Positions 1 through 64,000 of a stretch of DNA of 64,000 nt are shown one piece after another. The stretch is from positions 62,001 through 126,000 of the forward strand of contig NZ_JAKYXC010000010.1 of assembly GCF_022538185.1 (NCBI RefSeq). Reading direction: 5' to 3'. The stretch comes from Microbacterium sp. CFH 31415 (GTDB taxonomy: Bacteria > Actinomycetota > Actinomycetes > Actinomycetales > Microbacteriaceae). Under the pieces are notes generated by a model. That model did not search any database and was not told the origin of the DNA. It worked only from the letters and a program-made list of their open reading frames with translations. Each line of letters starts with the position of its first letter. The stretch's first letter is position 1. Position numbers and translations under genes: made by a program.

Positions 1-3000
1 CGTCTCGCCGTCCACGATGCCCGTGACCTCCGCGCTCACCCCGCCGGCGGGGACCGACGCCTGACGTGTCGAGAACGCCTGCGAGCTGCGCTTGCCGGGC
101 GCGAGGTCGGCGATCGCCTTCGAGCCGTACGCCGTCTCGAGCGCAACGTCGACCGGAACCTCGTCGCCGTTTGCGGCCGTAACGGCGAGCACGCCCTTGC
201 CGGCGACGCAACGGCCCGTCACGGTGAGCTCGACGTCGAGCTCCGGCGCTGCGGGCGCCGCCGCCCACGCCTGGAATTCGAGGATGCCGCTCGATCCGCC
301 CGCGCTCGCGGAGCCCCACGCCTGCATGAGCGCACGGAGCTTCGTGGTCGTGACCGGCGCGAAAGCCACCTCGTTGACAGTGGTCGACGAGCGTTCGTAG
401 GAGCCCGTCGCCGCGACATCCCGCCACTCACCCGACGCCAGGTCGACGTACTGCAGCTTCCACTCGCGCGGCGGGATCATGCCCACCCCCGATGCATCGC
501 TCGAGTCGCGGAAGAACAGCACGCCGGCCTTGTCGATCGTGACGACCCGGTCCCATTCGAGCTGCACCCACTGCTCGCCGACGTTGGGCCACGTGCCCCA
601 CGACGCTCCGCTCAGTGCGCCGTCGTTGACCGCCGTGACGGAGTTCCAGCCCGAGGTGTAGGACGCGGTCGGCGTCGCGATGGGGGCGATGTTGCCCTCG
701 AGCGGAGCGTTCGGCGACAACGGCACGGTGATCGAGGCGAGCGCCGAGAGGTTGCCCGCGGCATCCCTCGACCGCAGGTACACGACGTGCCGCTCATCGT
801 CGACCGGCACAGCCGTGCCGTACGCCTGCCAGCCGGTGGGCGCGTCGATGGCGTACTCGATGCCGGCGACGCCGGACCCGGCGTCTGCGGCGGTCGCGCT
901 CACCGTGCGCGCGACGATGTCGAGTGTGCCGGTGACGGTGGGGCGCGTCGCGTCGATCTTGACGGGGACGGATGCCTCGGCCGACGTGTTGCCGGCGGTG
1001 TCCGTCGCTCGCGCGGTCACCGTGTGCTCGCCGTCGCCCGATACGGTCGCCTCGGCGAAGCGGACGTTGTCGCTCGCCTGCCAGGCGCCGCCATCGACCG
1101 ACAGCTCGATGCGCGTGCGCACGTCGCGGTCGTCGGTGGCGGTCGCCCGCACGGTCGCGGCCGACAGGAACCACCCGTCGGCGCCGTCGACACCCGACAC
1201 CGCGAGCGCCACGTCGGGCGCCTCCGCGTCGATCGTCTCGCCGAACACCTCGAGTTCGCCGAGGCCGACGCCGGCGTGCGCCTCACCGTCGGTCTGAGCC
1301 GCAAGCACCGCCCGGATGCCCGTGGTCGTGACCGGGTCGAACGTGACCGCGTTCGGGGCGTCGCCGGTCGTGCCGTATGCATCCGCACCGGTGACGTCCT
1401 GCCACTCGCCCTCGACGAGCGCCTGCACGGCCCACGACCGGGGCACGGCGACACCGTCGCCGGCGTCGGGTCCGGCCCGGTCGCTCCAGAAGTGCGCGGT
1501 CACGCCATCGACGCGAACGGGCTCCTCCCAGGTGTATCCGGCCCAGCGGGTGGCGGCGTCGCCGGCCGCGGTCGTCCACACCGGGTGTGCCGATCCCTCA
1601 TAGAGGACCTGGCCGTCGTTGAGCGCCGCGAGCGACGAGCCGCCGGCCGTCGCCTGCGCCTCGGGCATGCCGGTCAGCGCGAGGTTGGTGCGCCACGGGT
1701 CCTCACCGAGGACGGTCACCGTCGCGTCGACGCGACCTGCGGCGTAGCCCTCGACGAAGCCGCTCACCGTGAACTCGCCGGCGGCCGTGATGTCGGCGGG
1801 GTCGATCTCGCCCCAGCGCACCGGCGCGGGCAGCGTCTCGTCGCCGTACGTGAGGCTCACGGTCTCAGGAAGCTCCGGCGGGGTGCCGATGACGGTCTGC
1901 ACCGCCACCGGCTCGACGCCGTCGGGCTGTGCGGCGTGCACCTCCCACTCCTCCACGGCGAGCGCGGAGTACTGCGGCGGGTTGGCCGCGTTGGGCGAGG
2001 CGTTGAGCACTGCGCGCAGCCGCGACGTCGTCACCGCACCGAAGGTCACCTGATGGACGGCCGTCGTGGCCGTCGGGTAGCCGCTCGGGTCAGGCACGTC
2101 CTTCCACTCACCCGCATCCCAGTACTGCAGCATCCACGACGAGGGGTCGGAGACACCGTTGCCCGTACCGGGAGCGGCGTCGCGCCAGAACTTGATGCGC
2201 GCGCGATCGACACGGACGGGGACGTCCCAGTCGTACTGGATCCACTGCTGCGCCGGGCGGTTCGCCGTCCAGCTTCCCCACATGTCCGGCGGAAGCGGAT
2301 TGGGACGGACGAGCTCGTCGTTGAGCGATCTGATCCAGTACTGGGTGGGGATCGGCTCATTTGAGGCGGATGCCGTCGCCCACGGCGCGACGTTCGACCG
2401 GGGCGTGAGGTTCGGGCCCTTCACCGGGGTAGGGGTCACGGGGAGGATGCGCGCCGGGGTCTGGGTGTCGTCCCACTCGAGGTGGTCGATCGCGACCGAG
2501 CGGCGGAAGTGGTTCCCGCCGACGGCGTCGGCCGTGTGGTACGCCATGTACCACTCGCCGTTGAACTCCGCGATCGCCGGGTGGCTCGTCGTCGACGACA
2601 CCGGCGCGAGAATGCGGCCACGGTGGGTCCACGGCCCGAGCGGGCTGGAGGCCGTCGAGTAGGCGATGCACGCGTGGTAGTTCGCCGGCGTGCACGAGCT
2701 GGTCGGGCCGGCGTTGTTCGCGGCATAGGCCAGGTAGTAGGTGTCGTTGCGCGTGAAGAGCCACGCCGCCTCGAAGAACCCGGTGACGCCGCTCGTGATG
2801 TTCGTCGGCGTCCCGATGCGGGTCTTCATGTCGGCCTGCAGCTCGATCGCCATCAGACGGCTGAAGCTGCCCCAGTACATCCAGACGCGACCGTCGTCCA
2901 CGAGCACGGTCGGATCGATGTTGTGCGCGTCGTTGCCGAGGATGGTCTGCGAGACGATCGGTCCGCCGGCGTGGTCGGCCCAGGGGCCGAGCGGCGTGTC

Positions 3001-3450
3001 CGACACCGCGACGCCGATGCCGAACTTGTCGGGCGCGGTGCTCGCCGCCTCGTTGACCGGGACGTACCAGTAGAAGCGCCCGTCGACGCCCTTCACGACC
3101 TGGCCGGCGTAGGCGCGACCGGACGTGGCCCAGGAGAACACCGTCTCGGGCCGCATCAGCGACGGGTGGTGCTCCCAGTCGCCGCTGTCGACGTCGGTCG
3201 TCGAGAACGCCTGCCACTCGTTCATGATGAAGTCGTTGGTCGTCGTGCCGGCTTGGTCGCGCCCCGCGTGGATGTACAGCGTGTCGCCGTCCGCGAGCAG
3301 GCTGGGGTCGGCGGAGTACACGGAGCCGTCTCCGATGATCGGGTTCTCGGTCGCCGCGATCGCCGGCGACAGCGGCGACAGCGTGACGACCAGCGCCCCG
3401 ACCGCGACGGCGGCCAGCGCGGCCATCGTCTTCTTCGATTTCGCGACCAC
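1..3450 (-). CDS. Secreted GH43 glycosidase with discoidin and Ig-like domains (C-terminus off the left edge)
   Basis: The reverse strand is open from a GTG at 3450 to the window edge (1150 residues visible, no stop). The start has a GAGGA ribosome site 5 bases upstream and gives a signal peptide (KSKK, hydrophobic stretch, Ala-rich cleavage site near residue 33). Residues about 40-330 form a GH43 five-bladed propeller: base D48 in YSADPSLL, D179 in NIDPTVLVDDG, acid E227 in GFFEAAWLF. A F5/8 type C (discoidin-like) domain follows at about 345-480, an Ig-like segment near 530-580, a second F5/8-like domain at 588-720, two Ig-like repeats at 740-900 and a third F5/8-like domain at 918-1065. 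GH43 enzymes act on arabinan, arabinoxylan or xylooligosaccharides; I cannot assign the subfamily. Expected to be secreted and to bind polysaccharide. Overlapping plus-strand ORFs are shadows. Confidence 0.9.
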   Translation of the reverse strand, partial: MVAKSKKTMAALAAVAVGALVVTLSPLSPAIAATENPIIGDGSVYSADPSLLADGDTLYIHAGRDQAGTTTNDFIMNEWQAFSTTDVDSGDWEHHPSLMRPETVFSWATSGRAYAGQVVKGVDGRFYWYVPVNEAASTAPDKFGIGVAVSDTPLGPWADHAGGPIVSQTILGNDAHNIDPTVLVDDGRVWMYWGSFSRLMAIELQADMKTRIGTPTNITSGVTGFFEAAWLFTRNDTYYLAYAANNAGPTSSCTPANYHACIAYSTASSPLGPWTHRGRILAPVSSTTSHPAIAEFNGEWYMAYHTADAVGGNHFRRSVAIDHLEWDDTQTPARILPVTPTPVKGPNLTPRSNVAPWATASASNEPIPTQYWIRSLNDELVRPNPLPPDMWGSWTANRPAQQWIQYDWDVPVRVDRARIKFWRDAAPGTGNGVSDPSSWMLQYWDAGEWKDVPDPSGYPTATTAVHQVTFGAVTTSRLRAVLNASPNAANPPQYSALAVEEWEVHAAQPDGVEPVAVQTVIGTPPELPETVSLTYGDETLPAPVRWGEIDPADITAAGEFTVSGFVEGYAAGRVDATVTVLGEDPWRTNLALTGMPEAQATAGGSSLAALNDGQVLYEGSAHPVWTTAAGDAATRWAGYTWEEPVRVDGVTAHFWSDRAGPDAGDGVAVPRSWAVQALVEGEWQDVTGADAYGTTGDAPNAVTFDPVTTTGIRAVLAAQTDGEAHAGVGLGELEVFGETIDAEAPDVALAVSGVDGADGWFLSAATVRATATDDRDVRTRIELSVDGGAWQASDNVRFAEATVSGDGEHTVTARATDTAGNTSAEASVPVKIDATRPTVTGTLDIVARTVSATAADAGSGVAGIEYAIDAPTGWQAYGTAVPVDDERHVVYLRSRDAAGNLSALASITVPLSPNAPLEGNIAPIATPTASYTSGWNSVTAVNDGALSGASWGTWPNVGEQWVQLEWDRVVTIDKAGVLFFRDSSDASGVGMIPPREWKLQYVDLASGEWRDVAATGSYERSSTTVNEVAFAPVTTTKLRALMQAWGSASAGGSSGILEFQAWAAAPAAPELDVELTVTGRCVAGKGVLAVTAANGDEVPVDVALETAYGSKAIADLAPGKRSSQAFSTRQASVPAGGVSAEVTGIVDGET

Positions 3451-3503
3451 GTCGTCCTCATTCCTCGAAGGGCTCAGGGAGCTCCCACCACGGTTGAGGG
3501 GAC

Positions 3504-3515
3504 GTTATCGGTAAC
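3504..3515. promoter_or_regulatory. LacI-type operator upstream of the GH43 gene
   Basis: GTTATCGGTAAC reads GTTACCGATAAC on the coding strand, a CG-centred near-palindrome typical of LacI-family operators in actinobacteria. It lies 54 bases upstream of the GTG and overlaps a possible -10 (GATAAC), with TTGCGA 16 bases further upstream as a weak -35. Repression of the GH43 gene is inferred. Its operator sequence differs from those of the galactoside and gal loci in this window. Confidence 0.55.
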
Positions 3516-3532
3516 AGCACGGGAGTCGCAAG

Positions 3533-3554
3533 CCTTTTCGAAGTTTTCGAAACG
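3533..3554. promoter_or_regulatory. Paired TTTTCGAA motif between GH43 and LCP genes
   Basis: CCTTTTCGAAGTTTTCGAAACG contains two overlapping TTTCGAA palindromes. AAACTTTCGAA-like elements are known upstream of xylanase and xylosidase genes in Streptomyces, so a second repressor site for the GH43 gene is plausible. It could also simply be the AT-richer spacer between the genes. Confidence 0.35.
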
Positions 3555-3557
3555 CCG

Positions 3558-4868
3558 TCACTCCTGCGGCTTGGTGCACGTGGTCTGCGCCGCGGTCTGT
3601 CCCGCGATGTCCGAAGGCAGGTCGACGCGCTCCTGGACGACGGGCGTGCCGGTCGGATCCGGCGTCGCGGTCGCGGCATCCGGTCCGCCCTCGTCACTCG
3701 GCGTCTCGGACGGCGTCGGCGTCTGCGGGACCGCTTCGCCGGTGACCTCGATGGCCAGACCCTGGCTGGACTCGCCGGTGAGGGTGAGGGGCTGGTTCGC
3801 CTGCAGGGCGCTGAACAGCACGTCGGCCGCCTCGGTGACCGGGTAGACCTGCACGCCGTCCCACGAGTAGGCCGTCGGATACTGGACGAACACGATGTCC
3901 TCGTAGGGCACATCCTTCGCCGCCATGGCGATCTGCACCATCAGCGTGGGGTTCGCGAGCGACTGGCTGAGCACGAGCTGCTTCTGCTGCACCTGGCTGA
4001 TCGCGGTCGTCGCGAGGGTGAACAGCACGCCCGGGTCGGCCAGCACCGCATCGGACTGCAGTTTGCGCACCATCGACGACATGAACTGCTGCTGGTTCGA
4101 GATGCGCCCGAGGTCGGAGCCATCGCCGATTCCGTGGCGCATGCGCAGGAACTGAAGAGCCTGCCGGCCCTCGAGCGTGTGGGTGCCCGCCGCGAGCGTC
4201 AGGCCGGTGTGCGGGTCGTGGACGTCGCCCGTGACGCACACGTCGACGCCTCCGATCGCATCCGACATGTTGATGACGCCCGCCCAGCGGATCGCCGCGG
4301 CGAAGTCGATCTTGTCGTGGATGAGCGATTCGACGGTGAGCGCGGTGCAGGCCAGTCCGCCATAGGTGTACGACACGTTGAGCTTCTGTGCGCTCATGGC
4401 CGGATAGGTGCCCGACCCGTCCTCGGTGGGGCAGGCCGGGATCGGCACCACCATGTCGCGAGGGAACGACACCACCGTGATGCGGCGCGGCTCGTCCGAG
4501 ATGTGCACGAGCAGGGTGACATCGTTGCGCTCGCCGTCGACGTCGCCGTTCTGGCAGGCCGCCGACAGGGCGGCGTTCTCTCCCTCGCACGAGTCCGTGC
4601 CGACCAGCAGCAGGTTCGCGCCGCCCTCGATGGCTCCGAGCGACGGGGGGATGGGCTCGTCCTCGCCGAGGACGACCGCGTTGGCGGAGAGCGAGTGCGC
4701 GGCATCCCACACGCTGAAGGCGGTGATGCTCGTGGCGCTCACTCCGATGACGGCGAGCGCGACGGCGAAGACGGCGAGGAAGGCGACGAGCGGATGCCGG
4801 TCCCGGTGCACCGCGTGGCGCGCGAGGGGGACGCGGCCCTCCTCCGAGGGTCGAGTGCCTGCGGGCAT
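3558..4868 (-). CDS. LytR-CpsA-Psr (LCP) family cell-wall glycopolymer ligase, first copy
   Basis: 436 residues: a short cytoplasmic N-terminus, one membrane segment (about residues 27-52) and an extracellular LCP domain. LCP enzymes transfer teichoic-acid-like or polysaccharide chains from undecaprenyl carriers to peptidoglycan. Family signatures seen are VVSFPRDMVVPIP, QKLNVSYTYGG, INMSDAIGGVDVCV and FLRMRHGIGDGSDLGRISNQ, which hold the Arg/Asp residues that bind pyrophosphate and Mg. The tail is Pro/Thr/Ser-rich. Its ATG overlaps the TGA of the upstream LCP gene (TGATG), so the two are translationally coupled. The second copy has the same architecture and probably arose by tandem duplication. 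Confidence 0.93.
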   Translation of the reverse strand: MPAGTRPSEEGRVPLARHAVHRDRHPLVAFLAVFAVALAVIGVSATSITAFSVWDAAHSLSANAVVLGEDEPIPPSLGAIEGGANLLLVGTDSCEGENAALSAACQNGDVDGERNDVTLLVHISDEPRRITVVSFPRDMVVPIPACPTEDGSGTYPAMSAQKLNVSYTYGGLACTALTVESLIHDKIDFAAAIRWAGVINMSDAIGGVDVCVTGDVHDPHTGLTLAAGTHTLEGRQALQFLRMRHGIGDGSDLGRISNQQQFMSSMVRKLQSDAVLADPGVLFTLATTAISQVQQKQLVLSQSLANPTLMVQIAMAAKDVPYEDIVFVQYPTAYSWDGVQVYPVTEAADVLFSALQANQPLTLTGESSQGLAIEVTGEAVPQTPTPSETPSDEGGPDAATATPDPTGTPVVQERVDLPSDIAGQTAAQTTCTKPQE

Positions 4869-6142
4869 CAGCCGTCGGCTCGCACGTTGCCTGCGGAGCA
4901 GGTGCGGTCAGCGGCGGAGGTTCCGGGGATCGAGTCCGGCAGGTCGACCGGAACCTCGGTAGCGCCGGGAGTCGGCGTCGTCGAGGGCGTGGCCGTGGTG
5001 GGCGTCTCGTCGGCGCCGGGCTCGACCGTGATCACGCCGCCGCCGAGGTTCGCGTCGTTGGTGACGTTGATCGGCTCGTTGGCCGCGAGCGCCGACCACA
5101 GCGCTTCGGCCGCCTGACGGTTGGGGATCACGCGGTTCTCGTCGTACGGGTCCTGGTCCACGGGGTACTGCACGAAGACGATCTCCTCGAACGGCACGTT
5201 CTTCACTGCGAGGGCGATCTGCACGAGGGTCATCGGATTGGCGAGCGACTCGCTCGGGGTGATGTTGTCAACGGCGGTCGTCGCCAGCTTGTAGAGCGTC
5301 GCGGGGTCGGACAGCACCTCTTCGCTCACGAGCTTGCGGGCGAGGCTCGACATGTACTGCTGCTGGTTGCTGATACGGGCGAGATCGCTGCCGTTCGCGA
5401 GCCCGTAGCGCGTGCGCAGGAACTGGAGCGCTTCGAGGCCCTGCACATTGCGCTCGCCGGCGGGCCAGTCGATGCCGGTGTTGCTGTCGCGGATGCCGCC
5501 GTTGCCGATGCACACGTCGACGCCGCCGATCGCGTCGGTGATGTTGATGACGTTGCCGAAGCTGACCTTGGCGGCGAACGGGATGCTGAGACCGCTGAGC
5601 TCGGAGATGGTCTTGTTCACGCACGACAGGCCGCCGTACGACCACGCGGTGTTGATCTGGTCGTTGGAGACCCCGCCTGTGACGGATCCGTCCTCGCTGG
5701 TGCACGACGGGATCGGGATCATGAGGTCGCGCGGGAACGAGATCACGGTGACGCGCCGCGGATCGTCGGAGATGTGCACCAGCATGTTGACGTCGTTGAG
5801 CTGGCCTTCGGAGTCGGCGCCGGTGCACCGCTCGCCGAAGTACTTCGCGTACTGCGGCTCGCACTCGTCAGTGCCGACGAGGAGCAGATTCACGCCCCCC
5901 TCGATCGCCCCGATGTCGGGCGGGACGTCTTCCTGGCCCTCGAGCGCCACCGCGTTCTCGGCGACGCTCCCCGTCAGGTCGGTGAGCGCGTAGGCGGCGA
6001 CACCGGCGGTGGAGACGAGGATGACGGCGACGACCACGCCGACCAGCTTCATGATCAGCGAGATGGGGTGAGGCGAGGTCAGCTCACCGTGCCGCGCGAC
6101 GGTGCGACGGCCACGCTTCGCGGGCTTGGTCGTCTCGGCCAC
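4868..6142 (-). CDS. LytR-CpsA-Psr (LCP) family cell-wall glycopolymer ligase, second copy
   Basis: 424 residues from a GTG at 6142, chosen because GAGAGGA lies 6 bases upstream; any longer reading would run into the tRNA gene. A basic cytoplasmic N-terminus is followed by a membrane helix (about residues 30-55) and an LCP domain with VISFPRDLMIPIP, DQINTAWSYGG, VINITDAIGGVDVCI and FLRTRYGLANGSDLARISNQ. It is transcribed first in a two-gene unit with the neighbouring LCP gene. The expected role is attachment of secondary wall polymers to peptidoglycan at the outer membrane face. Which polymer each copy handles cannot be told from sequence. Confidence 0.92.
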   Translation of the reverse strand: MAETTKPAKRGRRTVARHGELTSPHPISLIMKLVGVVVAVILVSTAGVAAYALTDLTGSVAENAVALEGQEDVPPDIGAIEGGVNLLLVGTDECEPQYAKYFGERCTGADSEGQLNDVNMLVHISDDPRRVTVISFPRDLMIPIPSCTSEDGSVTGGVSNDQINTAWSYGGLSCVNKTISELSGLSIPFAAKVSFGNVINITDAIGGVDVCIGNGGIRDSNTGIDWPAGERNVQGLEALQFLRTRYGLANGSDLARISNQQQYMSSLARKLVSEEVLSDPATLYKLATTAVDNITPSESLANPMTLVQIALAVKNVPFEEIVFVQYPVDQDPYDENRVIPNRQAAEALWSALAANEPINVTNDANLGGGVITVEPGADETPTTATPSTTPTPGATEVPVDLPDSIPGTSAADRTCSAGNVRADG

Positions 6143-6193
6143 TCGTGTCCTCTCGGGGGAAGCTGCTCTCACTGGTACGCCCCCGGCGCTCTG

Positions 6194-6278
6194 CGGAGGG
6201 TGTGGGATTCGAACCCACGGGACATTGCTGCCCACTGGTTTTCAAGACCAGGTCCATCGGCCGCTCGGACAACCCTCC
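6194..6278 (-). tRNA. tRNA-Ser (anticodon UGA)
   Basis: 85 nt on the reverse strand. The 7-bp acceptor stem (GGAGGGT/ACCCTCC), discriminator G, anticodon arm CTGGTCTTGAAAACCAG with a TGA anticodon, a long variable arm typical of serine tRNA and the T-loop GTTCGAATC are all visible. No CCA is encoded. It lies on the same strand as serS about 1 kb away. Confidence 0.95.
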
Positions 6279-6384
6279 CGACGATCCCTCAAGCGAGGCA
6301 TCCGTCAGACAGGCGTCGAGTCTAACCGACAGACCGCCTCCCGATTCTTCCAGCGACGCCTGTGGAAGGTCTGAAAGGGCGCGC

Positions 6385-7293
6385 TCAGAGCTTGCGCAGC
6401 ACCGCTGCGACGCCGCCCGCCTGAACCGACGTGGTGGTCTCGCCCGCGGCATCCCGAACCTCCTGCGGGCCCTGTTCCATAGCAACCGCCCGGCCGCCGT
6501 TCTCGAGCGCCCACCGGAACATGCCGACGTCGTTGCGGCCGTCGCCGATCACGAGCACGTGCGCCGGGTCGATGCCCAGCTCGGTGCGCACGATCTCGAG
6601 GCCCGTGCTCTTGTCGACCCCGTGCGGCGCGATGTCGAGCCACGCCGTCCAGCCGACGGCGTACGAGACCTGGTTGAGGCCGATGCGCTCGACGAGGTCG
6701 AGGAAGTCCTGTGGACCCTGCTCGGGGGCGACCACGACGATGCGGCACACGGGCTGCGCGCCGAGCTCGTCGAAGCCGACGCGGCGCGCGTGCACGAGGT
6801 TCCAGTCCTCGAGGTACTCGGTGTACAGCCGCTGCCCGTCCGGCAGCTCGACGAGGTAGCGGGCGTCAGGCAGATGCTCGCGCAGCAGCGTCAGCACCTC
6901 GGTGGGATCGAACGTCTCGATGTGGTCGCGCTCATAGCGCACCTCGTCACCGTCGACGCGCTTGAGCACCACGGCGCCGTTCGAGCACACGACGTACTCG
7001 GGCGAGAGCCCCAGTACACGCATGATGCCGCGCGTGCCCTCCCAGCTGCGGCCGGTGGCGATCATGACCTCATGGCCCGCGCGCCGCGCGTGCTCGACGG
7101 CCTCGACGACGCCCGGGCTGAGCGACTCGTCCTCGAGGATCAGCGTGCCGTCGATGTCGAGCACGATGAGCAGCCGCTCGGTGACGATCGACGGGTCTTC
7201 AGTGTCGCGCGCGACCCGCTCGACGAGCTTGGCCGCCTTCTTGGGCTTGACGACCTTGATCGACCCGGTCGGCGGAAGATGCGCTTCCGTCAT
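6385..7293 (-). CDS. HAD-superfamily (Cof-type) hydrolase
   Basis: 302 residues. After an N-terminal extension of about 40 residues comes HAD motif I (VLDIDGTLIL, catalytic Asp pair), motif II in MIATGRSW, a C2-type cap, a motif III lysine in GVDKSTGLE and motif IV IGDGRNDVGMF. Cof-type HAD proteins are cytosolic phosphatases of sugar phosphates or cofactors; the substrate cannot be assigned. It lies 55 bases downstream of serS on the same strand and is probably cotranscribed with it. The intergenic TCGCCCGAAGGGGGCGA could fold over the AAGGGGG ribosome site, which would dampen translation. Confidence 0.88.
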   Translation of the reverse strand: MTEAHLPPTGSIKVVKPKKAAKLVERVARDTEDPSIVTERLLIVLDIDGTLILEDESLSPGVVEAVEHARRAGHEVMIATGRSWEGTRGIMRVLGLSPEYVVCSNGAVVLKRVDGDEVRYERDHIETFDPTEVLTLLREHLPDARYLVELPDGQRLYTEYLEDWNLVHARRVGFDELGAQPVCRIVVVAPEQGPQDFLDLVERIGLNQVSYAVGWTAWLDIAPHGVDKSTGLEIVRTELGIDPAHVLVIGDGRNDVGMFRWALENGGRAVAMEQGPQEVRDAAGETTTSVQAGGVAAVLRKL

Positions 7294-7348
7294 TCGGTCG
7301 CCCCCTTCGGGCGATGCGCGCTGCCGCGCGCGGGAGGGGCGCCGCGTG

Positions 7349-8635
7349 TCATGCGCGCACAGGCTCCATGACCTCGAGCCCTCCGAGGAACGGGCGCAGC
7401 ACCTCGGGCACGGTCACCGAGCCGTCCTCGCGCTGGTGGGTCTCGAGGAGCGCGACGATCCAGCGCGTGGTCGCGAGCGTGCCGTTGAGCGTCGCGACGG
7501 GCTCGGTCCTGCCGCTGCCCTTGCCCGGCTCGGAGGGGAGCCGGTGGCGGATGTCGAGGCGGCGCGCCTGGTAGGTCGTGCAGTTCGAGGTCGAGGTCAG
7601 CTCGCGGTAGGCGTTCTGCGTCGGGACCCACGCCTCGATGTCGTACTTGCGCGCGGCGCTCGACCCCAGGTCGCCCGCGGCGACGTCGATCACGCGGTAG
7701 CTCAGGCCGAGGTCCTGCAGCATGCGCTCCTGCATCTCGACGAGGCGCAGGTGCTCGGCCTCGGCGTCCGCCGCCGTCGTGTAGACGAACATCTCGAGCT
7801 TGTTGAACTGGTGCACGCGGATGATGCCGCGGGTGTCCTTGCCGTACGAACCGGCCTCTCGGCGGTAGCACGTCGACCAGCCCGCGTAGCGCTTGGCGCC
7901 CGTGCTCAGGTCGAGGATCTCGTCCATGTGGTACCCGGCGAGAGGCACCTCGCTCGTGCCGACGAGGAAGAGGTCGTCGTCCTCGAGGTGGTAGACCTCG
8001 GCGGCGTGCTGCCCGAGGAACCCGGTGCCGCGCATCACCTCGGGACGCACGAGCGTCGGTGGAACGAGCGGCACGAACCCGGCCTTCAGCGCCCGGTCGA
8101 GGGCGAGGTTCATGAGGGCGAGCTCGAGCCGCGCCCCGATGCCCTTGAGGAAGTAGAAGCGGCTGCCCGACACCTTCGTGCCGCGCTCCATGTCGATCGC
8201 GTCGAGCAGTTCGCCGAGCTCGAGGTGGTCGCGGGGCTCGAAGCCGAACGCGGGGACCTCGCCGTGTGTGCGCAGCGTGACGAAGTCGTCTTCGCCACCG
8301 GCGGGGACGCCGTCGATCACGATGTTCTCGATCTGGGAGAGAGCGAGAGCGGATGCCTCTTCCGCCGCCGTGACGGCGTGCTGAGCCTGCTTCACCCGCT
8401 CGCTCAGCTCCTTCGCCTCGGCGACGAGGGCGGCCTTCTCGTCCTTCGGCGCCTGTGCGACCTTCTTGCCGTGGGCGTTCTGCGCGGCCCGCAGCTCTTC
8501 GAATGCGGTGATGGCGGCGCGTCGGGCGCGGTCGGCCTCGAGGGCGGCGTCCACGGTGTCGGGCGACACGCCGCGGGCCTCCTGCGACCGCTTGACCAGC
8601 ACGGGATTCTCGCGAAGCAGGACGGGATCGATCAC
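7349..8635 (-). CDS. serS: Seryl-tRNA synthetase
   Basis: 428 residues from a GTG. An N-terminal coiled-coil arm (about residues 30-105) binds the long variable arm of tRNA-Ser. The class II core follows, with motif 2 in [19 protein letters not shown] and motif 3 in [15 protein letters not shown]. It charges tRNA-Ser in the cytosol using serine and ATP. A TAAGGT box 11 bases before the start suggests a very short leader. Divergent from the lipid kinase gene, with 65 bases between them. Confidence 0.97.
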
Positions 8636-8700
8636 CCTACAACCTTAGTCGCCGGGCGGGACGCGGCATCCGGCGTCTCATCTGGCCATAGCCTGTACCC

Positions 8701-10017
8701 ATGGTGACTCCTCCCGACTCCGAACGCGCGGCCGAGCCGGGCGGCGAGGACGCGCCCGATCCGGTGCACCCCTCCGATGCGATCTACGCCGACGGCCCCG
8801 ATCGCGACGAGGTCGAGGCCGACGCGGAACGCGTGGCGGAGGCCGCCGCCGAGGGCGCGGGCGACGCCCGGCCCGCTGACGCCGATGCTCCCGATCCCGC
8901 CGCGGCGGCCGCACCGGACGACGTGATCCGTGAGCCCGAAGACGTCGAGCCCGACACGAAGGACGGCGAGGGCGGCGAGGCCCGTCGCGTCGGGCCTGAG
9001 GGCGAGACCGAGCCCATGGCCGGCGGCGATGAGCGCCCGAGCCCCAAGGCGGCGCTGGTCTACAACCCCATCAAGGCCGACGGCGACGCGCTGCGCGAGA
9101 CCCTCATGCGCCTCTCCGCCGAGGCCGGCTGGGCGGAGCCCCTGTTCTACGAGACGACGGTGGACGACCTCGGCGACGACGTCACGCGTCAGGCGCTCGA
9201 GGCGGGCGTCGACGCGGTGCTCGTGGCCGGCGGCGACGGCACGGTGCGCGCGGTGTCCGAGGCGATGAGCGGGTCGGGTGTGCGCCTGGCGATCGTGCCG
9301 AGCGGCACCGGCAACCTCCTCGCGCGCAACCTGAGGCTTCCCCTCACCGAGCCCGAGGCGATGATGCGCGCGGTGTTCGACGGCGACACCCTCGCGATGG
9401 ACATCGGCTGGTCGAAGCTGCAGCGCCGGGACGGTGAGATCGAGGAGCGCGCATTCGTCGTGATGGGCGGGATCGGGCTCGACGCCGCGATGATCGCCAA
9501 CACCAACCCGCAGCTGAAGAAGACGGTGGGCTGGGTCGCGTACGTCGACGGCGCAGCTCGCTCGCTGCCGAGCGCCAAGCCGTTCCGCGTGATGTACCAG
9601 CTGCCCGAAGCCCGCCTGCACTCGGCGCGGGTGCAGAGCATCCTCTTCGCGAACTGCGGGTCGCTGCCCGCCGGGCTCGAGCTCATCCCCGAGGCGTCCG
9701 TCGCCGACGGCGCACTCGACATCGTGATCTTCCAGCCCAAGGGTCCCCTCGGGTGGATCTTCGTCTGGCGCCGCGTGGCGTGGGACAACAGCTTCCTGCG
9801 GCGCTTCCGCGCCGGGCGCCGGGTGCTCGCACTGCGCACGAAGGACAACGCGGTGCGGTACTCGCGCGGCTCGGGGATCGAGATCGCGACGCAGGATCCC
9901 CGGCCGGTGCAGCTCGACGGCGACGAGTTCGGCGAGGCGGTCTCGGTGCGCACGCGGGTCGAGCCCGGGGCGCTGCTCATGGTCGTCCCGAAGAACCACG
10001 AGACCGACGCGCTCTGA
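8701..10017 (+). CDS. Diacylglycerol/lipid kinase catalytic-domain protein
   Basis: 438 residues. The first 110 or so are an acidic Ala/Asp/Glu/Pro-rich, probably disordered extension. The DAGK/YegS fold then begins at ALVYNPIKADG, with the nucleotide-binding AGGDGTVRAV motif and VPSGTGNLLARNL, and a C-terminal beta-sandwich ending LDGDEFGEAV. Such enzymes phosphorylate diacylglycerol or related lipids at the inner membrane face. A TAGCCT box 6 bases before the ATG and the lack of a ribosome site suggest a leaderless transcript. A hairpin follows the stop. The acidic extension is unusual. Confidence 0.88.
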   Translation: MVTPPDSERAAEPGGEDAPDPVHPSDAIYADGPDRDEVEADAERVAEAAAEGAGDARPADADAPDPAAAAAPDDVIREPEDVEPDTKDGEGGEARRVGPEGETEPMAGGDERPSPKAALVYNPIKADGDALRETLMRLSAEAGWAEPLFYETTVDDLGDDVTRQALEAGVDAVLVAGGDGTVRAVSEAMSGSGVRLAIVPSGTGNLLARNLRLPLTEPEAMMRAVFDGDTLAMDIGWSKLQRRDGEIEERAFVVMGGIGLDAAMIANTNPQLKKTVGWVAYVDGAARSLPSAKPFRVMYQLPEARLHSARVQSILFANCGSLPAGLELIPEASVADGALDIVIFQPKGPLGWIFVWRRVAWDNSFLRRFRAGRRVLALRTKDNAVRYSRGSGIEIATQDPRPVQLDGDEFGEAVSVRTRVEPGALLMVVPKNHETDAL

Positions 10018-10025
10018 GCGGCTCA

Positions 10026-10045
10026 CCACCTCCTACGGGGGGTGG
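10026..10045 (+). terminator. Hairpin after the lipid kinase gene
   Basis: CCACCTCC-TACG-GGGGGTGG is an 8-bp stem (one T-G pair) with a UNCG-type tetraloop, starting 9 bases after the stop. There is no T-run, as is common for GC-rich actinobacterial terminators. Confidence 0.55.
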
Positions 10046-10081
10046 GCGAGCGAGGCGAACGCGCCGCGGGATGCCGCGCCC

Positions 10082-10157
10082 GTCAAAGCGTCGGGAGATT
10101 CGGCCGCCTCGGTGCCGCGACTCGCCAGTCTCGTGCAGTTTCTCCCGACCGTTTGAC
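10082..10157. repeat. 76-bp palindromic element, copy A
   Basis: The left arm GTCAAAGCGTCGGGAGATTC and right arm GTTTCTCCCGACCGTTTGAC (reverse complement GTCAAACGGTCGGGAGAAAC) pair over most of 20 bp around a 36-base loop. Two other copies, at 41708 and 42737, have the same arms and exactly the same total length of 76 bp, but unrelated loops. This copy stands alone between the lipid kinase and photolyase genes. The rest of the 10018-10271 interval holds only the terminator hairpin and the photolyase promoter. Confidence 0.85.
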
Positions 10158-10227
10158 CGGGGCCGGGATCCGGCGAGCCGGATTCGCGTCGCCTGACTTC
10201 GGCGCAGGGGGGGGGAGCGCGCCGGTT

Positions 10228-10265
10228 GTCAAGACCGGATCGCCGCCGGCGGACGCCGACAGGAT
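10228..10265 (+). promoter_or_regulatory. GTCAAG...CAGGAT promoter of the photolyase gene
   Basis: GTCAAG at 10228 is followed 32 bases later (start to start) by CAGGAT, which ends 7 bases before the ATG, so the transcript is probably leaderless. The same spacing (32-33) recurs before pgm, the 34454 hydrolase and two small acidic genes. The distance is about 10 bases longer than a normal -35/-10 pair, so GTCAA may be an activator site. Confidence 0.4.
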
Positions 10266-10271
10266 GGACCC

Positions 10272-11627
10272 ATGCCGAGCCCCTCGATCGTGTGGTTCCG
10301 CGACGACCTGCGTCTGGCCGACAACCCGGCGCTGCGCGCGGCGATCGACCGAGGCGAGCCGATCATCGGGCTGTACGTGCTCGACGAGGAGTCGCCGGGC
10401 ATCCGGCCGCTGGGCGGAGCCGCCCGGTGGTGGCTGAACGGCTCGCTGGCGTCGCTCGCCGAACGCCTGGCCGAGCGCGGAAGCACTCTCGTCCTGCGGC
10501 GCGGTCCGGCCGATCGCGTGGTGCGGGAGGCGGTGACGGATGCCGCGGCCGGCGCGGTCTTCTGGAACCGCCGGTACGGCGGGCCCGAGCGCGAGGTCGA
10601 CGCCGGGCTGAAGGCAGGGCTGCGCGACGCCGGCGTCGAGGTGGCGTCGTTCGCGGCATCCCTCCTCTTCGAGCCGTGGACGGTGACCACGGGAGCAGGC
10701 ACGCCCTACGCCGTCTTCTCGCCGTTCTGGCGCGCGTGCCAGGCGCTGCCCGCGCCACGCGCGCCGCTCCCCGAGCCGCGCGAGATCGCGGGGCCGCCGC
10801 ATCCGATCGACTCCGACCGCCTCGACGACTGGGACCTGGTCCCGCATGAGCCGGACTGGGCGGGAGGCCTGCGCGAGACGTGGGAGCCGGGCGAACCCGC
10901 CGCGCGCCGGCGCCTGCGCGAGTTCTTGAACGACGACCTCGGCCACTACGCCCGCGCTCGGGACGAGCCCGCCGCCGGGGCGACATCGCTGCTGTCGCCG
11001 CGCCTGCGCTGGGGCGAGGTGAGCCCGCATCAGGTGTGGCACGAGGGGGTGGCGACGGGGCGCGCCGGGAAGTTCCTGTCGGAGCTCGGCTGGCGCGAGT
11101 TCGCGTGGCACACGCTGTTCCACTCCCCCGAGCTCGCGACGCAGAACCTGCGGCGCGAGTTCGACGCGTTCCCCTGGCCGCGCCTGCGGCCGAGCGTGCT
11201 CGACGCATGGCAGCGCGGACGCACCGGCATCGCGCTCGTCGACGCCGGCATGCGCGAGCTGTGGGAGACCGGCTACATGCACAACCGCGTGCGGATGGTG
11301 ACGGCGTCCTTCCTCATCAAGAACCTGCTGATCGACTGGCGCCTCGGCGAGCAGTGGTTCTGGGACACGCTGGTCGACGCGGATGCCGCGAACAACCCGT
11401 TCAACTGGCAGTGGGTCGCGGGGTCCGGTGCCGACGCCGCGCCGTACTTCCGGATCTTCAACCCCGAACTGCAGGCGAAGAAGTTCGACCCGGACGGGCA
11501 CTACGTGCGGCAGTGGGCGCCCGAGCACCTGTCGGACGACCCACCGCAACCGATCGTCGATCTGCGCGAGACACGCCAGGCCGCCCTCGCGGCGTACGAC
11601 GTGGTCAAGAGCGCCGCCCGCGGCTGA
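10272..11627 (+). CDS. phrB: Deoxyribodipyrimidine photolyase
   Basis: 451 residues of the cryptochrome/photolyase family. The N-terminal antenna-binding Rossmann domain starts IVWFRDDLRLADNPAL. The C-terminal FAD domain includes LSPRLRWGEVSPHQVW, LGWREFAWHTLFH, DAGMRELWETGYMHNRVRM, and NPFNWQWVAGSGADAAPYFR with the Trp-rich electron path. It repairs UV-induced cyclobutane pyrimidine dimers using light. The length fits class I CPD photolyases. It is a single gene, followed 14 bases after the stop by a long palindrome shared with the convergent alpha-galactosidase gene. Confidence 0.95.
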   Translation: MPSPSIVWFRDDLRLADNPALRAAIDRGEPIIGLYVLDEESPGIRPLGGAARWWLNGSLASLAERLAERGSTLVLRRGPADRVVREAVTDAAAGAVFWNRRYGGPEREVDAGLKAGLRDAGVEVASFAASLLFEPWTVTTGAGTPYAVFSPFWRACQALPAPRAPLPEPREIAGPPHPIDSDRLDDWDLVPHEPDWAGGLRETWEPGEPAARRRLREFLNDDLGHYARARDEPAAGATSLLSPRLRWGEVSPHQVWHEGVATGRAGKFLSELGWREFAWHTLFHSPELATQNLRREFDAFPWPRLRPSVLDAWQRGRTGIALVDAGMRELWETGYMHNRVRMVTASFLIKNLLIDWRLGEQWFWDTLVDADAANNPFNWQWVAGSGADAAPYFRIFNPELQAKKFDPDGHYVRQWAPEHLSDDPPQPIVDLRETRQAALAAYDVVKSAARG

Positions 11628-11641
11628 GGTCACCCGGGGCC

Positions 11642-11750
11642 GTGCACAACGTCGGCAGTCCGCCCTCCGGAACCGCGGCCGGTGAGCGCCCGCCCCGCCG
11701 CTCAGGCGGCCCCCTCCGCACCGCTCCGCCGGATTGCCGACGATGTGCAC
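11642..11750. repeat. GTGCACAACGTCGGCA palindromic element, copy 1
   Basis: GTGCACAACGTCGGCA (11642-11657) and its imperfect inverted copy at 11735-11750 (15 of 16 match; similarity extends about 5 bp inward) enclose 77 bases. It sits exactly between the convergent photolyase and alpha-galactosidase genes, so it may serve as a bidirectional terminator. A second copy is at 24981-25067. Confidence 0.75.
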
Positions 11751-11763
11751 ACCGCCAGCCGGG

Positions 11764-13827
11764 TCAGTCGGCGTCGGCGCGCAGCACCACGGCGTTGCCG
11801 GGCTGCAGCAGCGGCATGGGCAGCCCGACGTCGGCGAGCACAGCGCCCGGCAGCGTCACCTCGCCCGTCGCGAACCACGGCGGGGGCGCATCCTGCAGCA
11901 TGCCGGGGCCGGCACCGAGGTCGACCACGGTGACACGGTACCGGCGCGCGGGGTCGAGTCCGGGCAACCGCAGCGGTGCGGGCAGCGCGGCGTCGGTCTC
12001 GCCCACCACGGCGTACGAGACCAGCGCCCGCCCGCGGTCGGGCGCGACGACGGCGTGCACCAGCGCGGCGCGGTCTGCGGCGTCCGCTCGCACCACGCGT
12101 CCCGCGTGCAGCAGCGCCCGGTGCTCGCGGTAGACCTCCGCCCAGCGGCGGACGGCCTCGAGGTCTTCGGGCGAGACGCGTGTGAGGTCGGACTCGATCC
12201 CGGCATGCCCGAACAGCGCCGTCGCGAGCCGGAACCCGAGGCCGGCGACGCGTCCGGTCGTGTGCGCGCGGGCGTCGCCGACGTGCGAGCCGAGGTATTC
12301 GGGCGGGACCACGATGCCCGTCCATCGCTGGATCGCCTGCCGCACGAGCGGATCGTTGGTGTCGCTCGTCCACACCCGGTCGACACGGCGCAGGATCTCG
12401 AGGTCGATCCGGCCGCCGCCCGACGCACACGACTCGATATCGACTCCGGGGTGCGCGGCGCGCAGCCGGTCGAGCAGGCGGTACAGGCCGAGGACCTGCG
12501 GGCGGGACGCCTCGACCAGGAGGTCGCGGTTGTGATCCCACTTCAGGTACGCGATGGGGTACTCGTCGAGGAGAGCGTCGAGCCTGTCGAACAGGTGCTG
12601 CTGGACCTCGGGCAGCGACAGGTCGAGCACGTGCTGCCAGCGCCAGGTCACCGACTCGGGTGCGGTGAGGAGCCATTCGGGATGCCGCTGGGCGAGGTCG
12701 GAGTCGAGGCTGACCATCTCGGGCTCGACCCACAGCCCGAACTCCATCCCCGCGGCGTTCACGCGCGCGGCGAGGGGACCGAGCCCGTCGGGCCAGCGCT
12801 CCGGGTCGACCGTCCAGTCGCCGAGGGCGCGGCGGTCGTCCGTGCGGCCGAGGAACCAGCCGTCGTCGAGGACGAAGCGCTCGACGCCCACCTCGGACGC
12901 GCGTTCGACGAGCGGTTCGAGGCGCGAGAGGGAGTGGTCGAAGTACACGGCCTCCCACGTGTTGAGGGTCAGCGGGCGCGGCCGGGCGATCGTCGACCAC
13001 GACCGCACCCACGGGTGCAGGCGGTCGGACAGGCCGTCGAGCCCCGTGCCCGACCACGTCGCGACGACGGTCGGCGACGCGTAAGACTCTCCGGGTGCGA
13101 GTGTCGTGGACGCGAAGCGCTCGCCCGCCCCGAGCACGGCGGGCGCGAGGTCGGACCGCTCGAACCACTGCCGGGTGTCGCCGCTCCAGGCGACGTGGGT
13201 CGACCACACCTCGCCTGAGCCGAAGTCGAAGCCCGCGGTGCCGGCGACCATGAGGAACGGGTCGTCGTGGCCGCCGCGGCCGTGACGGGTCTCGCGCAGC
13301 CATGCGCCGTGTCCGGGACGGCCCCGCTGCGGGCGCCGCTCCCCCGCCCAGCGGCCGGAGAAGTCGAGCACCTCCCGTGCCCGATCAGGAACCGGGAGCA
13401 CGACGTCGGCTGCCGTGACCGCGACCGCGGAGTCGCCGTCGTTGCGGATCGTGTGCGAGGCAAGGAGCACGCCCTGCGCCGTGAGTTCGAGCCGCGTCGT
13501 CACGACAGCATCCCCCACGACCGTCTCGACGACGAGGACGTCGTCTTCGCGCGCGGTGCTGAGGTGCCGCACCGGCGCGCGCCCGTCGGCGAGCGCCACC
13601 GCCGGGCGCCCGGTCCACCCGTCACCGAGGGCAGGCAGCAGTGTGAGCCGCAGCGGCACATCGATCGAACTGGGCGCGATCGCGGGAACGCCGGCGTCGG
13701 CGAGGGTCTGGAGGTCGGCGGGGTCGAGGGCGCCCAGGTCGCGGCCCCAGTGGACCACGGCGGGAACGCCCGCGCCGCGGGAGTCGAGCACGAGGCTGAC
13801 TCCCGCGGCGCGGAGGTGATGGATCAC
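11764..13827 (-). CDS. Alpha-galactosidase, GH36
   Basis: 687 residues with the GH36 plan: an N-terminal beta-sandwich, a (beta/alpha)8 barrel (about 280-600) and a C-terminal beta domain. The nucleophile is D431 in YLKWDHNRD and the acid/base is D489 in RVWTSDTNDP; ESCASGGGRID is also diagnostic. It removes alpha-1,6-galactose from melibiose, raffinose-type sugars or galactomannan fragments. No signal peptide, so cytosolic, acting after import. Last gene of the GH42-permease-binding protein operon, 9 bases after the preceding stop. A TAGAGT box 6 bases before its GTG may also give it a private leaderless promoter. Confidence 0.94.
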   Translation of the reverse strand: MIHHLRAAGVSLVLDSRGAGVPAVVHWGRDLGALDPADLQTLADAGVPAIAPSSIDVPLRLTLLPALGDGWTGRPAVALADGRAPVRHLSTAREDDVLVVETVVGDAVVTTRLELTAQGVLLASHTIRNDGDSAVAVTAADVVLPVPDRAREVLDFSGRWAGERRPQRGRPGHGAWLRETRHGRGGHDDPFLMVAGTAGFDFGSGEVWSTHVAWSGDTRQWFERSDLAPAVLGAGERFASTTLAPGESYASPTVVATWSGTGLDGLSDRLHPWVRSWSTIARPRPLTLNTWEAVYFDHSLSRLEPLVERASEVGVERFVLDDGWFLGRTDDRRALGDWTVDPERWPDGLGPLAARVNAAGMEFGLWVEPEMVSLDSDLAQRHPEWLLTAPESVTWRWQHVLDLSLPEVQQHLFDRLDALLDEYPIAYLKWDHNRDLLVEASRPQVLGLYRLLDRLRAAHPGVDIESCASGGGRIDLEILRRVDRVWTSDTNDPLVRQAIQRWTGIVVPPEYLGSHVGDARAHTTGRVAGLGFRLATALFGHAGIESDLTRVSPEDLEAVRRWAEVYREHRALLHAGRVVRADAADRAALVHAVVAPDRGRALVSYAVVGETDAALPAPLRLPGLDPARRYRVTVVDLGAGPGMLQDAPPPWFATGEVTLPGAVLADVGLPMPLLQPGNAVVLRADAD

Positions 13828-13836
13828 GCGGGGACT

Positions 13837-15180
13837 CTACTCCGCGACCGGGATCGACTGCGCCTTGAGGGTCGCGATGGTCGCCTCCTGGCCGGCCTCG
13901 AGTGCCTCGAGCAGCGTGCCCTGGCCGGTGACCGCCTTCTGGAAGCCGTCCGACACGTCGGCGTAGGTCTGCGTCATGGTCGGGCCCCACACGAAGTCGG
14001 GGTTGACCTGCTGCGCGGCCTCGGCGAAGACGTCGTAGATCTTCTGGCCGCCGTAGAACTCGACGCCTTCCTGGAGCGACGGGAGCTGCAGACCGGCCGT
14101 CGTGGCGGGGTAGATGTTCGCCGACTGGTTGAGGGCGGTGAGCGCCTCGTCCGAGGTGTTCAGCCACAGGGCGAACTTCGCCGCCTCGTAGAGGTGGTCG
14201 GTGCCCTTGAAGACGGCGATCGACGAGCCGCCCCAGTTGCCGGAGCTGGCGCCGCCGTCCTCCCACTGCGGAGACGGTGCGACCGACCACTTGCCGGCGG
14301 TGTCAGGGGCGCCGGACGAGATCGAGTTCGCGCCCCAGACGGCCGAGTTCCAGGTCCAGACCGCACCCGAGTTGTAGGCGTTGTTCCACTCCTCGGTCCA
14401 GGCCGGGTACGTGGCGACGAGGTCCTCGTCGAGCAGCTCCTGCCAGTAGTCGGCGACCTGCGTCGACGCCTCACCGGTCAGGTCGACGGTCCATTCCTGG
14501 CCGTCGTTGGTGAACCAGTCGCCGTTGTTCTGCCACACGAAGCCCGCGAACTGGTTGATGTCGGCGGTCGAGAAGTTGGTGATGTAGCCGCCGGCCGCGC
14601 GCACGGCCTTGGCTGCCTCCTTGTACTCCTCCCACGTGGTCGGAACCTCGATGCCGTTCTGCTCGAAGAGGTCGGAGCGGTAGAACAGCGCCATGGGGCC
14701 GGAGTCCTGCGGCACGCCGTACACGCCGTCGGTGCCGAGCGTGACCTGACCCCAGGTCCACGGGATGAAGTCGGCCTCGGCCGCGACGACGTCCTCGCAC
14801 GCGGAGAGGTCCTCGAGACCGTCCTGCACGCGGAAGCTGGCGAGCGCGTCGTACTCGATCTGCCCGAGGTCGGGCGCGTTGCCGGCCGCGAGCTGGCTGA
14901 AGAAGCTCTGGTAGGTGCCGCCGTTGCCGTTGGGTCCGGTCTGCACCTCGACCTGGATGTCGGGGTTCTCCTCGTTCCAGATCGCGACGACGTCCTCGAT
15001 GCCGGGGATCCACGACGTGAAGTCGAGCGTGACGCTCTCGTCCGACGGGGCGCAGGCCGCGGCATCCGCGCCGTTGCCGCCGTTCTCGCCCGCGCCGGAA
15101 CCGCCGCCGGCGCAGCCGGCCAGGGTGAGCGCGCTGAGCAGTGCGACGCCTGTGACGACTGCCCTCTTGGAGTGCTGCAT
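13837..15180 (-). CDS. ABC transporter sugar-binding lipoprotein
   Basis: 447 residues. Lipoprotein signal with lipobox LTLAGCAGG (Cys about residue 23), then a Gly/Ala/Asn-rich linker and a family-1 extracellular solute-binding fold (SFFSQLAAGNAPDLGQIEYD; GGSSIAVFKGTDHLYEAAKF). Expected to capture oligosaccharides outside the membrane for the two permeases encoded just upstream. The ligand is inferred as a galactoside because both flanking enzymes are galactosidases. AAGGAAG precedes the ATG. The 67-base gap after the permease gene contains GC-rich inverted sequence that could stabilise the message. The ATPase is not in this locus and is presumably a shared MsiK-type protein encoded elsewhere. 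Confidence 0.93.
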   Translation of the reverse strand: MQHSKRAVVTGVALLSALTLAGCAGGGSGAGENGGNGADAAACAPSDESVTLDFTSWIPGIEDVVAIWNEENPDIQVEVQTGPNGNGGTYQSFFSQLAAGNAPDLGQIEYDALASFRVQDGLEDLSACEDVVAAEADFIPWTWGQVTLGTDGVYGVPQDSGPMALFYRSDLFEQNGIEVPTTWEEYKEAAKAVRAAGGYITNFSTADINQFAGFVWQNNGDWFTNDGQEWTVDLTGEASTQVADYWQELLDEDLVATYPAWTEEWNNAYNSGAVWTWNSAVWGANSISSGAPDTAGKWSVAPSPQWEDGGASSGNWGGSSIAVFKGTDHLYEAAKFALWLNTSDEALTALNQSANIYPATTAGLQLPSLQEGVEFYGGQKIYDVFAEAAQQVNPDFVWGPTMTQTYADVSDGFQKAVTGQGTLLEALEAGQEATIATLKAQSIPVAE

Positions 15181-15247
15181 GATCTTCCTTACTTGTTCGG
15201 GTGGTGCGATTACAGGGGTGCCGGAGGCCGGGGCCGCCGGCGGGGAG

Positions 15248-16147
15248 TCACTTCACGGATCCGCTGCCGAGTCCGTTGCGCCAGAAGCGCTGAAGCAGGA
15301 GGAAGGCGATGATGAGCGGCACGATCGAGAGGAACGAGCCGACGAGGACGTAGGTGCGCAGCTCGGGGATCTGGTTGAGCTGCGTGTTCCACGAGTAGAG
15401 ACCGAACGTCACGGGGAACAGCTCCTGGCTGCGCAGCATGATCAGCGGCAGGAAGAAGTTGTTCCAGATCGAGACGAACTGGAAGAGGAACACGGTGATC
15501 AGGGCGGGCATCATGAGGCGCACCGACACGGTGAAGAACGTGCGCACCTCGCCGGCGCCGTCGATGCGGCCCGCCTCGATGAGCTCGTCGGGCACGCTCG
15601 CCGAGGCGTAGATGCGGCTGAGGTACACGCCGAACGGACTCACGATGCTGGGCAGCAGCACCGCCCAGAACGTGTCGGTCATGTTGACCTGGCTGAACAG
15701 CAGGAACAGCGGCAGCGCGAGCGCGGTCGCGGGTACGAGCACCCCGCCGAGCACGACGTTGAAGAAGACCTCGCGGCCGCGGAACCGGTACTTCGCCAGC
15801 GCGTAGCCGCACATGCCGGCCACGACGGTGGCCAGCAGCGCGCCGATGCCCGCATAGCCGAGGCTGTTCAGGAGCCAGCGCACGTAGATGCCGTTGTTGT
15901 AGGTCAGCAGGTCGCCGACGTTGCCGAAGAAGTTCCAGTCGGCGAACCACAGCGCGTTCGTGGTCAGCAGGTCGCCGCGGTCCTTGGTGGACGCGATGAA
16001 CAGCCACCAGATGGGCACGAGGAAGTAGAGCGTGAACACGCCCATCACGATGAGGGCGGCTCCGCGCGACAGGACGCTCTCGCGCGGACCCCGCGACGGG
16101 GTCAGGTCGTCGGCGGTCGCGCCGCGCGTACGGGTGAGCATGCTCAT
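15248..16147 (-). CDS. ABC sugar transporter permease, MalG-like
   Basis: 299 residues, six predicted membrane helices. The EAA loop reads ELIEAGRIDGAGEVRTFF, the ATPase-contact motif. The start at 16147 overlaps the stop of the preceding permease (TGATG). It forms the channel with the 16147-17088 product for oligosaccharide uptake. Typical length and topology of the MalG half of CUT1-family importers. Confidence 0.93.
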   Translation of the reverse strand: MSMLTRTRGATADDLTPSRGPRESVLSRGAALIVMGVFTLYFLVPIWWLFIASTKDRGDLLTTNALWFADWNFFGNVGDLLTYNNGIYVRWLLNSLGYAGIGALLATVVAGMCGYALAKYRFRGREVFFNVVLGGVLVPATALALPLFLLFSQVNMTDTFWAVLLPSIVSPFGVYLSRIYASASVPDELIEAGRIDGAGEVRTFFTVSVRLMMPALITVFLFQFVSIWNNFFLPLIMLRSQELFPVTFGLYSWNTQLNQIPELRTYVLVGSFLSIVPLIIAFLLLQRFWRNGLGSGSVK

Positions 16148-17088
16148 CACTGGGCCGCCTTCCGCTGGGTGAGCTTCAAGAACGCGAACGACAGCGCGAA
16201 GGTCGCGAGGGCCAGGACGACGGAGAAGGCCGCGGCCAGCTGCGTGTTCGGGATCGAGTTGGTGGCGTAGATCGTCATGTTCGGCGTGAACGTGCTCGAC
16301 ACCGCCGCGGTGAACGACCGGAACACCTGCGGCTCGGCGAGCAGCTGCAGTGTGCCGATGATCGAGAAGACGGCGGTCAGGATGAGCGCCGGCGCCACCA
16401 TCGGGATCTTGATCGACCAGGCGATGCGGATCTGGCCGGCACCATCGAGGCGCGCGGCCTCGTAGACCTCGGAGGGGATCGCCAGCAGGGCCGAGTAGAT
16501 GATCAGCATGTTGTAGCCGACGAACACCCACGTCACCACGTTGGCGATCGACCACAGCACGAGCTGCGGCGAGAGGAAGTCGACCGACTGCGTGACCTGC
16601 GTGAACGGCGACAGGTTGGGCGAGTACAGGAAGCCCCACATGATCGCCGCGATGACGCCGGGGACGGCATAGGGCGCGAAGAACGCCAGCCGGAAGAACT
16701 TCTTCCCCTTGAGCACGGGAGAGTCGAGCAGCAGTGCGAACAGCAGTGCGAGGCCGAGCATGATGGGCACCTGCACGACGCCGAAGAGCAGCACTCGGCC
16801 GACCGACTCCCAGAACGGCGCGTTCTGGAACACCAGTGCGTATTGCGCCAGCCCGCCGAAGACCTGCTGAGGCTCGCCGTAGAGGCCGTCGCGCTGCACG
16901 ACCTGCAGCGACTGCCACACGGCGTAGCCGATGGGGATCAGGTAGAAGAGCAGGAACAGCACGCCGAACGGACCCGTGAAGATCGCGATCGCTCCCTTGT
17001 GCGGGGTGTGCCGACGCCGCTCGTCACCCGATCGCGCGTTGCGCGCCTTGCGGGCGCTCCGCGTCACGAGGACCTCTGTGGCGGTCAT
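16147..17088 (-). CDS. ABC sugar transporter permease, MalF-like
   Basis: 313 residues. A basic N-terminus precedes six membrane helices; EAA loop YEAARLDGAGQIRIAWSIK. Its ATG overlaps the GH42 stop by four bases (ATGA), and its own stop overlaps the next permease, so translation is coupled through the operon. It is the MalF-type partner of the CUT1 importer for presumed galacto-oligosaccharides. Confidence 0.93.
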   Translation of the reverse strand: MTATEVLVTRSARKARNARSGDERRRHTPHKGAIAIFTGPFGVLFLLFYLIPIGYAVWQSLQVVQRDGLYGEPQQVFGGLAQYALVFQNAPFWESVGRVLLFGVVQVPIMLGLALLFALLLDSPVLKGKKFFRLAFFAPYAVPGVIAAIMWGFLYSPNLSPFTQVTQSVDFLSPQLVLWSIANVVTWVFVGYNMLIIYSALLAIPSEVYEAARLDGAGQIRIAWSIKIPMVAPALILTAVFSIIGTLQLLAEPQVFRSFTAAVSSTFTPNMTIYATNSIPNTQLAAAFSVVLALATFALSFAFLKLTQRKAAQ

Positions 17089-19100
17089 GCGGCCGCCTCC
17101 TCTCTGATGATACGCACGGCTCCCGCCGGCACCTCTATGTCACCGGTCACCGGTGATTCGGTGACGAGCTCGAATCCGGATGCCTCGGCCACCGCCGCCG
17201 TCGGTCCGTGGTTGACGACGAACAGGTACGCGGCATCCGCTCCTCGGCGACGCACGATCTCGAGGGCGCCGCGGCCTCCGCGCACGACCGCTGCCGGACG
17301 CGCGCCGGCCTCTTCGGCGATGCGGCCGAAGAGGGCGCGGCTGTCCGCGGCGTCGAGGTGGGTCGCGAGGTACCACGCCGTGCCCTCGCCCCAGGCGTTG
17401 CGGGTGATCGCCGGGCTGCCCGCCGCGGGTCCGTCGGCGAAGGATGCCACGGTCTCGGCGGTCGTCACACACGCGCGCTCCGACCACAGGGTCGACGTGG
17501 CGCCGTCGGTCAGGTGCAGCGTCTCGCCGGGCGCGACCGGCGCGAACTCCTCGACGCGGATGCCGAGGGCATCGCGGAACGGACCCGTGTAGCCGCCGGT
17601 CCACACGCGGTCGTCCTGGTCGACGGTGCCGCTGTAGAACGTGACCACGGCGGTGCCGCCGGCGGCGATCCACTCCGTGATCACCGCGGCGTCGGCCTCT
17701 CGCACCAGGTGGAGCCCGGGAACGACGACGAGACGGTAGGCGTCGAGCTCGGCACCGGGCGGCACGATGTCGACGGTCAGGCCGAGGTCGTGCAGCGCGC
17801 CGTAGGCGGCATGGATCTGATCGAGGTAGCCCAGCGCCTGGCTCGGGCGGGACTCGGTCTGGGTCGCCCACCAAGACTCCCAGGAGAAGACGAGAGCGAC
17901 ATCCGCCTCGACGCGCGACCCCGCGATCTCACCGATGCGATCTACGATGCGGCCGAGCTCGACGACCTCGCGCCACACGGCCGAGTCGGTGCCGGCGTGC
18001 GGGAGCATCGCGGAGTGGAACTTCTCGCTCCCCTGCACCGACGCGCGCCACTGGAAGAAGCACACGCCGTCCGCGCCGCGGGCGACGTGGGTGAGCGAGT
18101 TGCGGGTCAGTTCGCCCTGCGCCTTCGGTTTATTGAGGGGCTGCCAGTTGACGGCGCCGGTGGAGTGCTCCATGAGGAGCCACGGTGCGCCGGAGCCGAG
18201 GCCGCGCGAGAGATCGGCCGCGAAGGCGAGCTCAGCGGTGGGGTCGGCGAGGCGGTGGTCGAGGTAGTGGTCGTTCGCGACGACGTCCATGTCGCCGGCC
18301 CACGACCAGTAGTCGAGGTTCTCGATGTGGGCGGTCACCATGAAGTTCGTGGTGATGGGCGCCGCACTGAGGGGCCGGATGATCTCGGCCTCTGCGCGGT
18401 AGTACGAGAGCAGTTCGTCCGAGCTGAAGCGGTGGAAGTCCAGCATCTGACCGGGGTTGCGGCTCGAGACGGTCGCGCGCGGCGGGAGGATCTCTTCCCA
18501 GTCGCTGTAGGTCTGACTCCAGAACGCGGTCCCCCAGGCGGCGTTGAGCGCCGCGATCGTGCCGTGCTTCGCCCGCAGCCAGCGTCGGAACGCGGCGGCG
18601 CTGACATCGCAGTAGCAGAGCGCGTTGTGGCAGCCCAGCTCGTTCGAGACGTGCCACAGCGCGACGGCCGGATGGTCGCCGTAGCGCCGCGCGACGGCGT
18701 CGACGAGCCGAAGCGCCGCGGCGCGGAACACCGGCGAGCTCGGGCACCAGGCCTGCCGGCCGCCGGGGTAGCGGCGGGTGCCGTCCTCGACCATGGGGAG
18801 GACCTCGGGGTAGGCGGTCGTCAGCCACGCGGGAGTCGACGCGGTTCCGGTGCCGAGATTCACCCGGATGCCGGCGGCGTGCAAGCGGCCGATAATGTCG
18901 TCGAGCCCACGGAAGTCGTACTCGCCCTCGCGCGGCTCGATGTGCGACCAGCCGAAGATGTTGATCGCCACAAGGTCGACTCCGGCCTCGCCCATCAGGG
19001 CGATGTCCTCGTCCCACACGTCGGGCGTCCACTGCTCGGGGTTGTAGTCGCACCCGAAGGCGATGCCGTCGTGCCGGAAGGGGCGGGCGGGGACCGTCAT
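17085..19100 (-). CDS. Beta-galactosidase, GH42
   Basis: 671 residues from the ATG at 19100, which has GAGGAGA 2-3 bases upstream; longer readings would cross the operators. The GH42 barrel opens with FGCDYNPEQWTPDVW. Acid/base E154 in WHVSNELGCHN and nucleophile E311 in WLLMEHSTGAVNW; Cys residues near 158-165 (CHNALCYCD) fit the GH42 zinc site. Then a trimerisation domain and a C-terminal beta domain. It hydrolyses terminal beta-galactosides in the cytosol. First gene of a five-gene operon driven by TTGACA-N17-TACTCT and repressed through two operators, the second covering the transcription start. Confidence 0.95.
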   Translation of the reverse strand: MTVPARPFRHDGIAFGCDYNPEQWTPDVWDEDIALMGEAGVDLVAINIFGWSHIEPREGEYDFRGLDDIIGRLHAAGIRVNLGTGTASTPAWLTTAYPEVLPMVEDGTRRYPGGRQAWCPSSPVFRAAALRLVDAVARRYGDHPAVALWHVSNELGCHNALCYCDVSAAAFRRWLRAKHGTIAALNAAWGTAFWSQTYSDWEEILPPRATVSSRNPGQMLDFHRFSSDELLSYYRAEAEIIRPLSAAPITTNFMVTAHIENLDYWSWAGDMDVVANDHYLDHRLADPTAELAFAADLSRGLGSGAPWLLMEHSTGAVNWQPLNKPKAQGELTRNSLTHVARGADGVCFFQWRASVQGSEKFHSAMLPHAGTDSAVWREVVELGRIVDRIGEIAGSRVEADVALVFSWESWWATQTESRPSQALGYLDQIHAAYGALHDLGLTVDIVPPGAELDAYRLVVVPGLHLVREADAAVITEWIAAGGTAVVTFYSGTVDQDDRVWTGGYTGPFRDALGIRVEEFAPVAPGETLHLTDGATSTLWSERACVTTAETVASFADGPAAGSPAITRNAWGEGTAWYLATHLDAADSRALFGRIAEEAGARPAAVVRGGRGALEIVRRRGADAAYLFVVNHGPTAAVAEASGFELVTESPVTGDIEVPAGAVRIIREEAAA

Positions 19101-19114
19101 GTTCTCCTCGGATC

Positions 19115-19128
19115 TGTGAACGTGCACA
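19115..19128. promoter_or_regulatory. Operator 1 of the galactoside operon
   Basis: TGTGAACGTGCACA, a CG-centred LacI-type palindrome in the 5' leader of the GH42 gene, 15 bases upstream of the ATG. It matches two further sites at 19161 and 19219. Confidence 0.8.
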
Positions 19129-19160
19129 GATCCGAGCGCGAAGTCTCGACGCTGAGAGTC

Positions 19161-19174
19161 TGTGAACGTGTACA
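19161..19174. promoter_or_regulatory. Operator 2 of the galactoside operon
   Basis: TGTGAACGTGTACA, touching the -10 box and covering the predicted transcription start of the GH42 promoter. It differs from operator 1 at one base. Binding here would block initiation directly. Confidence 0.82.
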
Positions 19175-19202
19175 GAGTATGCGCGTGACCAATCCCTGTC
19201 AA
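19174..19202 (-). promoter_or_regulatory. Sigma-A-type promoter of the GH42 operon
   Basis: On the reverse strand TTGACA (19202-19197), a 17-base spacer and TACTCT (19179-19174): a near-consensus vegetative promoter, consistent with strong expression kept off by the operators. Confidence 0.75.
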
Positions 19203-19218
19203 TCAGCCAGTGACTAAC

Positions 19219-19232
19219 TGTGCTCGTGCACA
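19219..19232. promoter_or_regulatory. Operator 3, in front of the LacI regulator gene
   Basis: TGTGCTCGTGCACA lies between a possible -35 (TGACTA, 19211) and -10 (TACGAT, 19233) of the regulator gene. Autorepression by the encoded LacI protein is inferred. Confidence 0.72.
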
Positions 19233-19245
19233 TACGATGGGTCGC

Positions 19246-20265
19246 GTGGACCACACCGTGAAGAGGCGCCGCGCCACCGTCAAGGATGTCGCGCTCGAAG
19301 CCGGCGTCTCCCGCGGCACCGTGAGCCGCGTCCTCAACGGGCAGCCCTACGTCTCCGACGAAGCGCGCGCGGCGATCGACGCGGCGATCGCGAGGGTGGG
19401 CTTCGTTCCCAACCGGGCCGCGCGCAGTCTGGTGATGCAGAGCTCGCAGGCGATCGGCCTCATCGTCCACGAGCCGCATTCGCTGTTCGTCGAAGACCCC
19501 AACATCGGGTCGATCCTGATGGGCGCCAACGCCGCGCTCTCGGAGGCCGACTACCAGCTCTCGGTGATGATCGCCGACAGCACCCGAGACATCGAGCGGC
19601 TGGCGCGCTACCTGAGCGGCGGGCTCATCGACGGCGTGATCGTCGTGTCGGCACGCGTCGGCGATCCGATCACGCGGGCGATCGCCGACCTCGCCCTGCC
19701 CGCCGCCTTCGTGGGGCATCCCCGCGACATCGGCGACGCGGCCTATGTCGCGATCGACAACCGCGGCGCGGCGCGCGAGATCACGACCCGGCTCGCCCAC
19801 ACCGGGCGGGAGCGCATCGGCATGATCGCCTCGGCGCTCGACCGAGACTCAGGGTCGGACCGCCTCGCCGGGTTCGTCGACGCGCTGGGGAACAGATTCG
19901 ACCCGCAGCTCGTCGAGCGCGTGCCCCTGTATTCCTATTCCGACGGGCAGGCGGGCATGCGCGCTCTGCTCGAGCGCGCGCCAGACATCGACGGCGTGTT
20001 CGCCTCGAGCGACGCCGTCGCCGCCGGAGCCATGGATGTGCTGCAGTCGGCGGGGCGCCGCATCCCGGACGACATCGGCGTGGTCGGATTCGACGACAGC
20101 ACGTGGGCGCTGCGCTGCGATCCGCCGCTGTCCACCGTGCACCAGCCGGCCACCGAGCTCGGACGCGCGGCGGCCGAGTCGGTGCTGCGTCAGCTGCGGG
20201 GCGAGGATCCCGAGACCGGCGGCACGGTGCTGGAGTGCCCCGTCGTCTGGCGCGCCTCGGCCTGA
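19246..20265 (+). CDS. LacI-family repressor of the galactoside operon
   Basis: 339 residues. Helix-turn-helix ATVKDVALEAGVSRGTVSRV, hinge VPNRAARSLVM, then a periplasmic-binding-like effector domain ending with the usual VGFDDSTWALRCDPPLSTV. The GTG at 19246 is preferred because TACGAT 7 bases upstream would give a leaderless message; an ATG at 19237 overlaps that -10 box. Three operators of consensus TGTGNNCGTGYACA in the divergent intergenic region fit control of both this gene and the GH42/ABC/GH36 operon. The inducer is probably a galactoside; this is inference from the neighbours. Confidence 0.9.
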   Translation: MDHTVKRRRATVKDVALEAGVSRGTVSRVLNGQPYVSDEARAAIDAAIARVGFVPNRAARSLVMQSSQAIGLIVHEPHSLFVEDPNIGSILMGANAALSEADYQLSVMIADSTRDIERLARYLSGGLIDGVIVVSARVGDPITRAIADLALPAAFVGHPRDIGDAAYVAIDNRGAAREITTRLAHTGRERIGMIASALDRDSGSDRLAGFVDALGNRFDPQLVERVPLYSYSDGQAGMRALLERAPDIDGVFASSDAVAAGAMDVLQSAGRRIPDDIGVVGFDDSTWALRCDPPLSTVHQPATELGRAAAESVLRQLRGEDPETGGTVLECPVVWRASA

Positions 20266-20290
20266 ACCCCCGGCGCTCGGGTCGACCGCG

Positions 20291-21694
20291 TCAGTCGGCG
20301 GCGCGGGCGCGTCGTCGGCCGAGCAGGCTGATCGCGACTCCGCCGGCGAGGAGCGCGGCCGCTCCGGCGACGAGGCCGGTCACCACGAGGGGGTCCTGGC
20401 CCGTGACGGCGAGTGCGCCCTCGCCGGCCGGGTCGGCCGGCGACTCACCCGCGACGACGCCCTCCTCCGTCGGGTCCGTCGGGTCCGTCGGGTCCGTCGG
20501 GTCCGTCGGGTCCGTCGGGTCCGTCGGGTCCGTCGGGTCCGTCGGGTCCGTCGGGTCCGTCGGGTCCGTCGGGTCCGTCGGGTCCGTCGGGTCACCGGGC
20601 ACCGTGCCCTCGAAGCCGTAGTGGTGCAGCTCGCCGCCGCCGCGCGAGGTGAACGACTTCACCAGCCACTGGCCATTGTGCGAGATGCCGGAGTCGAAGA
20701 CGACGTCGGCGTTCGGTGCGAAGACCGAGCCCAACTCGAGCCCGCTGACGGTGAGCATGCCGCTGACCTGCGACGCATCGATCATGATGTGGCGGGCGTA
20801 GCCCTGCTGAGCGCCGAGCTGCGCGCTCCATCCCTCGATGTTGATCCGTCCGATCGTCGTCGTCCCGGGCGCGACGCGGATGATGAGCGGCGCGTCGGCC
20901 GTCGGCACATAGCCGCCGGAGCGCTCCAGCTTGATGATGCGATCGGCGACGTCGGCGTAGTCGATCACGTTCGGGCGGTCGGTCGCGAACGACAGCGGGA
21001 AGACGAGACCGCCCTCGATCGTGAGCGGCACCTCGTGCACCGCGGTGGTGCCGTAGGCAGCGGCGAGAGCCTCCGCCGCGGCATCCGCTCCTGCCGCATC
21101 GATGTACGACGCCACAGGCGAGGCCGTGCGCACCGCATCGAGAGCGTCCGGCGCGTAGCGCACGGCGAGCAGGTCCATCCATCCGCCATCGGCATTGGTC
21201 AGCCGGGCGAAGTCGGCACCGGCCGCTGGGCCGACGCCACCGCTGCGGGCGCTGAGCTCGATGCCGGTGAGGTCTTCGAGCTTGGCCGACGCCGCGGCAT
21301 CCGCCTCCCCCGCGACTCCCCGGCTCGCGTTCGAGACCTGCACGTTGCCCTCGCCCGTGAACGCCTTCGCGAGGAGTCGCACCGGGACGCCGTCGATGAG
21401 CGGCACCGTGTAGCTGCCCTCGCTGGCCACGTCATGCCGCAGCGGGAAGTTGCCCGAGGTGCTCGAGACAGCTCCGAGCGCGGCGACGGATCCCTCGATC
21501 TCTCCGTTGCCGAGCGACGCGTCACCCAGCGAGACGACGGTGAAGCCGCCGTTCACCCCGAACGGATTGATGCTCGCCTCCGCCGCGATGGCTGCCGGAG
21601 CGGCGCCGAAGACGGCGCCCATCGCGAGCAGGCCGGCGAGCGCCGCCCCCGTCGCCGCTGCGCCGCGTCGACCGCGACCGCGCTTCACTGACAT
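20291..21694 (-). CDS. Sortase-anchored choice-of-anchor A surface protein
   Basis: 467 residues. Signal peptide of about 40 residues ending AAPAAIAA, then a choice-of-anchor A domain (begins NPFGVNGGFTVVSLGDAS; ends ELGSVFAPNADVVFDSG). Next come 14 exact Asp-Pro-Thr repeats as a wall-spanning stalk, an LAVTG sortase signal, a hydrophobic helix and a basic tail (GRRRARAAD). LAxTG is the class E sortase motif usual in actinobacteria, so covalent wall anchoring is expected. Adhesion is suggested by the family, but no ligand is known to me. Start ATG at 21694 chosen for the signal peptide. The 21695-21947 interval upstream shows no recognisable regulatory element or RNA. Confidence 0.88.
   Translation of the reverse strand: MSVKRGRGRRGAAATGAALAGLLAMGAVFGAAPAAIAAEASINPFGVNGGFTVVSLGDASLGNGEIEGSVAALGAVSSTSGNFPLRHDVASEGSYTVPLIDGVPVRLLAKAFTGEGNVQVSNASRGVAGEADAAASAKLEDLTGIELSARSGGVGPAAGADFARLTNADGGWMDLLAVRYAPDALDAVRTASPVASYIDAAGADAAAEALAAAYGTTAVHEVPLTIEGGLVFPLSFATDRPNVIDYADVADRIIKLERSGGYVPTADAPLIIRVAPGTTTIGRINIEGWSAQLGAQQGYARHIMIDASQVSGMLTVSGLELGSVFAPNADVVFDSGISHNGQWLVKSFTSRGGGELHHYGFEGTVPGDPTDPTDPTDPTDPTDPTDPTDPTDPTDPTDPTDPTDPTDPTEEGVVAGESPADPAGEGALAVTGQDPLVVTGLVAGAAALLAGGVAISLLGRRRARAAD
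20468..20593 (-). repeat. 9-bp coding minisatellite, 14 copies (DPT repeat)
   Basis: Fourteen perfectly identical 9-base units (GGGTCCGTC phase on the plus strand, GACCCGACG on the coding strand) encode (Asp-Pro-Thr)14 in the wall stalk. Identity even at third codon positions means recent expansion or homogenisation. Changes in copy number stay in frame, so stalk length can vary without loss of the protein. Confidence 0.95.
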
Positions 21695-21947
21695 CGTCTC
21701 CCCAATCCCGGGCACGCCGAACGTGCCCTCATCTGCGGTGCGCGCCGTGCACACTCCGCAGACGCGGAGCGGCGGCACTGTCCCCCGATGCAGGCGGCGA
21801 TGGACTCGCTCACGCCTTTGGGCTCCCCTGCCCGGCATCTCTTACTCCCATCCGACCACGGAGCGAGCTTGTCCACCAAATGGGGGACACGCCTCCTGGC
21901 GAAGTCTCAGGGAATACACCGCCCCGGAACGACGGTTGGGGTCAGCG

Positions 21948-23009
21948 ATGACTTCTGCACCGGCCCTGTCCGTCCTCGACCTCGTGCCGGTGCGCTCCGG
22001 CCAGACCAGCGCACAGGCGGTCGCGGCATCCCTCGCGCTCGTCGCGCGCGCCGACGAGCTCGGTTTCCGCCGCTACTGGTTCGCCGAGCACCACAACATG
22101 CCCGCGGTCGCCTCGACCACCCCGCCCGTGCTGGCTGCCGCGGCCGCAGCGCGCACGTCGCGCATCCGCCTCGGCTCGGGCGGCGTGATGCTGCCGAACC
22201 ACTCGCCGCTCGTGGTGGCCGAGCAGTTCGCCGCCCTCGAGGCGCTCGCACCGGGGCGCATCGACCTCGGGATCGGTCGTGCGCCGGGGTCCGATCCGGT
22301 GATCACGCAGCTGCTGCGGCAGAGCGGCACCACCAGCGACGTCGAGCGGTTCCCCGACCACGTGCGCGACATCGTGTCGCTCGTGTCGCCCGACGGCGCG
22401 TCGGTGCGATTCACCTCGGGCGGCACCTATGACGTGCACGCGACGCCGGCGGCGTCGACCGTGCCGGAGGTGTGGCTACTCGGCTCGAGCGACTACTCGG
22501 CCCAGCTCGCCGCGGCCGTCGGACTCCCGTACGTCTTCGCGAACCACTTCTCCGGTCAGGGGCTCGAGCGTGCGCTCGACCTGTACCGCACCGGCTACCA
22601 GCCGAGCGAGGCGCACCCCGAGCCGCGCACCTTCCTCACCGCGAACGTGCTCGCCGCGCCCACGGCCGACGAGGCCGAGGAGCGCGCCCTCCCGAACCTG
22701 CGCATGACGGCGCGGCTGCGCACGAACCGCCCGCTCGTGCCTCTCGAGACGGTCGAGCAGTCGATCGCCGGGGCGGCCGACTTCGACGGGCTCGGCGATT
22801 CGTTCATGGCGTCGGCCCGCGCGAACTGGTTCGTCGGAACGCCCGCTGCGGTTGCGGGCGAGTTGACCGCGTTCGCCACCGCGCACGGCGTCGACGAGGT
22901 CATGATCTCGCCGATCGCCGGGTCGTACGACAGCGAGCCGATCGATGCTTCGCCCGGCCGCGCGCAGACACTCGAGCTGCTCGCGGCCGAGCTCCCGCTC
23001 GCCGCCTGA
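21948..23009 (+). CDS. LLM-class FMN-dependent monooxygenase (luciferase-like, group 1)
   Basis: 353 residues from the ATG at 21948. Luciferase-like TIM barrel: LDLVPVRSGQ at the N-terminus, RYWFAEHHNMPAVAS, GSGGVMLPNHSPLVVAEQFA and GRIDLGIGRAPGSDP are hallmark segments of the group-1 luciferase-like oxidoreductases. It probably uses reduced FMN and oxygen on an unknown substrate in the cytosol. It is a single gene convergent with the methyltransferase remnant; only 5 bases separate their stops. Confidence 0.9.
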   Translation: MTSAPALSVLDLVPVRSGQTSAQAVAASLALVARADELGFRRYWFAEHHNMPAVASTTPPVLAAAAAARTSRIRLGSGGVMLPNHSPLVVAEQFAALEALAPGRIDLGIGRAPGSDPVITQLLRQSGTTSDVERFPDHVRDIVSLVSPDGASVRFTSGGTYDVHATPAASTVPEVWLLGSSDYSAQLAAAVGLPYVFANHFSGQGLERALDLYRTGYQPSEAHPEPRTFLTANVLAAPTADEAEERALPNLRMTARLRTNRPLVPLETVEQSIAGAADFDGLGDSFMASARANWFVGTPAAVAGELTAFATAHGVDEVMISPIAGSYDSEPIDASPGRAQTLELLAAELPLAA

Positions 23010-23014
23010 CCCTC

Positions 23015-23541
23015 TCACCGGGTCAGCGAGTAGAACCGGAACATCCCGAAGTCCTCGACCGCGAGGATGTCCAGGTCGGCGAAGCCGGCCGCCTGCGCAT
23101 AGTCCCGTAGGGTGTCGGGACGCATGACCGTGCCGGTGCCGGCACTGGGCCGGTGCGAGAGGCCGTCCGGCAGGCAGCAGAAGATGCCGTAGCCGCACAT
23201 GAGGCGCTCGACGTCGTCGCCCGGCGCGACCAGGCGCTCGCCGACTGCCTCGTCCATGATGACGACAGGCCCGTACGGCACCGCCTGCCGCATCGCGGCC
23301 AGCACGTCGACGGGCCGCGCCATGTCGTGGATGCACTCGCACGCGAACGCCGCATCGAACGGTCCGTGAGCGGCGAGTCCGTCGCCGTCCGCGTTGTGGA
23401 ACCGCACCCGGTCGACGACACCCGCGGTCGCGGCGTTGGCCCGGGCCAGCTCGATCGACGGCTCGTCGATGTCGAATCCGTCCACCTCGAGTCCTGGGTA
23501 GGCCTGCGCGACGGCGGTCGACGACCAGCCGCCGCCGCGCG
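23015..23541 (-). pseudogene. N-terminally truncated class I SAM methyltransferase
   Basis: The reading frame matches the C-terminal part of a SAM methyltransferase. It starts abruptly inside motif I (GGGWSSTAVAQAYPGL), followed by the acidic loop VDGFDIDEPSIELAR, the motif around FDAAFACECIHDM and a normal C-terminus. The sequence upstream in this frame belongs to the PPOX gene, whose TAG directly abuts the glycine-rich motif. There is no plausible start or ribosome site, and the family's usual N-terminal helical part is missing. I read it as a remnant left by a deletion that fused it to the PPOX 3' end. Translation as an extension from inside the PPOX gene cannot be excluded but is unlikely. 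Confidence 0.7.
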
Positions 23542-23988
23542 CTACCAGGCGATCAGCTTGTGCGGGGTGACCTCGATCATGACGGAGTACCGCTCCGCCA
23601 TGGTCTCGGTCGTGAGGTTCAGCCGCTGCAGCCACGCATCGTACTTCGCCGTGTACGCCGCTGCGATGCGCGGAAGCCACGCGGTCGAAGGCTCGGGCGA
23701 GAGGGTGGCGACACCCCGCAGGACGCTCAGCTGCTCACCGTCGGCTCCGGCCTCCAGGTGCAGCAGCACGCGATCGTTCGCTCGGATGTTGCGCACCTTC
23801 GCCGTCTCGGGCTCGCTCATGATCAGCGCGCGGCCGTCCTGCCACAGGAACCAGATCGGCACGGCGTGCGGGTAGCCGTCGCGCCCGATCGTGCCGAGCC
23901 ACGCGACCTGCTCGGTGTCGAGGCGCTCGAGCGTGCGCGCGTGGGTCTTGACGGCGGGATCGAAGACGAAAGGTGCGGGCACGGTCAC
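23542..23988 (-). CDS. PPOX-class (pyridoxamine-phosphate-oxidase fold) FMN/F420 protein
   Basis: 148 residues. The split-barrel fold is recognisable from [41 protein letters not shown] and VLLHLEAG. Members are small cytosolic F420H2- or FMN-dependent reductases. The GTG at 23988 overlaps the pheA stop by four bases (GTGA), so it is coupled to pheA. It ends ...PHKLIAW right at the junction with the methyltransferase remnant, so its last residues could be altered by the same deletion. Confidence 0.85.
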
Positions 23989-24962
23989 GCGTTCCCCGGC
24001 TCGCCGCTGATGAGACCGCGCAGCCAGTCCCGCGCCTCGACGAACACGTCGTCGGAGTAGCGCTCCGGGTAGTGCACGACCGCGCGGTCGGCCCGCGGGT
24101 ACGAGCCGAGGAACACGACCTGCGGGCTGAACCGCCGCAGGCCCAGCAGCGCGTCGGCCATGCGCTCGTCCTCGATGTGCCCGTCAGCGTCGATCACGAA
24201 GCGGTACCGTCCGAGGGCGTCGCCGATCGGACGCGATGCCAGCAGCGAGAGGTTGATCCCGCGCGTCGCGAACTGCTCGAGCATCTCGAGCAGTGCGCCC
24301 GGGTGGTCGTCGGGAAGCTCGACGATGAGCGACGTCTTGTCGGCGCCGGTGGGCGGCGGCGGCGCGACGGTCTTGCTCACGAGCACGAAGCGCGTGACGG
24401 CGTTGGGATTGTCGCCGATAGCGGAGGCGAGGAGTTCGAGCTCGTGGTGCTCGAGGATCCCGGGCGGCGCGATCGCGGCATCCGCGGCGATCGATCCGTC
24501 GATGAGGCCCATCGCACTGGCGACGTTGCTCGCCGCGGGGATGTGCGAGTGGGCGGGCAGCGTGCGCGAGAGCCACTGCAGGCACTGGGCGTACGCGACG
24601 GGATGGGCCGCGACGACCGAGACCTCGTCGAGCGTCGCGCCGGGGCGGGCGACGAGCACGAACTCCACCGGCACAAGGTGCTCCCCGACGATGCGCAGCC
24701 CCGGGACGGTGGCGAGGGCATCCTGCGCAGTCGAGACGCCGCCGTCGACGGAGTTCTCGATCGCGATCATCGCGGCGTCGGAGCGGCCCTCGACCACGTC
24801 GGCCAGCGCTTCGCCGACGTTGCGCACCGGGCGCCACTCCTGCGCGCGTGCCTCGGGCACCTGCGCCAGCGCCGCCTCGGTGAACGTCCCGGCGGGCCCG
24901 AGATAGCTGTAGGAGCGGCGGGCGGGAGCGGATGCCTCGGTGTGGGGCGCCTCGGAAGTCAC
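23985..24962 (-). CDS. pheA: Prephenate dehydratase
   Basis: 325 residues from a GTG at 24962; an earlier GTG at 24986 lies in a palindrome arm and is less likely. The catalytic domain has [13 protein letters not shown] and the active-site [11 protein letters not shown] (Thr-Arg-Phe). The C-terminal ACT domain has [18 protein letters not shown] and [16 protein letters not shown], where ASRP replaces the usual ESRP phenylalanine-binding motif. It converts prephenate to phenylpyruvate for phenylalanine synthesis, feedback-regulated through ACT. Divergent from pgm. Confidence 0.93.
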
Positions 24963-24980
24963 GGGTGCCAGCCTATCGAC

Positions 24981-25067
24981 GTGCACAACGTCGGCAGGTC
25001 GCGGGTCTCACCGGACGGCAGGCCCGCCGAAGCGCCGTGCCGGAGACGATGTGCCGACGTTGTGCGC
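24981..25067. repeat. GTGCACAACGTCGGCA palindromic element, copy 2
   Basis: GTGCACAACGTCGGCA at 24981-24996 is identical to the left arm of the 11642 copy, and TGCCGACGTTGTGCGC at 25052-25067 is its inverted partner (15 of 16). The loop is 55 bases here against 77 in copy 1. It lies between divergent pheA and pgm, so a pure terminator role is unlikely at this site. Confidence 0.75.
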
Positions 25068-25124
25068 GGGCCGGCCGGACAACGGGGTCTGGCCGGGGCG
25101 GAGGGCGCCCCGGAGACGCCGGGT

Positions 25125-25163
25125 GTCAAGCCGAGGACAGAAGCAAGGCGAAGAGGGCAGACT
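25125..25163 (+). promoter_or_regulatory. GTCAAG...CAGACT promoter of pgm
   Basis: GTCAAG at 25125 and CAGACT at 25158 (33 bases start to start). CAGACT ends 6 bases before the pgm ATG, suggesting leaderless transcription. The layout matches the photolyase promoter, including the TGGACCC between the box and the ATG. Confidence 0.4.
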
Positions 25164-25169
25164 GGACCC

Positions 25170-26813
25170 ATGACTCGCGCAGGACAGCCCGCCGAAGCAT
25201 CCGACCTCATCGACATCGATGACCTGATCTCCGCCTACTACGACCTCACGCCCGATCCGTCGGTGCCGGAGCAGCGCGTCGCATTCGGCACCAGCGGCCA
25301 CCGCGGCTCCTCCCTCTCGGCGAGCTTCAACGAGGTGCACATCCTCGCGACGACGCAGGCGATCGTCGACTACCGCCGCGAGCAGGGCATCCAGGGTCCG
25401 CTCTTCCTCGGCCGCGACACGCACGGCCTGTCGCTTCCCGCCGAGCGCAGCGCCATCGAGGTGCTCGTCGCGAACGGCGTCGACGTGCGCGTCGACTCGC
25501 GCGATTCGTGGGTGCCCACGCCGGCGCTGAGCCACGCGATCCTCAGGTACAACAAGGGGCGGGATGCCGCGGACCCGGGCCGCGCGGACGGCATCGTCGT
25601 CACGCCCAGCCACAACCCGCCGCGCGACGGCGGCTTCAAGTACAACCCGCCGAACGGCGGCCCCGCCGACACCGACGCCACGGGATGGATCGCGAACCGC
25701 GCCAACGAGCTGATCGCCGCCGGTCTCGAGGGTGTGGCCCGCACGCCGTTCAAAGACCTCGACGGCGATGCGCTGGGCGACTACGACTTCCGCGACGCGT
25801 ACGTCCGCGACCTGGCAGACATCATCGACATCGACGCGATCCGCTCCGCCGGGGTGCGCATCGGCGCCGACCCGCTGGGTGGCGCGTCGGTCGAGTACTG
25901 GGCGCTCATCGCCGAGGTGCACGGCCTCGACCTCACCGTGGTGAATCCCGACGTCGACCCGACGTGGAAGTTCATGACGCTCGACTGGGACGAGAAGATC
26001 CGCATGGACCCGTCCTCACCGTCCGCCATGGCCGCGCTCGTGGCGCGCCGCGACGAGTACGACATCCTCACGGGCAACGACGCCGACGCCGACCGGCACG
26101 GCATCGTCACGCCCGACGCGGGGCTCATGAACCCCAACCACTACCTCGCCGTCGCAATCGACTACCTCTATTCGCACCGGCCCGGATGGCCGGCGGATGC
26201 CGCGGTCGGCAAGACCCTCGTCTCGTCGATGATCATCGACCGCGTCGCCGCGTCGCTCGGCCGGTCGCTGCTCGAGGTGCCGGTCGGCTTCAAGTGGTTC
26301 GTGCCCGGTCTGCTCGACGGGTCAGTGGCCTTCGGAGGCGAGGAGTCCGCGGGCGCCTCGTTCCTGCGCAAGGACGGCTCGGTGTGGACCACCGACAAGG
26401 ACGGCATCCTGCTGTGCCTGCTCGCCGCCGAGATCCTCGCGGTGACGGGCAAGACGCCCTCGCAGCGCTACGCCGAGCTGGAGGCCGAGTTCGGCGCCTC
26501 CGCATACCAGCGGGTCGATGCGCCGGCGACGCCCGCGCAGAAGGCGGCGCTCGGAAAGCTCGCGCCCGAGGCGGTCACCGCGACCGAGCTCGCCGGCGAG
26601 GCCATCACCGCGAAGCTGTCGCACGCGCCGGGCAACGGTGCCGCGATCGGCGGTCTCAAGGTGCAGACCGAGCACGCCTGGTTCGCCGCGCGGCCGTCGG
26701 GGACGGAGGACGTCTACAAGCTCTACGCCGAGTCGCTGCGCGGCCCCGAGCACCTCGCCGAGGTCCAGGCAGAGGCCCGCGCGGTCGTCACCGAGGCCCT
26801 CGGCGGCGCCTGA
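25170..26813 (+). CDS. pgm: Phosphoglucomutase (alpha-D-glucose specific)
   Basis: 547 residues, the length of E. coli Pgm. Phosphoserine loop [17 protein letters not shown], metal loop [12 protein letters not shown], sugar loop [11 protein letters not shown] and phosphate-binding [15 protein letters not shown] are all intact. It interconverts glucose 1-phosphate and glucose 6-phosphate in the cytosol, linking galactose breakdown (galT, galK in this window) and glycogen or wall-sugar synthesis to glycolysis. Monocistronic, with the GTCAA-type promoter directly before the ATG. Confidence 0.96.
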
Positions 26814-26922
26814 CCCGACGGCCTTCCGACCGACTGGGCGAATCGGGCGCAGCACGCTAGTGTCGCGGGGTCGCCGCTCTTGCCCGACCGTCCTTCCTCT
26901 CTGATCCCGTCCGAGGACTCGC

Positions 26923-28443
26923 ATGACCCACGCCGCCGCACGCCTCGACCCCGCGCTCGAGATCGCCGACATCGACCGCCGCCTGTTCGGCGGCTTCGTC
27001 GAGCACCTCGGCCGACACATCTATGACGGCATCTTCGAGCCCGGGCATCCGTCCGCCGACGCCGACGGGTTCCGCGCCGACGTCATCGAGCTCGTGAAGG
27101 AGCTCGGCGTCACGACGATCCGCTACCCGGGCGGCAACTTCGTCTCGGGCTACCGGTGGGAGGACGGCATCGGGCCGGTCGACCAGCGGCCGACGCGACT
27201 CGACCTCGCCTGGCATGTGACCGAGACGAACGCCGTCGGCCTGCACGAGTTCCAGTCATGGCTCGACCGGGTCGGCTCCGAGCTGATGCTCGCCGTCAAT
27301 CTCGGCACGCGCGGAACCGAAGAGGCCCTGGACCTGCTCGAGTACGCCAACACGTCGGTCGACACGACCCGCACACGCGAGCGCGCCGCGAACGGCCGCT
27401 CGGCGCCGTTCGGCGTGAAGATGTGGTGCCTCGGCAACGAGATGGACGGCCCGTGGCAGCTCGGCCACCGCAGCGCCGCCGACTACGGCAAGCTCGCATC
27501 GCGCACGGCGAAGGGCATGCGGCAGCTCGATCCGACGATCGAGCTCGTGGTGTGCGGGTCGTCGAGCCGCACCATGCCGACGTTCGGCTCGTGGGAGCGC
27601 GAGGTGCTCGAGCACACGTTCGACGACGTCGACTTCATCTCGTGCCACGCCTACTACGAGGAGCACGACGGCGACGCGCAGGAGTTCCTGGCGTCCGGCG
27701 TCGACATGGCGAAGTTCATCGCCTCGGTGGTCGCGACCGCCGACCACGTCGCGGCGGTGAAGCAGAGTGACAAGCGCATCATGCTCTCGTTCGACGAGTG
27801 GAATGTCTGGTATCTCTCCCGCTGGAAGGAGGAAGAGGCCACCTATCGTCCCAACGAGTGGCCGATCGCTCCCCGGCAGCTCGAGGACCGCTATAGCGCC
27901 CTCGACGCGGTCGTGTTCGGCGACCTCCTCATCACGCTTCTCCAGCACGCCGACCGCGTGCGCTCGGCCTCGCTCGCCCAGCTCGTCAACGTCATCGCGC
28001 CGATCATGACCGAGCCCGGCGGCCCGGCCTGGCGGCAGACCACGTTCCACCCGTTCTCGCTCACGTCGCGCCTCGCGCAGGGACGGGCCGTACGCCTGCC
28101 GGTCGACGCGGCGACGTTCGAGAGCGCGCGCTTCGGAGCCGTGCCGTCGGTGAACGCGGTCGCGACCCTGGACGACGACGGCGCGAGCGTCTTCCTCGTG
28201 AACCGCTCGACGACGGATGCCGCGTCCGTCCGCCTCGACCTCGCTCCCCTCGTGGCCGCGCTGGGCCGCGACGTCGCGGTGGTCGAGTCGCACCTGCTTC
28301 ACGAGGACGACCTCTACGCCGCGAACACCCTCGAGGACCGCGAGCGCGTCGGCGTCTGCCCCCTGGACGACATCGCGATCGAGGAATCCGCTCTCTCCCT
28401 CGAACTCCCTCCGGTGTCGTGGGCCGCACTGCGACTCGCCTGA
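26923..28443 (+). CDS. Alpha-L-arabinofuranosidase, GH51
   Basis: 506 residues, typical of intracellular GH51. (beta/alpha)8 barrel with acid/base E173 in CLGNEMDGPWQ and nucleophile E292 in LSFDEWNVWY, and the N-terminal GGFVEHLGRHIYDGIFEPG signature. A C-terminal beta-sandwich follows. It releases arabinose from arabinoxylan or arabinan oligosaccharides and would process products of the secreted GH43 enzyme. No signal peptide. A LacI-family gene follows 110 bases downstream. The 109-base upstream region shows a CTAGTGT box but no clear operator. Confidence 0.95.
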   Translation: MTHAAARLDPALEIADIDRRLFGGFVEHLGRHIYDGIFEPGHPSADADGFRADVIELVKELGVTTIRYPGGNFVSGYRWEDGIGPVDQRPTRLDLAWHVTETNAVGLHEFQSWLDRVGSELMLAVNLGTRGTEEALDLLEYANTSVDTTRTRERAANGRSAPFGVKMWCLGNEMDGPWQLGHRSAADYGKLASRTAKGMRQLDPTIELVVCGSSSRTMPTFGSWEREVLEHTFDDVDFISCHAYYEEHDGDAQEFLASGVDMAKFIASVVATADHVAAVKQSDKRIMLSFDEWNVWYLSRWKEEEATYRPNEWPIAPRQLEDRYSALDAVVFGDLLITLLQHADRVRSASLAQLVNVIAPIMTEPGGPAWRQTTFHPFSLTSRLAQGRAVRLPVDAATFESARFGAVPSVNAVATLDDDGASVFLVNRSTTDAASVRLDLAPLVAALGRDVAVVESHLLHEDDLYAANTLEDRERVGVCPLDDIAIEESALSLELPPVSWAALRLA

Positions 28444-28553
28444 CCGGACGCACGATCGACCGGACACGGCGCCGCAGACGTCGCGCGCCGTGCTGGACGA
28501 GAAGGTTTGCCTGATCAGACCACGATCCGGACAGAAGTCCTAGACTCAGCCTC

Positions 28554-29597
28554 GTGAGCGAGACGCACACGCCTGCCCGAGGCGCAGCAACCCTGCACGA
28601 CGTCGCGCGCGAGGCCGGCGTGTCGCTGGCGACCGCCTCCCGCGTACTCAACGGATCGACCCGCAAGGTGGCCGACAGCTACCGCGAGCGGGTGGCTGCA
28701 GCGGCCGAGAAGCTCGGCTACACCGCCAACCTGTCCGCCCAGGCGACCGCCCGGGGAACCTCGGCCATCGTCGCGCTGCTCGTGGCCGACATCGGCGACG
28801 TCTCGTTCGGCCGATTGGCCTCGGGAGTCGTCCGCGGCGCCGAGGAGGCGGGCCTCATCGTCACGATCGCCGACACCGGCCGCGACCCGGAGCGTGAGCT
28901 GCGCCTCGTGCGGACCCTGCGGGGTCAACGCCCCCGCGGGCTCATCCTCGGCGTCGCCCGCAACGCGGGGTCGGGCTCCGCCGCCCTCCACGGCGAGCTC
29001 ACCGCACTGGCCGCCATGGGCTGCCATGTCGTGGTGCTCGGTGAAGGAGAGCCGGGGCATCGGTCGATCAGCCTCGGCAACCGCGGCGGCGCGGAGGCGC
29101 TCGGTGCCGAACTCGCCGAGCTCGGCTACCGGGATGCCGTCGTGGTCGGCGGCCCCGAAGGCCTCCGCGCGTCGGACGACCGCATCGGCGGCTTCACCGC
29201 CGGCTTCACTGCCGGCGGCGGGACGATCGGCGCGGTGCGCCACGGCGCAACGACCCGCGACGCGGGTTACGCGGCCGCGGGTGAGGTGCTCGCGGACGGC
29301 CTCGCTGAGGGAACGCTGATCTTCGGCGTCAGCGACCTCGTGGCCGCCGGGGTCGCGTCGGCACTGCGCGATGCCGGCCGCCGCGTCGGCGCCGACATCG
29401 CGGTGGCGGGGTTCGACGACATCCCGACGTGCCGCGACATCGGCCCCGGACTGACGACGGTCCGCGCGCCGTTCGACGCCCTGGGCTACCGCGCGCTGCG
29501 TGCGGCCGTGGAGAGCGACTGGCAGGGTGACGCCGAGGCGCCGCTCGCACTCGAGGTCGTCGTGCGCGGGAGCACTCCTCGGCGCGACGGCGGCTGA
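28554..29597 (+). CDS. LacI-family transcriptional regulator
   Basis: 347 residues. Helix-turn-helix ATLHDVAREAGVSLATASRV and hinge YTANLSAQATARGTSAIV, followed by an effector-binding domain ending GFDDIPTCRDIGPGLTTV. CTAGACT 7 bases before the GTG suggests leaderless transcription. Its target is not evident; the adjacent GH51 gene or the GH43 operator are candidates by proximity only. Confidence 0.88.
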   Translation: MSETHTPARGAATLHDVAREAGVSLATASRVLNGSTRKVADSYRERVAAAAEKLGYTANLSAQATARGTSAIVALLVADIGDVSFGRLASGVVRGAEEAGLIVTIADTGRDPERELRLVRTLRGQRPRGLILGVARNAGSGSAALHGELTALAAMGCHVVVLGEGEPGHRSISLGNRGGAEALGAELAELGYRDAVVVGGPEGLRASDDRIGGFTAGFTAGGGTIGAVRHGATTRDAGYAAAGEVLADGLAEGTLIFGVSDLVAAGVASALRDAGRRVGADIAVAGFDDIPTCRDIGPGLTTVRAPFDALGYRALRAAVESDWQGDAEAPLALEVVVRGSTPRRDGG

Positions 29598-29711
29598 CCG
29601 GGCCGGGCCGCCGTCACCGGCGACGACGGCTGACCGGGCGGCCGTCACCGGGCGACGGCTGACCCGGCGGCCGTCACCGGGCGACGGCTGACCCGGCGGC
29701 CGTCACCGGGC
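29586..29711. repeat. Tandem 29-bp hairpin-forming repeat between convergent genes
   Basis: Units start at 29625, 29654 and 29683 (29 bp each, the last two identical), preceded by a degenerate 39-bp unit at 29586. Each unit holds an inverted GACGGC...GCCGTC pair and so can fold by itself. The array starts within the last codons of the LacI gene and ends 17 bases from the convergent glycerate kinase stop, so a multi-hairpin bidirectional terminator is the simplest reading. Confidence 0.85.
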
Positions 29712-29728
29712 GGCAGCGCCCTCGGGCG

Positions 29729-30847
29729 TCAGCCGAGCGCTGCGGCGAGCGCCGCGCCCGCTTCGGTCAGCCAGTGAGCGGGCGAGGCCATGGCGGCGTC
29801 CGCCGACCCGGCGAGGTCGGTGAGCGACACCGTCGCCGCGAACGCCGAGACGTCGGCGTCGCCCGCGATGCGCCCGGCGACCAGTGCGACGGCGACCTCG
29901 GCCGCGTGGGCGACCGCCGCGACGTACGCGGGGGTCTTGCCCGCGGCGGATTGACCGTCGAACGATCCTTCGCCGGTGAGGACGACGGATGCCTCGCCCA
30001 CCGCGGACGTCAGTCCGATGAGCTCCGCGACCGCTGCCGCGCCGGGCACGAGCGTCGCTCGCCACGCGAGCAGCCCGAAGCCGGTGCCCCCTGCGGCGCC
30101 CGCGCCGGGCGTCGTGGGATCGGCGGGGAGCAGCTTGGCGAAGCGAGCGAGCTCGGCGTCGAGTTCCTGCACCTCGTCGGGCGACGCCCCCTTCTGCGGT
30201 CCGAACACCGCTGCCGCGCCCCAGGCACCGACGAGCGGATTGTCGACGTCGCTCAGCACGGTGACGCCGCCCGGCGGCAGCGGCCGAAGACCCGACAGGT
30301 CGGCCGAGACCAGGTCGGCCAGACCGCGCCCCCCGTCGGCGACCGGCCTGCCCGCAGCATCCGTGAATCTCGCACCGAGCGCGGAGAGCAGGCCCGTTCC
30401 CCCATCCGTCGACGCGCTCGACCCGATGCCGAGCACCAGCCGCGAGACGCCGTGGTCCAGCGCGGCGGCGACAGCCTCGCCGAAGCCGAGCGTGCCGGCG
30501 TCGAGCGGGCGCAGCCGCGCAGGCGTGCCGAGCAGTTCGATGCCGCTCGTCGAGGCCAGCTCGACCACACCGGTGCCGTTCGGCGCGTCGGATGTCGCGG
30601 GAAGAAGAAGCCACGTCGCCTCGACCAGTGTGCCCTCGGGCCCGGTCACTGTGGCCGGCTGCCGCTGCGCGCCGTCCACCGCCGTCGCGAAGGCGTCGAT
30701 CGTACCCTCGCCACCGTCCGCCATGGGCAGCAGGAGCAGCCGGTCGTGCGGCCGCACGCGCGCCCATCCCTCGCCGAGGCGGGCGGCCGCTTCGGCGGCC
30801 CCGACCGTGCCCTTGAAGGAGTCCGGGGCGATCACGACGGTGTGCAT
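29729..30847 (-). CDS. Glycerate kinase (GarK/GlxK family)
   Basis: 372 residues from the ATG at 30847. Family motifs: IAPDSFKGTVGAAEAA at the N-terminus, MADGGEGTIDAF, LGIGSSASTDGGTGLL, NPLVGAWGAAAVFGPQKGA and LTGEGSFDGQSAAGKTP. It phosphorylates glycerate to 2- or 3-phosphoglycerate, joining glyoxylate or sugar-acid degradation to glycolysis. It lies 47 bases downstream of the LacI gene at 30895 on the same strand and may be cotranscribed, though a pathway link with galactose is not obvious. Confidence 0.93.
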   Translation of the reverse strand: MHTVVIAPDSFKGTVGAAEAAARLGEGWARVRPHDRLLLLPMADGGEGTIDAFATAVDGAQRQPATVTGPEGTLVEATWLLLPATSDAPNGTGVVELASTSGIELLGTPARLRPLDAGTLGFGEAVAAALDHGVSRLVLGIGSSASTDGGTGLLSALGARFTDAAGRPVADGGRGLADLVSADLSGLRPLPPGGVTVLSDVDNPLVGAWGAAAVFGPQKGASPDEVQELDAELARFAKLLPADPTTPGAGAAGGTGFGLLAWRATLVPGAAAVAELIGLTSAVGEASVVLTGEGSFDGQSAAGKTPAYVAAVAHAAEVAVALVAGRIAGDADVSAFAATVSLTDLAGSADAAMASPAHWLTEAGAALAAALG

Positions 30848-30894
30848 GCGGCCATTGTCCTCTTGCCCGGCCTGCTTCGCCGGGCCGCCGCTGC

Positions 30895-31890
30895 TCAGCG
30901 CGCCCGAGCGGTGCTCTCGCGCACCTGGAGCGTCGTCGGCACGATGTGGGATCCGGTGGCGCCGTCCTCGATGCCTGCGACGAGTGCGGCGACGGCGAGC
31001 TCCCCCAGCCGGTCGAAGTGCTGGCGCACCGTGGTGAGCGGCGGGCGGTAGTCGGCCGCATCCGCGATGTCGTCGAAACCCACGATGCTCACGTCGCCCG
31101 GCACCTCGCGTCCCGCATCGGAGAAGGCGCGGATCGCCCCGAGTGCGAGCTGGTCGTTCGCCGCGAACACCGCGGTCGCCTCGTCCTCGAGCAGGCGGGC
31201 GGCAGCGGCATGACCGGATGCCGCGGTCCAGTCGCCGCGCACGACCCGGGGTGCGGGCGCCCCGGCGTCGGCGAGCGCTTCGCGCCAGCCGCGTTCGCGC
31301 TCGGCCGCCGCGAACGACGTCGCGGGGCCGCCGAGGTGATGCACCGTGCGATGGCCGAGCGCGAGCAGGTGCGTCGTGGCGGCGCGGGCACCCCCGGCGT
31401 GGTCGGACTGCACGATGCCGAAGTGCCGCGTCCCCTCCGCGTCGGGCGGCGCGTCGACCACCACGAGGCTCAATCCGGGAGGCGCGGGTGTCTCGCGCGC
31501 GGCCGCGGTGGCCTCGTTCAGCACCACCACCCCGTCGACGCCCTGCTCGCTCAGGCGCTCGAAGGCGGCCGGCACATCGGGGTGGGCGCCGAGCGTCACC
31601 ACGGTGAGGGCGTAGCCGCGCGCGGCCGCAGCATCCGCCACCGCCTGCAGCATGCGGGAATTGCCCACCGTCGCCAGCGTCGACACCAGCAGCCCGATCG
31701 TCTGCGTGCGGCCGGTGCGCAGGGCGCGCGCGGCGCGGTGCGGTCGGTAGCCGAGCTGTGCCATGGCCACCTCGACGCGGGCGCGCGTGCCGGGGTCGAC
31801 GCGGGGACTGTCGTTCACCACGCGCGAGACCGTCTGGCCTGAAACGCCGGCGAGCGCCGCGACATCCGCCATCGAAACGCGTCGCTGCAC
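30895..31890 (-). CDS. LacI-family repressor, probable regulator of galTK
   Basis: 331 residues from the GTG at 31890 (GAGGAGG 6 bases upstream). Helix-turn-helix VSMADVAALAGVSGQTVSRV, hinge YRPHRAARALRTGRTQTIG, and an effector domain ending GFDDIADAADYRPPLTTV. It is divergent from galT; the 77-base intergenic region carries two operators of consensus TGTTGACGTNARCA, so autoregulation and control of galTK are inferred. The ligand is probably galactose or a derivative. Confidence 0.9.
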   Translation of the reverse strand: MQRRVSMADVAALAGVSGQTVSRVVNDSPRVDPGTRARVEVAMAQLGYRPHRAARALRTGRTQTIGLLVSTLATVGNSRMLQAVADAAAARGYALTVVTLGAHPDVPAAFERLSEQGVDGVVVLNEATAAARETPAPPGLSLVVVDAPPDAEGTRHFGIVQSDHAGGARAATTHLLALGHRTVHHLGGPATSFAAAERERGWREALADAGAPAPRVVRGDWTAASGHAAAARLLEDEATAVFAANDQLALGAIRAFSDAGREVPGDVSIVGFDDIADAADYRPPLTTVRQHFDRLGELAVAALVAGIEDGATGSHIVPTTLQVRESTARAR

Positions 31891-31923
31891 GGGGCCTCCT
31901 CGATCGGGTGAAACGGTCGGGCA

Positions 31924-31937
31924 TGTTGACGTTAGCA
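31924..31937. promoter_or_regulatory. galT operator 1
   Basis: TGTTGACGTTAGCA, a CG-centred LacI-type site. It overlaps a TTGACG hexamer that could act as the galT -35. Confidence 0.72.
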
Positions 31938-31954
31938 CGGGGCCATTGGTACCG

Positions 31955-31968
31955 TGTTGACGTGAACA
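31955..31968. promoter_or_regulatory. galT operator 2, overlapping the start codon
   Basis: TGTTGACGTGAACA ends on the first base of the galT ATG. The -10 TACCGT at 31950, 18 bases after the -35 hexamer TTGACG, puts the transcription start inside this operator. No ribosome site is present, so galT is probably leaderless. Confidence 0.75.
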
Positions 31969-33143
31969 TGCCCGCTGCATTGCCACCCGCCGAGACACTC
32001 GGCGCCGGCGTCGTCAAACGCTCCACCCGTCTCGACGACGGCCGCGAGCTGATCTACTACGACGACCCGGGCACGACGCTCGGCCCCGAGCGCGCCGCGG
32101 ACGCGCGTGACCTCCCGGCGCGGCCCGAGACCGCGACCATGCGCCGCGACGTGCTCACCGGCGACTGGGTGTCGATCGCCGCAGCGCGCCAGAACCGCGC
32201 CTTCCTGCCGCCGGCCGAGCTGGACCCGCTGTCGCCGCAGACGGCCGCGAACCCGTCCGAGATCCCGTCGCTCTACGACGTCGCCGTCTTCGAGAACAAG
32301 TCGCCGTCGTTCGGGCCCGCCCTTCGGGTGGCGCACGGCGAGGCGCCGGCCGGTTCCGACGCCCCGGTCGACCTCGCCGATCTCGACGCCCCAGGGCTGG
32401 GGCGAACGCGCACGTCGGTCGGACGCTGCGAGGTCGTCTGCTTCAGCCCTGAGCACTCCGGCTCGTTCGGCACGCAGAGCGTCACGCGGGCCCGCACGGT
32501 GATCGAGGCGTGGGCCGACCGCACGGCCGCGCTGTCGGCCCTCCCGGGGATCGAGCAGGTCTTCCCGTTCGAGAACCGCGGCGAGGCGATCGGCGTCACG
32601 CTGCCCCATCCCCACGGCCAGATCTACGCGTACCCCTACATCACGCCGCGCACCACCAGCCTGCTCGCGTCGATCGAACGCGAGGGCGCCGACCTGTTCG
32701 CGCGCATCCTCGAGTTCGAGCGCGCCTCCGAGCGGGTCATCGTGCAGGGCGAGCACTGGACCGCGTTCGTCCCGTTCGCCGCGCGCTGGCCGCTCGAAGT
32801 GCACCTGCTGCCGCACCGGCACGTCGCCGACTTCGCCGAGACGACCGACGCCGAGCGCGACGAACTCGCGCCGCTCTATCTGCGCCTGCTGCGCGGCGTC
32901 GACGCGCTCTACGACACCCCCACGCCGTACATCGCCGCATGGCACCAGGCGCCGGTGCACCGCGGGCGCGATACCGTGCGGCTGCACCTCCAGCTGACGT
33001 CGCCGCGCCGCGCCGCCGACAAGCTCAAGTTCCTCGCCGGGTCGGAGGCCGCCATGGGCGCCTGGATCGGCGACGTGCCGCCCGAGTCCGCCGCCGAGCG
33101 CCTCCGCGCCGTGGTCGACGCGATCCCCGAGGAGACCCTGTGA
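31968..33143 (+). CDS. galT: Galactose-1-phosphate uridylyltransferase
   Basis: 391 residues from the ATG at 31968 (a GTG six bases earlier is an alternative). HIT-type fold with catalytic LPHPHGQIYAYP, plus NRAFLPPAEL, VFPFENRGEAIG and the second-half HLLPHRHVADFAE. It exchanges UMP between UDP-glucose and galactose 1-phosphate in the Leloir pathway. The stop overlaps the galK GTG (GTGA). Repressed through two LacI operators, one at the start codon. Confidence 0.95.
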   Translation: MPAALPPAETLGAGVVKRSTRLDDGRELIYYDDPGTTLGPERAADARDLPARPETATMRRDVLTGDWVSIAAARQNRAFLPPAELDPLSPQTAANPSEIPSLYDVAVFENKSPSFGPALRVAHGEAPAGSDAPVDLADLDAPGLGRTRTSVGRCEVVCFSPEHSGSFGTQSVTRARTVIEAWADRTAALSALPGIEQVFPFENRGEAIGVTLPHPHGQIYAYPYITPRTTSLLASIEREGADLFARILEFERASERVIVQGEHWTAFVPFAARWPLEVHLLPHRHVADFAETTDAERDELAPLYLRLLRGVDALYDTPTPYIAAWHQAPVHRGRDTVRLHLQLTSPRRAADKLKFLAGSEAAMGAWIGDVPPESAAERLRAVVDAIPEETL

Positions 33144-34339
33144 CCTCCCCCACCGCTTCCGCCACCGCTGCAGACACGGTCCGCGCGGCCCGACGGCTCT
33201 TCGCCGAGCGCTTCGGCGGCGAACCCGTCGGCACGTGGTCGGCGCCGGGACGCGCCAACCTCATGGGCGAGCACACCGACTACAACGATGGGTTCGTGCT
33301 GCCGTTCGCGATCCAGCACCGCACCCACGTGGCACTGGGTGTGCGCGACGACGGGATGATCCGCGTCGCGTCGACGTTCGACGATGCTGCCGTCGAGGTG
33401 CCGCTGGCCGAGCTCGATGCGCTGTTCCCCGCCCGCCGCGACGAGATCGCCGAGTGGGCGCGCTACCCGCTCGGCGTCGCATGGGCGCTCATCGGGTCCG
33501 GGGCGACGGGCGCTCGCGGCGTCGACCTCGCCTTCGCGTCGAGCGTGCCGGTCGGCGCCGGCCTCTCGTCGTCCGCGGCCATCGAGGGCGCCACCGCCTC
33601 GGCGCTCGCCCACACGTGGGGACTCGACGTCGACCGCGTCGCGCTCGCCCGGGCCGGGCGCCGGGCCGAGAACGAGGCCGTCGGCGCTCCGACGGGGATC
33701 ATGGACCAGATGGCGTCGATGCTCGGCCGCGCCGACGCGGCGATCTTCCTCGACTGCCGCTCGCTCGACGCCCAGGTGGTCGACCTCGGCTTCGACGACG
33801 CCGGGCTGGAGCTGGTCGTCGTCGACACCGGTGTCTCGCACTCGCACGCCACCGGCGGCTACGGCGAGCGTCGCGCCGCCTGCGAACGAGGTGCGGCGAT
33901 CATGGGCGTCGCCGCGCTGCGCGACGTGTCGGTCGACGACCTCGCGCGCGCGGAAGGACTCATGGATGATGTGACCTTCCGGCGCGTCCGCCACGTCGTG
34001 ACCGAGAACCAGCGCGTGCTCGACACCGTGCGCACGCTGCGCGAGCGGGTTCCGCGCGCCATCGGCGAGCTGCTGGTCGCCTCGCACGCCTCGATGCGCG
34101 ACGACTTCGAGATCTCGGTGCCCGAGCTCGACACCGCCGTCGACGCAGCGCTCGCGGCGGGTGCCGTCGGCGCGCGCATGACCGGCGGCGGCTTCGGCGG
34201 TGCGGCGATCGCGCTCGTCGCACACGACCGGCTCGAGCAGGTCACGGCTGCAGTGAACGCCGCGTTCGCGGCATCCCGCTTCACTGCTCCGACGATCTTC
34301 ACGGTGACGCCGTCCGACGGCGCCGGCCGCGACGCCTGA
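33140..34339 (+). CDS. galK: Galactokinase
   Basis: 399 residues, GHMP kinase superfamily. Galactokinase signature GRANLMGEHTDYNDGFVLP, ATP-binding PVGAGLSSSAAIEGA, catalytic-base region PTGIMDQMASM and motif 3 GARMTGGGFGGAAIALV. It phosphorylates galactose at C1 using ATP. Translation is coupled to galT through a GTGA overlap. galE is not in this window. Confidence 0.96.
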   Translation: MTSPTASATAADTVRAARRLFAERFGGEPVGTWSAPGRANLMGEHTDYNDGFVLPFAIQHRTHVALGVRDDGMIRVASTFDDAAVEVPLAELDALFPARRDEIAEWARYPLGVAWALIGSGATGARGVDLAFASSVPVGAGLSSSAAIEGATASALAHTWGLDVDRVALARAGRRAENEAVGAPTGIMDQMASMLGRADAAIFLDCRSLDAQVVDLGFDDAGLELVVVDTGVSHSHATGGYGERRAACERGAAIMGVAALRDVSVDDLARAEGLMDDVTFRRVRHVVTENQRVLDTVRTLRERVPRAIGELLVASHASMRDDFEISVPELDTAVDAALAAGAVGARMTGGGFGGAAIALVAHDRLEQVTAAVNAAFAASRFTAPTIFTVTPSDGAGRDA

Positions 34340-35290
<951 letters not shown>

Positions 35291-35385
35291 GCCGAGGGGC
35301 GGCACGTGGATCCGTCCGGGTCTGAGTCGGTGACCGCCGCTCACGGGGTGCCCCGCATCGGCATCGGGATGAGGGATGCGGCGGC

Positions 35386-35553
35386 TCAGGCCTTCTCGTC
35401 CTCTTCCGGCTCGAAGGTGGACGGCGTGCCGGTGTGACCTGCGGCGACGCCGTCGGGGTCATCGGGGATCGTGCCGTCCTGGCCCAGCCCGTCAGGCTTC
35501 GGGGTGCCCTCCGGGTCGTTGCTCCGTGCCTCGTCGGGCGCATTGCGGTTCAT
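35386..35553 (-). CDS. Small acidic hydrophilic protein, 55 residues
   Basis: From the ATG at 35553 with GAGAGGA 6 bases upstream. The product (MNRNAPDEARSN...) is rich in Asp, Glu, Pro and Gly with no hydrophobic segment, and is probably disordered. It has a promoter of the GTCAACCCC class. I do not recognise a family. The 48-residue protein at 52017 has the same character and promoter class, so both may be stress-induced hydrophilins; this is inference. The 95 bases between it and the convergent hydrolase contain a weak CCGCCGC/GCGGCGG inverted pair. Confidence 0.65.
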   Translation of the reverse strand: MNRNAPDEARSNDPEGTPKPDGLGQDGTIPDDPDGVAAGHTGTPSTFEPEEDEKA

Positions 35554-35580
35554 GTCTCGTCCTCTCTTCCCCCACGCTCG

Positions 35581-35619
35581 AACGTACGCGGGCCCTCGAG
35601 CGGACGGTGCGGGGTTGAC
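35581..35619 (-). promoter_or_regulatory. GTCAACCCC...TACGTT promoter of the 55-residue gene
   Basis: On the reverse strand GTCAACCCC (35619-35611) is followed 33 bases later by TACGTT (35586-35581). Same spacing as the four other GTCAA promoters. Leaves a leader of about 20 bases with a ribosome site. Confidence 0.5.
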
Positions 35620-35670
35620 ACGGAGAGGCACGGATGCCCCGGCCACCCGGGCCGAGGCATCCGCTCGTCG

Positions 35671-38022
35671 TCAGTCCTGCGGCTGCTGCTGCGGGGCGTT
35701 GGCCATGGCGATGAGCCCGTCGATCATCTCGGGGCTGACGGCTCCGTTCGAGTCGCCGGCCGCGAACATGCCGGCGCGACCGATCGGGAAGGACTCCATC
35801 ATCTTGGACGCGTCGACACCCTCGGGCATGATGGCCTCCACACCCTCCATGCCCGACATCATCTGCGCGATCGCCGACTGCACCATCTGACCGACGACGG
35901 GGTGGGCCATGACCTCGCCGATCGACGAGTCGCGCGTGAGCGGCAGCACGATCGGGTCGCCCTCGACGGTCACTTCGGCGGTGGAGCGGATGTCGCGACT
36001 CGACGCCGCGACATCCACGACGTAGTCCCCGCCCTCGACGACCCAGGCGTCCAGGCGGGTGTCCCAGTACGCGAGGTCCTTGCGGCGCACGGTCAGCGTG
36101 ACCTCCGCGATCTCGCCCGCCTCGAGCGCGACCGACGCGAACGCCTTGAGCTCGCGCACCGGGCGCTGCGCGGCGCCTCCGGGGAGCGACGTGTAGACCT
36201 GCACGACCTCGCGCCCGGCCCGGTCGCCGGTGTTCGCGACCGTGAGCGTCACGTCGATGTCGCCCCGCGCGTTGACCGACGCCGTCGCCTCGCCGTACGA
36301 GAAGGTCGTGTACGACAGGCCGTGGCCGAACGGGAAGGCGACATCCATGCGGCGCGCGTCGTACCAGCGGTAGCCGACGAACAAGCCCTCGCCGTAGCGG
36401 ACGTGCGAGAACTCGCCGGGGAAGTCGAGGAACGCGGGGGTGTCCTCGAGGCGGTGCGGGATCGTCTCGGTCAGCTTCGCCGACGGGTTCACGTCGCCGA
36501 AGAGCACGTCGGCGATCGCGCCGCCACCGGCCTGCCCGAGCAGCCAGCCCTCGAGGATCGCGGGCACCCGGTCGGCGAACGGCAGCGCCACGACGCCGCC
36601 GTTCGAGAGCACCACCACGACGTTCGGGTTCGCCTCGACCACCGCGTCGACCAGGGCGAGCTGCTCCGCGGGCAGGTCGATGTCGGTGCGGTCGTAGCCC
36701 TCCGACTCGAGACGGGCGGGGAGACCGAGGAAGAGGACGACGACATCGGCAGCGGATGCCGCGGCCACCGCCTCGCCCCGCAGCTCCGAGGTCTCGTCGT
36801 CGGAGACGGTCGGCGCGACGCTGAAGCCCCGCGTGTAGGTCACGTCGCCGTCGGCGAGGGCGCGGATCTCGTCGAGCGCGGTGTCGAGCTTCGTCGGGTT
36901 GATCATCGACGAACCGGCGCCCTGGTAGCGCGGCTTCTCGGCGAACTCGCCGATCAGCGCGATGCGCGCGTCTTTCGCGAGCGGAAGGATCGGCGCGCCG
37001 GCGTCGGCGCGCGCGTCGGCGCGCGCGTCGGCGACCGCATCGTTCTTGAGCAGCACGATCGAGCGGCCCGCCGCCTCGCGAGCGAGGGCGTGGTGGGCGT
37101 GGATGTCGAGCGGACCCTCGACGGCGCCGGCTCCGGCCTGCGCCTTGCGCACGAGGTCGAGCACGCGGGTCGCGGCGGTGTCGAGCACGGCCTCATCGAG
37201 CGCGCCGTCCTCGACCGCCGCGACGATCTGCGCGTCGGTGACACCGTTGGACGACGGCATCTCGAGATCCATGCCCGCGGCGAGCCCGGTCACGCGCTCG
37301 TTCACGGCGCCCCAGTCCGAGACGACGAGACCTTCGAAGCCCCACTCGTCGCGCAGCACCCCGGTCAGCAGCCAGGGGTCCTCCGACGCGTACACGCCGT
37401 TGATGCGGTTGTACGAGCACATGACCGTCCACGGCTGGGCGTCCTCGACCACGCGCTGGAAGCCGCGCAGGTAGATCTCGCGCAGCGGGCGCGCGTCCAC
37501 GTCGGACGACGACCGCATCCGATCGTCCTCCTGATTGTTCGCCGCGAAGTGCTTGAGCGACGTGCCGACACCCTTCGACTGCACGCCCCTCACCATCGCG
37601 GCGCCCAGCACGCCCGAGACGATCGGGTCCTCCGACAGGTACTCGAAGTTGCGGCCGCACAGCGGCGAGCGCTTGATGTTGATGCCCGGTCCCAGCAGCA
37701 CCGCGACACCCTCGATCGAGGTCTCTGTGCCGAGCGCCCCGCCGACGCGCTCGACGAGGTCGACGTCCCACGACGAGCCGAGCCCGACCGCGGGCGGGAA
37801 GCACGTCGCCGGCACGCTGTCGCCGAGGCCCAGGTGGTCGCCGCCCTCACGCTGCTTGCGCAGTCCGTGCGGGCCGTCGGTGAGCATGATCGCCGGCACG
37901 CCCGCGTGCTCGATCGGTTTGGTGTACCAGAAGCTCGCGCCGCTGGTGAGCGACGCCTTCTCTTCGAGGGTGAGATCGGTGACGGATGCCGCGGCCTCGG
38001 CGGCGGTCGTGGTGTCGGTCAT
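35671..38022 (-). CDS. Beta-glucosidase, GH3
   Basis: 783 residues. The GH3 N-terminal barrel has MLTDGPHGLRKQ, LKHFAANNQEDDRM, VMCSYNRINGVYASE and nucleophile D236 in VVSDWGAVNERV. Then the alpha/beta sandwich domain (IALIGEFAEKPRYQGAGSS) and a fibronectin-III-like domain with FPFGHGLSYTTFSYG. The C-terminal 90 residues carry a family-typical tail rich in Met. No signal peptide, so intracellular hydrolysis of beta-glucosides or cello-oligosaccharides. It follows the MFS permease gene by 58 bases and is probably in its operon under the divergent TetR. Confidence 0.95.
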   Translation of the reverse strand: MTDTTTAAEAAASVTDLTLEEKASLTSGASFWYTKPIEHAGVPAIMLTDGPHGLRKQREGGDHLGLGDSVPATCFPPAVGLGSSWDVDLVERVGGALGTETSIEGVAVLLGPGINIKRSPLCGRNFEYLSEDPIVSGVLGAAMVRGVQSKGVGTSLKHFAANNQEDDRMRSSSDVDARPLREIYLRGFQRVVEDAQPWTVMCSYNRINGVYASEDPWLLTGVLRDEWGFEGLVVSDWGAVNERVTGLAAGMDLEMPSSNGVTDAQIVAAVEDGALDEAVLDTAATRVLDLVRKAQAGAGAVEGPLDIHAHHALAREAAGRSIVLLKNDAVADARADARADAGAPILPLAKDARIALIGEFAEKPRYQGAGSSMINPTKLDTALDEIRALADGDVTYTRGFSVAPTVSDDETSELRGEAVAAASAADVVVLFLGLPARLESEGYDRTDIDLPAEQLALVDAVVEANPNVVVVLSNGGVVALPFADRVPAILEGWLLGQAGGGAIADVLFGDVNPSAKLTETIPHRLEDTPAFLDFPGEFSHVRYGEGLFVGYRWYDARRMDVAFPFGHGLSYTTFSYGEATASVNARGDIDVTLTVANTGDRAGREVVQVYTSLPGGAAQRPVRELKAFASVALEAGEIAEVTLTVRRKDLAYWDTRLDAWVVEGGDYVVDVAASSRDIRSTAEVTVEGDPIVLPLTRDSSIGEVMAHPVVGQMVQSAIAQMMSGMEGVEAIMPEGVDASKMMESFPIGRAGMFAAGDSNGAVSPEMIDGLIAMANAPQQQPQD

Positions 38023-38080
38023 GGGGCCATCCTTCCGTGGATGAGGGTGGGGTTGTCAGGGGCTGTCTGGTCCTTCTGGT

Positions 38081-39403
38081 TCAGCGGGTCGCCTTGATCG
38101 GCCAGACGGCGAAGGCCCCCAGGATGCTCAGCACGATGCCGACCGGGAAGAGGCCGACGTAGCCGAATGAGAGCACGATCGCTCCGGCGACCGCCGGGGC
38201 GAGGGTCTGCGGCAGGGTGGCGGCGATGTTGACGACACCGAGGTCCTTGGCGAACGACCTCGCCGACGGCAGCACCTCGCTGATCAGCGCCGTGTCGACA
38301 GCCTGGAACATGCCGAAGCCGAAGCCGGCGATGAACGTCATGAGCATCCAGCCCTCGAGCGTGGGCATGACGATCGGGATGAGCATCGCCAGACCGACGA
38401 ACACCGACGAGCCGAAGACGAACGGCTTGCGGCGTCCCACCCGGTCGGAGAGCGGTCCCGAGACCACGGTCGAGATCACGATGCCGACGAGGCTGAGAAG
38501 CCCGAGGATCGGGATGACGCTCTCGGGATTCTCGACGCCGATGTAGTCGGTGAGGATGAACAGCTGATACCCGGTGACCGCGAAGTAGCCGGTGTAGAGC
38601 AGGAGGCGCCCGGTGAACGCCCAGAAGAAGTCGGGGTGCTGGATCGGGTTCACCCAGAAGGTGCGGAGGAAGTCGCCGAGGCGGAAGGGCTCGGGCTGGA
38701 GCTTCGTGCTCGAGTAGTCGGGGTTGAACACGACGAACAGCGTGAGCACGACCAGCGAGATGACCGCGAACGTCACGTAGCCGACGGCGATGCTGTTGAA
38801 GAACATCGACCCGACGATCTGACCGCCGAGCGCGCCGACCATCAGCCCGATGCCCGACAGGGCGGCGAAGAGACCACGCCGCTTGAGCAGCACACGGTCG
38901 GGAAGGATCGCGCTGAGCGGCCCCTGCGCGAAGTTGTAGGCGATCTGCACCAGCGTCCACGCGATCGCGATGCCGACGAGGCTGTTCGCGAACGCCAGCC
39001 CGACGAGCGACAGACCACCGGCGAGCGATCCGATCACGATCCAGGGGGCGCGGCGCCCGAAGCGCGAGCGTGTGCGGTCCGAGATCTGGCCCGCGATCGG
39101 CTGAGCGATCATCGCCGCGAACGCGCCGATCGTCGCGATGATCGCCAGGTTGGCGACCTTGTTCTCCTCGCCCAGGACGACGGTCACCTGCTGCGGGAGC
39201 AGGATGCCGGGCACCGCACCCCAGATGAGGAAGATGCCGAGGTTCGCCGGGATGATCCAGCCGAGCAGTCGGCGAAGGCCCTTGATCGGCGCCGGCGGAT
39301 CGTCGTTGCCCGCAGCGGTGGCGACGAAGGTGTTCTCGGTCATGGGCGAGGTCGGCGGCAGGGCCGGCTCGGGGGCGAGTGCGGAGTCAGACGGCGTTGT
39401 CAT
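38081..39403 (-). CDS. MFS transporter, probable glucoside permease
   Basis: 440 residues from the ATG at 39403. Twelve membrane helices; the MFS loop 2-3 motif GQISDRTRSRFGRRAPW and its second-half counterpart GPLSDRVGRRKPF are clear. An N-terminal cytoplasmic segment of about 45 residues precedes helix 1. Its partnership with the GH3 gene downstream suggests uptake of a beta-glucoside. Divergent from tetR, with a 25-bp operator in between. Confidence 0.9.
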   Translation of the reverse strand: MTTPSDSALAPEPALPPTSPMTENTFVATAAGNDDPPAPIKGLRRLLGWIIPANLGIFLIWGAVPGILLPQQVTVVLGEENKVANLAIIATIGAFAAMIAQPIAGQISDRTRSRFGRRAPWIVIGSLAGGLSLVGLAFANSLVGIAIAWTLVQIAYNFAQGPLSAILPDRVLLKRRGLFAALSGIGLMVGALGGQIVGSMFFNSIAVGYVTFAVISLVVLTLFVVFNPDYSSTKLQPEPFRLGDFLRTFWVNPIQHPDFFWAFTGRLLLYTGYFAVTGYQLFILTDYIGVENPESVIPILGLLSLVGIVISTVVSGPLSDRVGRRKPFVFGSSVFVGLAMLIPIVMPTLEGWMLMTFIAGFGFGMFQAVDTALISEVLPSARSFAKDLGVVNIAATLPQTLAPAVAGAIVLSFGYVGLFPVGIVLSILGAFAVWPIKATR

Positions 39404-39447
39404 GGACGATCCAATCGGGATGGAGCACGCTCGTCCTCGAGCGATAG

Positions 39448-39472
39448 CAAAACCATATGTAACTTGGTTTTG
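39448..39472. promoter_or_regulatory. TetR operator between MFS and tetR genes
   Basis: CAAAACCA-N9-TGGTTTTG, a perfect 8-bp inverted repeat in an unusually AT-rich stretch midway between divergent genes: the expected site for the adjacent TetR protein to control both. Confidence 0.78.
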
Positions 39473-39506
39473 AGAAATCAAGCCTCGTTCGGGTTTACTT
39501 GTCCCC

Positions 39507-40178
39507 ATGGCAGAAGGCCGCAAGGAACGCAGGGGTTCGTACGCGAAGGGCGTCGCCAAGCGCGAGGAGATCCTCGAGCGCGCACTCGATGTGATCGCGC
39601 GCGAGGGCTACCGAGGCGCCTCGATCAAGGAGCTCGCCGAAGAGGTGGGCCTGAGCCAGGCCGGTCTGCTGCACTACTTCGACAGCAAGGAGGAGCTCTT
39701 CACGGCGATCCTCCGCAAACGGGACGAGATCGACTCGGCCAACTTCGGCCTGGCTGACGATGACGGCCAGGTCGAGGGCGTCGACCTCCGTGAGGGCTAC
39801 CTCGGCGTGATCCGCCACAACGCCGACGTACCCGGGCTCGTCCAGCTGTTCGCGCGCCTGTCGGTCGACGCGAGCGATCCCGACCACGCAGCCCACGACT
39901 TCTTCATGGCACGCGGCAAGACGCTCCGAACCGCCTTCGCCGACGCGATCGCCGCGCAGCAGGCGGCGGGAGAGCTCACCGATCGCGTCGGTCCCGACAC
40001 CCTCGCCCGGATCTTCCAGGCCGTCGCCGACGGCCTCCAGGTGCAGTGGATGCTCGAACCCGATGTCGACATGGCCGGCACGATCGACGCCCTGTTCACC
40101 GCCCTCGCCACCCGCACAGCCGCGGGGCCGGATGCCGGCACCGACACGGAATCGAGGCGTCATGGCGCAGCATCCTGA
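39507..40178 (+). CDS. TetR-family repressor
   Basis: 223 residues. Helix-turn-helix IKELAEEVGLSQAGLLHYF in the N-terminal 60 residues, and a TetR C-terminal ligand domain ending in a low-complexity tail. Divergent from the MFS-GH3 unit, with the 25-bp palindrome between them, so a glucoside-responsive local repressor is inferred. Its last 17 bases overlap the start of the carboxylesterase gene. Confidence 0.9.
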   Translation: MAEGRKERRGSYAKGVAKREEILERALDVIAREGYRGASIKELAEEVGLSQAGLLHYFDSKEELFTAILRKRDEIDSANFGLADDDGQVEGVDLREGYLGVIRHNADVPGLVQLFARLSVDASDPDHAAHDFFMARGKTLRTAFADAIAAQQAAGELTDRVGPDTLARIFQAVADGLQVQWMLEPDVDMAGTIDALFTALATRTAAGPDAGTDTESRRHGAAS

Positions 40179-41673
40179 GCATCCCGTCGTCTCGATCACG
40201 TCGGGCGCCGTCCGCGGGTTCTGGCGTGGCGAGCCCGGTGCCCCCGGCGCATCGGCGGCATTCCTCGGCATCCCGTTCGCGCAGCCGCCCGTCGGGGAGC
40301 TGCGCTTCGCGGCGCCCGTTCCGCCGGAGCCATGGCAGGGAGTGCGTGACGCGCTCGAGTACGGCGCCACCGCGCAGCGCATCGACCCCGGCGACACCCT
40401 CATCCCCGAGCCGGCGATCCCGGGCGACTCGACGCTCAACGTGAACGTCTTCACGCCCGCGCCGGGCGGCGACGCGCGCCTGCCCGTGATGGTCTACATC
40501 CATGGCGGCGGATACGTCGCCGGATCGCCCGCGAGCCCCTGGTACGACGGCCGGTCGTTCAATCGCGACGGCGTCGTCACCGTCACGCTCTCGTACCGGC
40601 TCGGCTTCGACGGCTTCGGGCACATCCCGGGCGCCCCCTCCAACCGCGGGGTCCGCGACTGGCTCGCGGCGCTCGAATGGGTGCGCGACAACATCGCAGC
40701 CTTCGGCGGCGACCCGGCGCGCGTGACGATCGCCGGGCAGTCGGCGGGCGGCGGAGCCGTGCTGACACTGCTCGGGATGCCGGCATCCCAGCACCTGTTC
40801 CACTCGGCGTGGGCGATGTCGGCCGCGCTCGCCGACGTCGCACCCGAACGTGCGCGGACCCTGTCGGCCAAGCTCGCACACCTCGCAGGCGTCAGGCCGA
40901 ACCGCGACGGCTTCGCGTCCGTGCCCGAGGAGACGCTCCACGACCTGCAGCACGACGCCGCGACACCGGATTCGCGCGATCCTCTCGCCGCCGTGCATGA
41001 GATCCTCGACGACGGGCTCTCGTGGGGTCCGATGATCGACGGCGACCTGCTGACGCAGCCGACCGTCGCCGCGCTCGCGGCGGGCGTCGGCGCCGACAAG
41101 CCGCTGGTGCTCGGCACGACCGACGACGAGTTCACGATGGTGACCGACTCCGCCCGCGGCAAGCTGCGGCTCGTGCCCGCCTCGATCGCCCTCGGCAGAC
41201 TGAAGCTGCCGCGCGGCGCGCGGCGCGCCTACCTCGCGGCCAACGTCGCGCAGCGACGCAAGGGAACGGCGGCCGTCCTCGGCCGCTACGTCACCGACGT
41301 CGTCTTCCGCTCCGATGTCGTGCGCGTCGCCGAGGCGCGCGGCGACGCCCGGACGTGGGTGTACCGCTTCACGTGGGTCTCCCCTACGCGGGGGTGGGCG
41401 CTGCATTGCCTCGACGTGCCGTTCTGGTTCGACTGCCTCGACGCCGCCGGAGTGACTGCGCTCGCGGGCGACGCCCCGCCCCGCCGCCTCGCCGAGGCCG
41501 TCCACGGCGCCGCCGTCGGCCTCATCCGCGACGGCGACCCGGGGTGGCCGACCTGGACCGAGCAGCCGGGGGCGACCCGGATGTTCGGCGGCGAGGCATC
41601 CCGCCCCGACGTCGACGCCGACGGCTACCGCAGCGTGCGCTCGCTCGTCGCCGGTCCGACCGCCTGGGCCTGA
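40162..41673 (+). CDS. Carboxylesterase, type B
   Basis: 503 residues from the ATG at 40162. GFLGIPFAQPPVG-like N-terminus (AAFLGIPFAQPPVGELRF), oxyanion loop VYIHGGGYVAGS, nucleophile Ser in TIAGQSAGGGAVLTLLG, Glu/Asp around TTDDEFTMVTD and His near the C-terminus (WALHCLDVPFWF). No signal peptide. A broad-specificity esterase, perhaps removing acyl groups from imported glycosides. Overlaps tetR by 17 bases and is likely cotranscribed with it. Confidence 0.92.
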   Translation: MAQHPEHPVVSITSGAVRGFWRGEPGAPGASAAFLGIPFAQPPVGELRFAAPVPPEPWQGVRDALEYGATAQRIDPGDTLIPEPAIPGDSTLNVNVFTPAPGGDARLPVMVYIHGGGYVAGSPASPWYDGRSFNRDGVVTVTLSYRLGFDGFGHIPGAPSNRGVRDWLAALEWVRDNIAAFGGDPARVTIAGQSAGGGAVLTLLGMPASQHLFHSAWAMSAALADVAPERARTLSAKLAHLAGVRPNRDGFASVPEETLHDLQHDAATPDSRDPLAAVHEILDDGLSWGPMIDGDLLTQPTVAALAAGVGADKPLVLGTTDDEFTMVTDSARGKLRLVPASIALGRLKLPRGARRAYLAANVAQRRKGTAAVLGRYVTDVVFRSDVVRVAEARGDARTWVYRFTWVSPTRGWALHCLDVPFWFDCLDAAGVTALAGDAPPRRLAEAVHGAAVGLIRDGDPGWPTWTEQPGATRMFGGEASRPDVDADGYRSVRSLVAGPTAWA

Positions 41674-41707
41674 CCCGGGGCGGCGTCGCCCGGCCCGTCG
41701 TCGACCC

Positions 41708-41783
41708 GTCAAACCGTCGGGACGACACGCCGTGCTGGGGGTCTTCACCGCCTCTGAGAGCCGAAATCTCCCGACGCTTCGAC
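41708..41783. repeat. 76-bp palindromic element, copy B
   Basis: Left arm GTCAAACCGTCGGGACGACA and right arm AAATCTCCCGACGCTTCGAC (reverse complement begins GTCGAAGCGTCGGGAGATTT). Pairing is weaker than in copies A and C, but the core GTCGGGA and total length 76 are kept. It ends 11 bases from the stop of the DUF559 gene. Confidence 0.75.
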
Positions 41784-41793
41784 CATCCACGTC

Positions 41794-42630
41794 CTATCGC
41801 GCCCGTCGATCGGTGCGGCTGCGGAGCAGACCGACCAGCGCCGCGCGCACCTCCTCCGGACGCCACATGATGTCTTCGGCGATCGGCCGGTACGTCGCAT
41901 ACCCCAGCGCAGCAGCGCGCTGATCACGGCGTCGATCGCGGCGCTGCGCGTCCCAGCTCGAGTGGTGCTCGAAGCTGTCGCACTCGACGATGAGCCAGCC
42001 GTCGACGACGAAGTCGACGCGGCCGACACCGGAGATGACCACCTGCACGTCGAAGTGCACTCCGAGAGACCTCAGGATCAGCCGCACCAGCGATTCAGGT
42101 CCTGACTCGCAACGCGCGTCGACGAGCCTGCGCACGACTGCGTAGCGTCCAGGGAGGGTCGCGAAGAGTTCCTCGAGCTCGTGCGTCGCAAGCAGGCCGA
42201 GGTGCAGCGCAGAGTCCAGGGTCGCGACCGCCCCTCGCGGCGGCTGGCACCTCACCGCCTCTCTGAGGGCATCGAAGACCTCCACGGCGAGAGACGCGGG
42301 GTGCGGCACCCGTCTCGGCCGTCCCCAGTGCCGCCGTACTCTGCGGCTCGGCTTCGGTGCGCGATCCCGCCCATCGTGGAGGTGAACGTGCAGCGAGTCG
42401 GCTGTGAGGACGAATACGCCGCGCCTCGCCAGCTCGGATACGCAGGTCAGCCGACCGCCGTGCGCGCACGCGTCGACCAAGTCGACGTGCGTTCCGGGAT
42501 CGAGGTACGCGTTGTCTCGCGGTTTCAGCAGCCGACCCTCGTCGACGGCGCGCCGGAGTCCGCGGTCGGTCCAACCGAGCTGGATGAGGTCGCTTCGGCG
42601 CATGGCCGTGTCGGGCGGAGGATTGAGCAC
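41794..42630 (-). CDS. DUF559 / AbiEi-type domain protein (nuclease-fold)
   Basis: 278 residues from a GTG at 42630 (269 from an ATG at 42603). Residues about 8-70 look like an AbiEi-type winged-helix domain (MRRSDLIQLGWTDRGLRRAV, RLLKPRDNAYLDPG). The C-terminus is DUF559, a PD-(D/E)XK/Vsr-like fold: E179 in SGPESLVR, D206 in GRVDFVVDG, E216 and D218 in LIVECDSFEHH, then RDRRRDQRAAALGYATYRP. The key acidic residues are present, so nuclease activity is possible. The role is unknown; some relatives are annotated as type IV antitoxin-like, but no toxin gene is adjacent. The gene is bracketed by two copies of the 76-bp palindrome, which suggests the two belong together. Confidence 0.82.
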   Translation of the reverse strand: MLNPPPDTAMRRSDLIQLGWTDRGLRRAVDEGRLLKPRDNAYLDPGTHVDLVDACAHGGRLTCVSELARRGVFVLTADSLHVHLHDGRDRAPKPSRRVRRHWGRPRRVPHPASLAVEVFDALREAVRCQPPRGAVATLDSALHLGLLATHELEELFATLPGRYAVVRRLVDARCESGPESLVRLILRSLGVHFDVQVVISGVGRVDFVVDGWLIVECDSFEHHSSWDAQRRDRRRDQRAAALGYATYRPIAEDIMWRPEEVRAALVGLLRSRTDRRAR

Positions 42631-42736
42631 ACGGCGACTGTGGCCGATCCGACGGTCGGCTATGCCTGCACCTCGTCGTCATGCGGAGGCCGTCCCAGCG
42701 CGTCCGCTTGGGGAGGAGGCATACCCTGACCGCGGC

Positions 42737-42812
42737 GTCAAACGGTCGGGAGAAACCGGGCCCAGAGGTGCGCACGCGCGCACGAACGCCCCGTTTCTCC
42801 CGACCGTTTGAC
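42737..42812. repeat. 76-bp palindromic element, copy C (perfect arms)
   Basis: GTCAAACGGTCGGGAGAAAC (42737-42756) and its exact reverse complement (42793-42812) around a 36-base loop. A perfect 20-bp inverted repeat, 106 bases upstream of the DUF559 start. The remaining interval to 42915 holds only the 22-bp tandem repeat. Confidence 0.95.
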
Positions 42813-42858
42813 GGCGGCCGACTGGGCCCCGCCCGACGCACCGCGCCCCGCCCTGCCC

Positions 42859-42930
42859 GGGCGCCTCCGGGCTCAGGCAGGGACGCCTCCGGCTCAGGCC
42901 AGGGCGCCTCCGGGCTCAGGCCAGGGCGCC
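42859..42930. repeat. About 22-bp tandem repeat at the 3' end of the F420 oxidoreductase gene
   Basis: Units begin at 42859, 42880, 42902 and (partial) 42924 with consensus GGGCGCCTCCGGGCTCAGGC. The last units overlap the stop codon and final codons of the neighbouring gene, so the repeat seems to have arisen by duplication of that gene's 3' end. Confidence 0.8.
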
Positions 42931-43902
42931 GACGACCTCCCGCTCGAAGAGCTGCACGCCCGAGCGGTCGTAGGCCGCCTCGGGGAAGTAGTGGATCGCG
43001 TAGCCGAGGCCGTGGCGCTCGCGCTCGCCGAGCCGCTCGGCGACCTGCTCGACCGTGCCGAACGCCGGCGAGGAGCGGTACTCGGCCTCGATGGCGTCGG
43101 CGCGCTCCTCGCCCACGTGCGGCAGCAGTCGCGCCTTGACCGCGGCGAGGCGATCAGATGCCTCGGCCTCGGTCTCGCCGACGATGGTGTTGAAGTTGGC
43201 CGACCGGGTGATCGAACCGAAGTCCCGGCCGATCGCCTCGCAGTGCCCGCGCAGGATCTCGCTCTTGCGGTCCCACACCTCGAGCGAGCCGTTGAAGTTC
43301 GTGTACGCCGCGTACTTCGCCGCGATCTTCAGCGTCACCTTCTCGCCGCCGCCGGCGACCCACAGCGGGATCCCACCCTCCTGCAGCGGGAGCGGACGGA
43401 CGATCGCACCGTCGACCTGGTAGTGCTTGCCGTCGAGCGTTGCGCTGCCGGTGCTCCAGGCCTGGGTCATGATGTCGACGCCTTCGCGCAGCATCCCGAG
43501 ACGGTCCTTCACCTCGGGGAAGCCGTAGCCGTACGCCCGCCACTCGTGCTCGTACCAGCCGCCGCCGATACCCATCTCCGTGCGACCGCCCGACACGGCG
43601 TCGACGGTCGCCGCGACCTTCGCGAGGTAGGCGGGGTTTCGGTACGCCATGCACGTGCACATCTGGCCGAGGCGGATGCGGCGGGTCGAGGCGGCGAACG
43701 CGGCCATGAGCGTCCAGGCCTCGTGGGTCGCCTCCTCCGACGCGACAGGAGTGGTGTGGAAGTGGTCGTAGACCCACAGCGACTCCCACGGGCCCTCGTC
43801 GGCGAGCTGGGCGAGGGTCGCCATGACCCGCCACTGGTCGGCGGGATCGATGCCGACGAGATCGAATCGCCAGCCCTGGGGGATGAAGGTTCCGAAGCGC
43901 AT
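42916..43902 (-). CDS. LLM-class F420-dependent oxidoreductase
   Basis: 328 residues. Starts MRFGTFIPQGWRFDLVGI, the signature of an F420-dependent luciferase-like subfamily. Also LWVYDHFHTTPV, TRRIRLGQMCTCMAYRNP and GRTEMGIGGGWYEHEWRAYG. Binds coenzyme F420 in a TIM barrel; substrate unknown. A TAGGCT box 6 bases before the ATG suggests a leaderless start. Lies 9 bases downstream of the DNA methyltransferase gene on the same strand. Confidence 0.92.
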   Translation of the reverse strand: MRFGTFIPQGWRFDLVGIDPADQWRVMATLAQLADEGPWESLWVYDHFHTTPVASEEATHEAWTLMAAFAASTRRIRLGQMCTCMAYRNPAYLAKVAATVDAVSGGRTEMGIGGGWYEHEWRAYGYGFPEVKDRLGMLREGVDIMTQAWSTGSATLDGKHYQVDGAIVRPLPLQEGGIPLWVAGGGEKVTLKIAAKYAAYTNFNGSLEVWDRKSEILRGHCEAIGRDFGSITRSANFNTIVGETEAEASDRLAAVKARLLPHVGEERADAIEAEYRSSPAFGTVEQVAERLGERERHGLGYAIHYFPEAAYDRSGVQLFEREVVGALA

Positions 43903-43911
43903 TGGTCCAGC

Positions 43912-44805
43912 CTACGAGGGCGGCCCTCCGTGGCGCACGACCGCGGCCCGCGGCATCCGCTGCCTCATCACGGCGATCGCGTCGGGGTTGTCGTCGACGA
44001 GCACCGCGTCGCGCCCGAGCGCAGAAGCCACGGCACCCGTGGTGCCGCTGCCCGCGAAGAAGTCCAGCACGCGATCGCCGGGGCGCGACGAGGCCTGCAC
44101 GATCCGGCGCAGCACACCTTCGGGCTTCTGCGTCGGGTAACCGGTCTTCTCCCGCCCGGTCGTCGGCACGATCGTGTGCCACCAGACGTCGGTCGGGAGC
44201 TTGCCGCGCGCGGCCTTCTCGGGCGTGACGAGGCCGGGCGCCATGTACGGCTCGCGATCGACGGCCTCGGAGTCGAACCAGTACCGGTCGGGATCCTTCA
44301 CGTACACGAGGATCGTGTCGTGCTTGGTGGGCCACCGCTTGCGCGTCTTCGCGCCGTAGTCGTAGGCCCAGATGAGCTCGTTGAGGAACTTGTCGCGGCC
44401 GACGAGCGCGTCGAGCAGCACCTTGGCGTAATGCGCCTCGCGATAGTCGAGGTGCAGGTACAGCGTGCCGTCCTCGGCGAGCAGCCGCCATGCCTCGATG
44501 AGCCGCGGCTCGAGGAAGCCCCAGTAGTCGTCGAACCGGTCGCCGTACGCGCGCAGGTCCCCGCGCAGCCGCTCGTAGTCGCGACCGTGGAAGCCCCGGC
44601 GCACGACCGCGTCGGCGGCACGGTCATGGCGCGGCGGGCGCGCCGTCTCGGTCGCGCGCTCCTGCCTGCGCCCGGTGTTGAACGGCGGGTCGAGGTACAC
44701 CAGCGTGAAGGAGCCGTCGGCGAATCCGCGGATGACGTCGAGGTTGTCCCCCACGTGGATCTCGACGGCTCCGGATGCCTCGGCCCCGGTCGCGGGCGCG
44801 CTCAC
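43912..44805 (-). CDS. Site-specific DNA methyltransferase, beta class (N4/N6)
   Basis: 297 residues from a GTG at 44805. Catalytic motif IV VYLDPPFNTG comes first, then HLDYREAHYAKVLLDAL, and the SAM-binding motif VLDFFAGSGTTGAVA near the C-terminus: the order of beta-class amino-methyltransferases. Methylates adenine N6 or cytosine N4 in DNA. No restriction endonuclease gene is adjacent, so it is an orphan, perhaps regulatory. The start is uncertain because the frame is open upstream. The target sequence cannot be predicted from this sequence. Confidence 0.9.
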   Translation of the reverse strand: MSAPATGAEASGAVEIHVGDNLDVIRGFADGSFTLVYLDPPFNTGRRQERATETARPPRHDRAADAVVRRGFHGRDYERLRGDLRAYGDRFDDYWGFLEPRLIEAWRLLAEDGTLYLHLDYREAHYAKVLLDALVGRDKFLNELIWAYDYGAKTRKRWPTKHDTILVYVKDPDRYWFDSEAVDREPYMAPGLVTPEKAARGKLPTDVWWHTIVPTTGREKTGYPTQKPEGVLRRIVQASSRPGDRVLDFFAGSGTTGAVASALGRDAVLVDDNPDAIAVMRQRMPRAAVVRHGGPPS

Positions 44806-44830
44806 GGTCGCCCTGCCTCGGTCAGGTGCG

Positions 44831-45880
44831 TCACGGCACCCGGCGAAGCCAGGCGTCGGTGGCGAACTTCGACTCGACGAGCGCCTCGGCCTCGGCGTAT
44901 TCCTCTTCGGTGATACTTCCCGGGACGGCACCGTAGAGCTTGGCGAACGTCTCCTTGAAACGCTCGATGATCGCCTCTCGCGGCAGCCCGGTCTGGCGGC
45001 GCAGCGGGTCGACGCGCTTCGCGGCCGACGTCGTGCCCTTGTCGCTGAGCTTCTCGCGGCCGATGCGCAGCACCTCGGTCATCACCCGGCCGTCCATGTC
45101 GTAGCTCAGCGTCGCATGGTGCAGCACACCGCCGTTCGCCAGGCGCTTCTGCGCCGCCCCGCCGATCTTGCCCTGCGGCGACGCGATGTCGTTGAGCGGC
45201 TGATAGGTGGCCTCGATTCCGAGCGAGCGCAGAGCCTGCAGCACCCAGTCGTCGAGGAACGCGTACGAGTCGGCGAAGGTCAGTCCGGCGACGAGGGATG
45301 CCGGCACGTACAGCGAGTAGGTCACGATCGAGTTCGCGGCCATGAGCATCGCGCCCCCGCCCGAGATGCGGCGCACGACGTCGAACCCGTGCCGCTCGGC
45401 GCCGTCGGGGTCGACTTCGTTGCGCAGCGACTGGAACGACCCGATCACGACGGCCGACTCATCCCACTCCCACAGCCGCAAGGTCGGGCGACGGCGGCCG
45501 TCGCCGACGCGGCCGGTGAGCACCTCGTCGAGCGCGAGGTTCATGCGCGGTGAAACGGGCTTCTCGTGCACGATCTCCCAGTCGAAGTCGCGCCAGCCCG
45601 GTGCCGTCACCAGCGCGCGGCGGACCGCGGTGCCGACCGCCTCGGGAGTGAAGCCGAGCAGCTGCGCACCTTCGGGGAGGGCCGCGCGCACGGCGCCGGC
45701 GATCGTCGTGACGTCGGCTTCGACCGGCAGGCCGTTGACCGCGGCGTCTATGTCGTCGAGGGCGGAGTCGGGCTCGAGGAAGAAGTCGCCGGCGAGGTGG
45801 AAGTCGGCGATGCGGCCGTCGCGCTCCTCGAGGTCGACGACGACCAGCTTGCCTCCGGGCACCTTGTATTCGCCGTGCAT
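44831..45880 (-). CDS. Lipoate-protein ligase, domain-permuted
   Basis: 349 residues. The first 90 or so (YKVPGGKLVVVDLEERDGRI, GDFFLEPD) resemble the small accessory domain that is C-terminal in E. coli LplA. The catalytic domain follows: EKPVSPRMNLALDEVL, VVIGSFQSLRNEVD, VRRISGGGAMLM and DIASPQGKIGGAAQKRL with the lipoyl-lysine pocket. It attaches lipoate to 2-oxoacid dehydrogenase or GcvH domains. TAGGCT 7 bases before the ATG suggests a leaderless start. The order accessory-then-catalytic is the reverse of classical LplA. Confidence 0.9.
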   Translation of the reverse strand: MHGEYKVPGGKLVVVDLEERDGRIADFHLAGDFFLEPDSALDDIDAAVNGLPVEADVTTIAGAVRAALPEGAQLLGFTPEAVGTAVRRALVTAPGWRDFDWEIVHEKPVSPRMNLALDEVLTGRVGDGRRRPTLRLWEWDESAVVIGSFQSLRNEVDPDGAERHGFDVVRRISGGGAMLMAANSIVTYSLYVPASLVAGLTFADSYAFLDDWVLQALRSLGIEATYQPLNDIASPQGKIGGAAQKRLANGGVLHHATLSYDMDGRVMTEVLRIGREKLSDKGTTSAAKRVDPLRRQTGLPREAIIERFKETFAKLYGAVPGSITEEEYAEAEALVESKFATDAWLRRVP

Positions 45881-45898
45881 GGGTTCAGCCTATTAGGG

Positions 45899-45980
45899 CT
45901 GGCGCGCGGAGCCTCCGGGAGAGGCGGCGCACCGGCCGTCAGGGAGAGACTGGCGCGCGAAGCCTCCGGGAGAGGCGGCG
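45899..45980. repeat. 31-bp direct repeat pair
   Basis: A 31-base sequence beginning CTGGCGCGCGGAGCCTCCGG at 45899-45929 recurs at 45950-45980 with one mismatch, separated by 20 bases, between lipoate ligase and the GH6 gene. It shares the GCCTCCGGG core with the tandem repeat at 42859. Confidence 0.85.
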
Positions 45981-46010
45981 GCGCCGGGCGGAAGCATCCC
46001 GGCGCCGCCG
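45976..46010 (-). terminator. Terminator hairpin of the GH6 gene
   Basis: CGGCGGCGCCGGG pairs perfectly with CCCGGCGCCGCCG (13 bp) around a 9-base loop, 7 bases after the GH6 stop. Strong GC stem without a T-run in the GH6 direction; the opposite strand reads into CGTTTT. Confidence 0.75.
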
Positions 46011-46017
46011 TCCGTTT

Positions 46018-47616
46018 TCAGGAGGTGCAGGCCTTCCCGTTGAGGTGGAACTGCCACGGCTCAACCGCCGCGCCGGTGCCCGTCACCACGAGCGCCGCCG
46101 TCTTGCCCGGCCGCAGCGATCGTGCGCCCTCGACCGCGACGTTCGCGCCCTCCTGCTCGACATCGCCGCCGACGACCTTGACGACCTTCTGCGTGCCGTC
46201 GAACGACCAGGTCAGGGTCCAGGGGTCGAGGGTCGACGTCCCGTTGTTGCGGACCGTCAATGCGGCGATGAAGCCCTTGCCGATCTTCGTGCCGACGACC
46301 TTGACGTGGCAGTCGAGCGCAGCGATCGGCGGGTTCGCGAGGGCGATCAGCTCCCGCGCCTGTTCGGCGAACCACTGACCGGCGGCGGGGTCCTCCATGC
46401 CGCGCTCGGGATCGAGCGGACCGCCCGTGCCGCGGTAGCACTTGCCGTCGGACTCGCCCGGCACCTTGATCCACAGGTAGGCGTCGACGAGCGCGACCCC
46501 CGTCTCGGTGGTGGGCCGCAGGCCGAGGCCGCGGTCAGGCGGGTTGCACCAGTCCTCGTGCTCGGGGTAGACGCCGTCGGGGTAGTCCCAGGGGCCGAGC
46601 CCGTTGCGGCTGGTGTCGACGACGAAGCGTGTTGTCGGCTCGACGCCGCCGAGGATGAGGTCGTAGCGCGACTCCACACCGTCGACGTTCAGGGCGAGGT
46701 CCGCGTCGCCCGGTCCCCACTCGCCGTAGGGCGACATCGTCGTGCCGTTCCATTCCGTCGCCGGGCCGCCGTTCCAGTACTGGTTGCCGCACGAGCCGAA
46801 GTCGCCCGGGTTCACCTCGGTGACGTACGCGATGCACGACGAGATCCATCGGCCGAAGTAGGTCGAGTTGGCCGTGAACTGGTAGTTCGAGGCGTTGAGG
46901 AAGAACCCGTCTGCGCGCTGCACACCGCCCTTGATCAGGCGGTCCGAGATCTCGCCGACGTTGAGCCAGCTCGATCCGGTGCCGTCGAGGTAGACCGACG
47001 TGCTCGCGAGCCCGCCGAGCGTGTCGACGGCGTAGTTCAGCTGCGTGTAACGGTCGGCGGCGGCCGTCTCGGCGGGCACCTCGGCCGGCTGGCACCACTC
47101 CGTCACGCCGTCGAGGGTCGTGTAGTGCGGGATGATGCCGAGGCCGTCGGGCTCGAGGATGACCGTCGCCGGCCGGTCGCCGATGCCTGCCGCGAAGCCG
47201 TCGATCCACGCCTGGTAGCCGGCCGTGTCCAGCGCGCCGCCCGCGGAGTACTGGGCGCAGTCGCGGAACGGCAGGTAGTACGCCACGAGCACGGGCATCT
47301 GCCCCTTCGCCGCCGCGGCGCTCACGACGTCGTCGACTGCGGCCTCGACCTCCGCAGGGGTGCCGTCCGTGAACCAGTCGGCCGAGGGGATCGAGCCGAG
47401 CAGCTGGGCGTCGGCGCGTGCCTGGCCGCGCAGCGACTGCGCGGCCTCGAGCGTGGTGCTCCACGGATTCAGGAAGAGCTCCGAACCGGGCAGGCCGCCG
47501 TCCACGGCACCCGCAGGGGCGGCGGCGAGGGGGATCGCGAGTCCGGCGGCGAGGGCTGCTGCCGCGCCGAGCGCGACCGCCCTCCGTCGTGACGAGCGGG
47601 GGGATGAGTGGGACAT
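46018..47616 (-). CDS. Secreted cellulase, GH6, with C-terminal CBM2-like domain
   Basis: 532 residues. Signal peptide (SSRRR, hydrophobic Ala-rich stretch, cleavage near AAPAGA). The GH6 signature 1 VAYYLPFRDCAQYSAGG holds catalytic acid D119; signature 2 VILEPDGLGI deviates by G for S/A/L. YLDGTGSSWLNVG and FVVDTSRNGLGPWD are also GH6. From about 430, a CBM2-like sandwich (CHVKVVGTKIGKGFIA ... FHLNGKAC) with terminal Cys pair, though few exposed Trp are evident. Endo- or exoglucanase on cellulose; tunnel loops cannot be judged. ATG at 47616 with AGAGGA 9 bases upstream. Repressed through the TGGGAGCGCTCCCA site. Confidence 0.94.
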   Translation of the reverse strand: MSHSSPRSSRRRAVALGAAAALAAGLAIPLAAAPAGAVDGGLPGSELFLNPWSTTLEAAQSLRGQARADAQLLGSIPSADWFTDGTPAEVEAAVDDVVSAAAAKGQMPVLVAYYLPFRDCAQYSAGGALDTAGYQAWIDGFAAGIGDRPATVILEPDGLGIIPHYTTLDGVTEWCQPAEVPAETAAADRYTQLNYAVDTLGGLASTSVYLDGTGSSWLNVGEISDRLIKGGVQRADGFFLNASNYQFTANSTYFGRWISSCIAYVTEVNPGDFGSCGNQYWNGGPATEWNGTTMSPYGEWGPGDADLALNVDGVESRYDLILGGVEPTTRFVVDTSRNGLGPWDYPDGVYPEHEDWCNPPDRGLGLRPTTETGVALVDAYLWIKVPGESDGKCYRGTGGPLDPERGMEDPAAGQWFAEQARELIALANPPIAALDCHVKVVGTKIGKGFIAALTVRNNGTSTLDPWTLTWSFDGTQKVVKVVGGDVEQEGANVAVEGARSLRPGKTAALVVTGTGAAVEPWQFHLNGKACTS

Positions 47617-47692
47617 GGGGAGGATTCCTCTCGAGGTCATCGTCGACCGAGGCTCGCGACATCGGCGTCGCTGCCCGACCGCCGCGCGAGCG

Positions 47693-47706
47693 TGGGAGCG
47701 CTCCCA
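47693..47706. promoter_or_regulatory. CebR/CelR operator
   Basis: TGGGAGCGCTCCCA is a perfect 14-bp palindrome identical to the established actinomycete CebR/CelR site that mediates cellobiose induction of cellulase genes. It lies 77 bases upstream of the GH6 start. No CebR gene is in this window. Confidence 0.9.
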
Positions 47707-47775
47707 TGGCGTTCATTGGTGACAGGATGGCGCACCTGGGCCCCGCGCGTCAACGGGCGCAGCTGCGAACAGACC

Positions 47776-48627
47776 TCAGACGCGCATCGGGAACCGCTGG
47801 TCGAGCCACGCGAGCAGGTCGGCCCGGACGTCCTCCTGGGTCACATCGTTGAAGACCTCGTGTCGCGTGTCTGGGTAGACGAGCGTCGTCACGTCGGTGA
47901 GCCCCGACCGCGTGCGGTAGGCGTCGGCGAGCTTGTGCACGCTGCGTGGTCCGCCGACCGTGTCGTCACGGCCGACCATCAGGAGGAGGGGGATGTCGCG
48001 ACCGAGGTCGCGCCGCGGCAGACCGTACATGCGCAGCGAGTCGAGCACGCCGATGAGCTTGATCGGCTCCTCGGTGGTGGTGAGCGGATCGTCGAGGAAC
48101 GCCCGCCCGACCGACAGGTCGCTCGCCAGCCACTCCGTGCCCATCGCGCCGGGGCCGTCCCAGGGCTTGTTGAGGCCGCTCGCGTGGATCGACCCCGGCA
48201 TGCGCAGTGCCGAACCCGTCAGCACCACACCGTCGTACGCGTCGGCGTGTGCGTTGACCAGCATCTGCGCGAGCACCGAGCCGCCGGAGTGCCCCAGCAG
48301 CACGAGCGGAAGGTCCGGGTTCTCGGCGCGGATCAGCCCGGTGAACTGCCACATCGTGGCGAGTGCGGCACGCAGTCCCCCGGGGCCGAGGTGGCCGAGG
48401 CGCGCGACATCCCCGCCGTGCTGGGTCATGCCGGTGCGGCCGTGGCCGCGATGGTCGGCCGCCCACACGGCGTACCCGTCGGCTGTGAGCGCCTCGATCA
48501 GGGCGCCGTAGCGGCCGGCGTGCTCCCCGACACCGTGCAGCAGCTGAACGACCGCCCGGGGCTCGGTCTTCGCGGGATGGACGTCGTAGAAGATCGCGAT
48601 GCCGTGCGCATCGGTGAACTCGGGCAT
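47776..48627 (-). CDS. Alpha/beta hydrolase, monoacylglycerol-lipase-like
   Basis: 283 residues. VVQLLHGVGEHAGRY, YAVWAADHRGHGRTG, nucleophile Ser in VLLGHSGGSVLAQM, acid Asp in LLLMVGRDDTVGG and His in YPDTRHEVFND: the lysophospholipase/monoglyceride lipase pattern. Cytosolic, no signal peptide; probably cleaves monoacylglycerols or similar esters. CTAGACT 7 bases before the ATG suggests leaderless transcription. Divergent from marR. Confidence 0.92.
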   Translation of the reverse strand: MPEFTDAHGIAIFYDVHPAKTEPRAVVQLLHGVGEHAGRYGALIEALTADGYAVWAADHRGHGRTGMTQHGGDVARLGHLGPGGLRAALATMWQFTGLIRAENPDLPLVLLGHSGGSVLAQMLVNAHADAYDGVVLTGSALRMPGSIHASGLNKPWDGPGAMGTEWLASDLSVGRAFLDDPLTTTEEPIKLIGVLDSLRMYGLPRRDLGRDIPLLLMVGRDDTVGGPRSVHKLADAYRTRSGLTDVTTLVYPDTRHEVFNDVTQEDVRADLLAWLDQRFPMRV

Positions 48628-48684
48628 GCGCAGAAGTCTAGGAGACGCGGATGCGGGGGCTCGGGCCGACGCATCCGGAATTTG

Positions 48685-48712
48685 TTTAGCAAGACTAATG
48701 AGCTATGCTAAA
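48685..48712. promoter_or_regulatory. MarR operator/promoter
   Basis: TTTAGCA-N14-TGCTAAA inverted repeat in an AT-rich stretch. It overlaps TTGTTT (48682) and TATGCT (48704), a -35/-10 pair with 16-base spacing for marR. TATGCT ends 10 bases before the ATG, so the leader is nearly absent. Autoregulation of the marR-MFS operon is inferred. Confidence 0.7.
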
Positions 48713-48719
48713 TAAACGC

Positions 48720-49184
48720 ATGAGCACTGACACGACGACTTCGACGACAGCGACAGACCACCTCGACGACCATTCCGCGGCGGCCTCCGCGCTCCGCATC
48801 GCAACCTTCCGGCTCGCCCGCCGTATGCGCACGCAGCGCGCCGTCGACTCGATGAGCGACGGCCAGTTCGCCGTGCTCGCCGCGCTCTGGGTGCACGGCC
48901 CGCACACGCTCGGCGAGTTGGCCGAGCGCGAGCGGGTGTCCGCCCCGTCGATGAACCGCACCGTCAACTGCCTGCAGGAATCGGACTACGTCGTGCGCTC
49001 CGCCGACGAGAACGACGGCCGCAAGGTCGTGATCTCGCTGACCCGCACCGGCCGCGCCGTCGTGGACGAAACGGCCCGTCGGCGCGACGCGTGGGTCGAG
49101 GCGGCGCTCGACCAGCTCTCCCCCGACGAACGCGACACGCTCGCGAAGGCGGCAGAGATCATGCAGCGGATGGTCGCTCTGTGA
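48720..49184 (+). CDS. MarR-family regulator
   Basis: 154 residues from the ATG at 48720. Winged helix: MSDGQFAVLAALWVHGPHTLGELAERERV, recognition helix SAPSMNRTVNCLQE, wing SADENDGRKVVISLTRTG (read in pieces). Controls its own operon through the overlapping palindrome. The stop overlaps the GTG of the MFS exporter (GTGA), a usual regulator-efflux pair. Confidence 0.92.
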   Translation: MSTDTTTSTTATDHLDDHSAAASALRIATFRLARRMRTQRAVDSMSDGQFAVLAALWVHGPHTLGELAERERVSAPSMNRTVNCLQESDYVVRSADENDGRKVVISLTRTGRAVVDETARRRDAWVEAALDQLSPDERDTLAKAAEIMQRMVAL

Positions 49185-50539
49185 GCGCCATGTTCCGATC
49201 CTTCTCGATCTTCAACTACCGGGTCTGGTTCATCGGCGCCCTCGTCTCGAACGTGGGCGCATGGATGCAGGCGACCGCCCTCAGCTGGGTGGTGCTGACC
49301 GAGCTCACCGCCAATGACGCCGCCGCGATGGGCGTCACGATGGCGCTGCAGTTCGCTCCCCCGCTGCTCCTGGTCGGAGTGACCGGCTTCGTCGCCGACA
49401 GGTTCGACCGCCGCAAGCTGCTCGTCATGACGCAGAGCCTCCTGCTGCTCGTCGGCGTCGTGATCGGCATCCTGCTGCTTCTCGGACTGATGACGCTGCC
49501 GCTCATGTACGCGTTCGCACTCGGGCTCGGCGTGATCGCGGCGTTCGACAACCCGGCGCGCCAGGCATTCGTCTCCGACCTGGTGTCGCGCGAGATCGCC
49601 TCCAACGCCGTCGCGCTGAACGCCGCCTCGTTCAACGGCGCGCGGATGATCGGCCCCGCCGTCGCCGGTGTCGTGATCGTCGCGGTCGGCACGGGCTGGG
49701 TGTTCCTCGTCAACGGCATCACCTTCCTCGGCATGATCGTCGCGCTTCTGCTCATCCGCACCGACGAGCTCGTGCCGCGCGTGAAGGCCACCGGCCCCTC
49801 GCGATTGGCCGACGGGTTCCGCTACGTCGCCCGTCGCCCCGACCTCCTGGTGACATTCGCCATGGTGTTCCTCGTGGGCGCGTTCGGCATGAATTTCCCG
49901 ATCTTCGCCTCGACCATGGCGCTCGAATTCGGCCAGGAGGCCGACGGATACGGACTGCTCAGCTCGATCCTCGCGGTCGGCTCGCTGGCGGGCGCACTCA
50001 TGGCCGCCCGGCGCGATCGGGCACGCATCCGCGTCGTCATCGGCGGCACCCTGCTCTTCGCCGGCGCCGCCGCCGTCTCGGCCTTCATGCCCTCGTACTG
50101 GGCATATGCCGTCACGCTCATGTTCACCGGGTTCGCTGTCGTGACGATGCTGACGACGGCCAACGGCTACGTCCAGACGACGACGGACCCAGCACTTCGG
50201 GGCCGTGTGCTCGCGCTGTACATGGCGATCCTCATGGGCGGCACTCCGATCGGGGCGCCGATCGTCGGGTGGGTCGCCGCCGAGTTCGGCCCCCGCCAGG
50301 CGATCCTGCTCGGAGCCGGCGCGGCCATCGTGGCGTTCGCCATCGGCGCGACCTGGCTGGTCGTTTCGGGCCGCCTGCACCGGCACGAGGAGCGCCGGTT
50401 CCGGCTCACGATCGATGAGACGCGTCCTCTCTCGGTGGTGCAGCCCGCCCCCGAGGAGTTCAGCGACGAGGTCGCCTCGACCACGCCCGTGCGCGTGCCC
50501 ACTGACGCCGACCTGCTGCGCGACCGCCGCGCGAGCTGA
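49181..50539 (+). CDS. MFS efflux transporter (EntS-like)
   Basis: 452 residues from the GTG at 49181. Twelve membrane helices; FNYRVWFIGALVSNVGAWMQ, GFVADRFDRRKLLV, DNPARQAFVSDLV and NAVALNAASFNGARMIGPAV are signatures of the EntS-like MFS_3 exporters. A C-terminal cytoplasmic tail of about 50 residues. Exports a small molecule sensed by the coupled MarR, perhaps a drug or siderophore. Confidence 0.92.
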   Translation: MSAMFRSFSIFNYRVWFIGALVSNVGAWMQATALSWVVLTELTANDAAAMGVTMALQFAPPLLLVGVTGFVADRFDRRKLLVMTQSLLLLVGVVIGILLLLGLMTLPLMYAFALGLGVIAAFDNPARQAFVSDLVSREIASNAVALNAASFNGARMIGPAVAGVVIVAVGTGWVFLVNGITFLGMIVALLLIRTDELVPRVKATGPSRLADGFRYVARRPDLLVTFAMVFLVGAFGMNFPIFASTMALEFGQEADGYGLLSSILAVGSLAGALMAARRDRARIRVVIGGTLLFAGAAAVSAFMPSYWAYAVTLMFTGFAVVTMLTTANGYVQTTTDPALRGRVLALYMAILMGGTPIGAPIVGWVAAEFGPRQAILLGAGAAIVAFAIGATWLVVSGRLHRHEERRFRLTIDETRPLSVVQPAPEEFSDEVASTTPVRVPTDADLLRDRRAS

Positions 50540-50569
50540 GGCCGGGAGTCGCGGCGGCGCCCGGGCACC

Positions 50570-51814
50570 TCAGCGCTCCTCGCGCACGCCCACGCGCTCG
50601 AGGTGGCCGTTCGAGAAGCGCCCTCGAGGATCGAGCCGCTCGTACACCGCGCGGGCGTCGGCCAGCCGCGGATGCACGCGCTCGATCGCAGAGCGGTCGA
50701 ACCCGTGGCGCTTGCCCCAGTGCGGGCGCGCGCCGAACGGCCGCAGAGCCTCCTCGATGCGCGGCAGCACGGCGGCGACCGCGGCCGGATCGTTCCGCCA
50801 GGTGAAGTGGATCGCCACGACGTCCTGCCCTGACGCGGGGCTGAGCCACAGCTCATCGGCCGCCGCCGTGCGCAGCTCGCTCACGAACAGCAGCGGACGG
50901 ATGGCGTCGCCGAGCTCCCGCATCGCCCTCAGGGCGCCGGGCGCCTGCGGGCGGGCGACGAAGTACTCGCTCTGGATCTCGTCTCCGAACGAGGGCGTGC
51001 CGTCCAGGCGGAAGTGCGGCAGCCGCAGCATCCATGGCCCGGGAACTCCCCGCAGCTCGGTCACGTCCGCCAGCTCACCGAGCGGCTCGGCGTCGACGTC
51101 GAGCACGCCGTCGAGCAGGTCGGCCGGAACGGGCTGGTCGTCGGCGTCGATGCGGGACTTGACCCACACCCACCCGATCGACGCCTCCTCCCACCGGGTG
51201 AACACCGAGACGCTGTAGCCGGCGCCGGTGACCGCGTCCAGGGCGGCGAGGGCGGCATCCCACGACACTCCTCGATAGACGTCCTGCCGCACCCGGTACG
51301 ACGGCTGCGTCTCGATGTCGAGGGACACCAGCACGCCGAAGGCGCCGACGCCCACCGCGAGCGCGTCGAAGTCGGCGTCGCCGCGTCGGACCTCGCGCAC
51401 CTCTCCGTCGGCATCGGCGAATCGGATGCCGCGCACCGCGCTGGTCAGCACCCCGTTGCGGTCGCCCGACCCGTGGGTGCCGGTGGCGGTGGCCCCGGCG
51501 ACAGAGATGTGGGGCAGCGAGCCCAGGTTGTGCAGGGCGAGGCCGCGCTCATCGAGCCACGCGGCGAGCACGCCGTAGCGGGTCCCCGCAGCGACCCGGA
51601 CGGTGCCGTCGCCCAGCGCGAACCCGCCCTCGAGCCCCGCGAGGTCGAGCAGCGCGCCCGTCGTGTCGGGCAGGTCGGTGAAGGAGTGCCGGGTGCCCAG
51701 GGCGTGTACGCGACCTTCGGTGCCCGCGAGCTCGCGCAGCACATCGGCTTCGCTCCACACCGGAACGATCCGGGGTGCGGTGTAGTCGTAGGTGCCCGCC
51801 CAGTTGCGCGTCAA
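50570..51814 (-). CDS. FAD-linked sugar-1,4-lactone oxidase (ALO family)
   Basis: 414 residues from a TTG at 51814. FAD_binding_4 domain: RNWAGTYDYTAPRIVPV, RVHALGTRHSFTDLPDT, HNLGSLPHISVAGATATGTHGSG. Then a D-arabinono-1,4-lactone oxidase domain ending HPRLADARAVYERLDPRGRF. Oxidises aldonolactones or polyols with oxygen; the typical HWGK motif appears as RPHWGKRHGF. The start is odd: no ATG or GTG exists near the conserved N-terminus, and TTG overlaps the stop of a 17-codon ORF that owns the only good ribosome site. Either coupled re-initiation or a frameshift explains this. Confidence 0.87.
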   Translation of the reverse strand: MTRNWAGTYDYTAPRIVPVWSEADVLRELAGTEGRVHALGTRHSFTDLPDTTGALLDLAGLEGGFALGDGTVRVAAGTRYGVLAAWLDERGLALHNLGSLPHISVAGATATGTHGSGDRNGVLTSAVRGIRFADADGEVREVRRGDADFDALAVGVGAFGVLVSLDIETQPSYRVRQDVYRGVSWDAALAALDAVTGAGYSVSVFTRWEEASIGWVWVKSRIDADDQPVPADLLDGVLDVDAEPLGELADVTELRGVPGPWMLRLPHFRLDGTPSFGDEIQSEYFVARPQAPGALRAMRELGDAIRPLLFVSELRTAAADELWLSPASGQDVVAIHFTWRNDPAAVAAVLPRIEEALRPFGARPHWGKRHGFDRSAIERVHPRLADARAVYERLDPRGRFSNGHLERVGVREER

Positions 51815-51864
51815 GACGGTCTCGGCATCAGGCGGGACACGGACTCGGTGCGGTGGACCGACAT
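51811..51864 (-). CDS. Possible 17-residue leader peptide coupled to the lactone oxidase
   Basis: ATG at 51864 with GAGGAGGAAACC 5-7 bases upstream, ending at a TGA that overlaps the downstream TTG (TTGA). Product MSVHRTESVSRLMPRPS. TATCGT at 51910-51905 would start the transcript about 35 bases before this ATG. It may be a translational leader, or the true N-terminus separated by a frameshift. Confidence 0.4.
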   Translation of the reverse strand: MSVHRTESVSRLMPRPS

Positions 51865-51971
51865 GGATCGGTTTCCTCCTCGTGGCGGCCGGGCGATGCG
51901 TGACACGATACAGGCGCGTCCGCCGGGAGAACCTCCCCGCGCTGAAACGCCTCCCCCTCGCGTCGGCGTTC

Positions 51972-52010
51972 GTCAACCCCTGGCCCGCTCGCGAGCGTCG
52001 GGCCTAGCGT
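51972..52010 (+). promoter_or_regulatory. GTCAACCCCTGG...TAGCGT promoter of the 48-residue gene
   Basis: CGTCAACCCCTGG (51971-51983) and CTAGCGT (52004-52010), with GTCAA to TAGCGT 33 bases. TAGCGT ends 6 bases before the ATG: leaderless. Both blocks are identical to those before the 34454 hydrolase gene. Confidence 0.55.
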
Positions 52011-52016
52011 GGGGGC

Positions 52017-52163
52017 ATGGATGAGCGCCGAGCCGAAGACGAACCCGTCGACCAGGACGACCCGGTCGGCGGCGACGAGACGACCGAGGAGCAGCTGGAC
52101 GCCGACAACCCGGTCGAAGAGGACACCCTGAAGACGCTGGACCCCGACGCCCCGCCCGCCTGA
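52017..52163 (+). CDS. Small acidic protein, 48 residues
   Basis: ATG at 52017, stop TGA at 52161. Product begins MDERRAEDEPVDQDD and ends TLKTLDPDAPPA; nearly a third is Asp plus Glu, no hydrophobic stretch. GC-rich third codon positions and a strong GTCAA...TAGCGT promoter directly before the ATG support that it is real. No family recognised. Similar in style and promoter to the 55-residue protein at 35386. Confidence 0.65.
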   Translation: MDERRAEDEPVDQDDPVGGDETTEEQLDADNPVEEDTLKTLDPDAPPA

Positions 52164-52194
52164 TCTCAGGAACCGATCCGCCCCTCCCCGCTCC

Positions 52195-53040
52195 CTACGC
52201 TTCGCGGGTGATGGTCACCTTCACGTGCAGGTGGCTCTTGAACGGGCCGGCGTACACGCCTCGCAGGGGCGGCACGTCGCCGTAGTCGCGACCGCGGCCC
52301 ACCAGCACGTGGCGGTCTCCGATCTCGATGTTGTTGGTCGGGTCGAAGCCCTGCCACTCCCCGGCGAACCACTCGATCCACGCGTGGGACTCGCCCGTCA
52401 CCGCGACGCCGACGTCGGCCGACGGGCGCGGGTGCAGGTAGCCCGACACGTACCGCGCGGGGATGCCGACCTCGCGGAGCGCACCGAGGGTGATGTGCGC
52501 GATGTCCTGACAGACGCCCTTGCGCGCCTCCCACGCCTCGTGCGCCGTGGAGTGGACGCCGGTGATGCCGTGCATGTACTCGACGGCGTCGCCGATCCCT
52601 GTGGCGATCGCGTGCGCCGCCCGCCCCGGGTGGTCGTGGCCGGAGGCGATCGAGCGGGCCAGTTCGGCGACCTCGGGATGCGGGCGCGTGCGTCCCGTCT
52701 GCGTCATCTGTTCGACCGTCTCGATCGAACGCGCCGACTCGCGGGCGAGCCCGTGCCACGTCACGTCGACGTGCTCGAGCGGCCGTGGGCGCACCTCGAC
52801 GAGAGACTTGGCGGTGATCGTCAGCGCGGAATGCGGCGACAGCACGTCGAACGCGGCGACACGCGTGCCGAAGTAGTCGACGTACTGGTTCACCGACGTC
52901 GACGGCTCGATGTCGAGCGATGAGTTGAGGACGAACTGGCTGTCGGTCGAGCCCGGCAGCATGCGGGCCTCGTTGTAGGAGGCCGACACGTCACCCTGGT
53001 AGCTGAAGCCCGTCTGGTGCTCGATCCTGAGCCTTTTCAC
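52195..53040 (-). CDS. Transglutaminase-like cysteine protease-fold protein
   Basis: 281 residues. N-terminal bacterial transglutaminase-associated beta domain (RIEHQTGFSYQGDV), then the papain-like core: Cys in RKGVCQDIAHITLGAL, His in GESHAWIEWF and Asp in WQGFDPTNNIEIG. Last gene of a trio with an alpha-E protein and a circularly permuted ATP-grasp enzyme. In such clusters it is thought to cleave or process peptides made by the ligase. GTG start overlaps the alpha-E stop (GTGA). Confidence 0.93.
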   Translation of the reverse strand: MKRLRIEHQTGFSYQGDVSASYNEARMLPGSTDSQFVLNSSLDIEPSTSVNQYVDYFGTRVAAFDVLSPHSALTITAKSLVEVRPRPLEHVDVTWHGLARESARSIETVEQMTQTGRTRPHPEVAELARSIASGHDHPGRAAHAIATGIGDAVEYMHGITGVHSTAHEAWEARKGVCQDIAHITLGALREVGIPARYVSGYLHPRPSADVGVAVTGESHAWIEWFAGEWQGFDPTNNIEIGDRHVLVGRGRDYGDVPPLRGVYAGPFKSHLHVKVTITREA

Positions 53041-53969
53041 GAGATCTCTCCGATCCAGCTCGGCTCGGCCTGCGTCGGGAAGAACCGGCCCCGGATGGCC
53101 TCGGACGCCTCGCGCGTCACCTTCTGCACGCGGTCCATGTGCTGCGGCAGTTCACCGAGGATCTCGCCGATCGGCCTGTACTCGAGGTCGTTGCGGATCT
53201 GCCCGAGCGCTCGTAGCACGGTGTTGGAGTGGCCGACGCGATCGGCGCGGGGGTCGATGGCGCTCATGCACTCCTCGGCGCGCTGGATCGAGTAGATGAT
53301 CGACCGCGGGAAGAGCCGGTCGAGCAGCAGGAATTCGGCGGCGTTGCGGGCACTGGGCATGCCGCGGTAGGTGCGCAGGTACGCCTCGTAGGCGCCGCAC
53401 GATCGCAGGATGGTGGTCCAGGAGGGACCGGATGCCTCGGTCAGCGACCTCGTCGCGAGCAGACGCGCCGTCATGTCGGTGCGCTCGATGCTGCGGCCCA
53501 GCGTGAAGAACTGCCAGGCCTCGTCGCGGCTCGTCGACGAGTCGACGATGCCCACGGCGAGCGCCGCACGCTCACGCACCCACTGGAAGAACTCGTGCAC
53601 CTTGTCGGTCTGCAGCCGGCGCGGCATGCGCGCGTTGGTGGTGTTCAGCGTCTCCCACAGTTCGGTCGACACGATCTCGCGCGCACGGCGGGCGTTCTCA
53701 CGCGACGCCGTCAGCGCGTAGGCGATGCTCGACGGGTTCATGCGGTCGACGGCGAGACGGGCGAGCACGTCTTCCCGCCGCACGTGCTCCACTCCCTCCG
53801 GCGGGAACGAGCCCATGACGCTGAGCAGTGACCGGCAGGCGGTGTCCTCATCGATCCACGGATCCTCGAGCAGCAGCTGGAGGTGCACGTCGAGGATGCG
53901 CGCGGTGCCGTCGCTGCGCTCGATGTACCGCCCGATCCAGAAGAGACTCTCCGCGATGCGACTCAGCAC
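53037..53969 (-). CDS. Alpha-E domain protein (DUF403)
   Basis: 310 residues, nearly all helical. Starts MLSRIAESLFWIGRYIERSDGTAR, the alpha-E signature, with conserved FFQWVRERAALAVGIVDS and GRSIERTDMTARLL. Function unproven; always found with circularly permuted ATP-grasp and transglutaminase genes, probably as part of one peptide-forming system. GTG start overlaps the ATP-grasp stop by 7 bases. Confidence 0.93.
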   Translation of the reverse strand: MLSRIAESLFWIGRYIERSDGTARILDVHLQLLLEDPWIDEDTACRSLLSVMGSFPPEGVEHVRREDVLARLAVDRMNPSSIAYALTASRENARRAREIVSTELWETLNTTNARMPRRLQTDKVHEFFQWVRERAALAVGIVDSSTSRDEAWQFFTLGRSIERTDMTARLLATRSLTEASGPSWTTILRSCGAYEAYLRTYRGMPSARNAAEFLLLDRLFPRSIIYSIQRAEECMSAIDPRADRVGHSNTVLRALGQIRNDLEYRPIGEILGELPQHMDRVQKVTREASEAIRGRFFPTQAEPSWIGEIS

Positions 53970-55762
53970 GACGTCTCACCCCCGCCCAACTTGTCGCGAG
54001 ACTGCACTGGTGCACCGAGAGTGCGGCTACCGTCTGCTGTCTCGGTGCGCCGTTGAAGTCTCGCGGAGAATGGGGGGACGGATGCCTCGGCCTCGCCCTC
54101 GGACCGGGCCTGCTGCTGCTGCTCCTGCTGCTCCGAGCGGGTGCGCGGCCGGTCCTGCGGCGAGTGCGTCGGCTCGGGCTGGCCGTCGTAGATGATCGGG
54201 ATCGCCGCGGTGATCGTCGCGGCCTGGTCTGCCACGAGTCCGGAGACGCCGTTGCCCTGCCCGTACTCGACGTGCGAGGGGGCCGAGCCGCCGATGACCC
54301 AGGTGTCCTTCGACCCGCCGCCCTGGCTCGAGTTCACGACGAGCTGGCCCTCGGGGAGGGCGACGCGCGTGAGCCCTCCCGGCAGCACCCAGACATCCTC
54401 GCCGTCGTTCACGGCGAACGGTCGCAGGTCGGCGTGTCGCGGGCGCATGCCGTCCTCGACCAGCGTCGGGATCGTCGAGAGCATGACCACGGGCTGAGCG
54501 ATCCATCCGCGCGGGTCGGCGAGCAGCCGCTGCCGGAGCTTGTCGAGCTCGGCGGGTGAGGCATCCGGACCGACCACCAGTCCCTTGCCGCCCGACCCGT
54601 CGACCGGCTTGACCACGAGCTCGTCGAGACGGTCGAGCACCTCTTCGAGCGCGTTCGGGTCCTCGAGGCGCCAGGTGTCGACGTTCTTGAGGATCGGCTC
54701 CTCGGCCAGGTAGTAGCGGATGAGGTCGGGCACGTAGGTGTAGAGCAGCTTGTCGTCGGCGACGCCGTTGCCGACCGCGTTGGCGATCGTGACGTTGCCC
54801 AGGCGCGCCGCCAGCATGAGTCCGGGAGCGCCGAGCATGGAGTCGGCGCGGAACTGCAGCGGATCGAGGAACTCGTCGTCGACGCGGCGGTAGATCACGT
54901 CGACGCGCTTCGGCCCGCGGGTCGTGCGCATGAAGACCTTGCCGCCGACGCACAGCAGGTCGCGGCCCTCGACGAGCTCGACGCCCATGAGCCGCGCGAG
55001 CAGCGTGTGCTCGAAGTAGGCCGAGTTGTAGACACCCGGAGTGAGCACGACGACGTTCGGGTCTTCGATGCCCGCCGGAGCCGAGGCACGCAGCGCAGCG
55101 AGCAGCTTGTTCGGGTAGTCGCCGACCGGGCGGACGCGCATCGACACGAACAGCTCGGGCAGGGTCTGGGCCATGACCCGACGGTTCGAGATGACGTAGC
55201 TGACGCCCGACGGCACGCGCACGTTGTCTTCGAGCACACGCATCTCGCCGTGCTCGTCGCGGATGAGGTCGATGCCCGAGACCTGGATGCGCACGCCGTT
55301 CGCAGAGTGGATGCCCGCGGCCTGACGGTAGAAGTACTGCGACGACGCGATGAGCCCGGCGGGCAGCACCTCGTCGCGCACGCAGTGCTGGCGGCCGTAC
55401 GCATCGTCGAGGAACGCCTCGAGCGCCTTGACGCGCTGCTTCACGCCGGCCTCGATCCGCGACCACTCGTCGTACGTGATGACGCGGGGCACGGCGTCCA
55501 GCGGGAACGGCCGCTCCTCGCCCGCGAAGTCGAACGTGACGCCCTGCGCGAGGTACGAGCTGGCCAGCGAATCGGTGCGCCCGCGCAGCTCTTCCTGCGT
55601 CATCTGCGCGAGCGCCTGGTAGAGCTCGCGGTAGGCCTCGCGTGACTCCGCGAGCGCGCCCGGGTGGGCCGGGCTCCCGAACATCTCGTCGTACGCGGGG
55701 ACTCCGGAGGCCGTCTTGCGCGGCGCCAGAGTGGAGCCGTAGCCGTCGAAGAGATCACCCAT
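53963..55762 (-). CDS. Circularly permuted ATP-grasp protein
   Basis: 599 residues. Motifs YDEMFGSPAHPG, LEAFLDDAYGRQHCVRDEVLP, IDLIRDEHGEMRVLEDNVRV, NAVGNGVADDKLLYTYVPD and LVVKPVDGSGGKGLVVGP define the family. Predicted amide/peptide ligase using ATP; forms an operon with the alpha-E and transglutaminase genes. The last 60 or so residues are Gln/Glu-rich then basic, and the final 30 are encoded by a palindromic repeat (53995-54065), suggesting that the native C-terminus was extended by insertion. First gene of its operon; divergent from the molybdopterin enzyme gene. Confidence 0.93.
   Translation of the reverse strand: MGDLFDGYGSTLAPRKTASGVPAYDEMFGSPAHPGALAESREAYRELYQALAQMTQEELRGRTDSLASSYLAQGVTFDFAGEERPFPLDAVPRVITYDEWSRIEAGVKQRVKALEAFLDDAYGRQHCVRDEVLPAGLIASSQYFYRQAAGIHSANGVRIQVSGIDLIRDEHGEMRVLEDNVRVPSGVSYVISNRRVMAQTLPELFVSMRVRPVGDYPNKLLAALRASAPAGIEDPNVVVLTPGVYNSAYFEHTLLARLMGVELVEGRDLLCVGGKVFMRTTRGPKRVDVIYRRVDDEFLDPLQFRADSMLGAPGLMLAARLGNVTIANAVGNGVADDKLLYTYVPDLIRYYLAEEPILKNVDTWRLEDPNALEEVLDRLDELVVKPVDGSGGKGLVVGPDASPAELDKLRQRLLADPRGWIAQPVVMLSTIPTLVEDGMRPRHADLRPFAVNDGEDVWVLPGGLTRVALPEGQLVVNSSQGGGSKDTWVIGGSAPSHVEYGQGNGVSGLVADQAATITAAIPIIYDGQPEPTHSPQDRPRTRSEQQEQQQQARSEGEAEASVPPFSARLQRRTETADGSRTLGAPVQSRDKLGGGETSC
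53995..54065. repeat. 71-bp palindromic element inside the ATP-grasp gene
   Basis: The left arm contains CGCGAGACT-N8-GCACCGAGA and the right arm AGTCTCGCG preceded by TCTCGGTGC; aligned, about 22 of 26 positions pair around a loop of roughly 19 bases. It lies within the last codons of the ATP-grasp gene. Distinct from the other two palindrome families, though the loop of the 10082 element holds a similar CTCGGTGC...CAGTCTCG string. Confidence 0.7.
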
Positions 55763-55846
55763 GCGGAAAGCCTAGTCGCGGCGGTGTTGCCGACGTGTTT
55801 CGCTCCCACTGGCCCCGAGCACCGCCGCGGGTCGTACGCTGGCATC

Positions 55847-57412
55847 GTGGCGAAGTCGCGCGGGGAACGCGGCATCCCGTCCCCCCTCGCGTGGGTGGCA
55901 GGAGTGGGCGCCGTCGCGCTCGGCGCCGGGCTCGGAGACCTGCTGGCCGCACTCATCGCGCCCAGCTCCGGCCCGTTCGTCGCGGTGGGCGGCACGCTCA
56001 TCGACCTGGCTCCGCCGTGGGCGAAGGACACCGCGATCGCCCTGTTCGGCACCGCCGACAAGTTCGCCCTGATCGTCGGCATCGCACTCGTGGTGCTCGT
56101 GCTCGCCGCGCTCGCCGGCTGGCTGGAAGCTCGGCGTCCGCCGTGGGGTCGCGTGGTGGTGCTCGCGTTCGGCGTGCTGGGCGCCGTCATCGCGATGACG
56201 CGTCCGAACGCGGGCGCGCTGTCGTGGCTGCCGTCCACGTTCGCCGGCGTGGCCGGCGCGGTCGCCCTATGGTGGCTGATCCGGCGACTGCGGCCCGACG
56301 ACGCCCCGGTGACCGGCCCCGCACCACCCGGCACACAAACCGCGCCGAGCCGTCGCAGCTTCCTGGCATGGTCGGCGGGCGCTGCGGCCGCAGGCCTCCT
56401 CGCGGCCGTCGCCGCGAGCGCCATGCGCGCGACGGACGCGGCGCTCACCGCCATCAGGGCCGTCGTCCTGCCGACCCCGGCCGCGAAGGCGCCGGCCGTT
56501 CCGGCGACGGCGGAGCTCGGCATCCCCGGCCTCGCGACGGTGATCACCCCGAACGACGAGTTCTACCGGATCGACACCGCGCTCGTCGTACCCCGCGTCG
56601 ACCCGGCGGAGTGGTCGCTGCGCATCCACGGGATGGTCGCCGAGGAGGTCGTGCTGACGTGGGACGAGCTGCTGCGGCTTCCGCTCGAGGAGAGCTACAC
56701 GACTCTCGCGTGCGTGTCGAACGAGGTGGGCGGATCGCTGATCGGCAACGCCCGGTGGCTGGGCTACCCCATGCGCGAGCTGCTCGCCCGCGCACGACCG
56801 ACGCCGGGGGCGGACATGGTGCTGTCGCGGTCGATCGACGGGTTCACGGCATCCACTCCCCTCGAAGCACTCACCGATGACCGCAACGCGCTCCTCGCCG
56901 TCGGGATGAACGGCGAGCCGCTGCCGCCTGAGCACGGGTTCCCGGTGCGGATGGTCGTCCCGGGCCTCTATGGCTACGTGTCGGCGACCAAGTGGATCAC
57001 CGAACTCACGGTGACCACGTTCGCTGCCGACGAGGCCTACTGGACGCCGCGAGGCTGGTCGGAGCGCGGGCCCATCAAGGTGCAGTCCCGCATCGACGTG
57101 CCGCGCAGAGCACAGGGCCTCAAGGCCGGTGACACCGTGATCGCCGGCGTCGCCTGGCAGCAGGGAGTCGGCATCGAGGCCGTCGAGGTGCAGATCGACG
57201 ACGGTGACTGGAGGCCCGCTGAACTGGCGACGGCCATCTCGGACGACACCTGGGTGCAGTGGAGCCTTCCGTGGAGGGCCGAGGCCGGCGACCACCTCAT
57301 ACGCTGCCGCGCCACGAACCGCGAGGGAGAGGTGCAGACGTCGGAGCGGGCGCACCCGGCGCCGGACGGGGCGAGCGGATGGCACGAGCGGTTCATCACC
57401 GTGTTCGAGTGA
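55847..57412 (+). CDS. Membrane-bound molybdopterin-dependent oxidoreductase
   Basis: 521 residues from the GTG at 55847 (TACGCT 6 bases upstream, probably leaderless). Four predicted membrane helices in the first 150 residues, then an RRSFLAW segment before another hydrophobic stretch, resembling a twin-arginine element. The sulfite-oxidase-fold domain (about 215-430) has LRIHGMVAEEVVLTWDELL, the molybdenum-ligand Cys in TTLACVSNEVGG and HGFPVRMVVPGLYGYVSATK. A C-terminal Mo-co dimerisation-like domain follows. Catalyses an extracytoplasmic redox reaction; substrate unknown. Confidence 0.92.
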   Translation: MAKSRGERGIPSPLAWVAGVGAVALGAGLGDLLAALIAPSSGPFVAVGGTLIDLAPPWAKDTAIALFGTADKFALIVGIALVVLVLAALAGWLEARRPPWGRVVVLAFGVLGAVIAMTRPNAGALSWLPSTFAGVAGAVALWWLIRRLRPDDAPVTGPAPPGTQTAPSRRSFLAWSAGAAAAGLLAAVAASAMRATDAALTAIRAVVLPTPAAKAPAVPATAELGIPGLATVITPNDEFYRIDTALVVPRVDPAEWSLRIHGMVAEEVVLTWDELLRLPLEESYTTLACVSNEVGGSLIGNARWLGYPMRELLARARPTPGADMVLSRSIDGFTASTPLEALTDDRNALLAVGMNGEPLPPEHGFPVRMVVPGLYGYVSATKWITELTVTTFAADEAYWTPRGWSERGPIKVQSRIDVPRRAQGLKAGDTVIAGVAWQQGVGIEAVEVQIDDGDWRPAELATAISDDTWVQWSLPWRAEAGDHLIRCRATNREGEVQTSERAHPAPDGASGWHERFITVFE

Positions 57413-57478
57413 GCTCGGCATCGACCAGAAGGCGGTGACCGGTAGCATTCGGGAGAACCCCACTCATCCGGAGGTCTG

Positions 57479-58231
57479 GTGCAGGAACCCCTCGATCGCT
57501 TCGTGCTCCGTCTGCTCGAACTCGCGACGGTCGACGACGGGACCGGCGCGCGCCGCCTGCCGCCCGAGCGCGAGCTGGGTGACGCCCTGGGCATGAGCCG
57601 CGGCGCGCTGCGCGAACAGCTCTCGGTGCTGGAGCGCCTCGGATTCCTCCGCCGCACGCAGGGACGCGGCACCTACATCGACACGCCCTCGTACGGGTTC
57701 GTCCGCATGTACTTCACCATCGCGCAGTCGCTGGGCTACATCACCGGCCCGCACGTCGCCGAAGCCCGAGTGCTCGTCGAGGAGGCCGTCGCCGAAGCGG
57801 CCGCGCGCAAGGCGACCACCGCGCAGATCGACGATCTGCGCGGTGCGCTCGAGCGCATGAACGCCGCCGAGGCGTCGGGCGACATCGAGCGGGCGCACGA
57901 GGCCGACGCCGACTTCCACCGGCGTCTGCTCGGCGTGGTCGACAACCCCGTGCTCGATCTGCTGCGCGAGGGCCTTCAGCGCGCGCTCAACGACGACATG
58001 CGCGCCCGTCGCGAGGCGGTCACCCGCGACGGCTCGGGCACCGCGTTCGACCTGTCGCACGACGACATCGTCGCGGCGATCGCGGCCGGCGATCCCGAGG
58101 GCGCCCGCATCGCGATGCGCCGGCACTTCGGCATCACGACCGCCGGCATCACACTGACCGGCGGCGCCGAACCCGGCGTCGCAGAGACCGGCGCAGCTGA
58201 AGCCGACGTGGCAGACGTCGTGGCGCGCTAG
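57479..58231 (+). CDS. GntR-family (FadR/FCD) regulator
   Basis: 250 residues from a GTG with GGAGGT 4 bases upstream. N-terminal winged helix: RRLPPERELGDALGMSRGALREQLSVLERLGFL (seen in pieces, with the recognition helix around MSRGALREQL). The C-terminal FCD domain has the metal-binding pattern D/H...H in HEADADFHRRLLG and MRRHFGI. Convergent with rocD, ending 2 bases from its stop; regulation of the rocD-ddaH pair is plausible but unproven. Confidence 0.88.
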   Translation: MQEPLDRFVLRLLELATVDDGTGARRLPPERELGDALGMSRGALREQLSVLERLGFLRRTQGRGTYIDTPSYGFVRMYFTIAQSLGYITGPHVAEARVLVEEAVAEAAARKATTAQIDDLRGALERMNAAEASGDIERAHEADADFHRRLLGVVDNPVLDLLREGLQRALNDDMRARREAVTRDGSGTAFDLSHDDIVAAIAAGDPEGARIAMRRHFGITTAGITLTGGAEPGVAETGAAEADVADVVAR

Positions 58232-58233
58232 CC

Positions 58234-59460
58234 TCAGCCCGCGAGGACGAACCGCAGCTGCTCGACCGCCCAGTCGAGCTCGGTCGCGCGGATCACCAGC
58301 GGCGGAGCGATGCGGATCGTCTGCCCGTGGGTGTCCTTCGCGAGCACGCCGCGCGCGATGAGCCGCTCGGCGATCTCGCGACCCGTGGCGACCGCCGGGT
58401 CGATGTCGACCCCGGCCCACAGCCCGGCGACGCGCACCGCGGTGACGCCCTCGCCCACGAGCGACTGCAGGCGCGCTTCGAGGTGCTCGCCGAGCGCCTT
58501 CGCCCGCGTCTGGAACTCGCCGGTCTGCAGCATCTCGACGACGCGCAGCCCCACGGCGGCGGCCAGCGGGTTGCCGCCGAACGTCGAGCCGTGCTCGCCG
58601 GGACGGATCACGCCGAGGATCTCGCGGTCGGCGACGACGGCGGAGAGGGGAAGGATGCCGCCGCCCAGCGCCTTGCCGAGCAGGTACACGTCGGGCACGA
58701 CGCCTTCGCGATCGCACGCGAACGTCTCGCCGACGCGGCCGAGGCCGGACTGGATCTCGTCGGCGATGAACAGCACGTCGTGCTTCGTGCAGATGTCTCG
58801 GACCGCCCGCAGGTAGCCCTCGGGCGGCAGCACGACACCCGCCTCGCCCTGGATCGGCTCGATGAGCACCGCGGCCGTCGACGGGGTGATGGCCGCCTCG
58901 ATGGCGGCGGCGTCGCCGTACGGCACGCCCACGAAGCCCGGCGTGAAGGGACCGAACCCGTCGCGCGCCTGCGGGTCGTCGCTGAAGCCGACGATCGTGG
59001 TGGTGCGGCCGTGGAAGTTCCCGTGCGCGACGACGACGGTCGCGGCATCCGGCTCGATCCCCTTCACGCGGTAGCCCCACGCGCGCGCGACCTTGATGCC
59101 GGTCTCCACCGCCTCGGCGCCGGTGTTCATCGGCAGCACCAGGTCCTTGCCGCACAGCTCGGCCAGCGCAGCCGCGAACGGACCGAGGCGGTCGTTGTGG
59201 TACGCCCGGCTGGTGAGCGTCAGGCGGTTGAGCTGCTCCTGCGCGGCGGCGAGGATCGCAGGGTGCCCGTGGCCGAAGTTGAGTGCCGAGTAGGCCGAGA
59301 GCAGGTCGAGGTAGCGCTTGCCCTCGACGTCGGTCACCCACGCTCCCTCACCGCGCGAGATCACGACGGGCAGCGGGTGGTAGTTGTGCGCGACGTGCGC
59401 GCGCTCATCGGCGATGATGCGGGCCATCGCGGTGTCGACGTCCGGCGAGGTGGAGGTCAT
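58234..59460 (-). CDS. rocD: Ornithine aminotransferase
   Basis: 408 residues from the ATG at 59460 (GGAGACGAC just upstream). Class III PLP aminotransferase: LDLLSAYSALNFGHGHP, MNTGAEAVETGIKVAR, the PLP-stacking IADEIQSGLGRVG and Schiff-base Lys in LLGKALGGGILPLSAV; EHGSTFGGNPLAAAV is typical of RocD. Converts ornithine and 2-oxoglutarate to glutamate semialdehyde and glutamate. Follows ddaH by 11 bases, so one arginine/ornithine breakdown unit. Confidence 0.95.
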   Translation of the reverse strand: MTSTSPDVDTAMARIIADERAHVAHNYHPLPVVISRGEGAWVTDVEGKRYLDLLSAYSALNFGHGHPAILAAAQEQLNRLTLTSRAYHNDRLGPFAAALAELCGKDLVLPMNTGAEAVETGIKVARAWGYRVKGIEPDAATVVVAHGNFHGRTTTIVGFSDDPQARDGFGPFTPGFVGVPYGDAAAIEAAITPSTAAVLIEPIQGEAGVVLPPEGYLRAVRDICTKHDVLFIADEIQSGLGRVGETFACDREGVVPDVYLLGKALGGGILPLSAVVADREILGVIRPGEHGSTFGGNPLAAAVGLRVVEMLQTGEFQTRAKALGEHLEARLQSLVGEGVTAVRVAGLWAGVDIDPAVATGREIAERLIARGVLAKDTHGQTIRIAPPLVIRATELDWAVEQLRFVLAG

Positions 59461-59471
59461 GTCGTCTCCTG

Positions 59472-60356
59472 TCAGCGCCGCAGCTCGAGCGTGCAGCACT
59501 TGATGCCGCCGCCGCCGAGCAGCAGCTCGGAGAGGTCGACGAGCACCGGGTTGTAACCCCGCTCGCGCAGCTGGGCTTCGAAGCCCTTCGCGCGCGGCGA
59601 GATGATCACGTTGAGGCCGTCGCTGGCCGAGTTCAGGCCGAACACGGCACCGTCCTCGTCGGCGACGAGGATCGCGTCGGGGTAGCGCTCCTCGAGGATG
59701 CGGCGACTCGGCTCGTCGAACGCGCCGGGCAGGTAGGCGATGTTCGCCTTCTCGACGCCGCCCTCCCCCTGCACCGGGTCGAGGACCGAGATCGCGGTGT
59801 CGAGGTGGTAGAAGCGGGGATCGACGAGGTTGAGGCTCACGACCTCCTTGCCGAAGACCTCGCCGAGCTCGCGGTGGCTGTCACCCGTCGAGCGGAAGCC
59901 GGTGCCGGCGAGGATGGTGTCGCCGACGAGCAGGAAGTCGCCCTCGCCCTCGTTCACCTCTTCGGGCTCGGCGACCTCGAAGCCGTTGGCCGCGAACCAC
60001 TCCATGAACGCCGGACCCTCGGGCACACGCTCCTGGAAGCGGAACTTCGCGCCGTACGCGACCCCTCCGATGATGAACCCGCCGTTGGCGGTGTAGACCA
60101 TGTCGGGCAGCCCCTCGATCGGGTCGATCAGCTGCACGTCGTGGCCGAGCGAGATGTACGTGTCGTACAGCGTCTGCCACTGCTCGACCGCCTTGGCCGT
60201 GTCGGTCGGGTTCGCCGGCTCCATCCAGGGGTTGATCGTGTAGCTGACCGTGAAGTGCTCGGGGCGGCACATCAGGTAGCTGCGGTGCTGCTGGATGCGG
60301 GTGACGGATGCCTCGGCCGTGGCGGCGGGGGCGGGCGCGGTGTTCTGCGTGGACAT
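59472..60356 (-). CDS. ddaH: Dimethylargininase / arginine-modifying enzyme
   Basis: 294 residues of the amidinotransferase superfamily. DMVYTANGGFIIGG gives the substrate Asp, GEGDFLLVGDTILAG a conserved loop, FYHLDTAISVLDP the catalytic His and GGGGIKCCTLELRR the nucleophilic Cys. Hydrolyses a guanidino substrate, methylarginine or arginine itself, to citrulline or a related product. Pairing with rocD is common in actinobacteria and suggests that some members make ornithine from arginine, so the exact reaction is open. First gene of the pair. Confidence 0.88.
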   Translation of the reverse strand: MSTQNTAPAPAATAEASVTRIQQHRSYLMCRPEHFTVSYTINPWMEPANPTDTAKAVEQWQTLYDTYISLGHDVQLIDPIEGLPDMVYTANGGFIIGGVAYGAKFRFQERVPEGPAFMEWFAANGFEVAEPEEVNEGEGDFLLVGDTILAGTGFRSTGDSHRELGEVFGKEVVSLNLVDPRFYHLDTAISVLDPVQGEGGVEKANIAYLPGAFDEPSRRILEERYPDAILVADEDGAVFGLNSASDGLNVIISPRAKGFEAQLRERGYNPVLVDLSELLLGGGGIKCCTLELRR

Positions 60357-60486
60357 CTTGCTCCTGACGAAGGGGCGGCGGACGCTGTCCAGAGGCCCGG
60401 CGGAGCTGCGGAAGCCGGCAACCGGGCACGCCGGATCCATTGTCTCACGTCACCTGGGAAGGGCCTGGATCACCCCCAGGGCGGTG

Positions 60487-61518
60487 TCACGCGATGGTGA
60501 CGACCGTCTTCCCGACGGCATGGCGGCCATCGACGTGTGCGAGCGCGTCACCCGCTTCGGCCAGCGGCCAGGTGCGCTCGATCACCGGTGCGAGGCGCCC
60601 GTCGGCGGCGAGCGCGAGGAGTTCGGCAAGGACGTCGGTCTTCGCCACGGCTGCGAGTGGGCGCAGCGGACGCTTCGAGCCGATCGAGCGCAGCGTGGCC
60701 GTGATGATGCGGCCGATCGGCCCGAGAACGCGCCCACCCTCGCCCGACACGAGCACCACGGCGCCGCCGTCGTGCACCAGGGGCTGCAGCGATCGCAGCG
60801 ACGAGGTGCCGGCGATGTCGATGACGACGTCGAACGCCTCCGCGCCGAGTTCGGGCGACCCGGGCTGCACGGTGCGGTAGTCGAAGGTGCGGGATGCGCC
60901 GAGTCGCTCCACCAGCTCGCGACTGCGCTCTCCGCACAGCGCCCACACGTCGGCGCCGCGCAGCGTGGCGAGCTGCACGGTGAGCGTGCCGACACCGCCG
61001 GAGGCCCCGATCACGAGAACCCGCATGCCCTCCGCCACGCCGCCCCGCTCGAGCGCCTGCCACGCCGTGCCGCCGGCGATCGGGAGCGCGGCGGCGATGA
61101 CGGGATCGAGCGCGGCGGGGCGCCGGACGAGCCGCTTCACCGGTGCGACCGCGTAACCCGCGAGCCCGCCGCCGCCGGGCAGCTCGCACACGACCTCGTC
61201 GCCCGGCGCGAACCCGGTGACGCCTTCGCCGAGCGCGATCACTGTGCCCGCGGCATCCATCCCCCGCACCGGCTGCGCCGGCCTGCGCAGTCCGAACGCG
61301 AGACGCAGGAGGAGCGGCTCACCGCGCATCACGCGCGTGTCGCCGTTGTTGACGCCGGTCGCGCGCAGGCGGAGCAGCACCTCGCCGTGACCGGGGGCGG
61401 GCACGTCGATGCGCTCGGGGCGGACGGTCTCGGGGCCGCCGTACCTGCGCTGGACCCATGCGGTCATGCCGTCGGTCGAGAGCGACGCGTCGCGCGCGCC
61501 GGGGGATGTCGCAGTCAT
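60487..61518 (-). CDS. Zinc-independent MDR alcohol dehydrogenase / quinone oxidoreductase
   Basis: 343 residues from the ATG at 61518. MDR fold: VLLRLRATGVNNGDTRVMRG, RGMDAAGTVIALGEGV, GDEVVCELPGGGGLAGYA and the NAD(P) loop VLVIGASGGVGTLTVQLA. No catalytic-zinc Cys/His pattern, so a quinone-reductase-like enzyme. One base separates its ATG from the stop of the XRE regulator gene, so it belongs to that operon. Confidence 0.9.
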   Translation of the reverse strand: MTATSPGARDASLSTDGMTAWVQRRYGGPETVRPERIDVPAPGHGEVLLRLRATGVNNGDTRVMRGEPLLLRLAFGLRRPAQPVRGMDAAGTVIALGEGVTGFAPGDEVVCELPGGGGLAGYAVAPVKRLVRRPAALDPVIAAALPIAGGTAWQALERGGVAEGMRVLVIGASGGVGTLTVQLATLRGADVWALCGERSRELVERLGASRTFDYRTVQPGSPELGAEAFDVVIDIAGTSSLRSLQPLVHDGGAVVLVSGEGGRVLGPIGRIITATLRSIGSKRPLRPLAAVAKTDVLAELLALAADGRLAPVIERTWPLAEAGDALAHVDGRHAVGKTVVTIA

Positions 61519-61519
61519 G

Positions 61520-61735
61520 TCATGCCTCCGGGTACTGGAAGAGGTCGTCGAGCCCCACGCCGAACACGCGGGAGATCTGGAATGCGAGCTCGAGGGTCGG
61601 AGAGTAGCGGCCCTGCTCGATGGCGATGAGGGTCTGGCGCGTGACACCGACCTGACGGGCGAGCTCGGCCTGCGTCACCCCCCTCGATTCCCGCACGCTG
61701 CGGATCGAGTTGGTGACCCTGGTGGGCTTGACCAT
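61520..61735 (-). CDS. Small XRE-family (Cro/CI) regulator
   Basis: 71 residues from the ATG at 61735. Helix-turn-helix [20 protein letters not shown] and [20 protein letters not shown], with a short tail ending DDLFQYPEA; the YozG-like type often paired with a membrane protein. Its start overlaps the stop of that membrane-protein gene (TGATG). It probably binds the 18-bp inverted repeat at 62187-62249 and represses both sides. Confidence 0.9.
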
Positions 61736-62169
61736 CAGACGAGCCCCCGCCGGTAGGCGACGACGCTCGCGATGCCGCCCACGATGGCCGAGAGGGCGAA
61801 GCCGTAGTACATCGTGTTGGCGATCCAGAACCAGTCCAGCCGGAAGGCGCACTCGATGATCACGCCGAGGCCGGCGATCACGAGGAACGCCTGGCCGACG
61901 CGGGTGCTCATGTGGCTGATGTCGCGGTCTCGCTGGTCGGACTTGCCGACCCCGTCGGGGTCGCGGATTCCCGCGAGGATGCCCCACAGGATGCTGAGCA
62001 CGATCGTCGCGACGATGCTGAGCCCGATCGTCCACAGCATGATCGGCACCCAGTCGATCTCGGTGACCGGCCGCGACGCCGCCTGCTGCAGCACGATCAC
62101 GGTGTAGACGGCCATGCCGATGACGCTGACGATCAGGCCGGCCCACACGTTGCGCTCTTCGTAGACCAT
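61735..62169 (-). CDS. Membrane protein paired with the XRE regulator
   Basis: 144 residues from the ATG at 62169. Four predicted membrane helices (about 9-30, 40-65, 90-112, 118-140) and a charged loop [18 protein letters not shown] between helices 2 and 3. Membrane protein-plus-small-XRE pairs are common in Gram-positive bacteria; their function is mostly unknown, some being linked to membrane stress. First gene of an operon with the XRE and MDR genes. Confidence 0.85.
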
Positions 62170-62186
62170 GACTCCCCCGGGTGGGC

Positions 62187-62249
62187 TGTAAAAGATTCTT
62201 GACACACACCGTAAGGCCCACCTACGGTCACTGTCAAGAATCTTTTACA
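62187..62249. promoter_or_regulatory. Perfect 18-bp inverted repeat holding two divergent promoters
   Basis: TGTAAAAGATTCTTGACA (62187-62204) and its exact reverse complement (62232-62249). Each arm ends in a TTGACA -35. Rightward: TTGACA 62199, 18-base spacer, TACGGT 62223. Leftward: TTGACA 62237-62232, 18-base spacer, TACGGT 62213-62208. Each -10 lies inside the opposing promoter, so one repressor on the arms could silence both genes. Confidence 0.9.
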
Positions 62250-62266
62250 CAACCGGAGGACCAGAC

Positions 62267-62923
62267 ATGAACGCTCTTCGCCGCACCGCCCGCTGGACCG
62301 GCGGCGCCTACCTCGCCCTCGCCGTGCTCGGCGCGCTCGGCTTCCTGCTCGTGCGACCGCTCGCCGCCGAGAGCGCCGGCTTCGCGCGGCTCGGCGTCGC
62401 GCTCGAGCTCGGCGTGGTGGTCGCGCAGTCGCTCGCCGCCGTCGGCTTCTTCGCCCTGTACCGCCGCGATCGCCCCACCGAGGCGTACGCGGTCGCGACG
62501 TTCGGCATCGCCAACGCGATCGCGATCCTGGGCAGCGCCGCCCTGCTCACCGCGGCACTCGCGGCCCCGGCGGAGACCGGCAGTGACGCCGGCGGCGCCG
62601 CGCCGCTGCGCAGCGTCGCGGATGCCTTCTGGACCACGGGCGCCGTCTTCTTCGGCCTGTGGCTCGTCCCGATGGGCACGTTCATCCTCGCCACGCGACT
62701 CATGCCGCGACTTCTCGGCGTGCTCCTCATCGCCGGCGGCGCCTGCTACGTCACGAGCGCGGTGCTCGCTGCGGCGCTGCCCGAAGCCGGCGGCACCGCC
62801 GACCTCCTCGGCATCCCGGCGACGGTCGGCGAACTGTGGATGGTCGGCTACCTGCTGACGGTGGGGATCCGGTCCGCTCCCTCGAGCCGGGCGCCTCGGA
62901 GCGCCGCAGCCGTCGTCGGGTGA
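62267..62923 (+). CDS. DUF4386-like integral membrane protein
   Basis: 218 residues, ATG at 62267 with GGAGGA 7 bases upstream. Six predicted membrane helices; TARWTGGAYLALAVLGALGF and FWTTGAVFFGLWLVPMGTF fit the DUF4386 family of unknown function. Transcribed divergently from the membrane protein/XRE/MDR operon under the shared inverted repeat. Confidence 0.85.
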   Translation: MNALRRTARWTGGAYLALAVLGALGFLLVRPLAAESAGFARLGVALELGVVVAQSLAAVGFFALYRRDRPTEAYAVATFGIANAIAILGSAALLTAALAAPAETGSDAGGAAPLRSVADAFWTTGAVFFGLWLVPMGTFILATRLMPRLLGVLLIAGGACYVTSAVLAAALPEAGGTADLLGIPATVGELWMVGYLLTVGIRSAPSSRAPRSAAAVVG

Positions 62924-63039
62924 CGCGATTCGGCACCGAGCGTCATTCGGTTTAGGATGCTTCGACCCGTCACCGCCGACGGACACAACACCACCGAGCT
63001 GTCGTGGCCGACGGATCGGTGCACCACCCGGAGTTCCTC

Positions 63040-63885
63040 ATGCGCAAGCGCTGGATCGCGCTCATCGTCGTCGCGTCCGTTCTCGTCGTCCTCTTGGCCG
63101 GCCTGTACTGGGCGGGACGCAGTCTCTTCCACATGCCCACCGCGAAAGGCGTCGACTCGGTGGTCGGCGAACTCCGCGGGGAGCGCGTGCTCGGCGTCTT
63201 CGCCCACCCCGACGACGAGCAGACCGTCAACGGCCTGTTCTGGCGCGCGAAGCAGCACGACGGCGCATACACCGCGATGATCACGGCGACGGCCGGGGAG
63301 GCCGGCCACCAGGTCCCGGTCGTCGCACGTCAGGAAGATCTCGGCGTCGTCCGAACCGCCGAGGCGCTCAAGAACAGCTTCAACCTCGGCGTCGACGAGC
63401 ACGAGGTGTGGGACTACCCCGACGGCGGTGTTCCCGAGGTCGACGAGGAGGAGCTCGTCGGGCGACTCGTCGAAGCCATGAAGCGCATCGAGCCCGACGT
63501 CGTCGTGGGCTTCTGGCCGGCCAGCGGTGCCACCGGTCATAAGGACCACATGGAGATGGGCCGCGTGACCGAGCTGGCGATCGCGCAGCTGAAAGAGGAG
63601 GGCGGTGCCTACGACGGCCCGGACCACCTCGTCTACACGATCAGCCCGACCACGGCCCTGTCGATGTTCGGCGGCGAGCAGGGTGCACTCGTGGTCGAGA
63701 ACCAGCCCGACCCCGAGTACGCGATGTCTGCCGAGACCGGGAAGAAGCACGAGGGCTGGGCCATCCACGCGTCGCAGGCGAACTACCTGCAGTCGGCGTA
63801 CTACCTGCCCGCCTGGCTGGTGTACCTGCTCTGGGACGAGGAGTTCTACCACGTGCGCGACCTCGCGACAGATCCGATCGAGTAG
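63040..63885 (+). CDS. PIG-L family deacetylase with membrane anchor
   Basis: 281 residues from the ATG at 63040 (GGAG 6 bases upstream; a GTG at 63004 is possible). N-terminal membrane helix (RKRWIALIVVASVLVVLLAG) places the enzyme outside the membrane. The zinc site is GVFAHPDDEQTVNG and GHKDHMEMGRV; TATAGEAGHQVPV is conserved. PIG-L/LmbE enzymes remove N-acetyl groups from GlcNAc-linked substrates (mycothiol, lipids, antibiotics). An anchored external form suggests a wall or lipid substrate rather than mycothiol synthesis. Confidence 0.9.
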   Translation: MRKRWIALIVVASVLVVLLAGLYWAGRSLFHMPTAKGVDSVVGELRGERVLGVFAHPDDEQTVNGLFWRAKQHDGAYTAMITATAGEAGHQVPVVARQEDLGVVRTAEALKNSFNLGVDEHEVWDYPDGGVPEVDEEELVGRLVEAMKRIEPDVVVGFWPASGATGHKDHMEMGRVTELAIAQLKEEGGAYDGPDHLVYTISPTTALSMFGGEQGALVVENQPDPEYAMSAETGKKHEGWAIHASQANYLQSAYYLPAWLVYLLWDEEFYHVRDLATDPIE

Positions 63886-63915
63886 AGCGGATGCCGCGCC
63901 CAGCGTCCGCCCGGA

Positions 63916-64000
63916 TCAGATCACGTCCTCCGACCACGGGTCGGGGTTGCCGAACCGGTGCGCGGTGATCGTGATCGACTGCTCGTGCAGGAACGGCAGC
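63916..64000 (-). CDS. C-terminal fragment of an unidentified gene (runs off right edge)
   Basis: Reverse strand open from the window end to TGA at 63916. The last 27 residues end FGNPDPWSEDVI. Third-position GC is high, as in real genes here. Too short to identify. It is convergent with the PIG-L gene, 30 bases from its stop. Confidence 0.55.
   Translation of the reverse strand, partial: LPFLHEQSITITAHRFGNPDPWSEDVI

Follow-up and report, generated by a model that had tools for sequence, protein, structure and literature searches.

Dedicated enzymes for palindromic repeats are known in the form of HUH tyrosine transposases. For one of the two REP super-families described in a 2013 survey, no dedicated enzyme was reported found (PMC3733652). 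AbiEi, the antitoxin of the type IV toxin-antitoxin system AbiE, is described as binding two inverted repeats of its promoter, TGTTGCTTTTA-N27-TAAAAGCAACA (PMC3985639), and a DUF559 protein of Caulobacter has been likened to Vsr and described as a possible mismatch-repair enzyme (PMC12907096). In the openly licensed papers searched, we found no link between DUF559 and palindromes of the kind described here.

The window, by which we mean the whole stretch of 64,000 nucleotides that was analysed, covers C15:62001-126000 of the source genome (G000, 3.46 Mb). The initial annotation had placed a DUF559-type gene between two 76-bp palindromes, and this was confirmed: copies B (41708-41783) and C (42737-42812) flank the gene at 41794-42630. 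Its distance of 106 bases between start codon and copy C was borne out, the stop codon lies 10 rather than 11 bases from copy B, and the further copy that it had located at 10082 is copy A. The features concerned are as follows.

10082..10157, no strand: copy A of the 76-bp inverted repeat, dispersed; the genes on either side are in tandem (naive gene calls)
40063..41673, + strand: carboxylesterase (PF00135), neighbour on one side of the junction (Pfam E 4.1e-77)
41708..41783, no strand: 76-bp inverted repeat, copy B, past the gene, 10 bases from its stop codon
41794..42630, - strand: gene for a predicted AbiEi-like + Vsr/DUF559 nuclease, 278 aa (ORF, Pfam, structure model)
41797..42114, - strand: gene part for residues 173-278, predicted Vsr / I-Bth0305I nuclease fold (structure matches, invariant residues)
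42118..42630, - strand: gene part for residues 1-171, predicted AbiEi antitoxin fold (match to 6y8q_A)
42737..42812, no strand: 76-bp inverted repeat, copy C, ahead of the gene, 106 bases from its start codon
42916..43902, - strand: luciferase-like monooxygenase (PF00296; LLM), neighbour on the other side of the junction (Pfam E 9.1e-48)
43912-44931: N6/N4 DNA methylase (PF01555), two genes from the nuclease gene (Pfam E 6.2e-41)

The window protein and the 76-bp palindrome

The window protein scored 22.4 bits against DUF559 (PF04480), above the curated cut-off of 20.6, 35.3 bits against MTES_1575 (PF18741), under the curated cut-off of 38.2 (E 1.2e-8), and 16.2 bits against AbiEi_4, under the cut-off of 25. 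Pfam matches with E values up to 1 were limited to MTES_1575, DUF559, a weak AbiEi_4 and a weak DUF3489, and the Y1 family was absent. The AlphaFold model of the 278-aa protein (pLDDT 92.8), whose fold was also compared with Foldseek, matched the AbiEi antitoxin 6y8q_A over residues 1-171 (Z 8.5, rmsd 4.4, 163 residues) and, over residues ~173-274, I-Bth0305I (3r3p_A, Z 14.0), ngo0050 (3hrl, Z 13.8) and Vsr (1cw0_A, Z 12.2); along the chain, AbiEi and Vsr types gave the best fold matches. As modelled, the protein would join an AbiEi antitoxin fold to a Vsr/I-Bth0305I nuclease fold, with residues 1-171 probably being the half that reads the palindrome. The residues E179, D206, E216 and D218, annotated from the start as intact and nuclease-like, were invariant in 45/45 aligned relatives, as was H223, and the gene probably encodes a DNA-cutting enzyme. 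It is one among six PF18741 and five PF04480 matches, which overlap, in the source genome. No AbiEii toxin operon was present at the window locus, where the six neighbour genes are, by Pfam, those for the esterase, the luciferase-like protein, the methylase, a lipoate ligase, an MFS protein and a TetR protein.

The source genome contains 12 copies of the 76-bp kind, 11 of them detected by arm match (at most 3 mismatches) and the other being copy B; three lie in the window and, apart from the bracketing pair, 10 are dispersed. A covariance model built from the 12 copies found them again and added only two weak places (E 0.03-0.04), which were excluded from the count. Eleven elements are 76 bp long and one is 75 bp; their arms, of ~16-20 nt, are conserved, and the middle varies from copy to copy. 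The 20-nt arm is present at 10138-10157 (-), 42737-42756 (+) and 42793-42812 (-), against an expectation of 0 (100 shuffles). All 12 elements have arms starting with GT, and CGTC stands at either end in 9/12, with ~7 expected (an estimate, taking C or G at 35% each); no GTAG tag was found on the arms of the 12 elements. The naive gene caller placed 11/12 elements between genes and one within a called ORF, and among 58 elements it placed 34 between tandem, 5 between divergent and 9 between convergent gene pairs, with 9 within an ORF and 1 unplaced. The dispersed copy of the 76-bp kind at C21:88883-88958 of the source genome (L243 4384-4459) lies within a predicted ORF of this caller.

Copy C folds strongly (z -9.1) and copy A less so (z -3.1). 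Copy B is degenerate and folds no better than shuffles (z -0.9, with 41/200 shuffles equally good); its arms agree with the family, and it scored 59.5 bits, copy B being itself part of the model used. The window gave no Rfam match at gathering scores, and viral_contigs contained no exact arm match. In a collection of one genome per species, the arm pattern retrieved three full elements in M. gallinarum, together with partnerless single arms in M. rhizomatis and four unrelated genomes. Other repeats in the window include a run of a 9-bp unit, TCCGTCGGG, at 20466-20600, about four repeats of a 29-bp unit at 29624-29739, and two neighbouring stretches, 3877-4304 and 5163-5578, which are 70-76% alike and are perhaps tandem paralogous genes.

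We compared the source genome with a near relative of the same genus (G105). Eight of the 10 dispersed copies, copy A included, and both bracketing copies, B and C, occupy shared sites in the two genomes. Over ten such pairs, identity was 89 and 88% in the arms, 68% in the middle and 67% in the adjoining 50 bp, and gap openings numbered 2 in 759 element bases versus 22 in 1520 flank bases. In-register pairing of the middles of 35 elements of the first family was 0.344, versus 0.342 after shuffling, and 9/35 middles folded better than z -1.5. Arm sequence and arm spacing are retained, the middle being less constrained, which fits two protein sites at a set distance more than a long RNA stem. 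The palindrome of G401, from another family of the order, pairs nearly up to its centre, and a cruciform or hairpin form is therefore possible there. The remaining two dispersed copies are missing in G105, but these are not clean 76-bp absences, and the comparison yielded no clean empty site for a single palindrome. One weak match in G105, at C6:1254949, was dropped after the arm scan gave no confirmation. Target-site duplications were absent in 10/12 elements and measured 3 and 4 nt in the other two. With 8/10 dispersed copies at the same sites, movement would be slow or past.

DUF559 genes are often bracketed by matched inverted repeats

A covariance model trained on the source genome detected palindromes at E 1e-4 in 16/247 Microbacterium genomes, 13 of which are among the 30 genomes with the closest relatives of the gene, where ~2 would be expected. 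Since such a model is biased to close relatives, we ran a bracket test without it, looking on each side of the gene, within 600 bp, for an inverted repeat with a span of 60-110 and at least 13/16 outer bases, the arms being alike. Counts are quoted for arms alike at 14/16 or more. At this threshold, 65/115 DUF559-type loci were bracketed: 16/30 among the closest relatives, 26/38 paralogs (2/40 loci, cut by a contig end, were lost), 14/29 in the order set, taken without the window gene, and 10/19 in the class set. A repeated locus was left out of the total, in which one gene still occurs twice (L133 and L197, neither passing). DUF559 genes of this type are, in short, often bracketed by matched inverted repeats.

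None of the random loci of the same genomes (0/20), neighbouring LLM genes (0/28, two of the 30 loci being too short) or dinucleotide shuffles (0/291) passed at 14/16 or more. Thirty other fetched loci contained 147 called genes of 500-1500 bp; two of these passed, and both are DUF559 genes: one belongs to G095, from a locus fetched for its palindromes, and the other, previously unseen, proved to be a DUF559 gene 90% identical to one in the source genome. At 13/16 or more, 6/147 genes, 1/28 LLM loci and 3/204 shuffles passed; at 12/16 or more, 1/20 random loci, 10/204 shuffles, 2/28 LLM loci and 20/147 genes did so, and it is for these last matches that counts are given at 14/16. The initial annotation had likened the layout to that of REP/RAYT systems, with a gene flanked by its own palindromes. 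These figures support that likeness and the enrichment of palindromes at DUF559 genes, with 65/115 loci bracketed and zero in the random, LLM and shuffle controls. We regard the partnership of the gene with the palindromes as nearly certain.

Among the 50 unbracketed loci, 19 had a palindrome downstream only, 9 upstream only and 17 on neither side. The upstream palindrome, measured from the match edge, lies at a median distance of 157 bp (quartiles 141-184). The bracket test is demanding: L109 fails it, though the covariance model finds palindromes on both of its sides. For loci L038-L067, nuclease-domain edges had been used in place of gene edges, and these loci (1/30 at 12/16 or more) were excluded from the counts on account of incorrect gene ends; the DUF559-like genes of the source genome at C11:124.9k, C8:304.7k and C6:105.6k were likewise tested with nuclease-domain edges only. 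In E. coli one DUF559 gene was checked, ycjD, and it has no bracket. Some loci show further arrangements. Four alike palindromes of ~100 bp stand in a row beside one DUF559 gene at L172 (G057:C1:3315730-3319554), three alike palindromes of ~100 bp lie around another at L146 (G155:C4:377207-381019), and a DUF559 gene from another family of the order (L224, G018) is flanked by 72-bp palindromes that are near perfect to the centre.

We then considered the junction between the esterase and LLM genes. Of the 30 closest DUF559 loci, that of the window among them, 12 adjoin the esterase and 10 the LLM gene. All 12 loci with the esterase neighbour, again with that of the window, have at least one covariance-model match at E 0.01 or better; palindromes are therefore present at the same junction in relatives, with changed arms. 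Neither of the two outcomes that the initial annotation had named as refuting its proposal was thus observed. Conversely, the 30 LLM loci comprise 4 with an adjoining DUF559 gene, 16 with an adjacent esterase and no DUF559 gene, and 10 with no esterase in the fetched flank. The DUF559-less esterase/LLM junctions L268, L269, L275 and L283 show that such sites can hold other strong inverted repeats, of 54-77 bp, one of them with AACTCC-type arms as at other DUF559 genes. The presence or absence of the gene at the junction thus differs between species. The suggestion of the initial annotation that the unit is mobile gains indirect support from the occupied and empty junctions and from the genome-specific dispersed copies, and runs against the absence of target-site duplications already mentioned.

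The PF01555 methylase gene occurs at 14/16 DUF559-less junctions and at 3/4 occupied ones, and across the 30 closest DUF559 loci and the 40 loci of paralogs its presence was limited to 7 flanks, all of them at this junction or from close relatives. At L109 and L110 it directly adjoins the DUF559 gene. The methylase travels with the LLM gene and was therefore left out of the system.

Gene-specific arms and dispersed palindrome families

In the source genome, four kinds of palindrome accompany four DUF559 genes. Beside the paralogs these are ACAACGTCGGCA (85-89 bp, at C14:231k), CGCAACATCGGAGATC (80-84 bp, at C8:191k) and ACAGGTGTTCTGGCGA (65-66 bp, at C1:94k). The proposal that the palindromes partner DUF559 genes holds in the sense that each gene has its own; the 76-bp kind itself, found near the window gene only, was rejected as the common partner of these genes, because the three other resolvable genes carry palindromes of their own.

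The two palindromes of a pair are alike in span, agreeing within 2 bp in 28/65 cases, as compared with 9.3 for re-dealt partners (maximum 19 in 1000). Arm similarity rises with protein similarity (Mantel, 0/999 permutations, 69 loci, uncorrected for shared descent). Partial r values with arm similarity were 0.29 and 0.34 for the AbiEi-like half given the nuclease, and 0.08 for the nuclease given the N-terminal part. Across the sequences compared, then, each gene has arms of its own, and these vary together with the protein.

Copies of these repeats also occur scattered over the genome in which the gene resides, at an arm spacing that hardly varies. A second family, of the ACAACGTCGGCA kind, has 5 copies in the source genome, 2 bracketing its gene and 3 dispersed. 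Elsewhere it has 7 copies in G012, 8 each in G035 and G201, 4 in G077, 1 in G105 and 0 in four other genomes, and the reversed pattern gave 0 matches throughout. These matches measure 81-83 bp between the pattern ends, with the exceptions of 93 and 94 bp, both in G201. One dispersed member of this family, GCACAACGTCGGCA ... TGCCGACGTTGTGC (83 bp), lies within the window at 24983-25065 (C15:86983-87065 of the source genome), its gene being the paralog at C14:231k. In G401, a search pattern taken from the copy beside its DUF559 gene, with the spacing left unset, recovered 12 two-arm elements, 10 dispersed and 2 bracketing, with arm starts all exactly 50 bp apart, and one lone arm; the same pattern retrieved nothing in nine congeners.

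We also compared the arms of dispersed elements of the 76-bp type with the flanks of the genes in 12 genomes, excluding four gene-adjacent elements from the dispersed set. The arms matched the flanks of their own genome's gene at a mean of 14.0/16 and those of the others at 10.7. The own genome's flanks were best or tied for 23/34 dispersed elements, and those of another genome were better for 11/34. Copy numbers, in the families and genomes counted, range from 1 to 12 per family and genome.

Readings of the system and its relation to known ones

We lean towards a two-part system, gene and palindromes, which would work like a REP/RAYT unit with an unrelated enzyme. The AbiEi-like halves of two protein molecules would bind the two arms, and binding by two molecules would set the distance from arm to arm. 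The Vsr-type half would nick or cut at the bound palindrome, and repair would copy the palindrome, or the whole palindrome-gene-palindrome unit, to new intergenic sites; such copying would keep the arms alike inside one genome. The upstream copy may double as operator of the gene. How the palindrome is read is suggested by the binding of AbiEi to two inverted promoter repeats, and recognition by the AbiEi-like half appears very probable from the sequence comparisons. Whether the nuclease spreads or maintains the copies is a question on which we are evenly divided. Several observations speak against the two-part system: 10/12 elements lack a target-site duplication, the two absences in G105 are not clean, copy numbers are low, eight of the ten dispersed copies share their sites with G105, 50/115 loci failed the bracket test (17 of them with no palindrome at all), 11/34 dispersed elements resembled the flanks of another genome more closely, and the Mantel permutations are uncorrected for descent.

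Several other readings have to be weighed against this two-part system. The protein could be a DNA-binding autoregulator only, with the palindromes as operators, the dispersed copies as a small regulon or decoys, and the nuclease acting elsewhere. This is unlikely. In its favour, AbiEi is described as binding paired inverted repeats ahead of its own operon (PMC3985639), the distance of the upstream copy varies rather little (median 157 bp), and the arm sequence tracks the AbiEi-like half. However, a copy beyond the stop codon is no less regular a feature, a palindrome downstream only being found at 19, and upstream only at 9, of the 50 unbracketed loci; 5/58 elements lie between divergent genes (naive caller), and the acidic nuclease residues are invariant. 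It is improbable that the system serves defence or repair, the nuclease attacking foreign or mismatched DNA, perhaps with a methylase, while the palindromes mark or absorb it. The PF01555 methylase gene, two genes away, would suit this function, and Vsr-type enzymes are reported to be sometimes linked to methylases (PMC12907096), but here the methylase belongs to the LLM neighbourhood, being present at 14/16 junctions without a DUF559 gene, PADLOC matches are weak (best E 0.011), and viral_contigs lack an exact arm match.

Slightly less probable still are RNA hairpins or transcription terminators that lie between genes by chance. The elements are mostly intergenic and often just past stop codons, copy C has a strong fold, 9/35 middles fold better than z -1.5, and the G401 palindrome pairs nearly to its centre; on the other hand, the middles pair about as much as after shuffling (0.344 vs 0.342), copy B has no fold, Rfam gave no match in the window at gathering scores, each gene and genome has its own arms at an almost constant spacing, and LLM genes show no brackets (0/28). 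Chance or a bias of the test can be practically dismissed. Weak inverted repeats abound in high-G+C DNA, and some controls pass at 13/16 or more (6/147 genes, 1/28 LLM loci, 3/204 shuffles), but at 14/16 or more only two of the 147 genes do, both DUF559, and LLM loci (0/28), random loci (0/20) and shuffles (0/291) do not; the G401 result is likewise hard to reconcile with chance.

With about even confidence, we would propose the palindrome-bracketed genes as an unrecognised actinobacterial class, in which a Vsr enzyme, similar to homing endonucleases, with an AbiEi reading head has its own flanking palindromes and seeds private families, an independent counterpart of REP/RAYT with gene-specific arms and spacing. 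Such a layout would provide a large set of DUF559 genes of unknown function with a definite role, and the system would offer dozens of natural enzyme-target pairs with recognition readable from the genome.

Among known families, the C-terminal domain of the window protein belongs with DUF559 / MTES_1575 (Pfam). Its modelled fold (residues ~173-274) is that of Vsr (Z 12.2) and of the EDxHD homing endonuclease I-Bth0305I (Z 14.0), and its invariant acidic residues may correspond to theirs, although here the nuclease is encoded by a freestanding chromosomal gene linked to palindromes. AbiEi is similar in the fold of residues 1-171, a wHTH plus C-terminal domain (Z 8.5); in contrast with AbiE, there is no adjacent toxin gene, a nuclease is fused, and the repeats lie on both sides of the gene and are dispersed. 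Unlike MITEs or TIR transposons, 10/12 elements lack a target-site duplication. TIRtrons, described as tyrosine transposase genes with inverted-repeat flanks, some forming families, also have flanking repeats that are dispersed (PMC3733652), but their enzyme is unlike this one, and here the unit on either side is an inverted repeat in its own right.

The closest likeness in layout is to the REP/REPIN-RAYT systems, or REPtrons, such as those of Pseudomonas, Stenotrophomonas and E. coli, in which, as described, an enzyme gene is flanked by short palindromes, dispersed copies are extragenic, each repeat class is tied to its cognate gene and species, and the distance between two inverted 16-mers is conserved (PMC3116915, PMC3686654, PMC3733652). 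The differences are that RAYT is an HUH tyrosine transposase whereas the enzyme here combines, as predicted, an AbiEi fold with a Vsr-type nuclease; that REP copies number tens to hundreds per genome, against 1-12 here for each family in the genomes counted; and that spacing and arms here vary from gene to gene. The enzyme being unrelated, the system is not a RAYT: an unrelated kind of nuclease would stand in the REP/RAYT layout, which was seen across one bacterial order and, in a single case, in a second order belonging to that taxonomic class.
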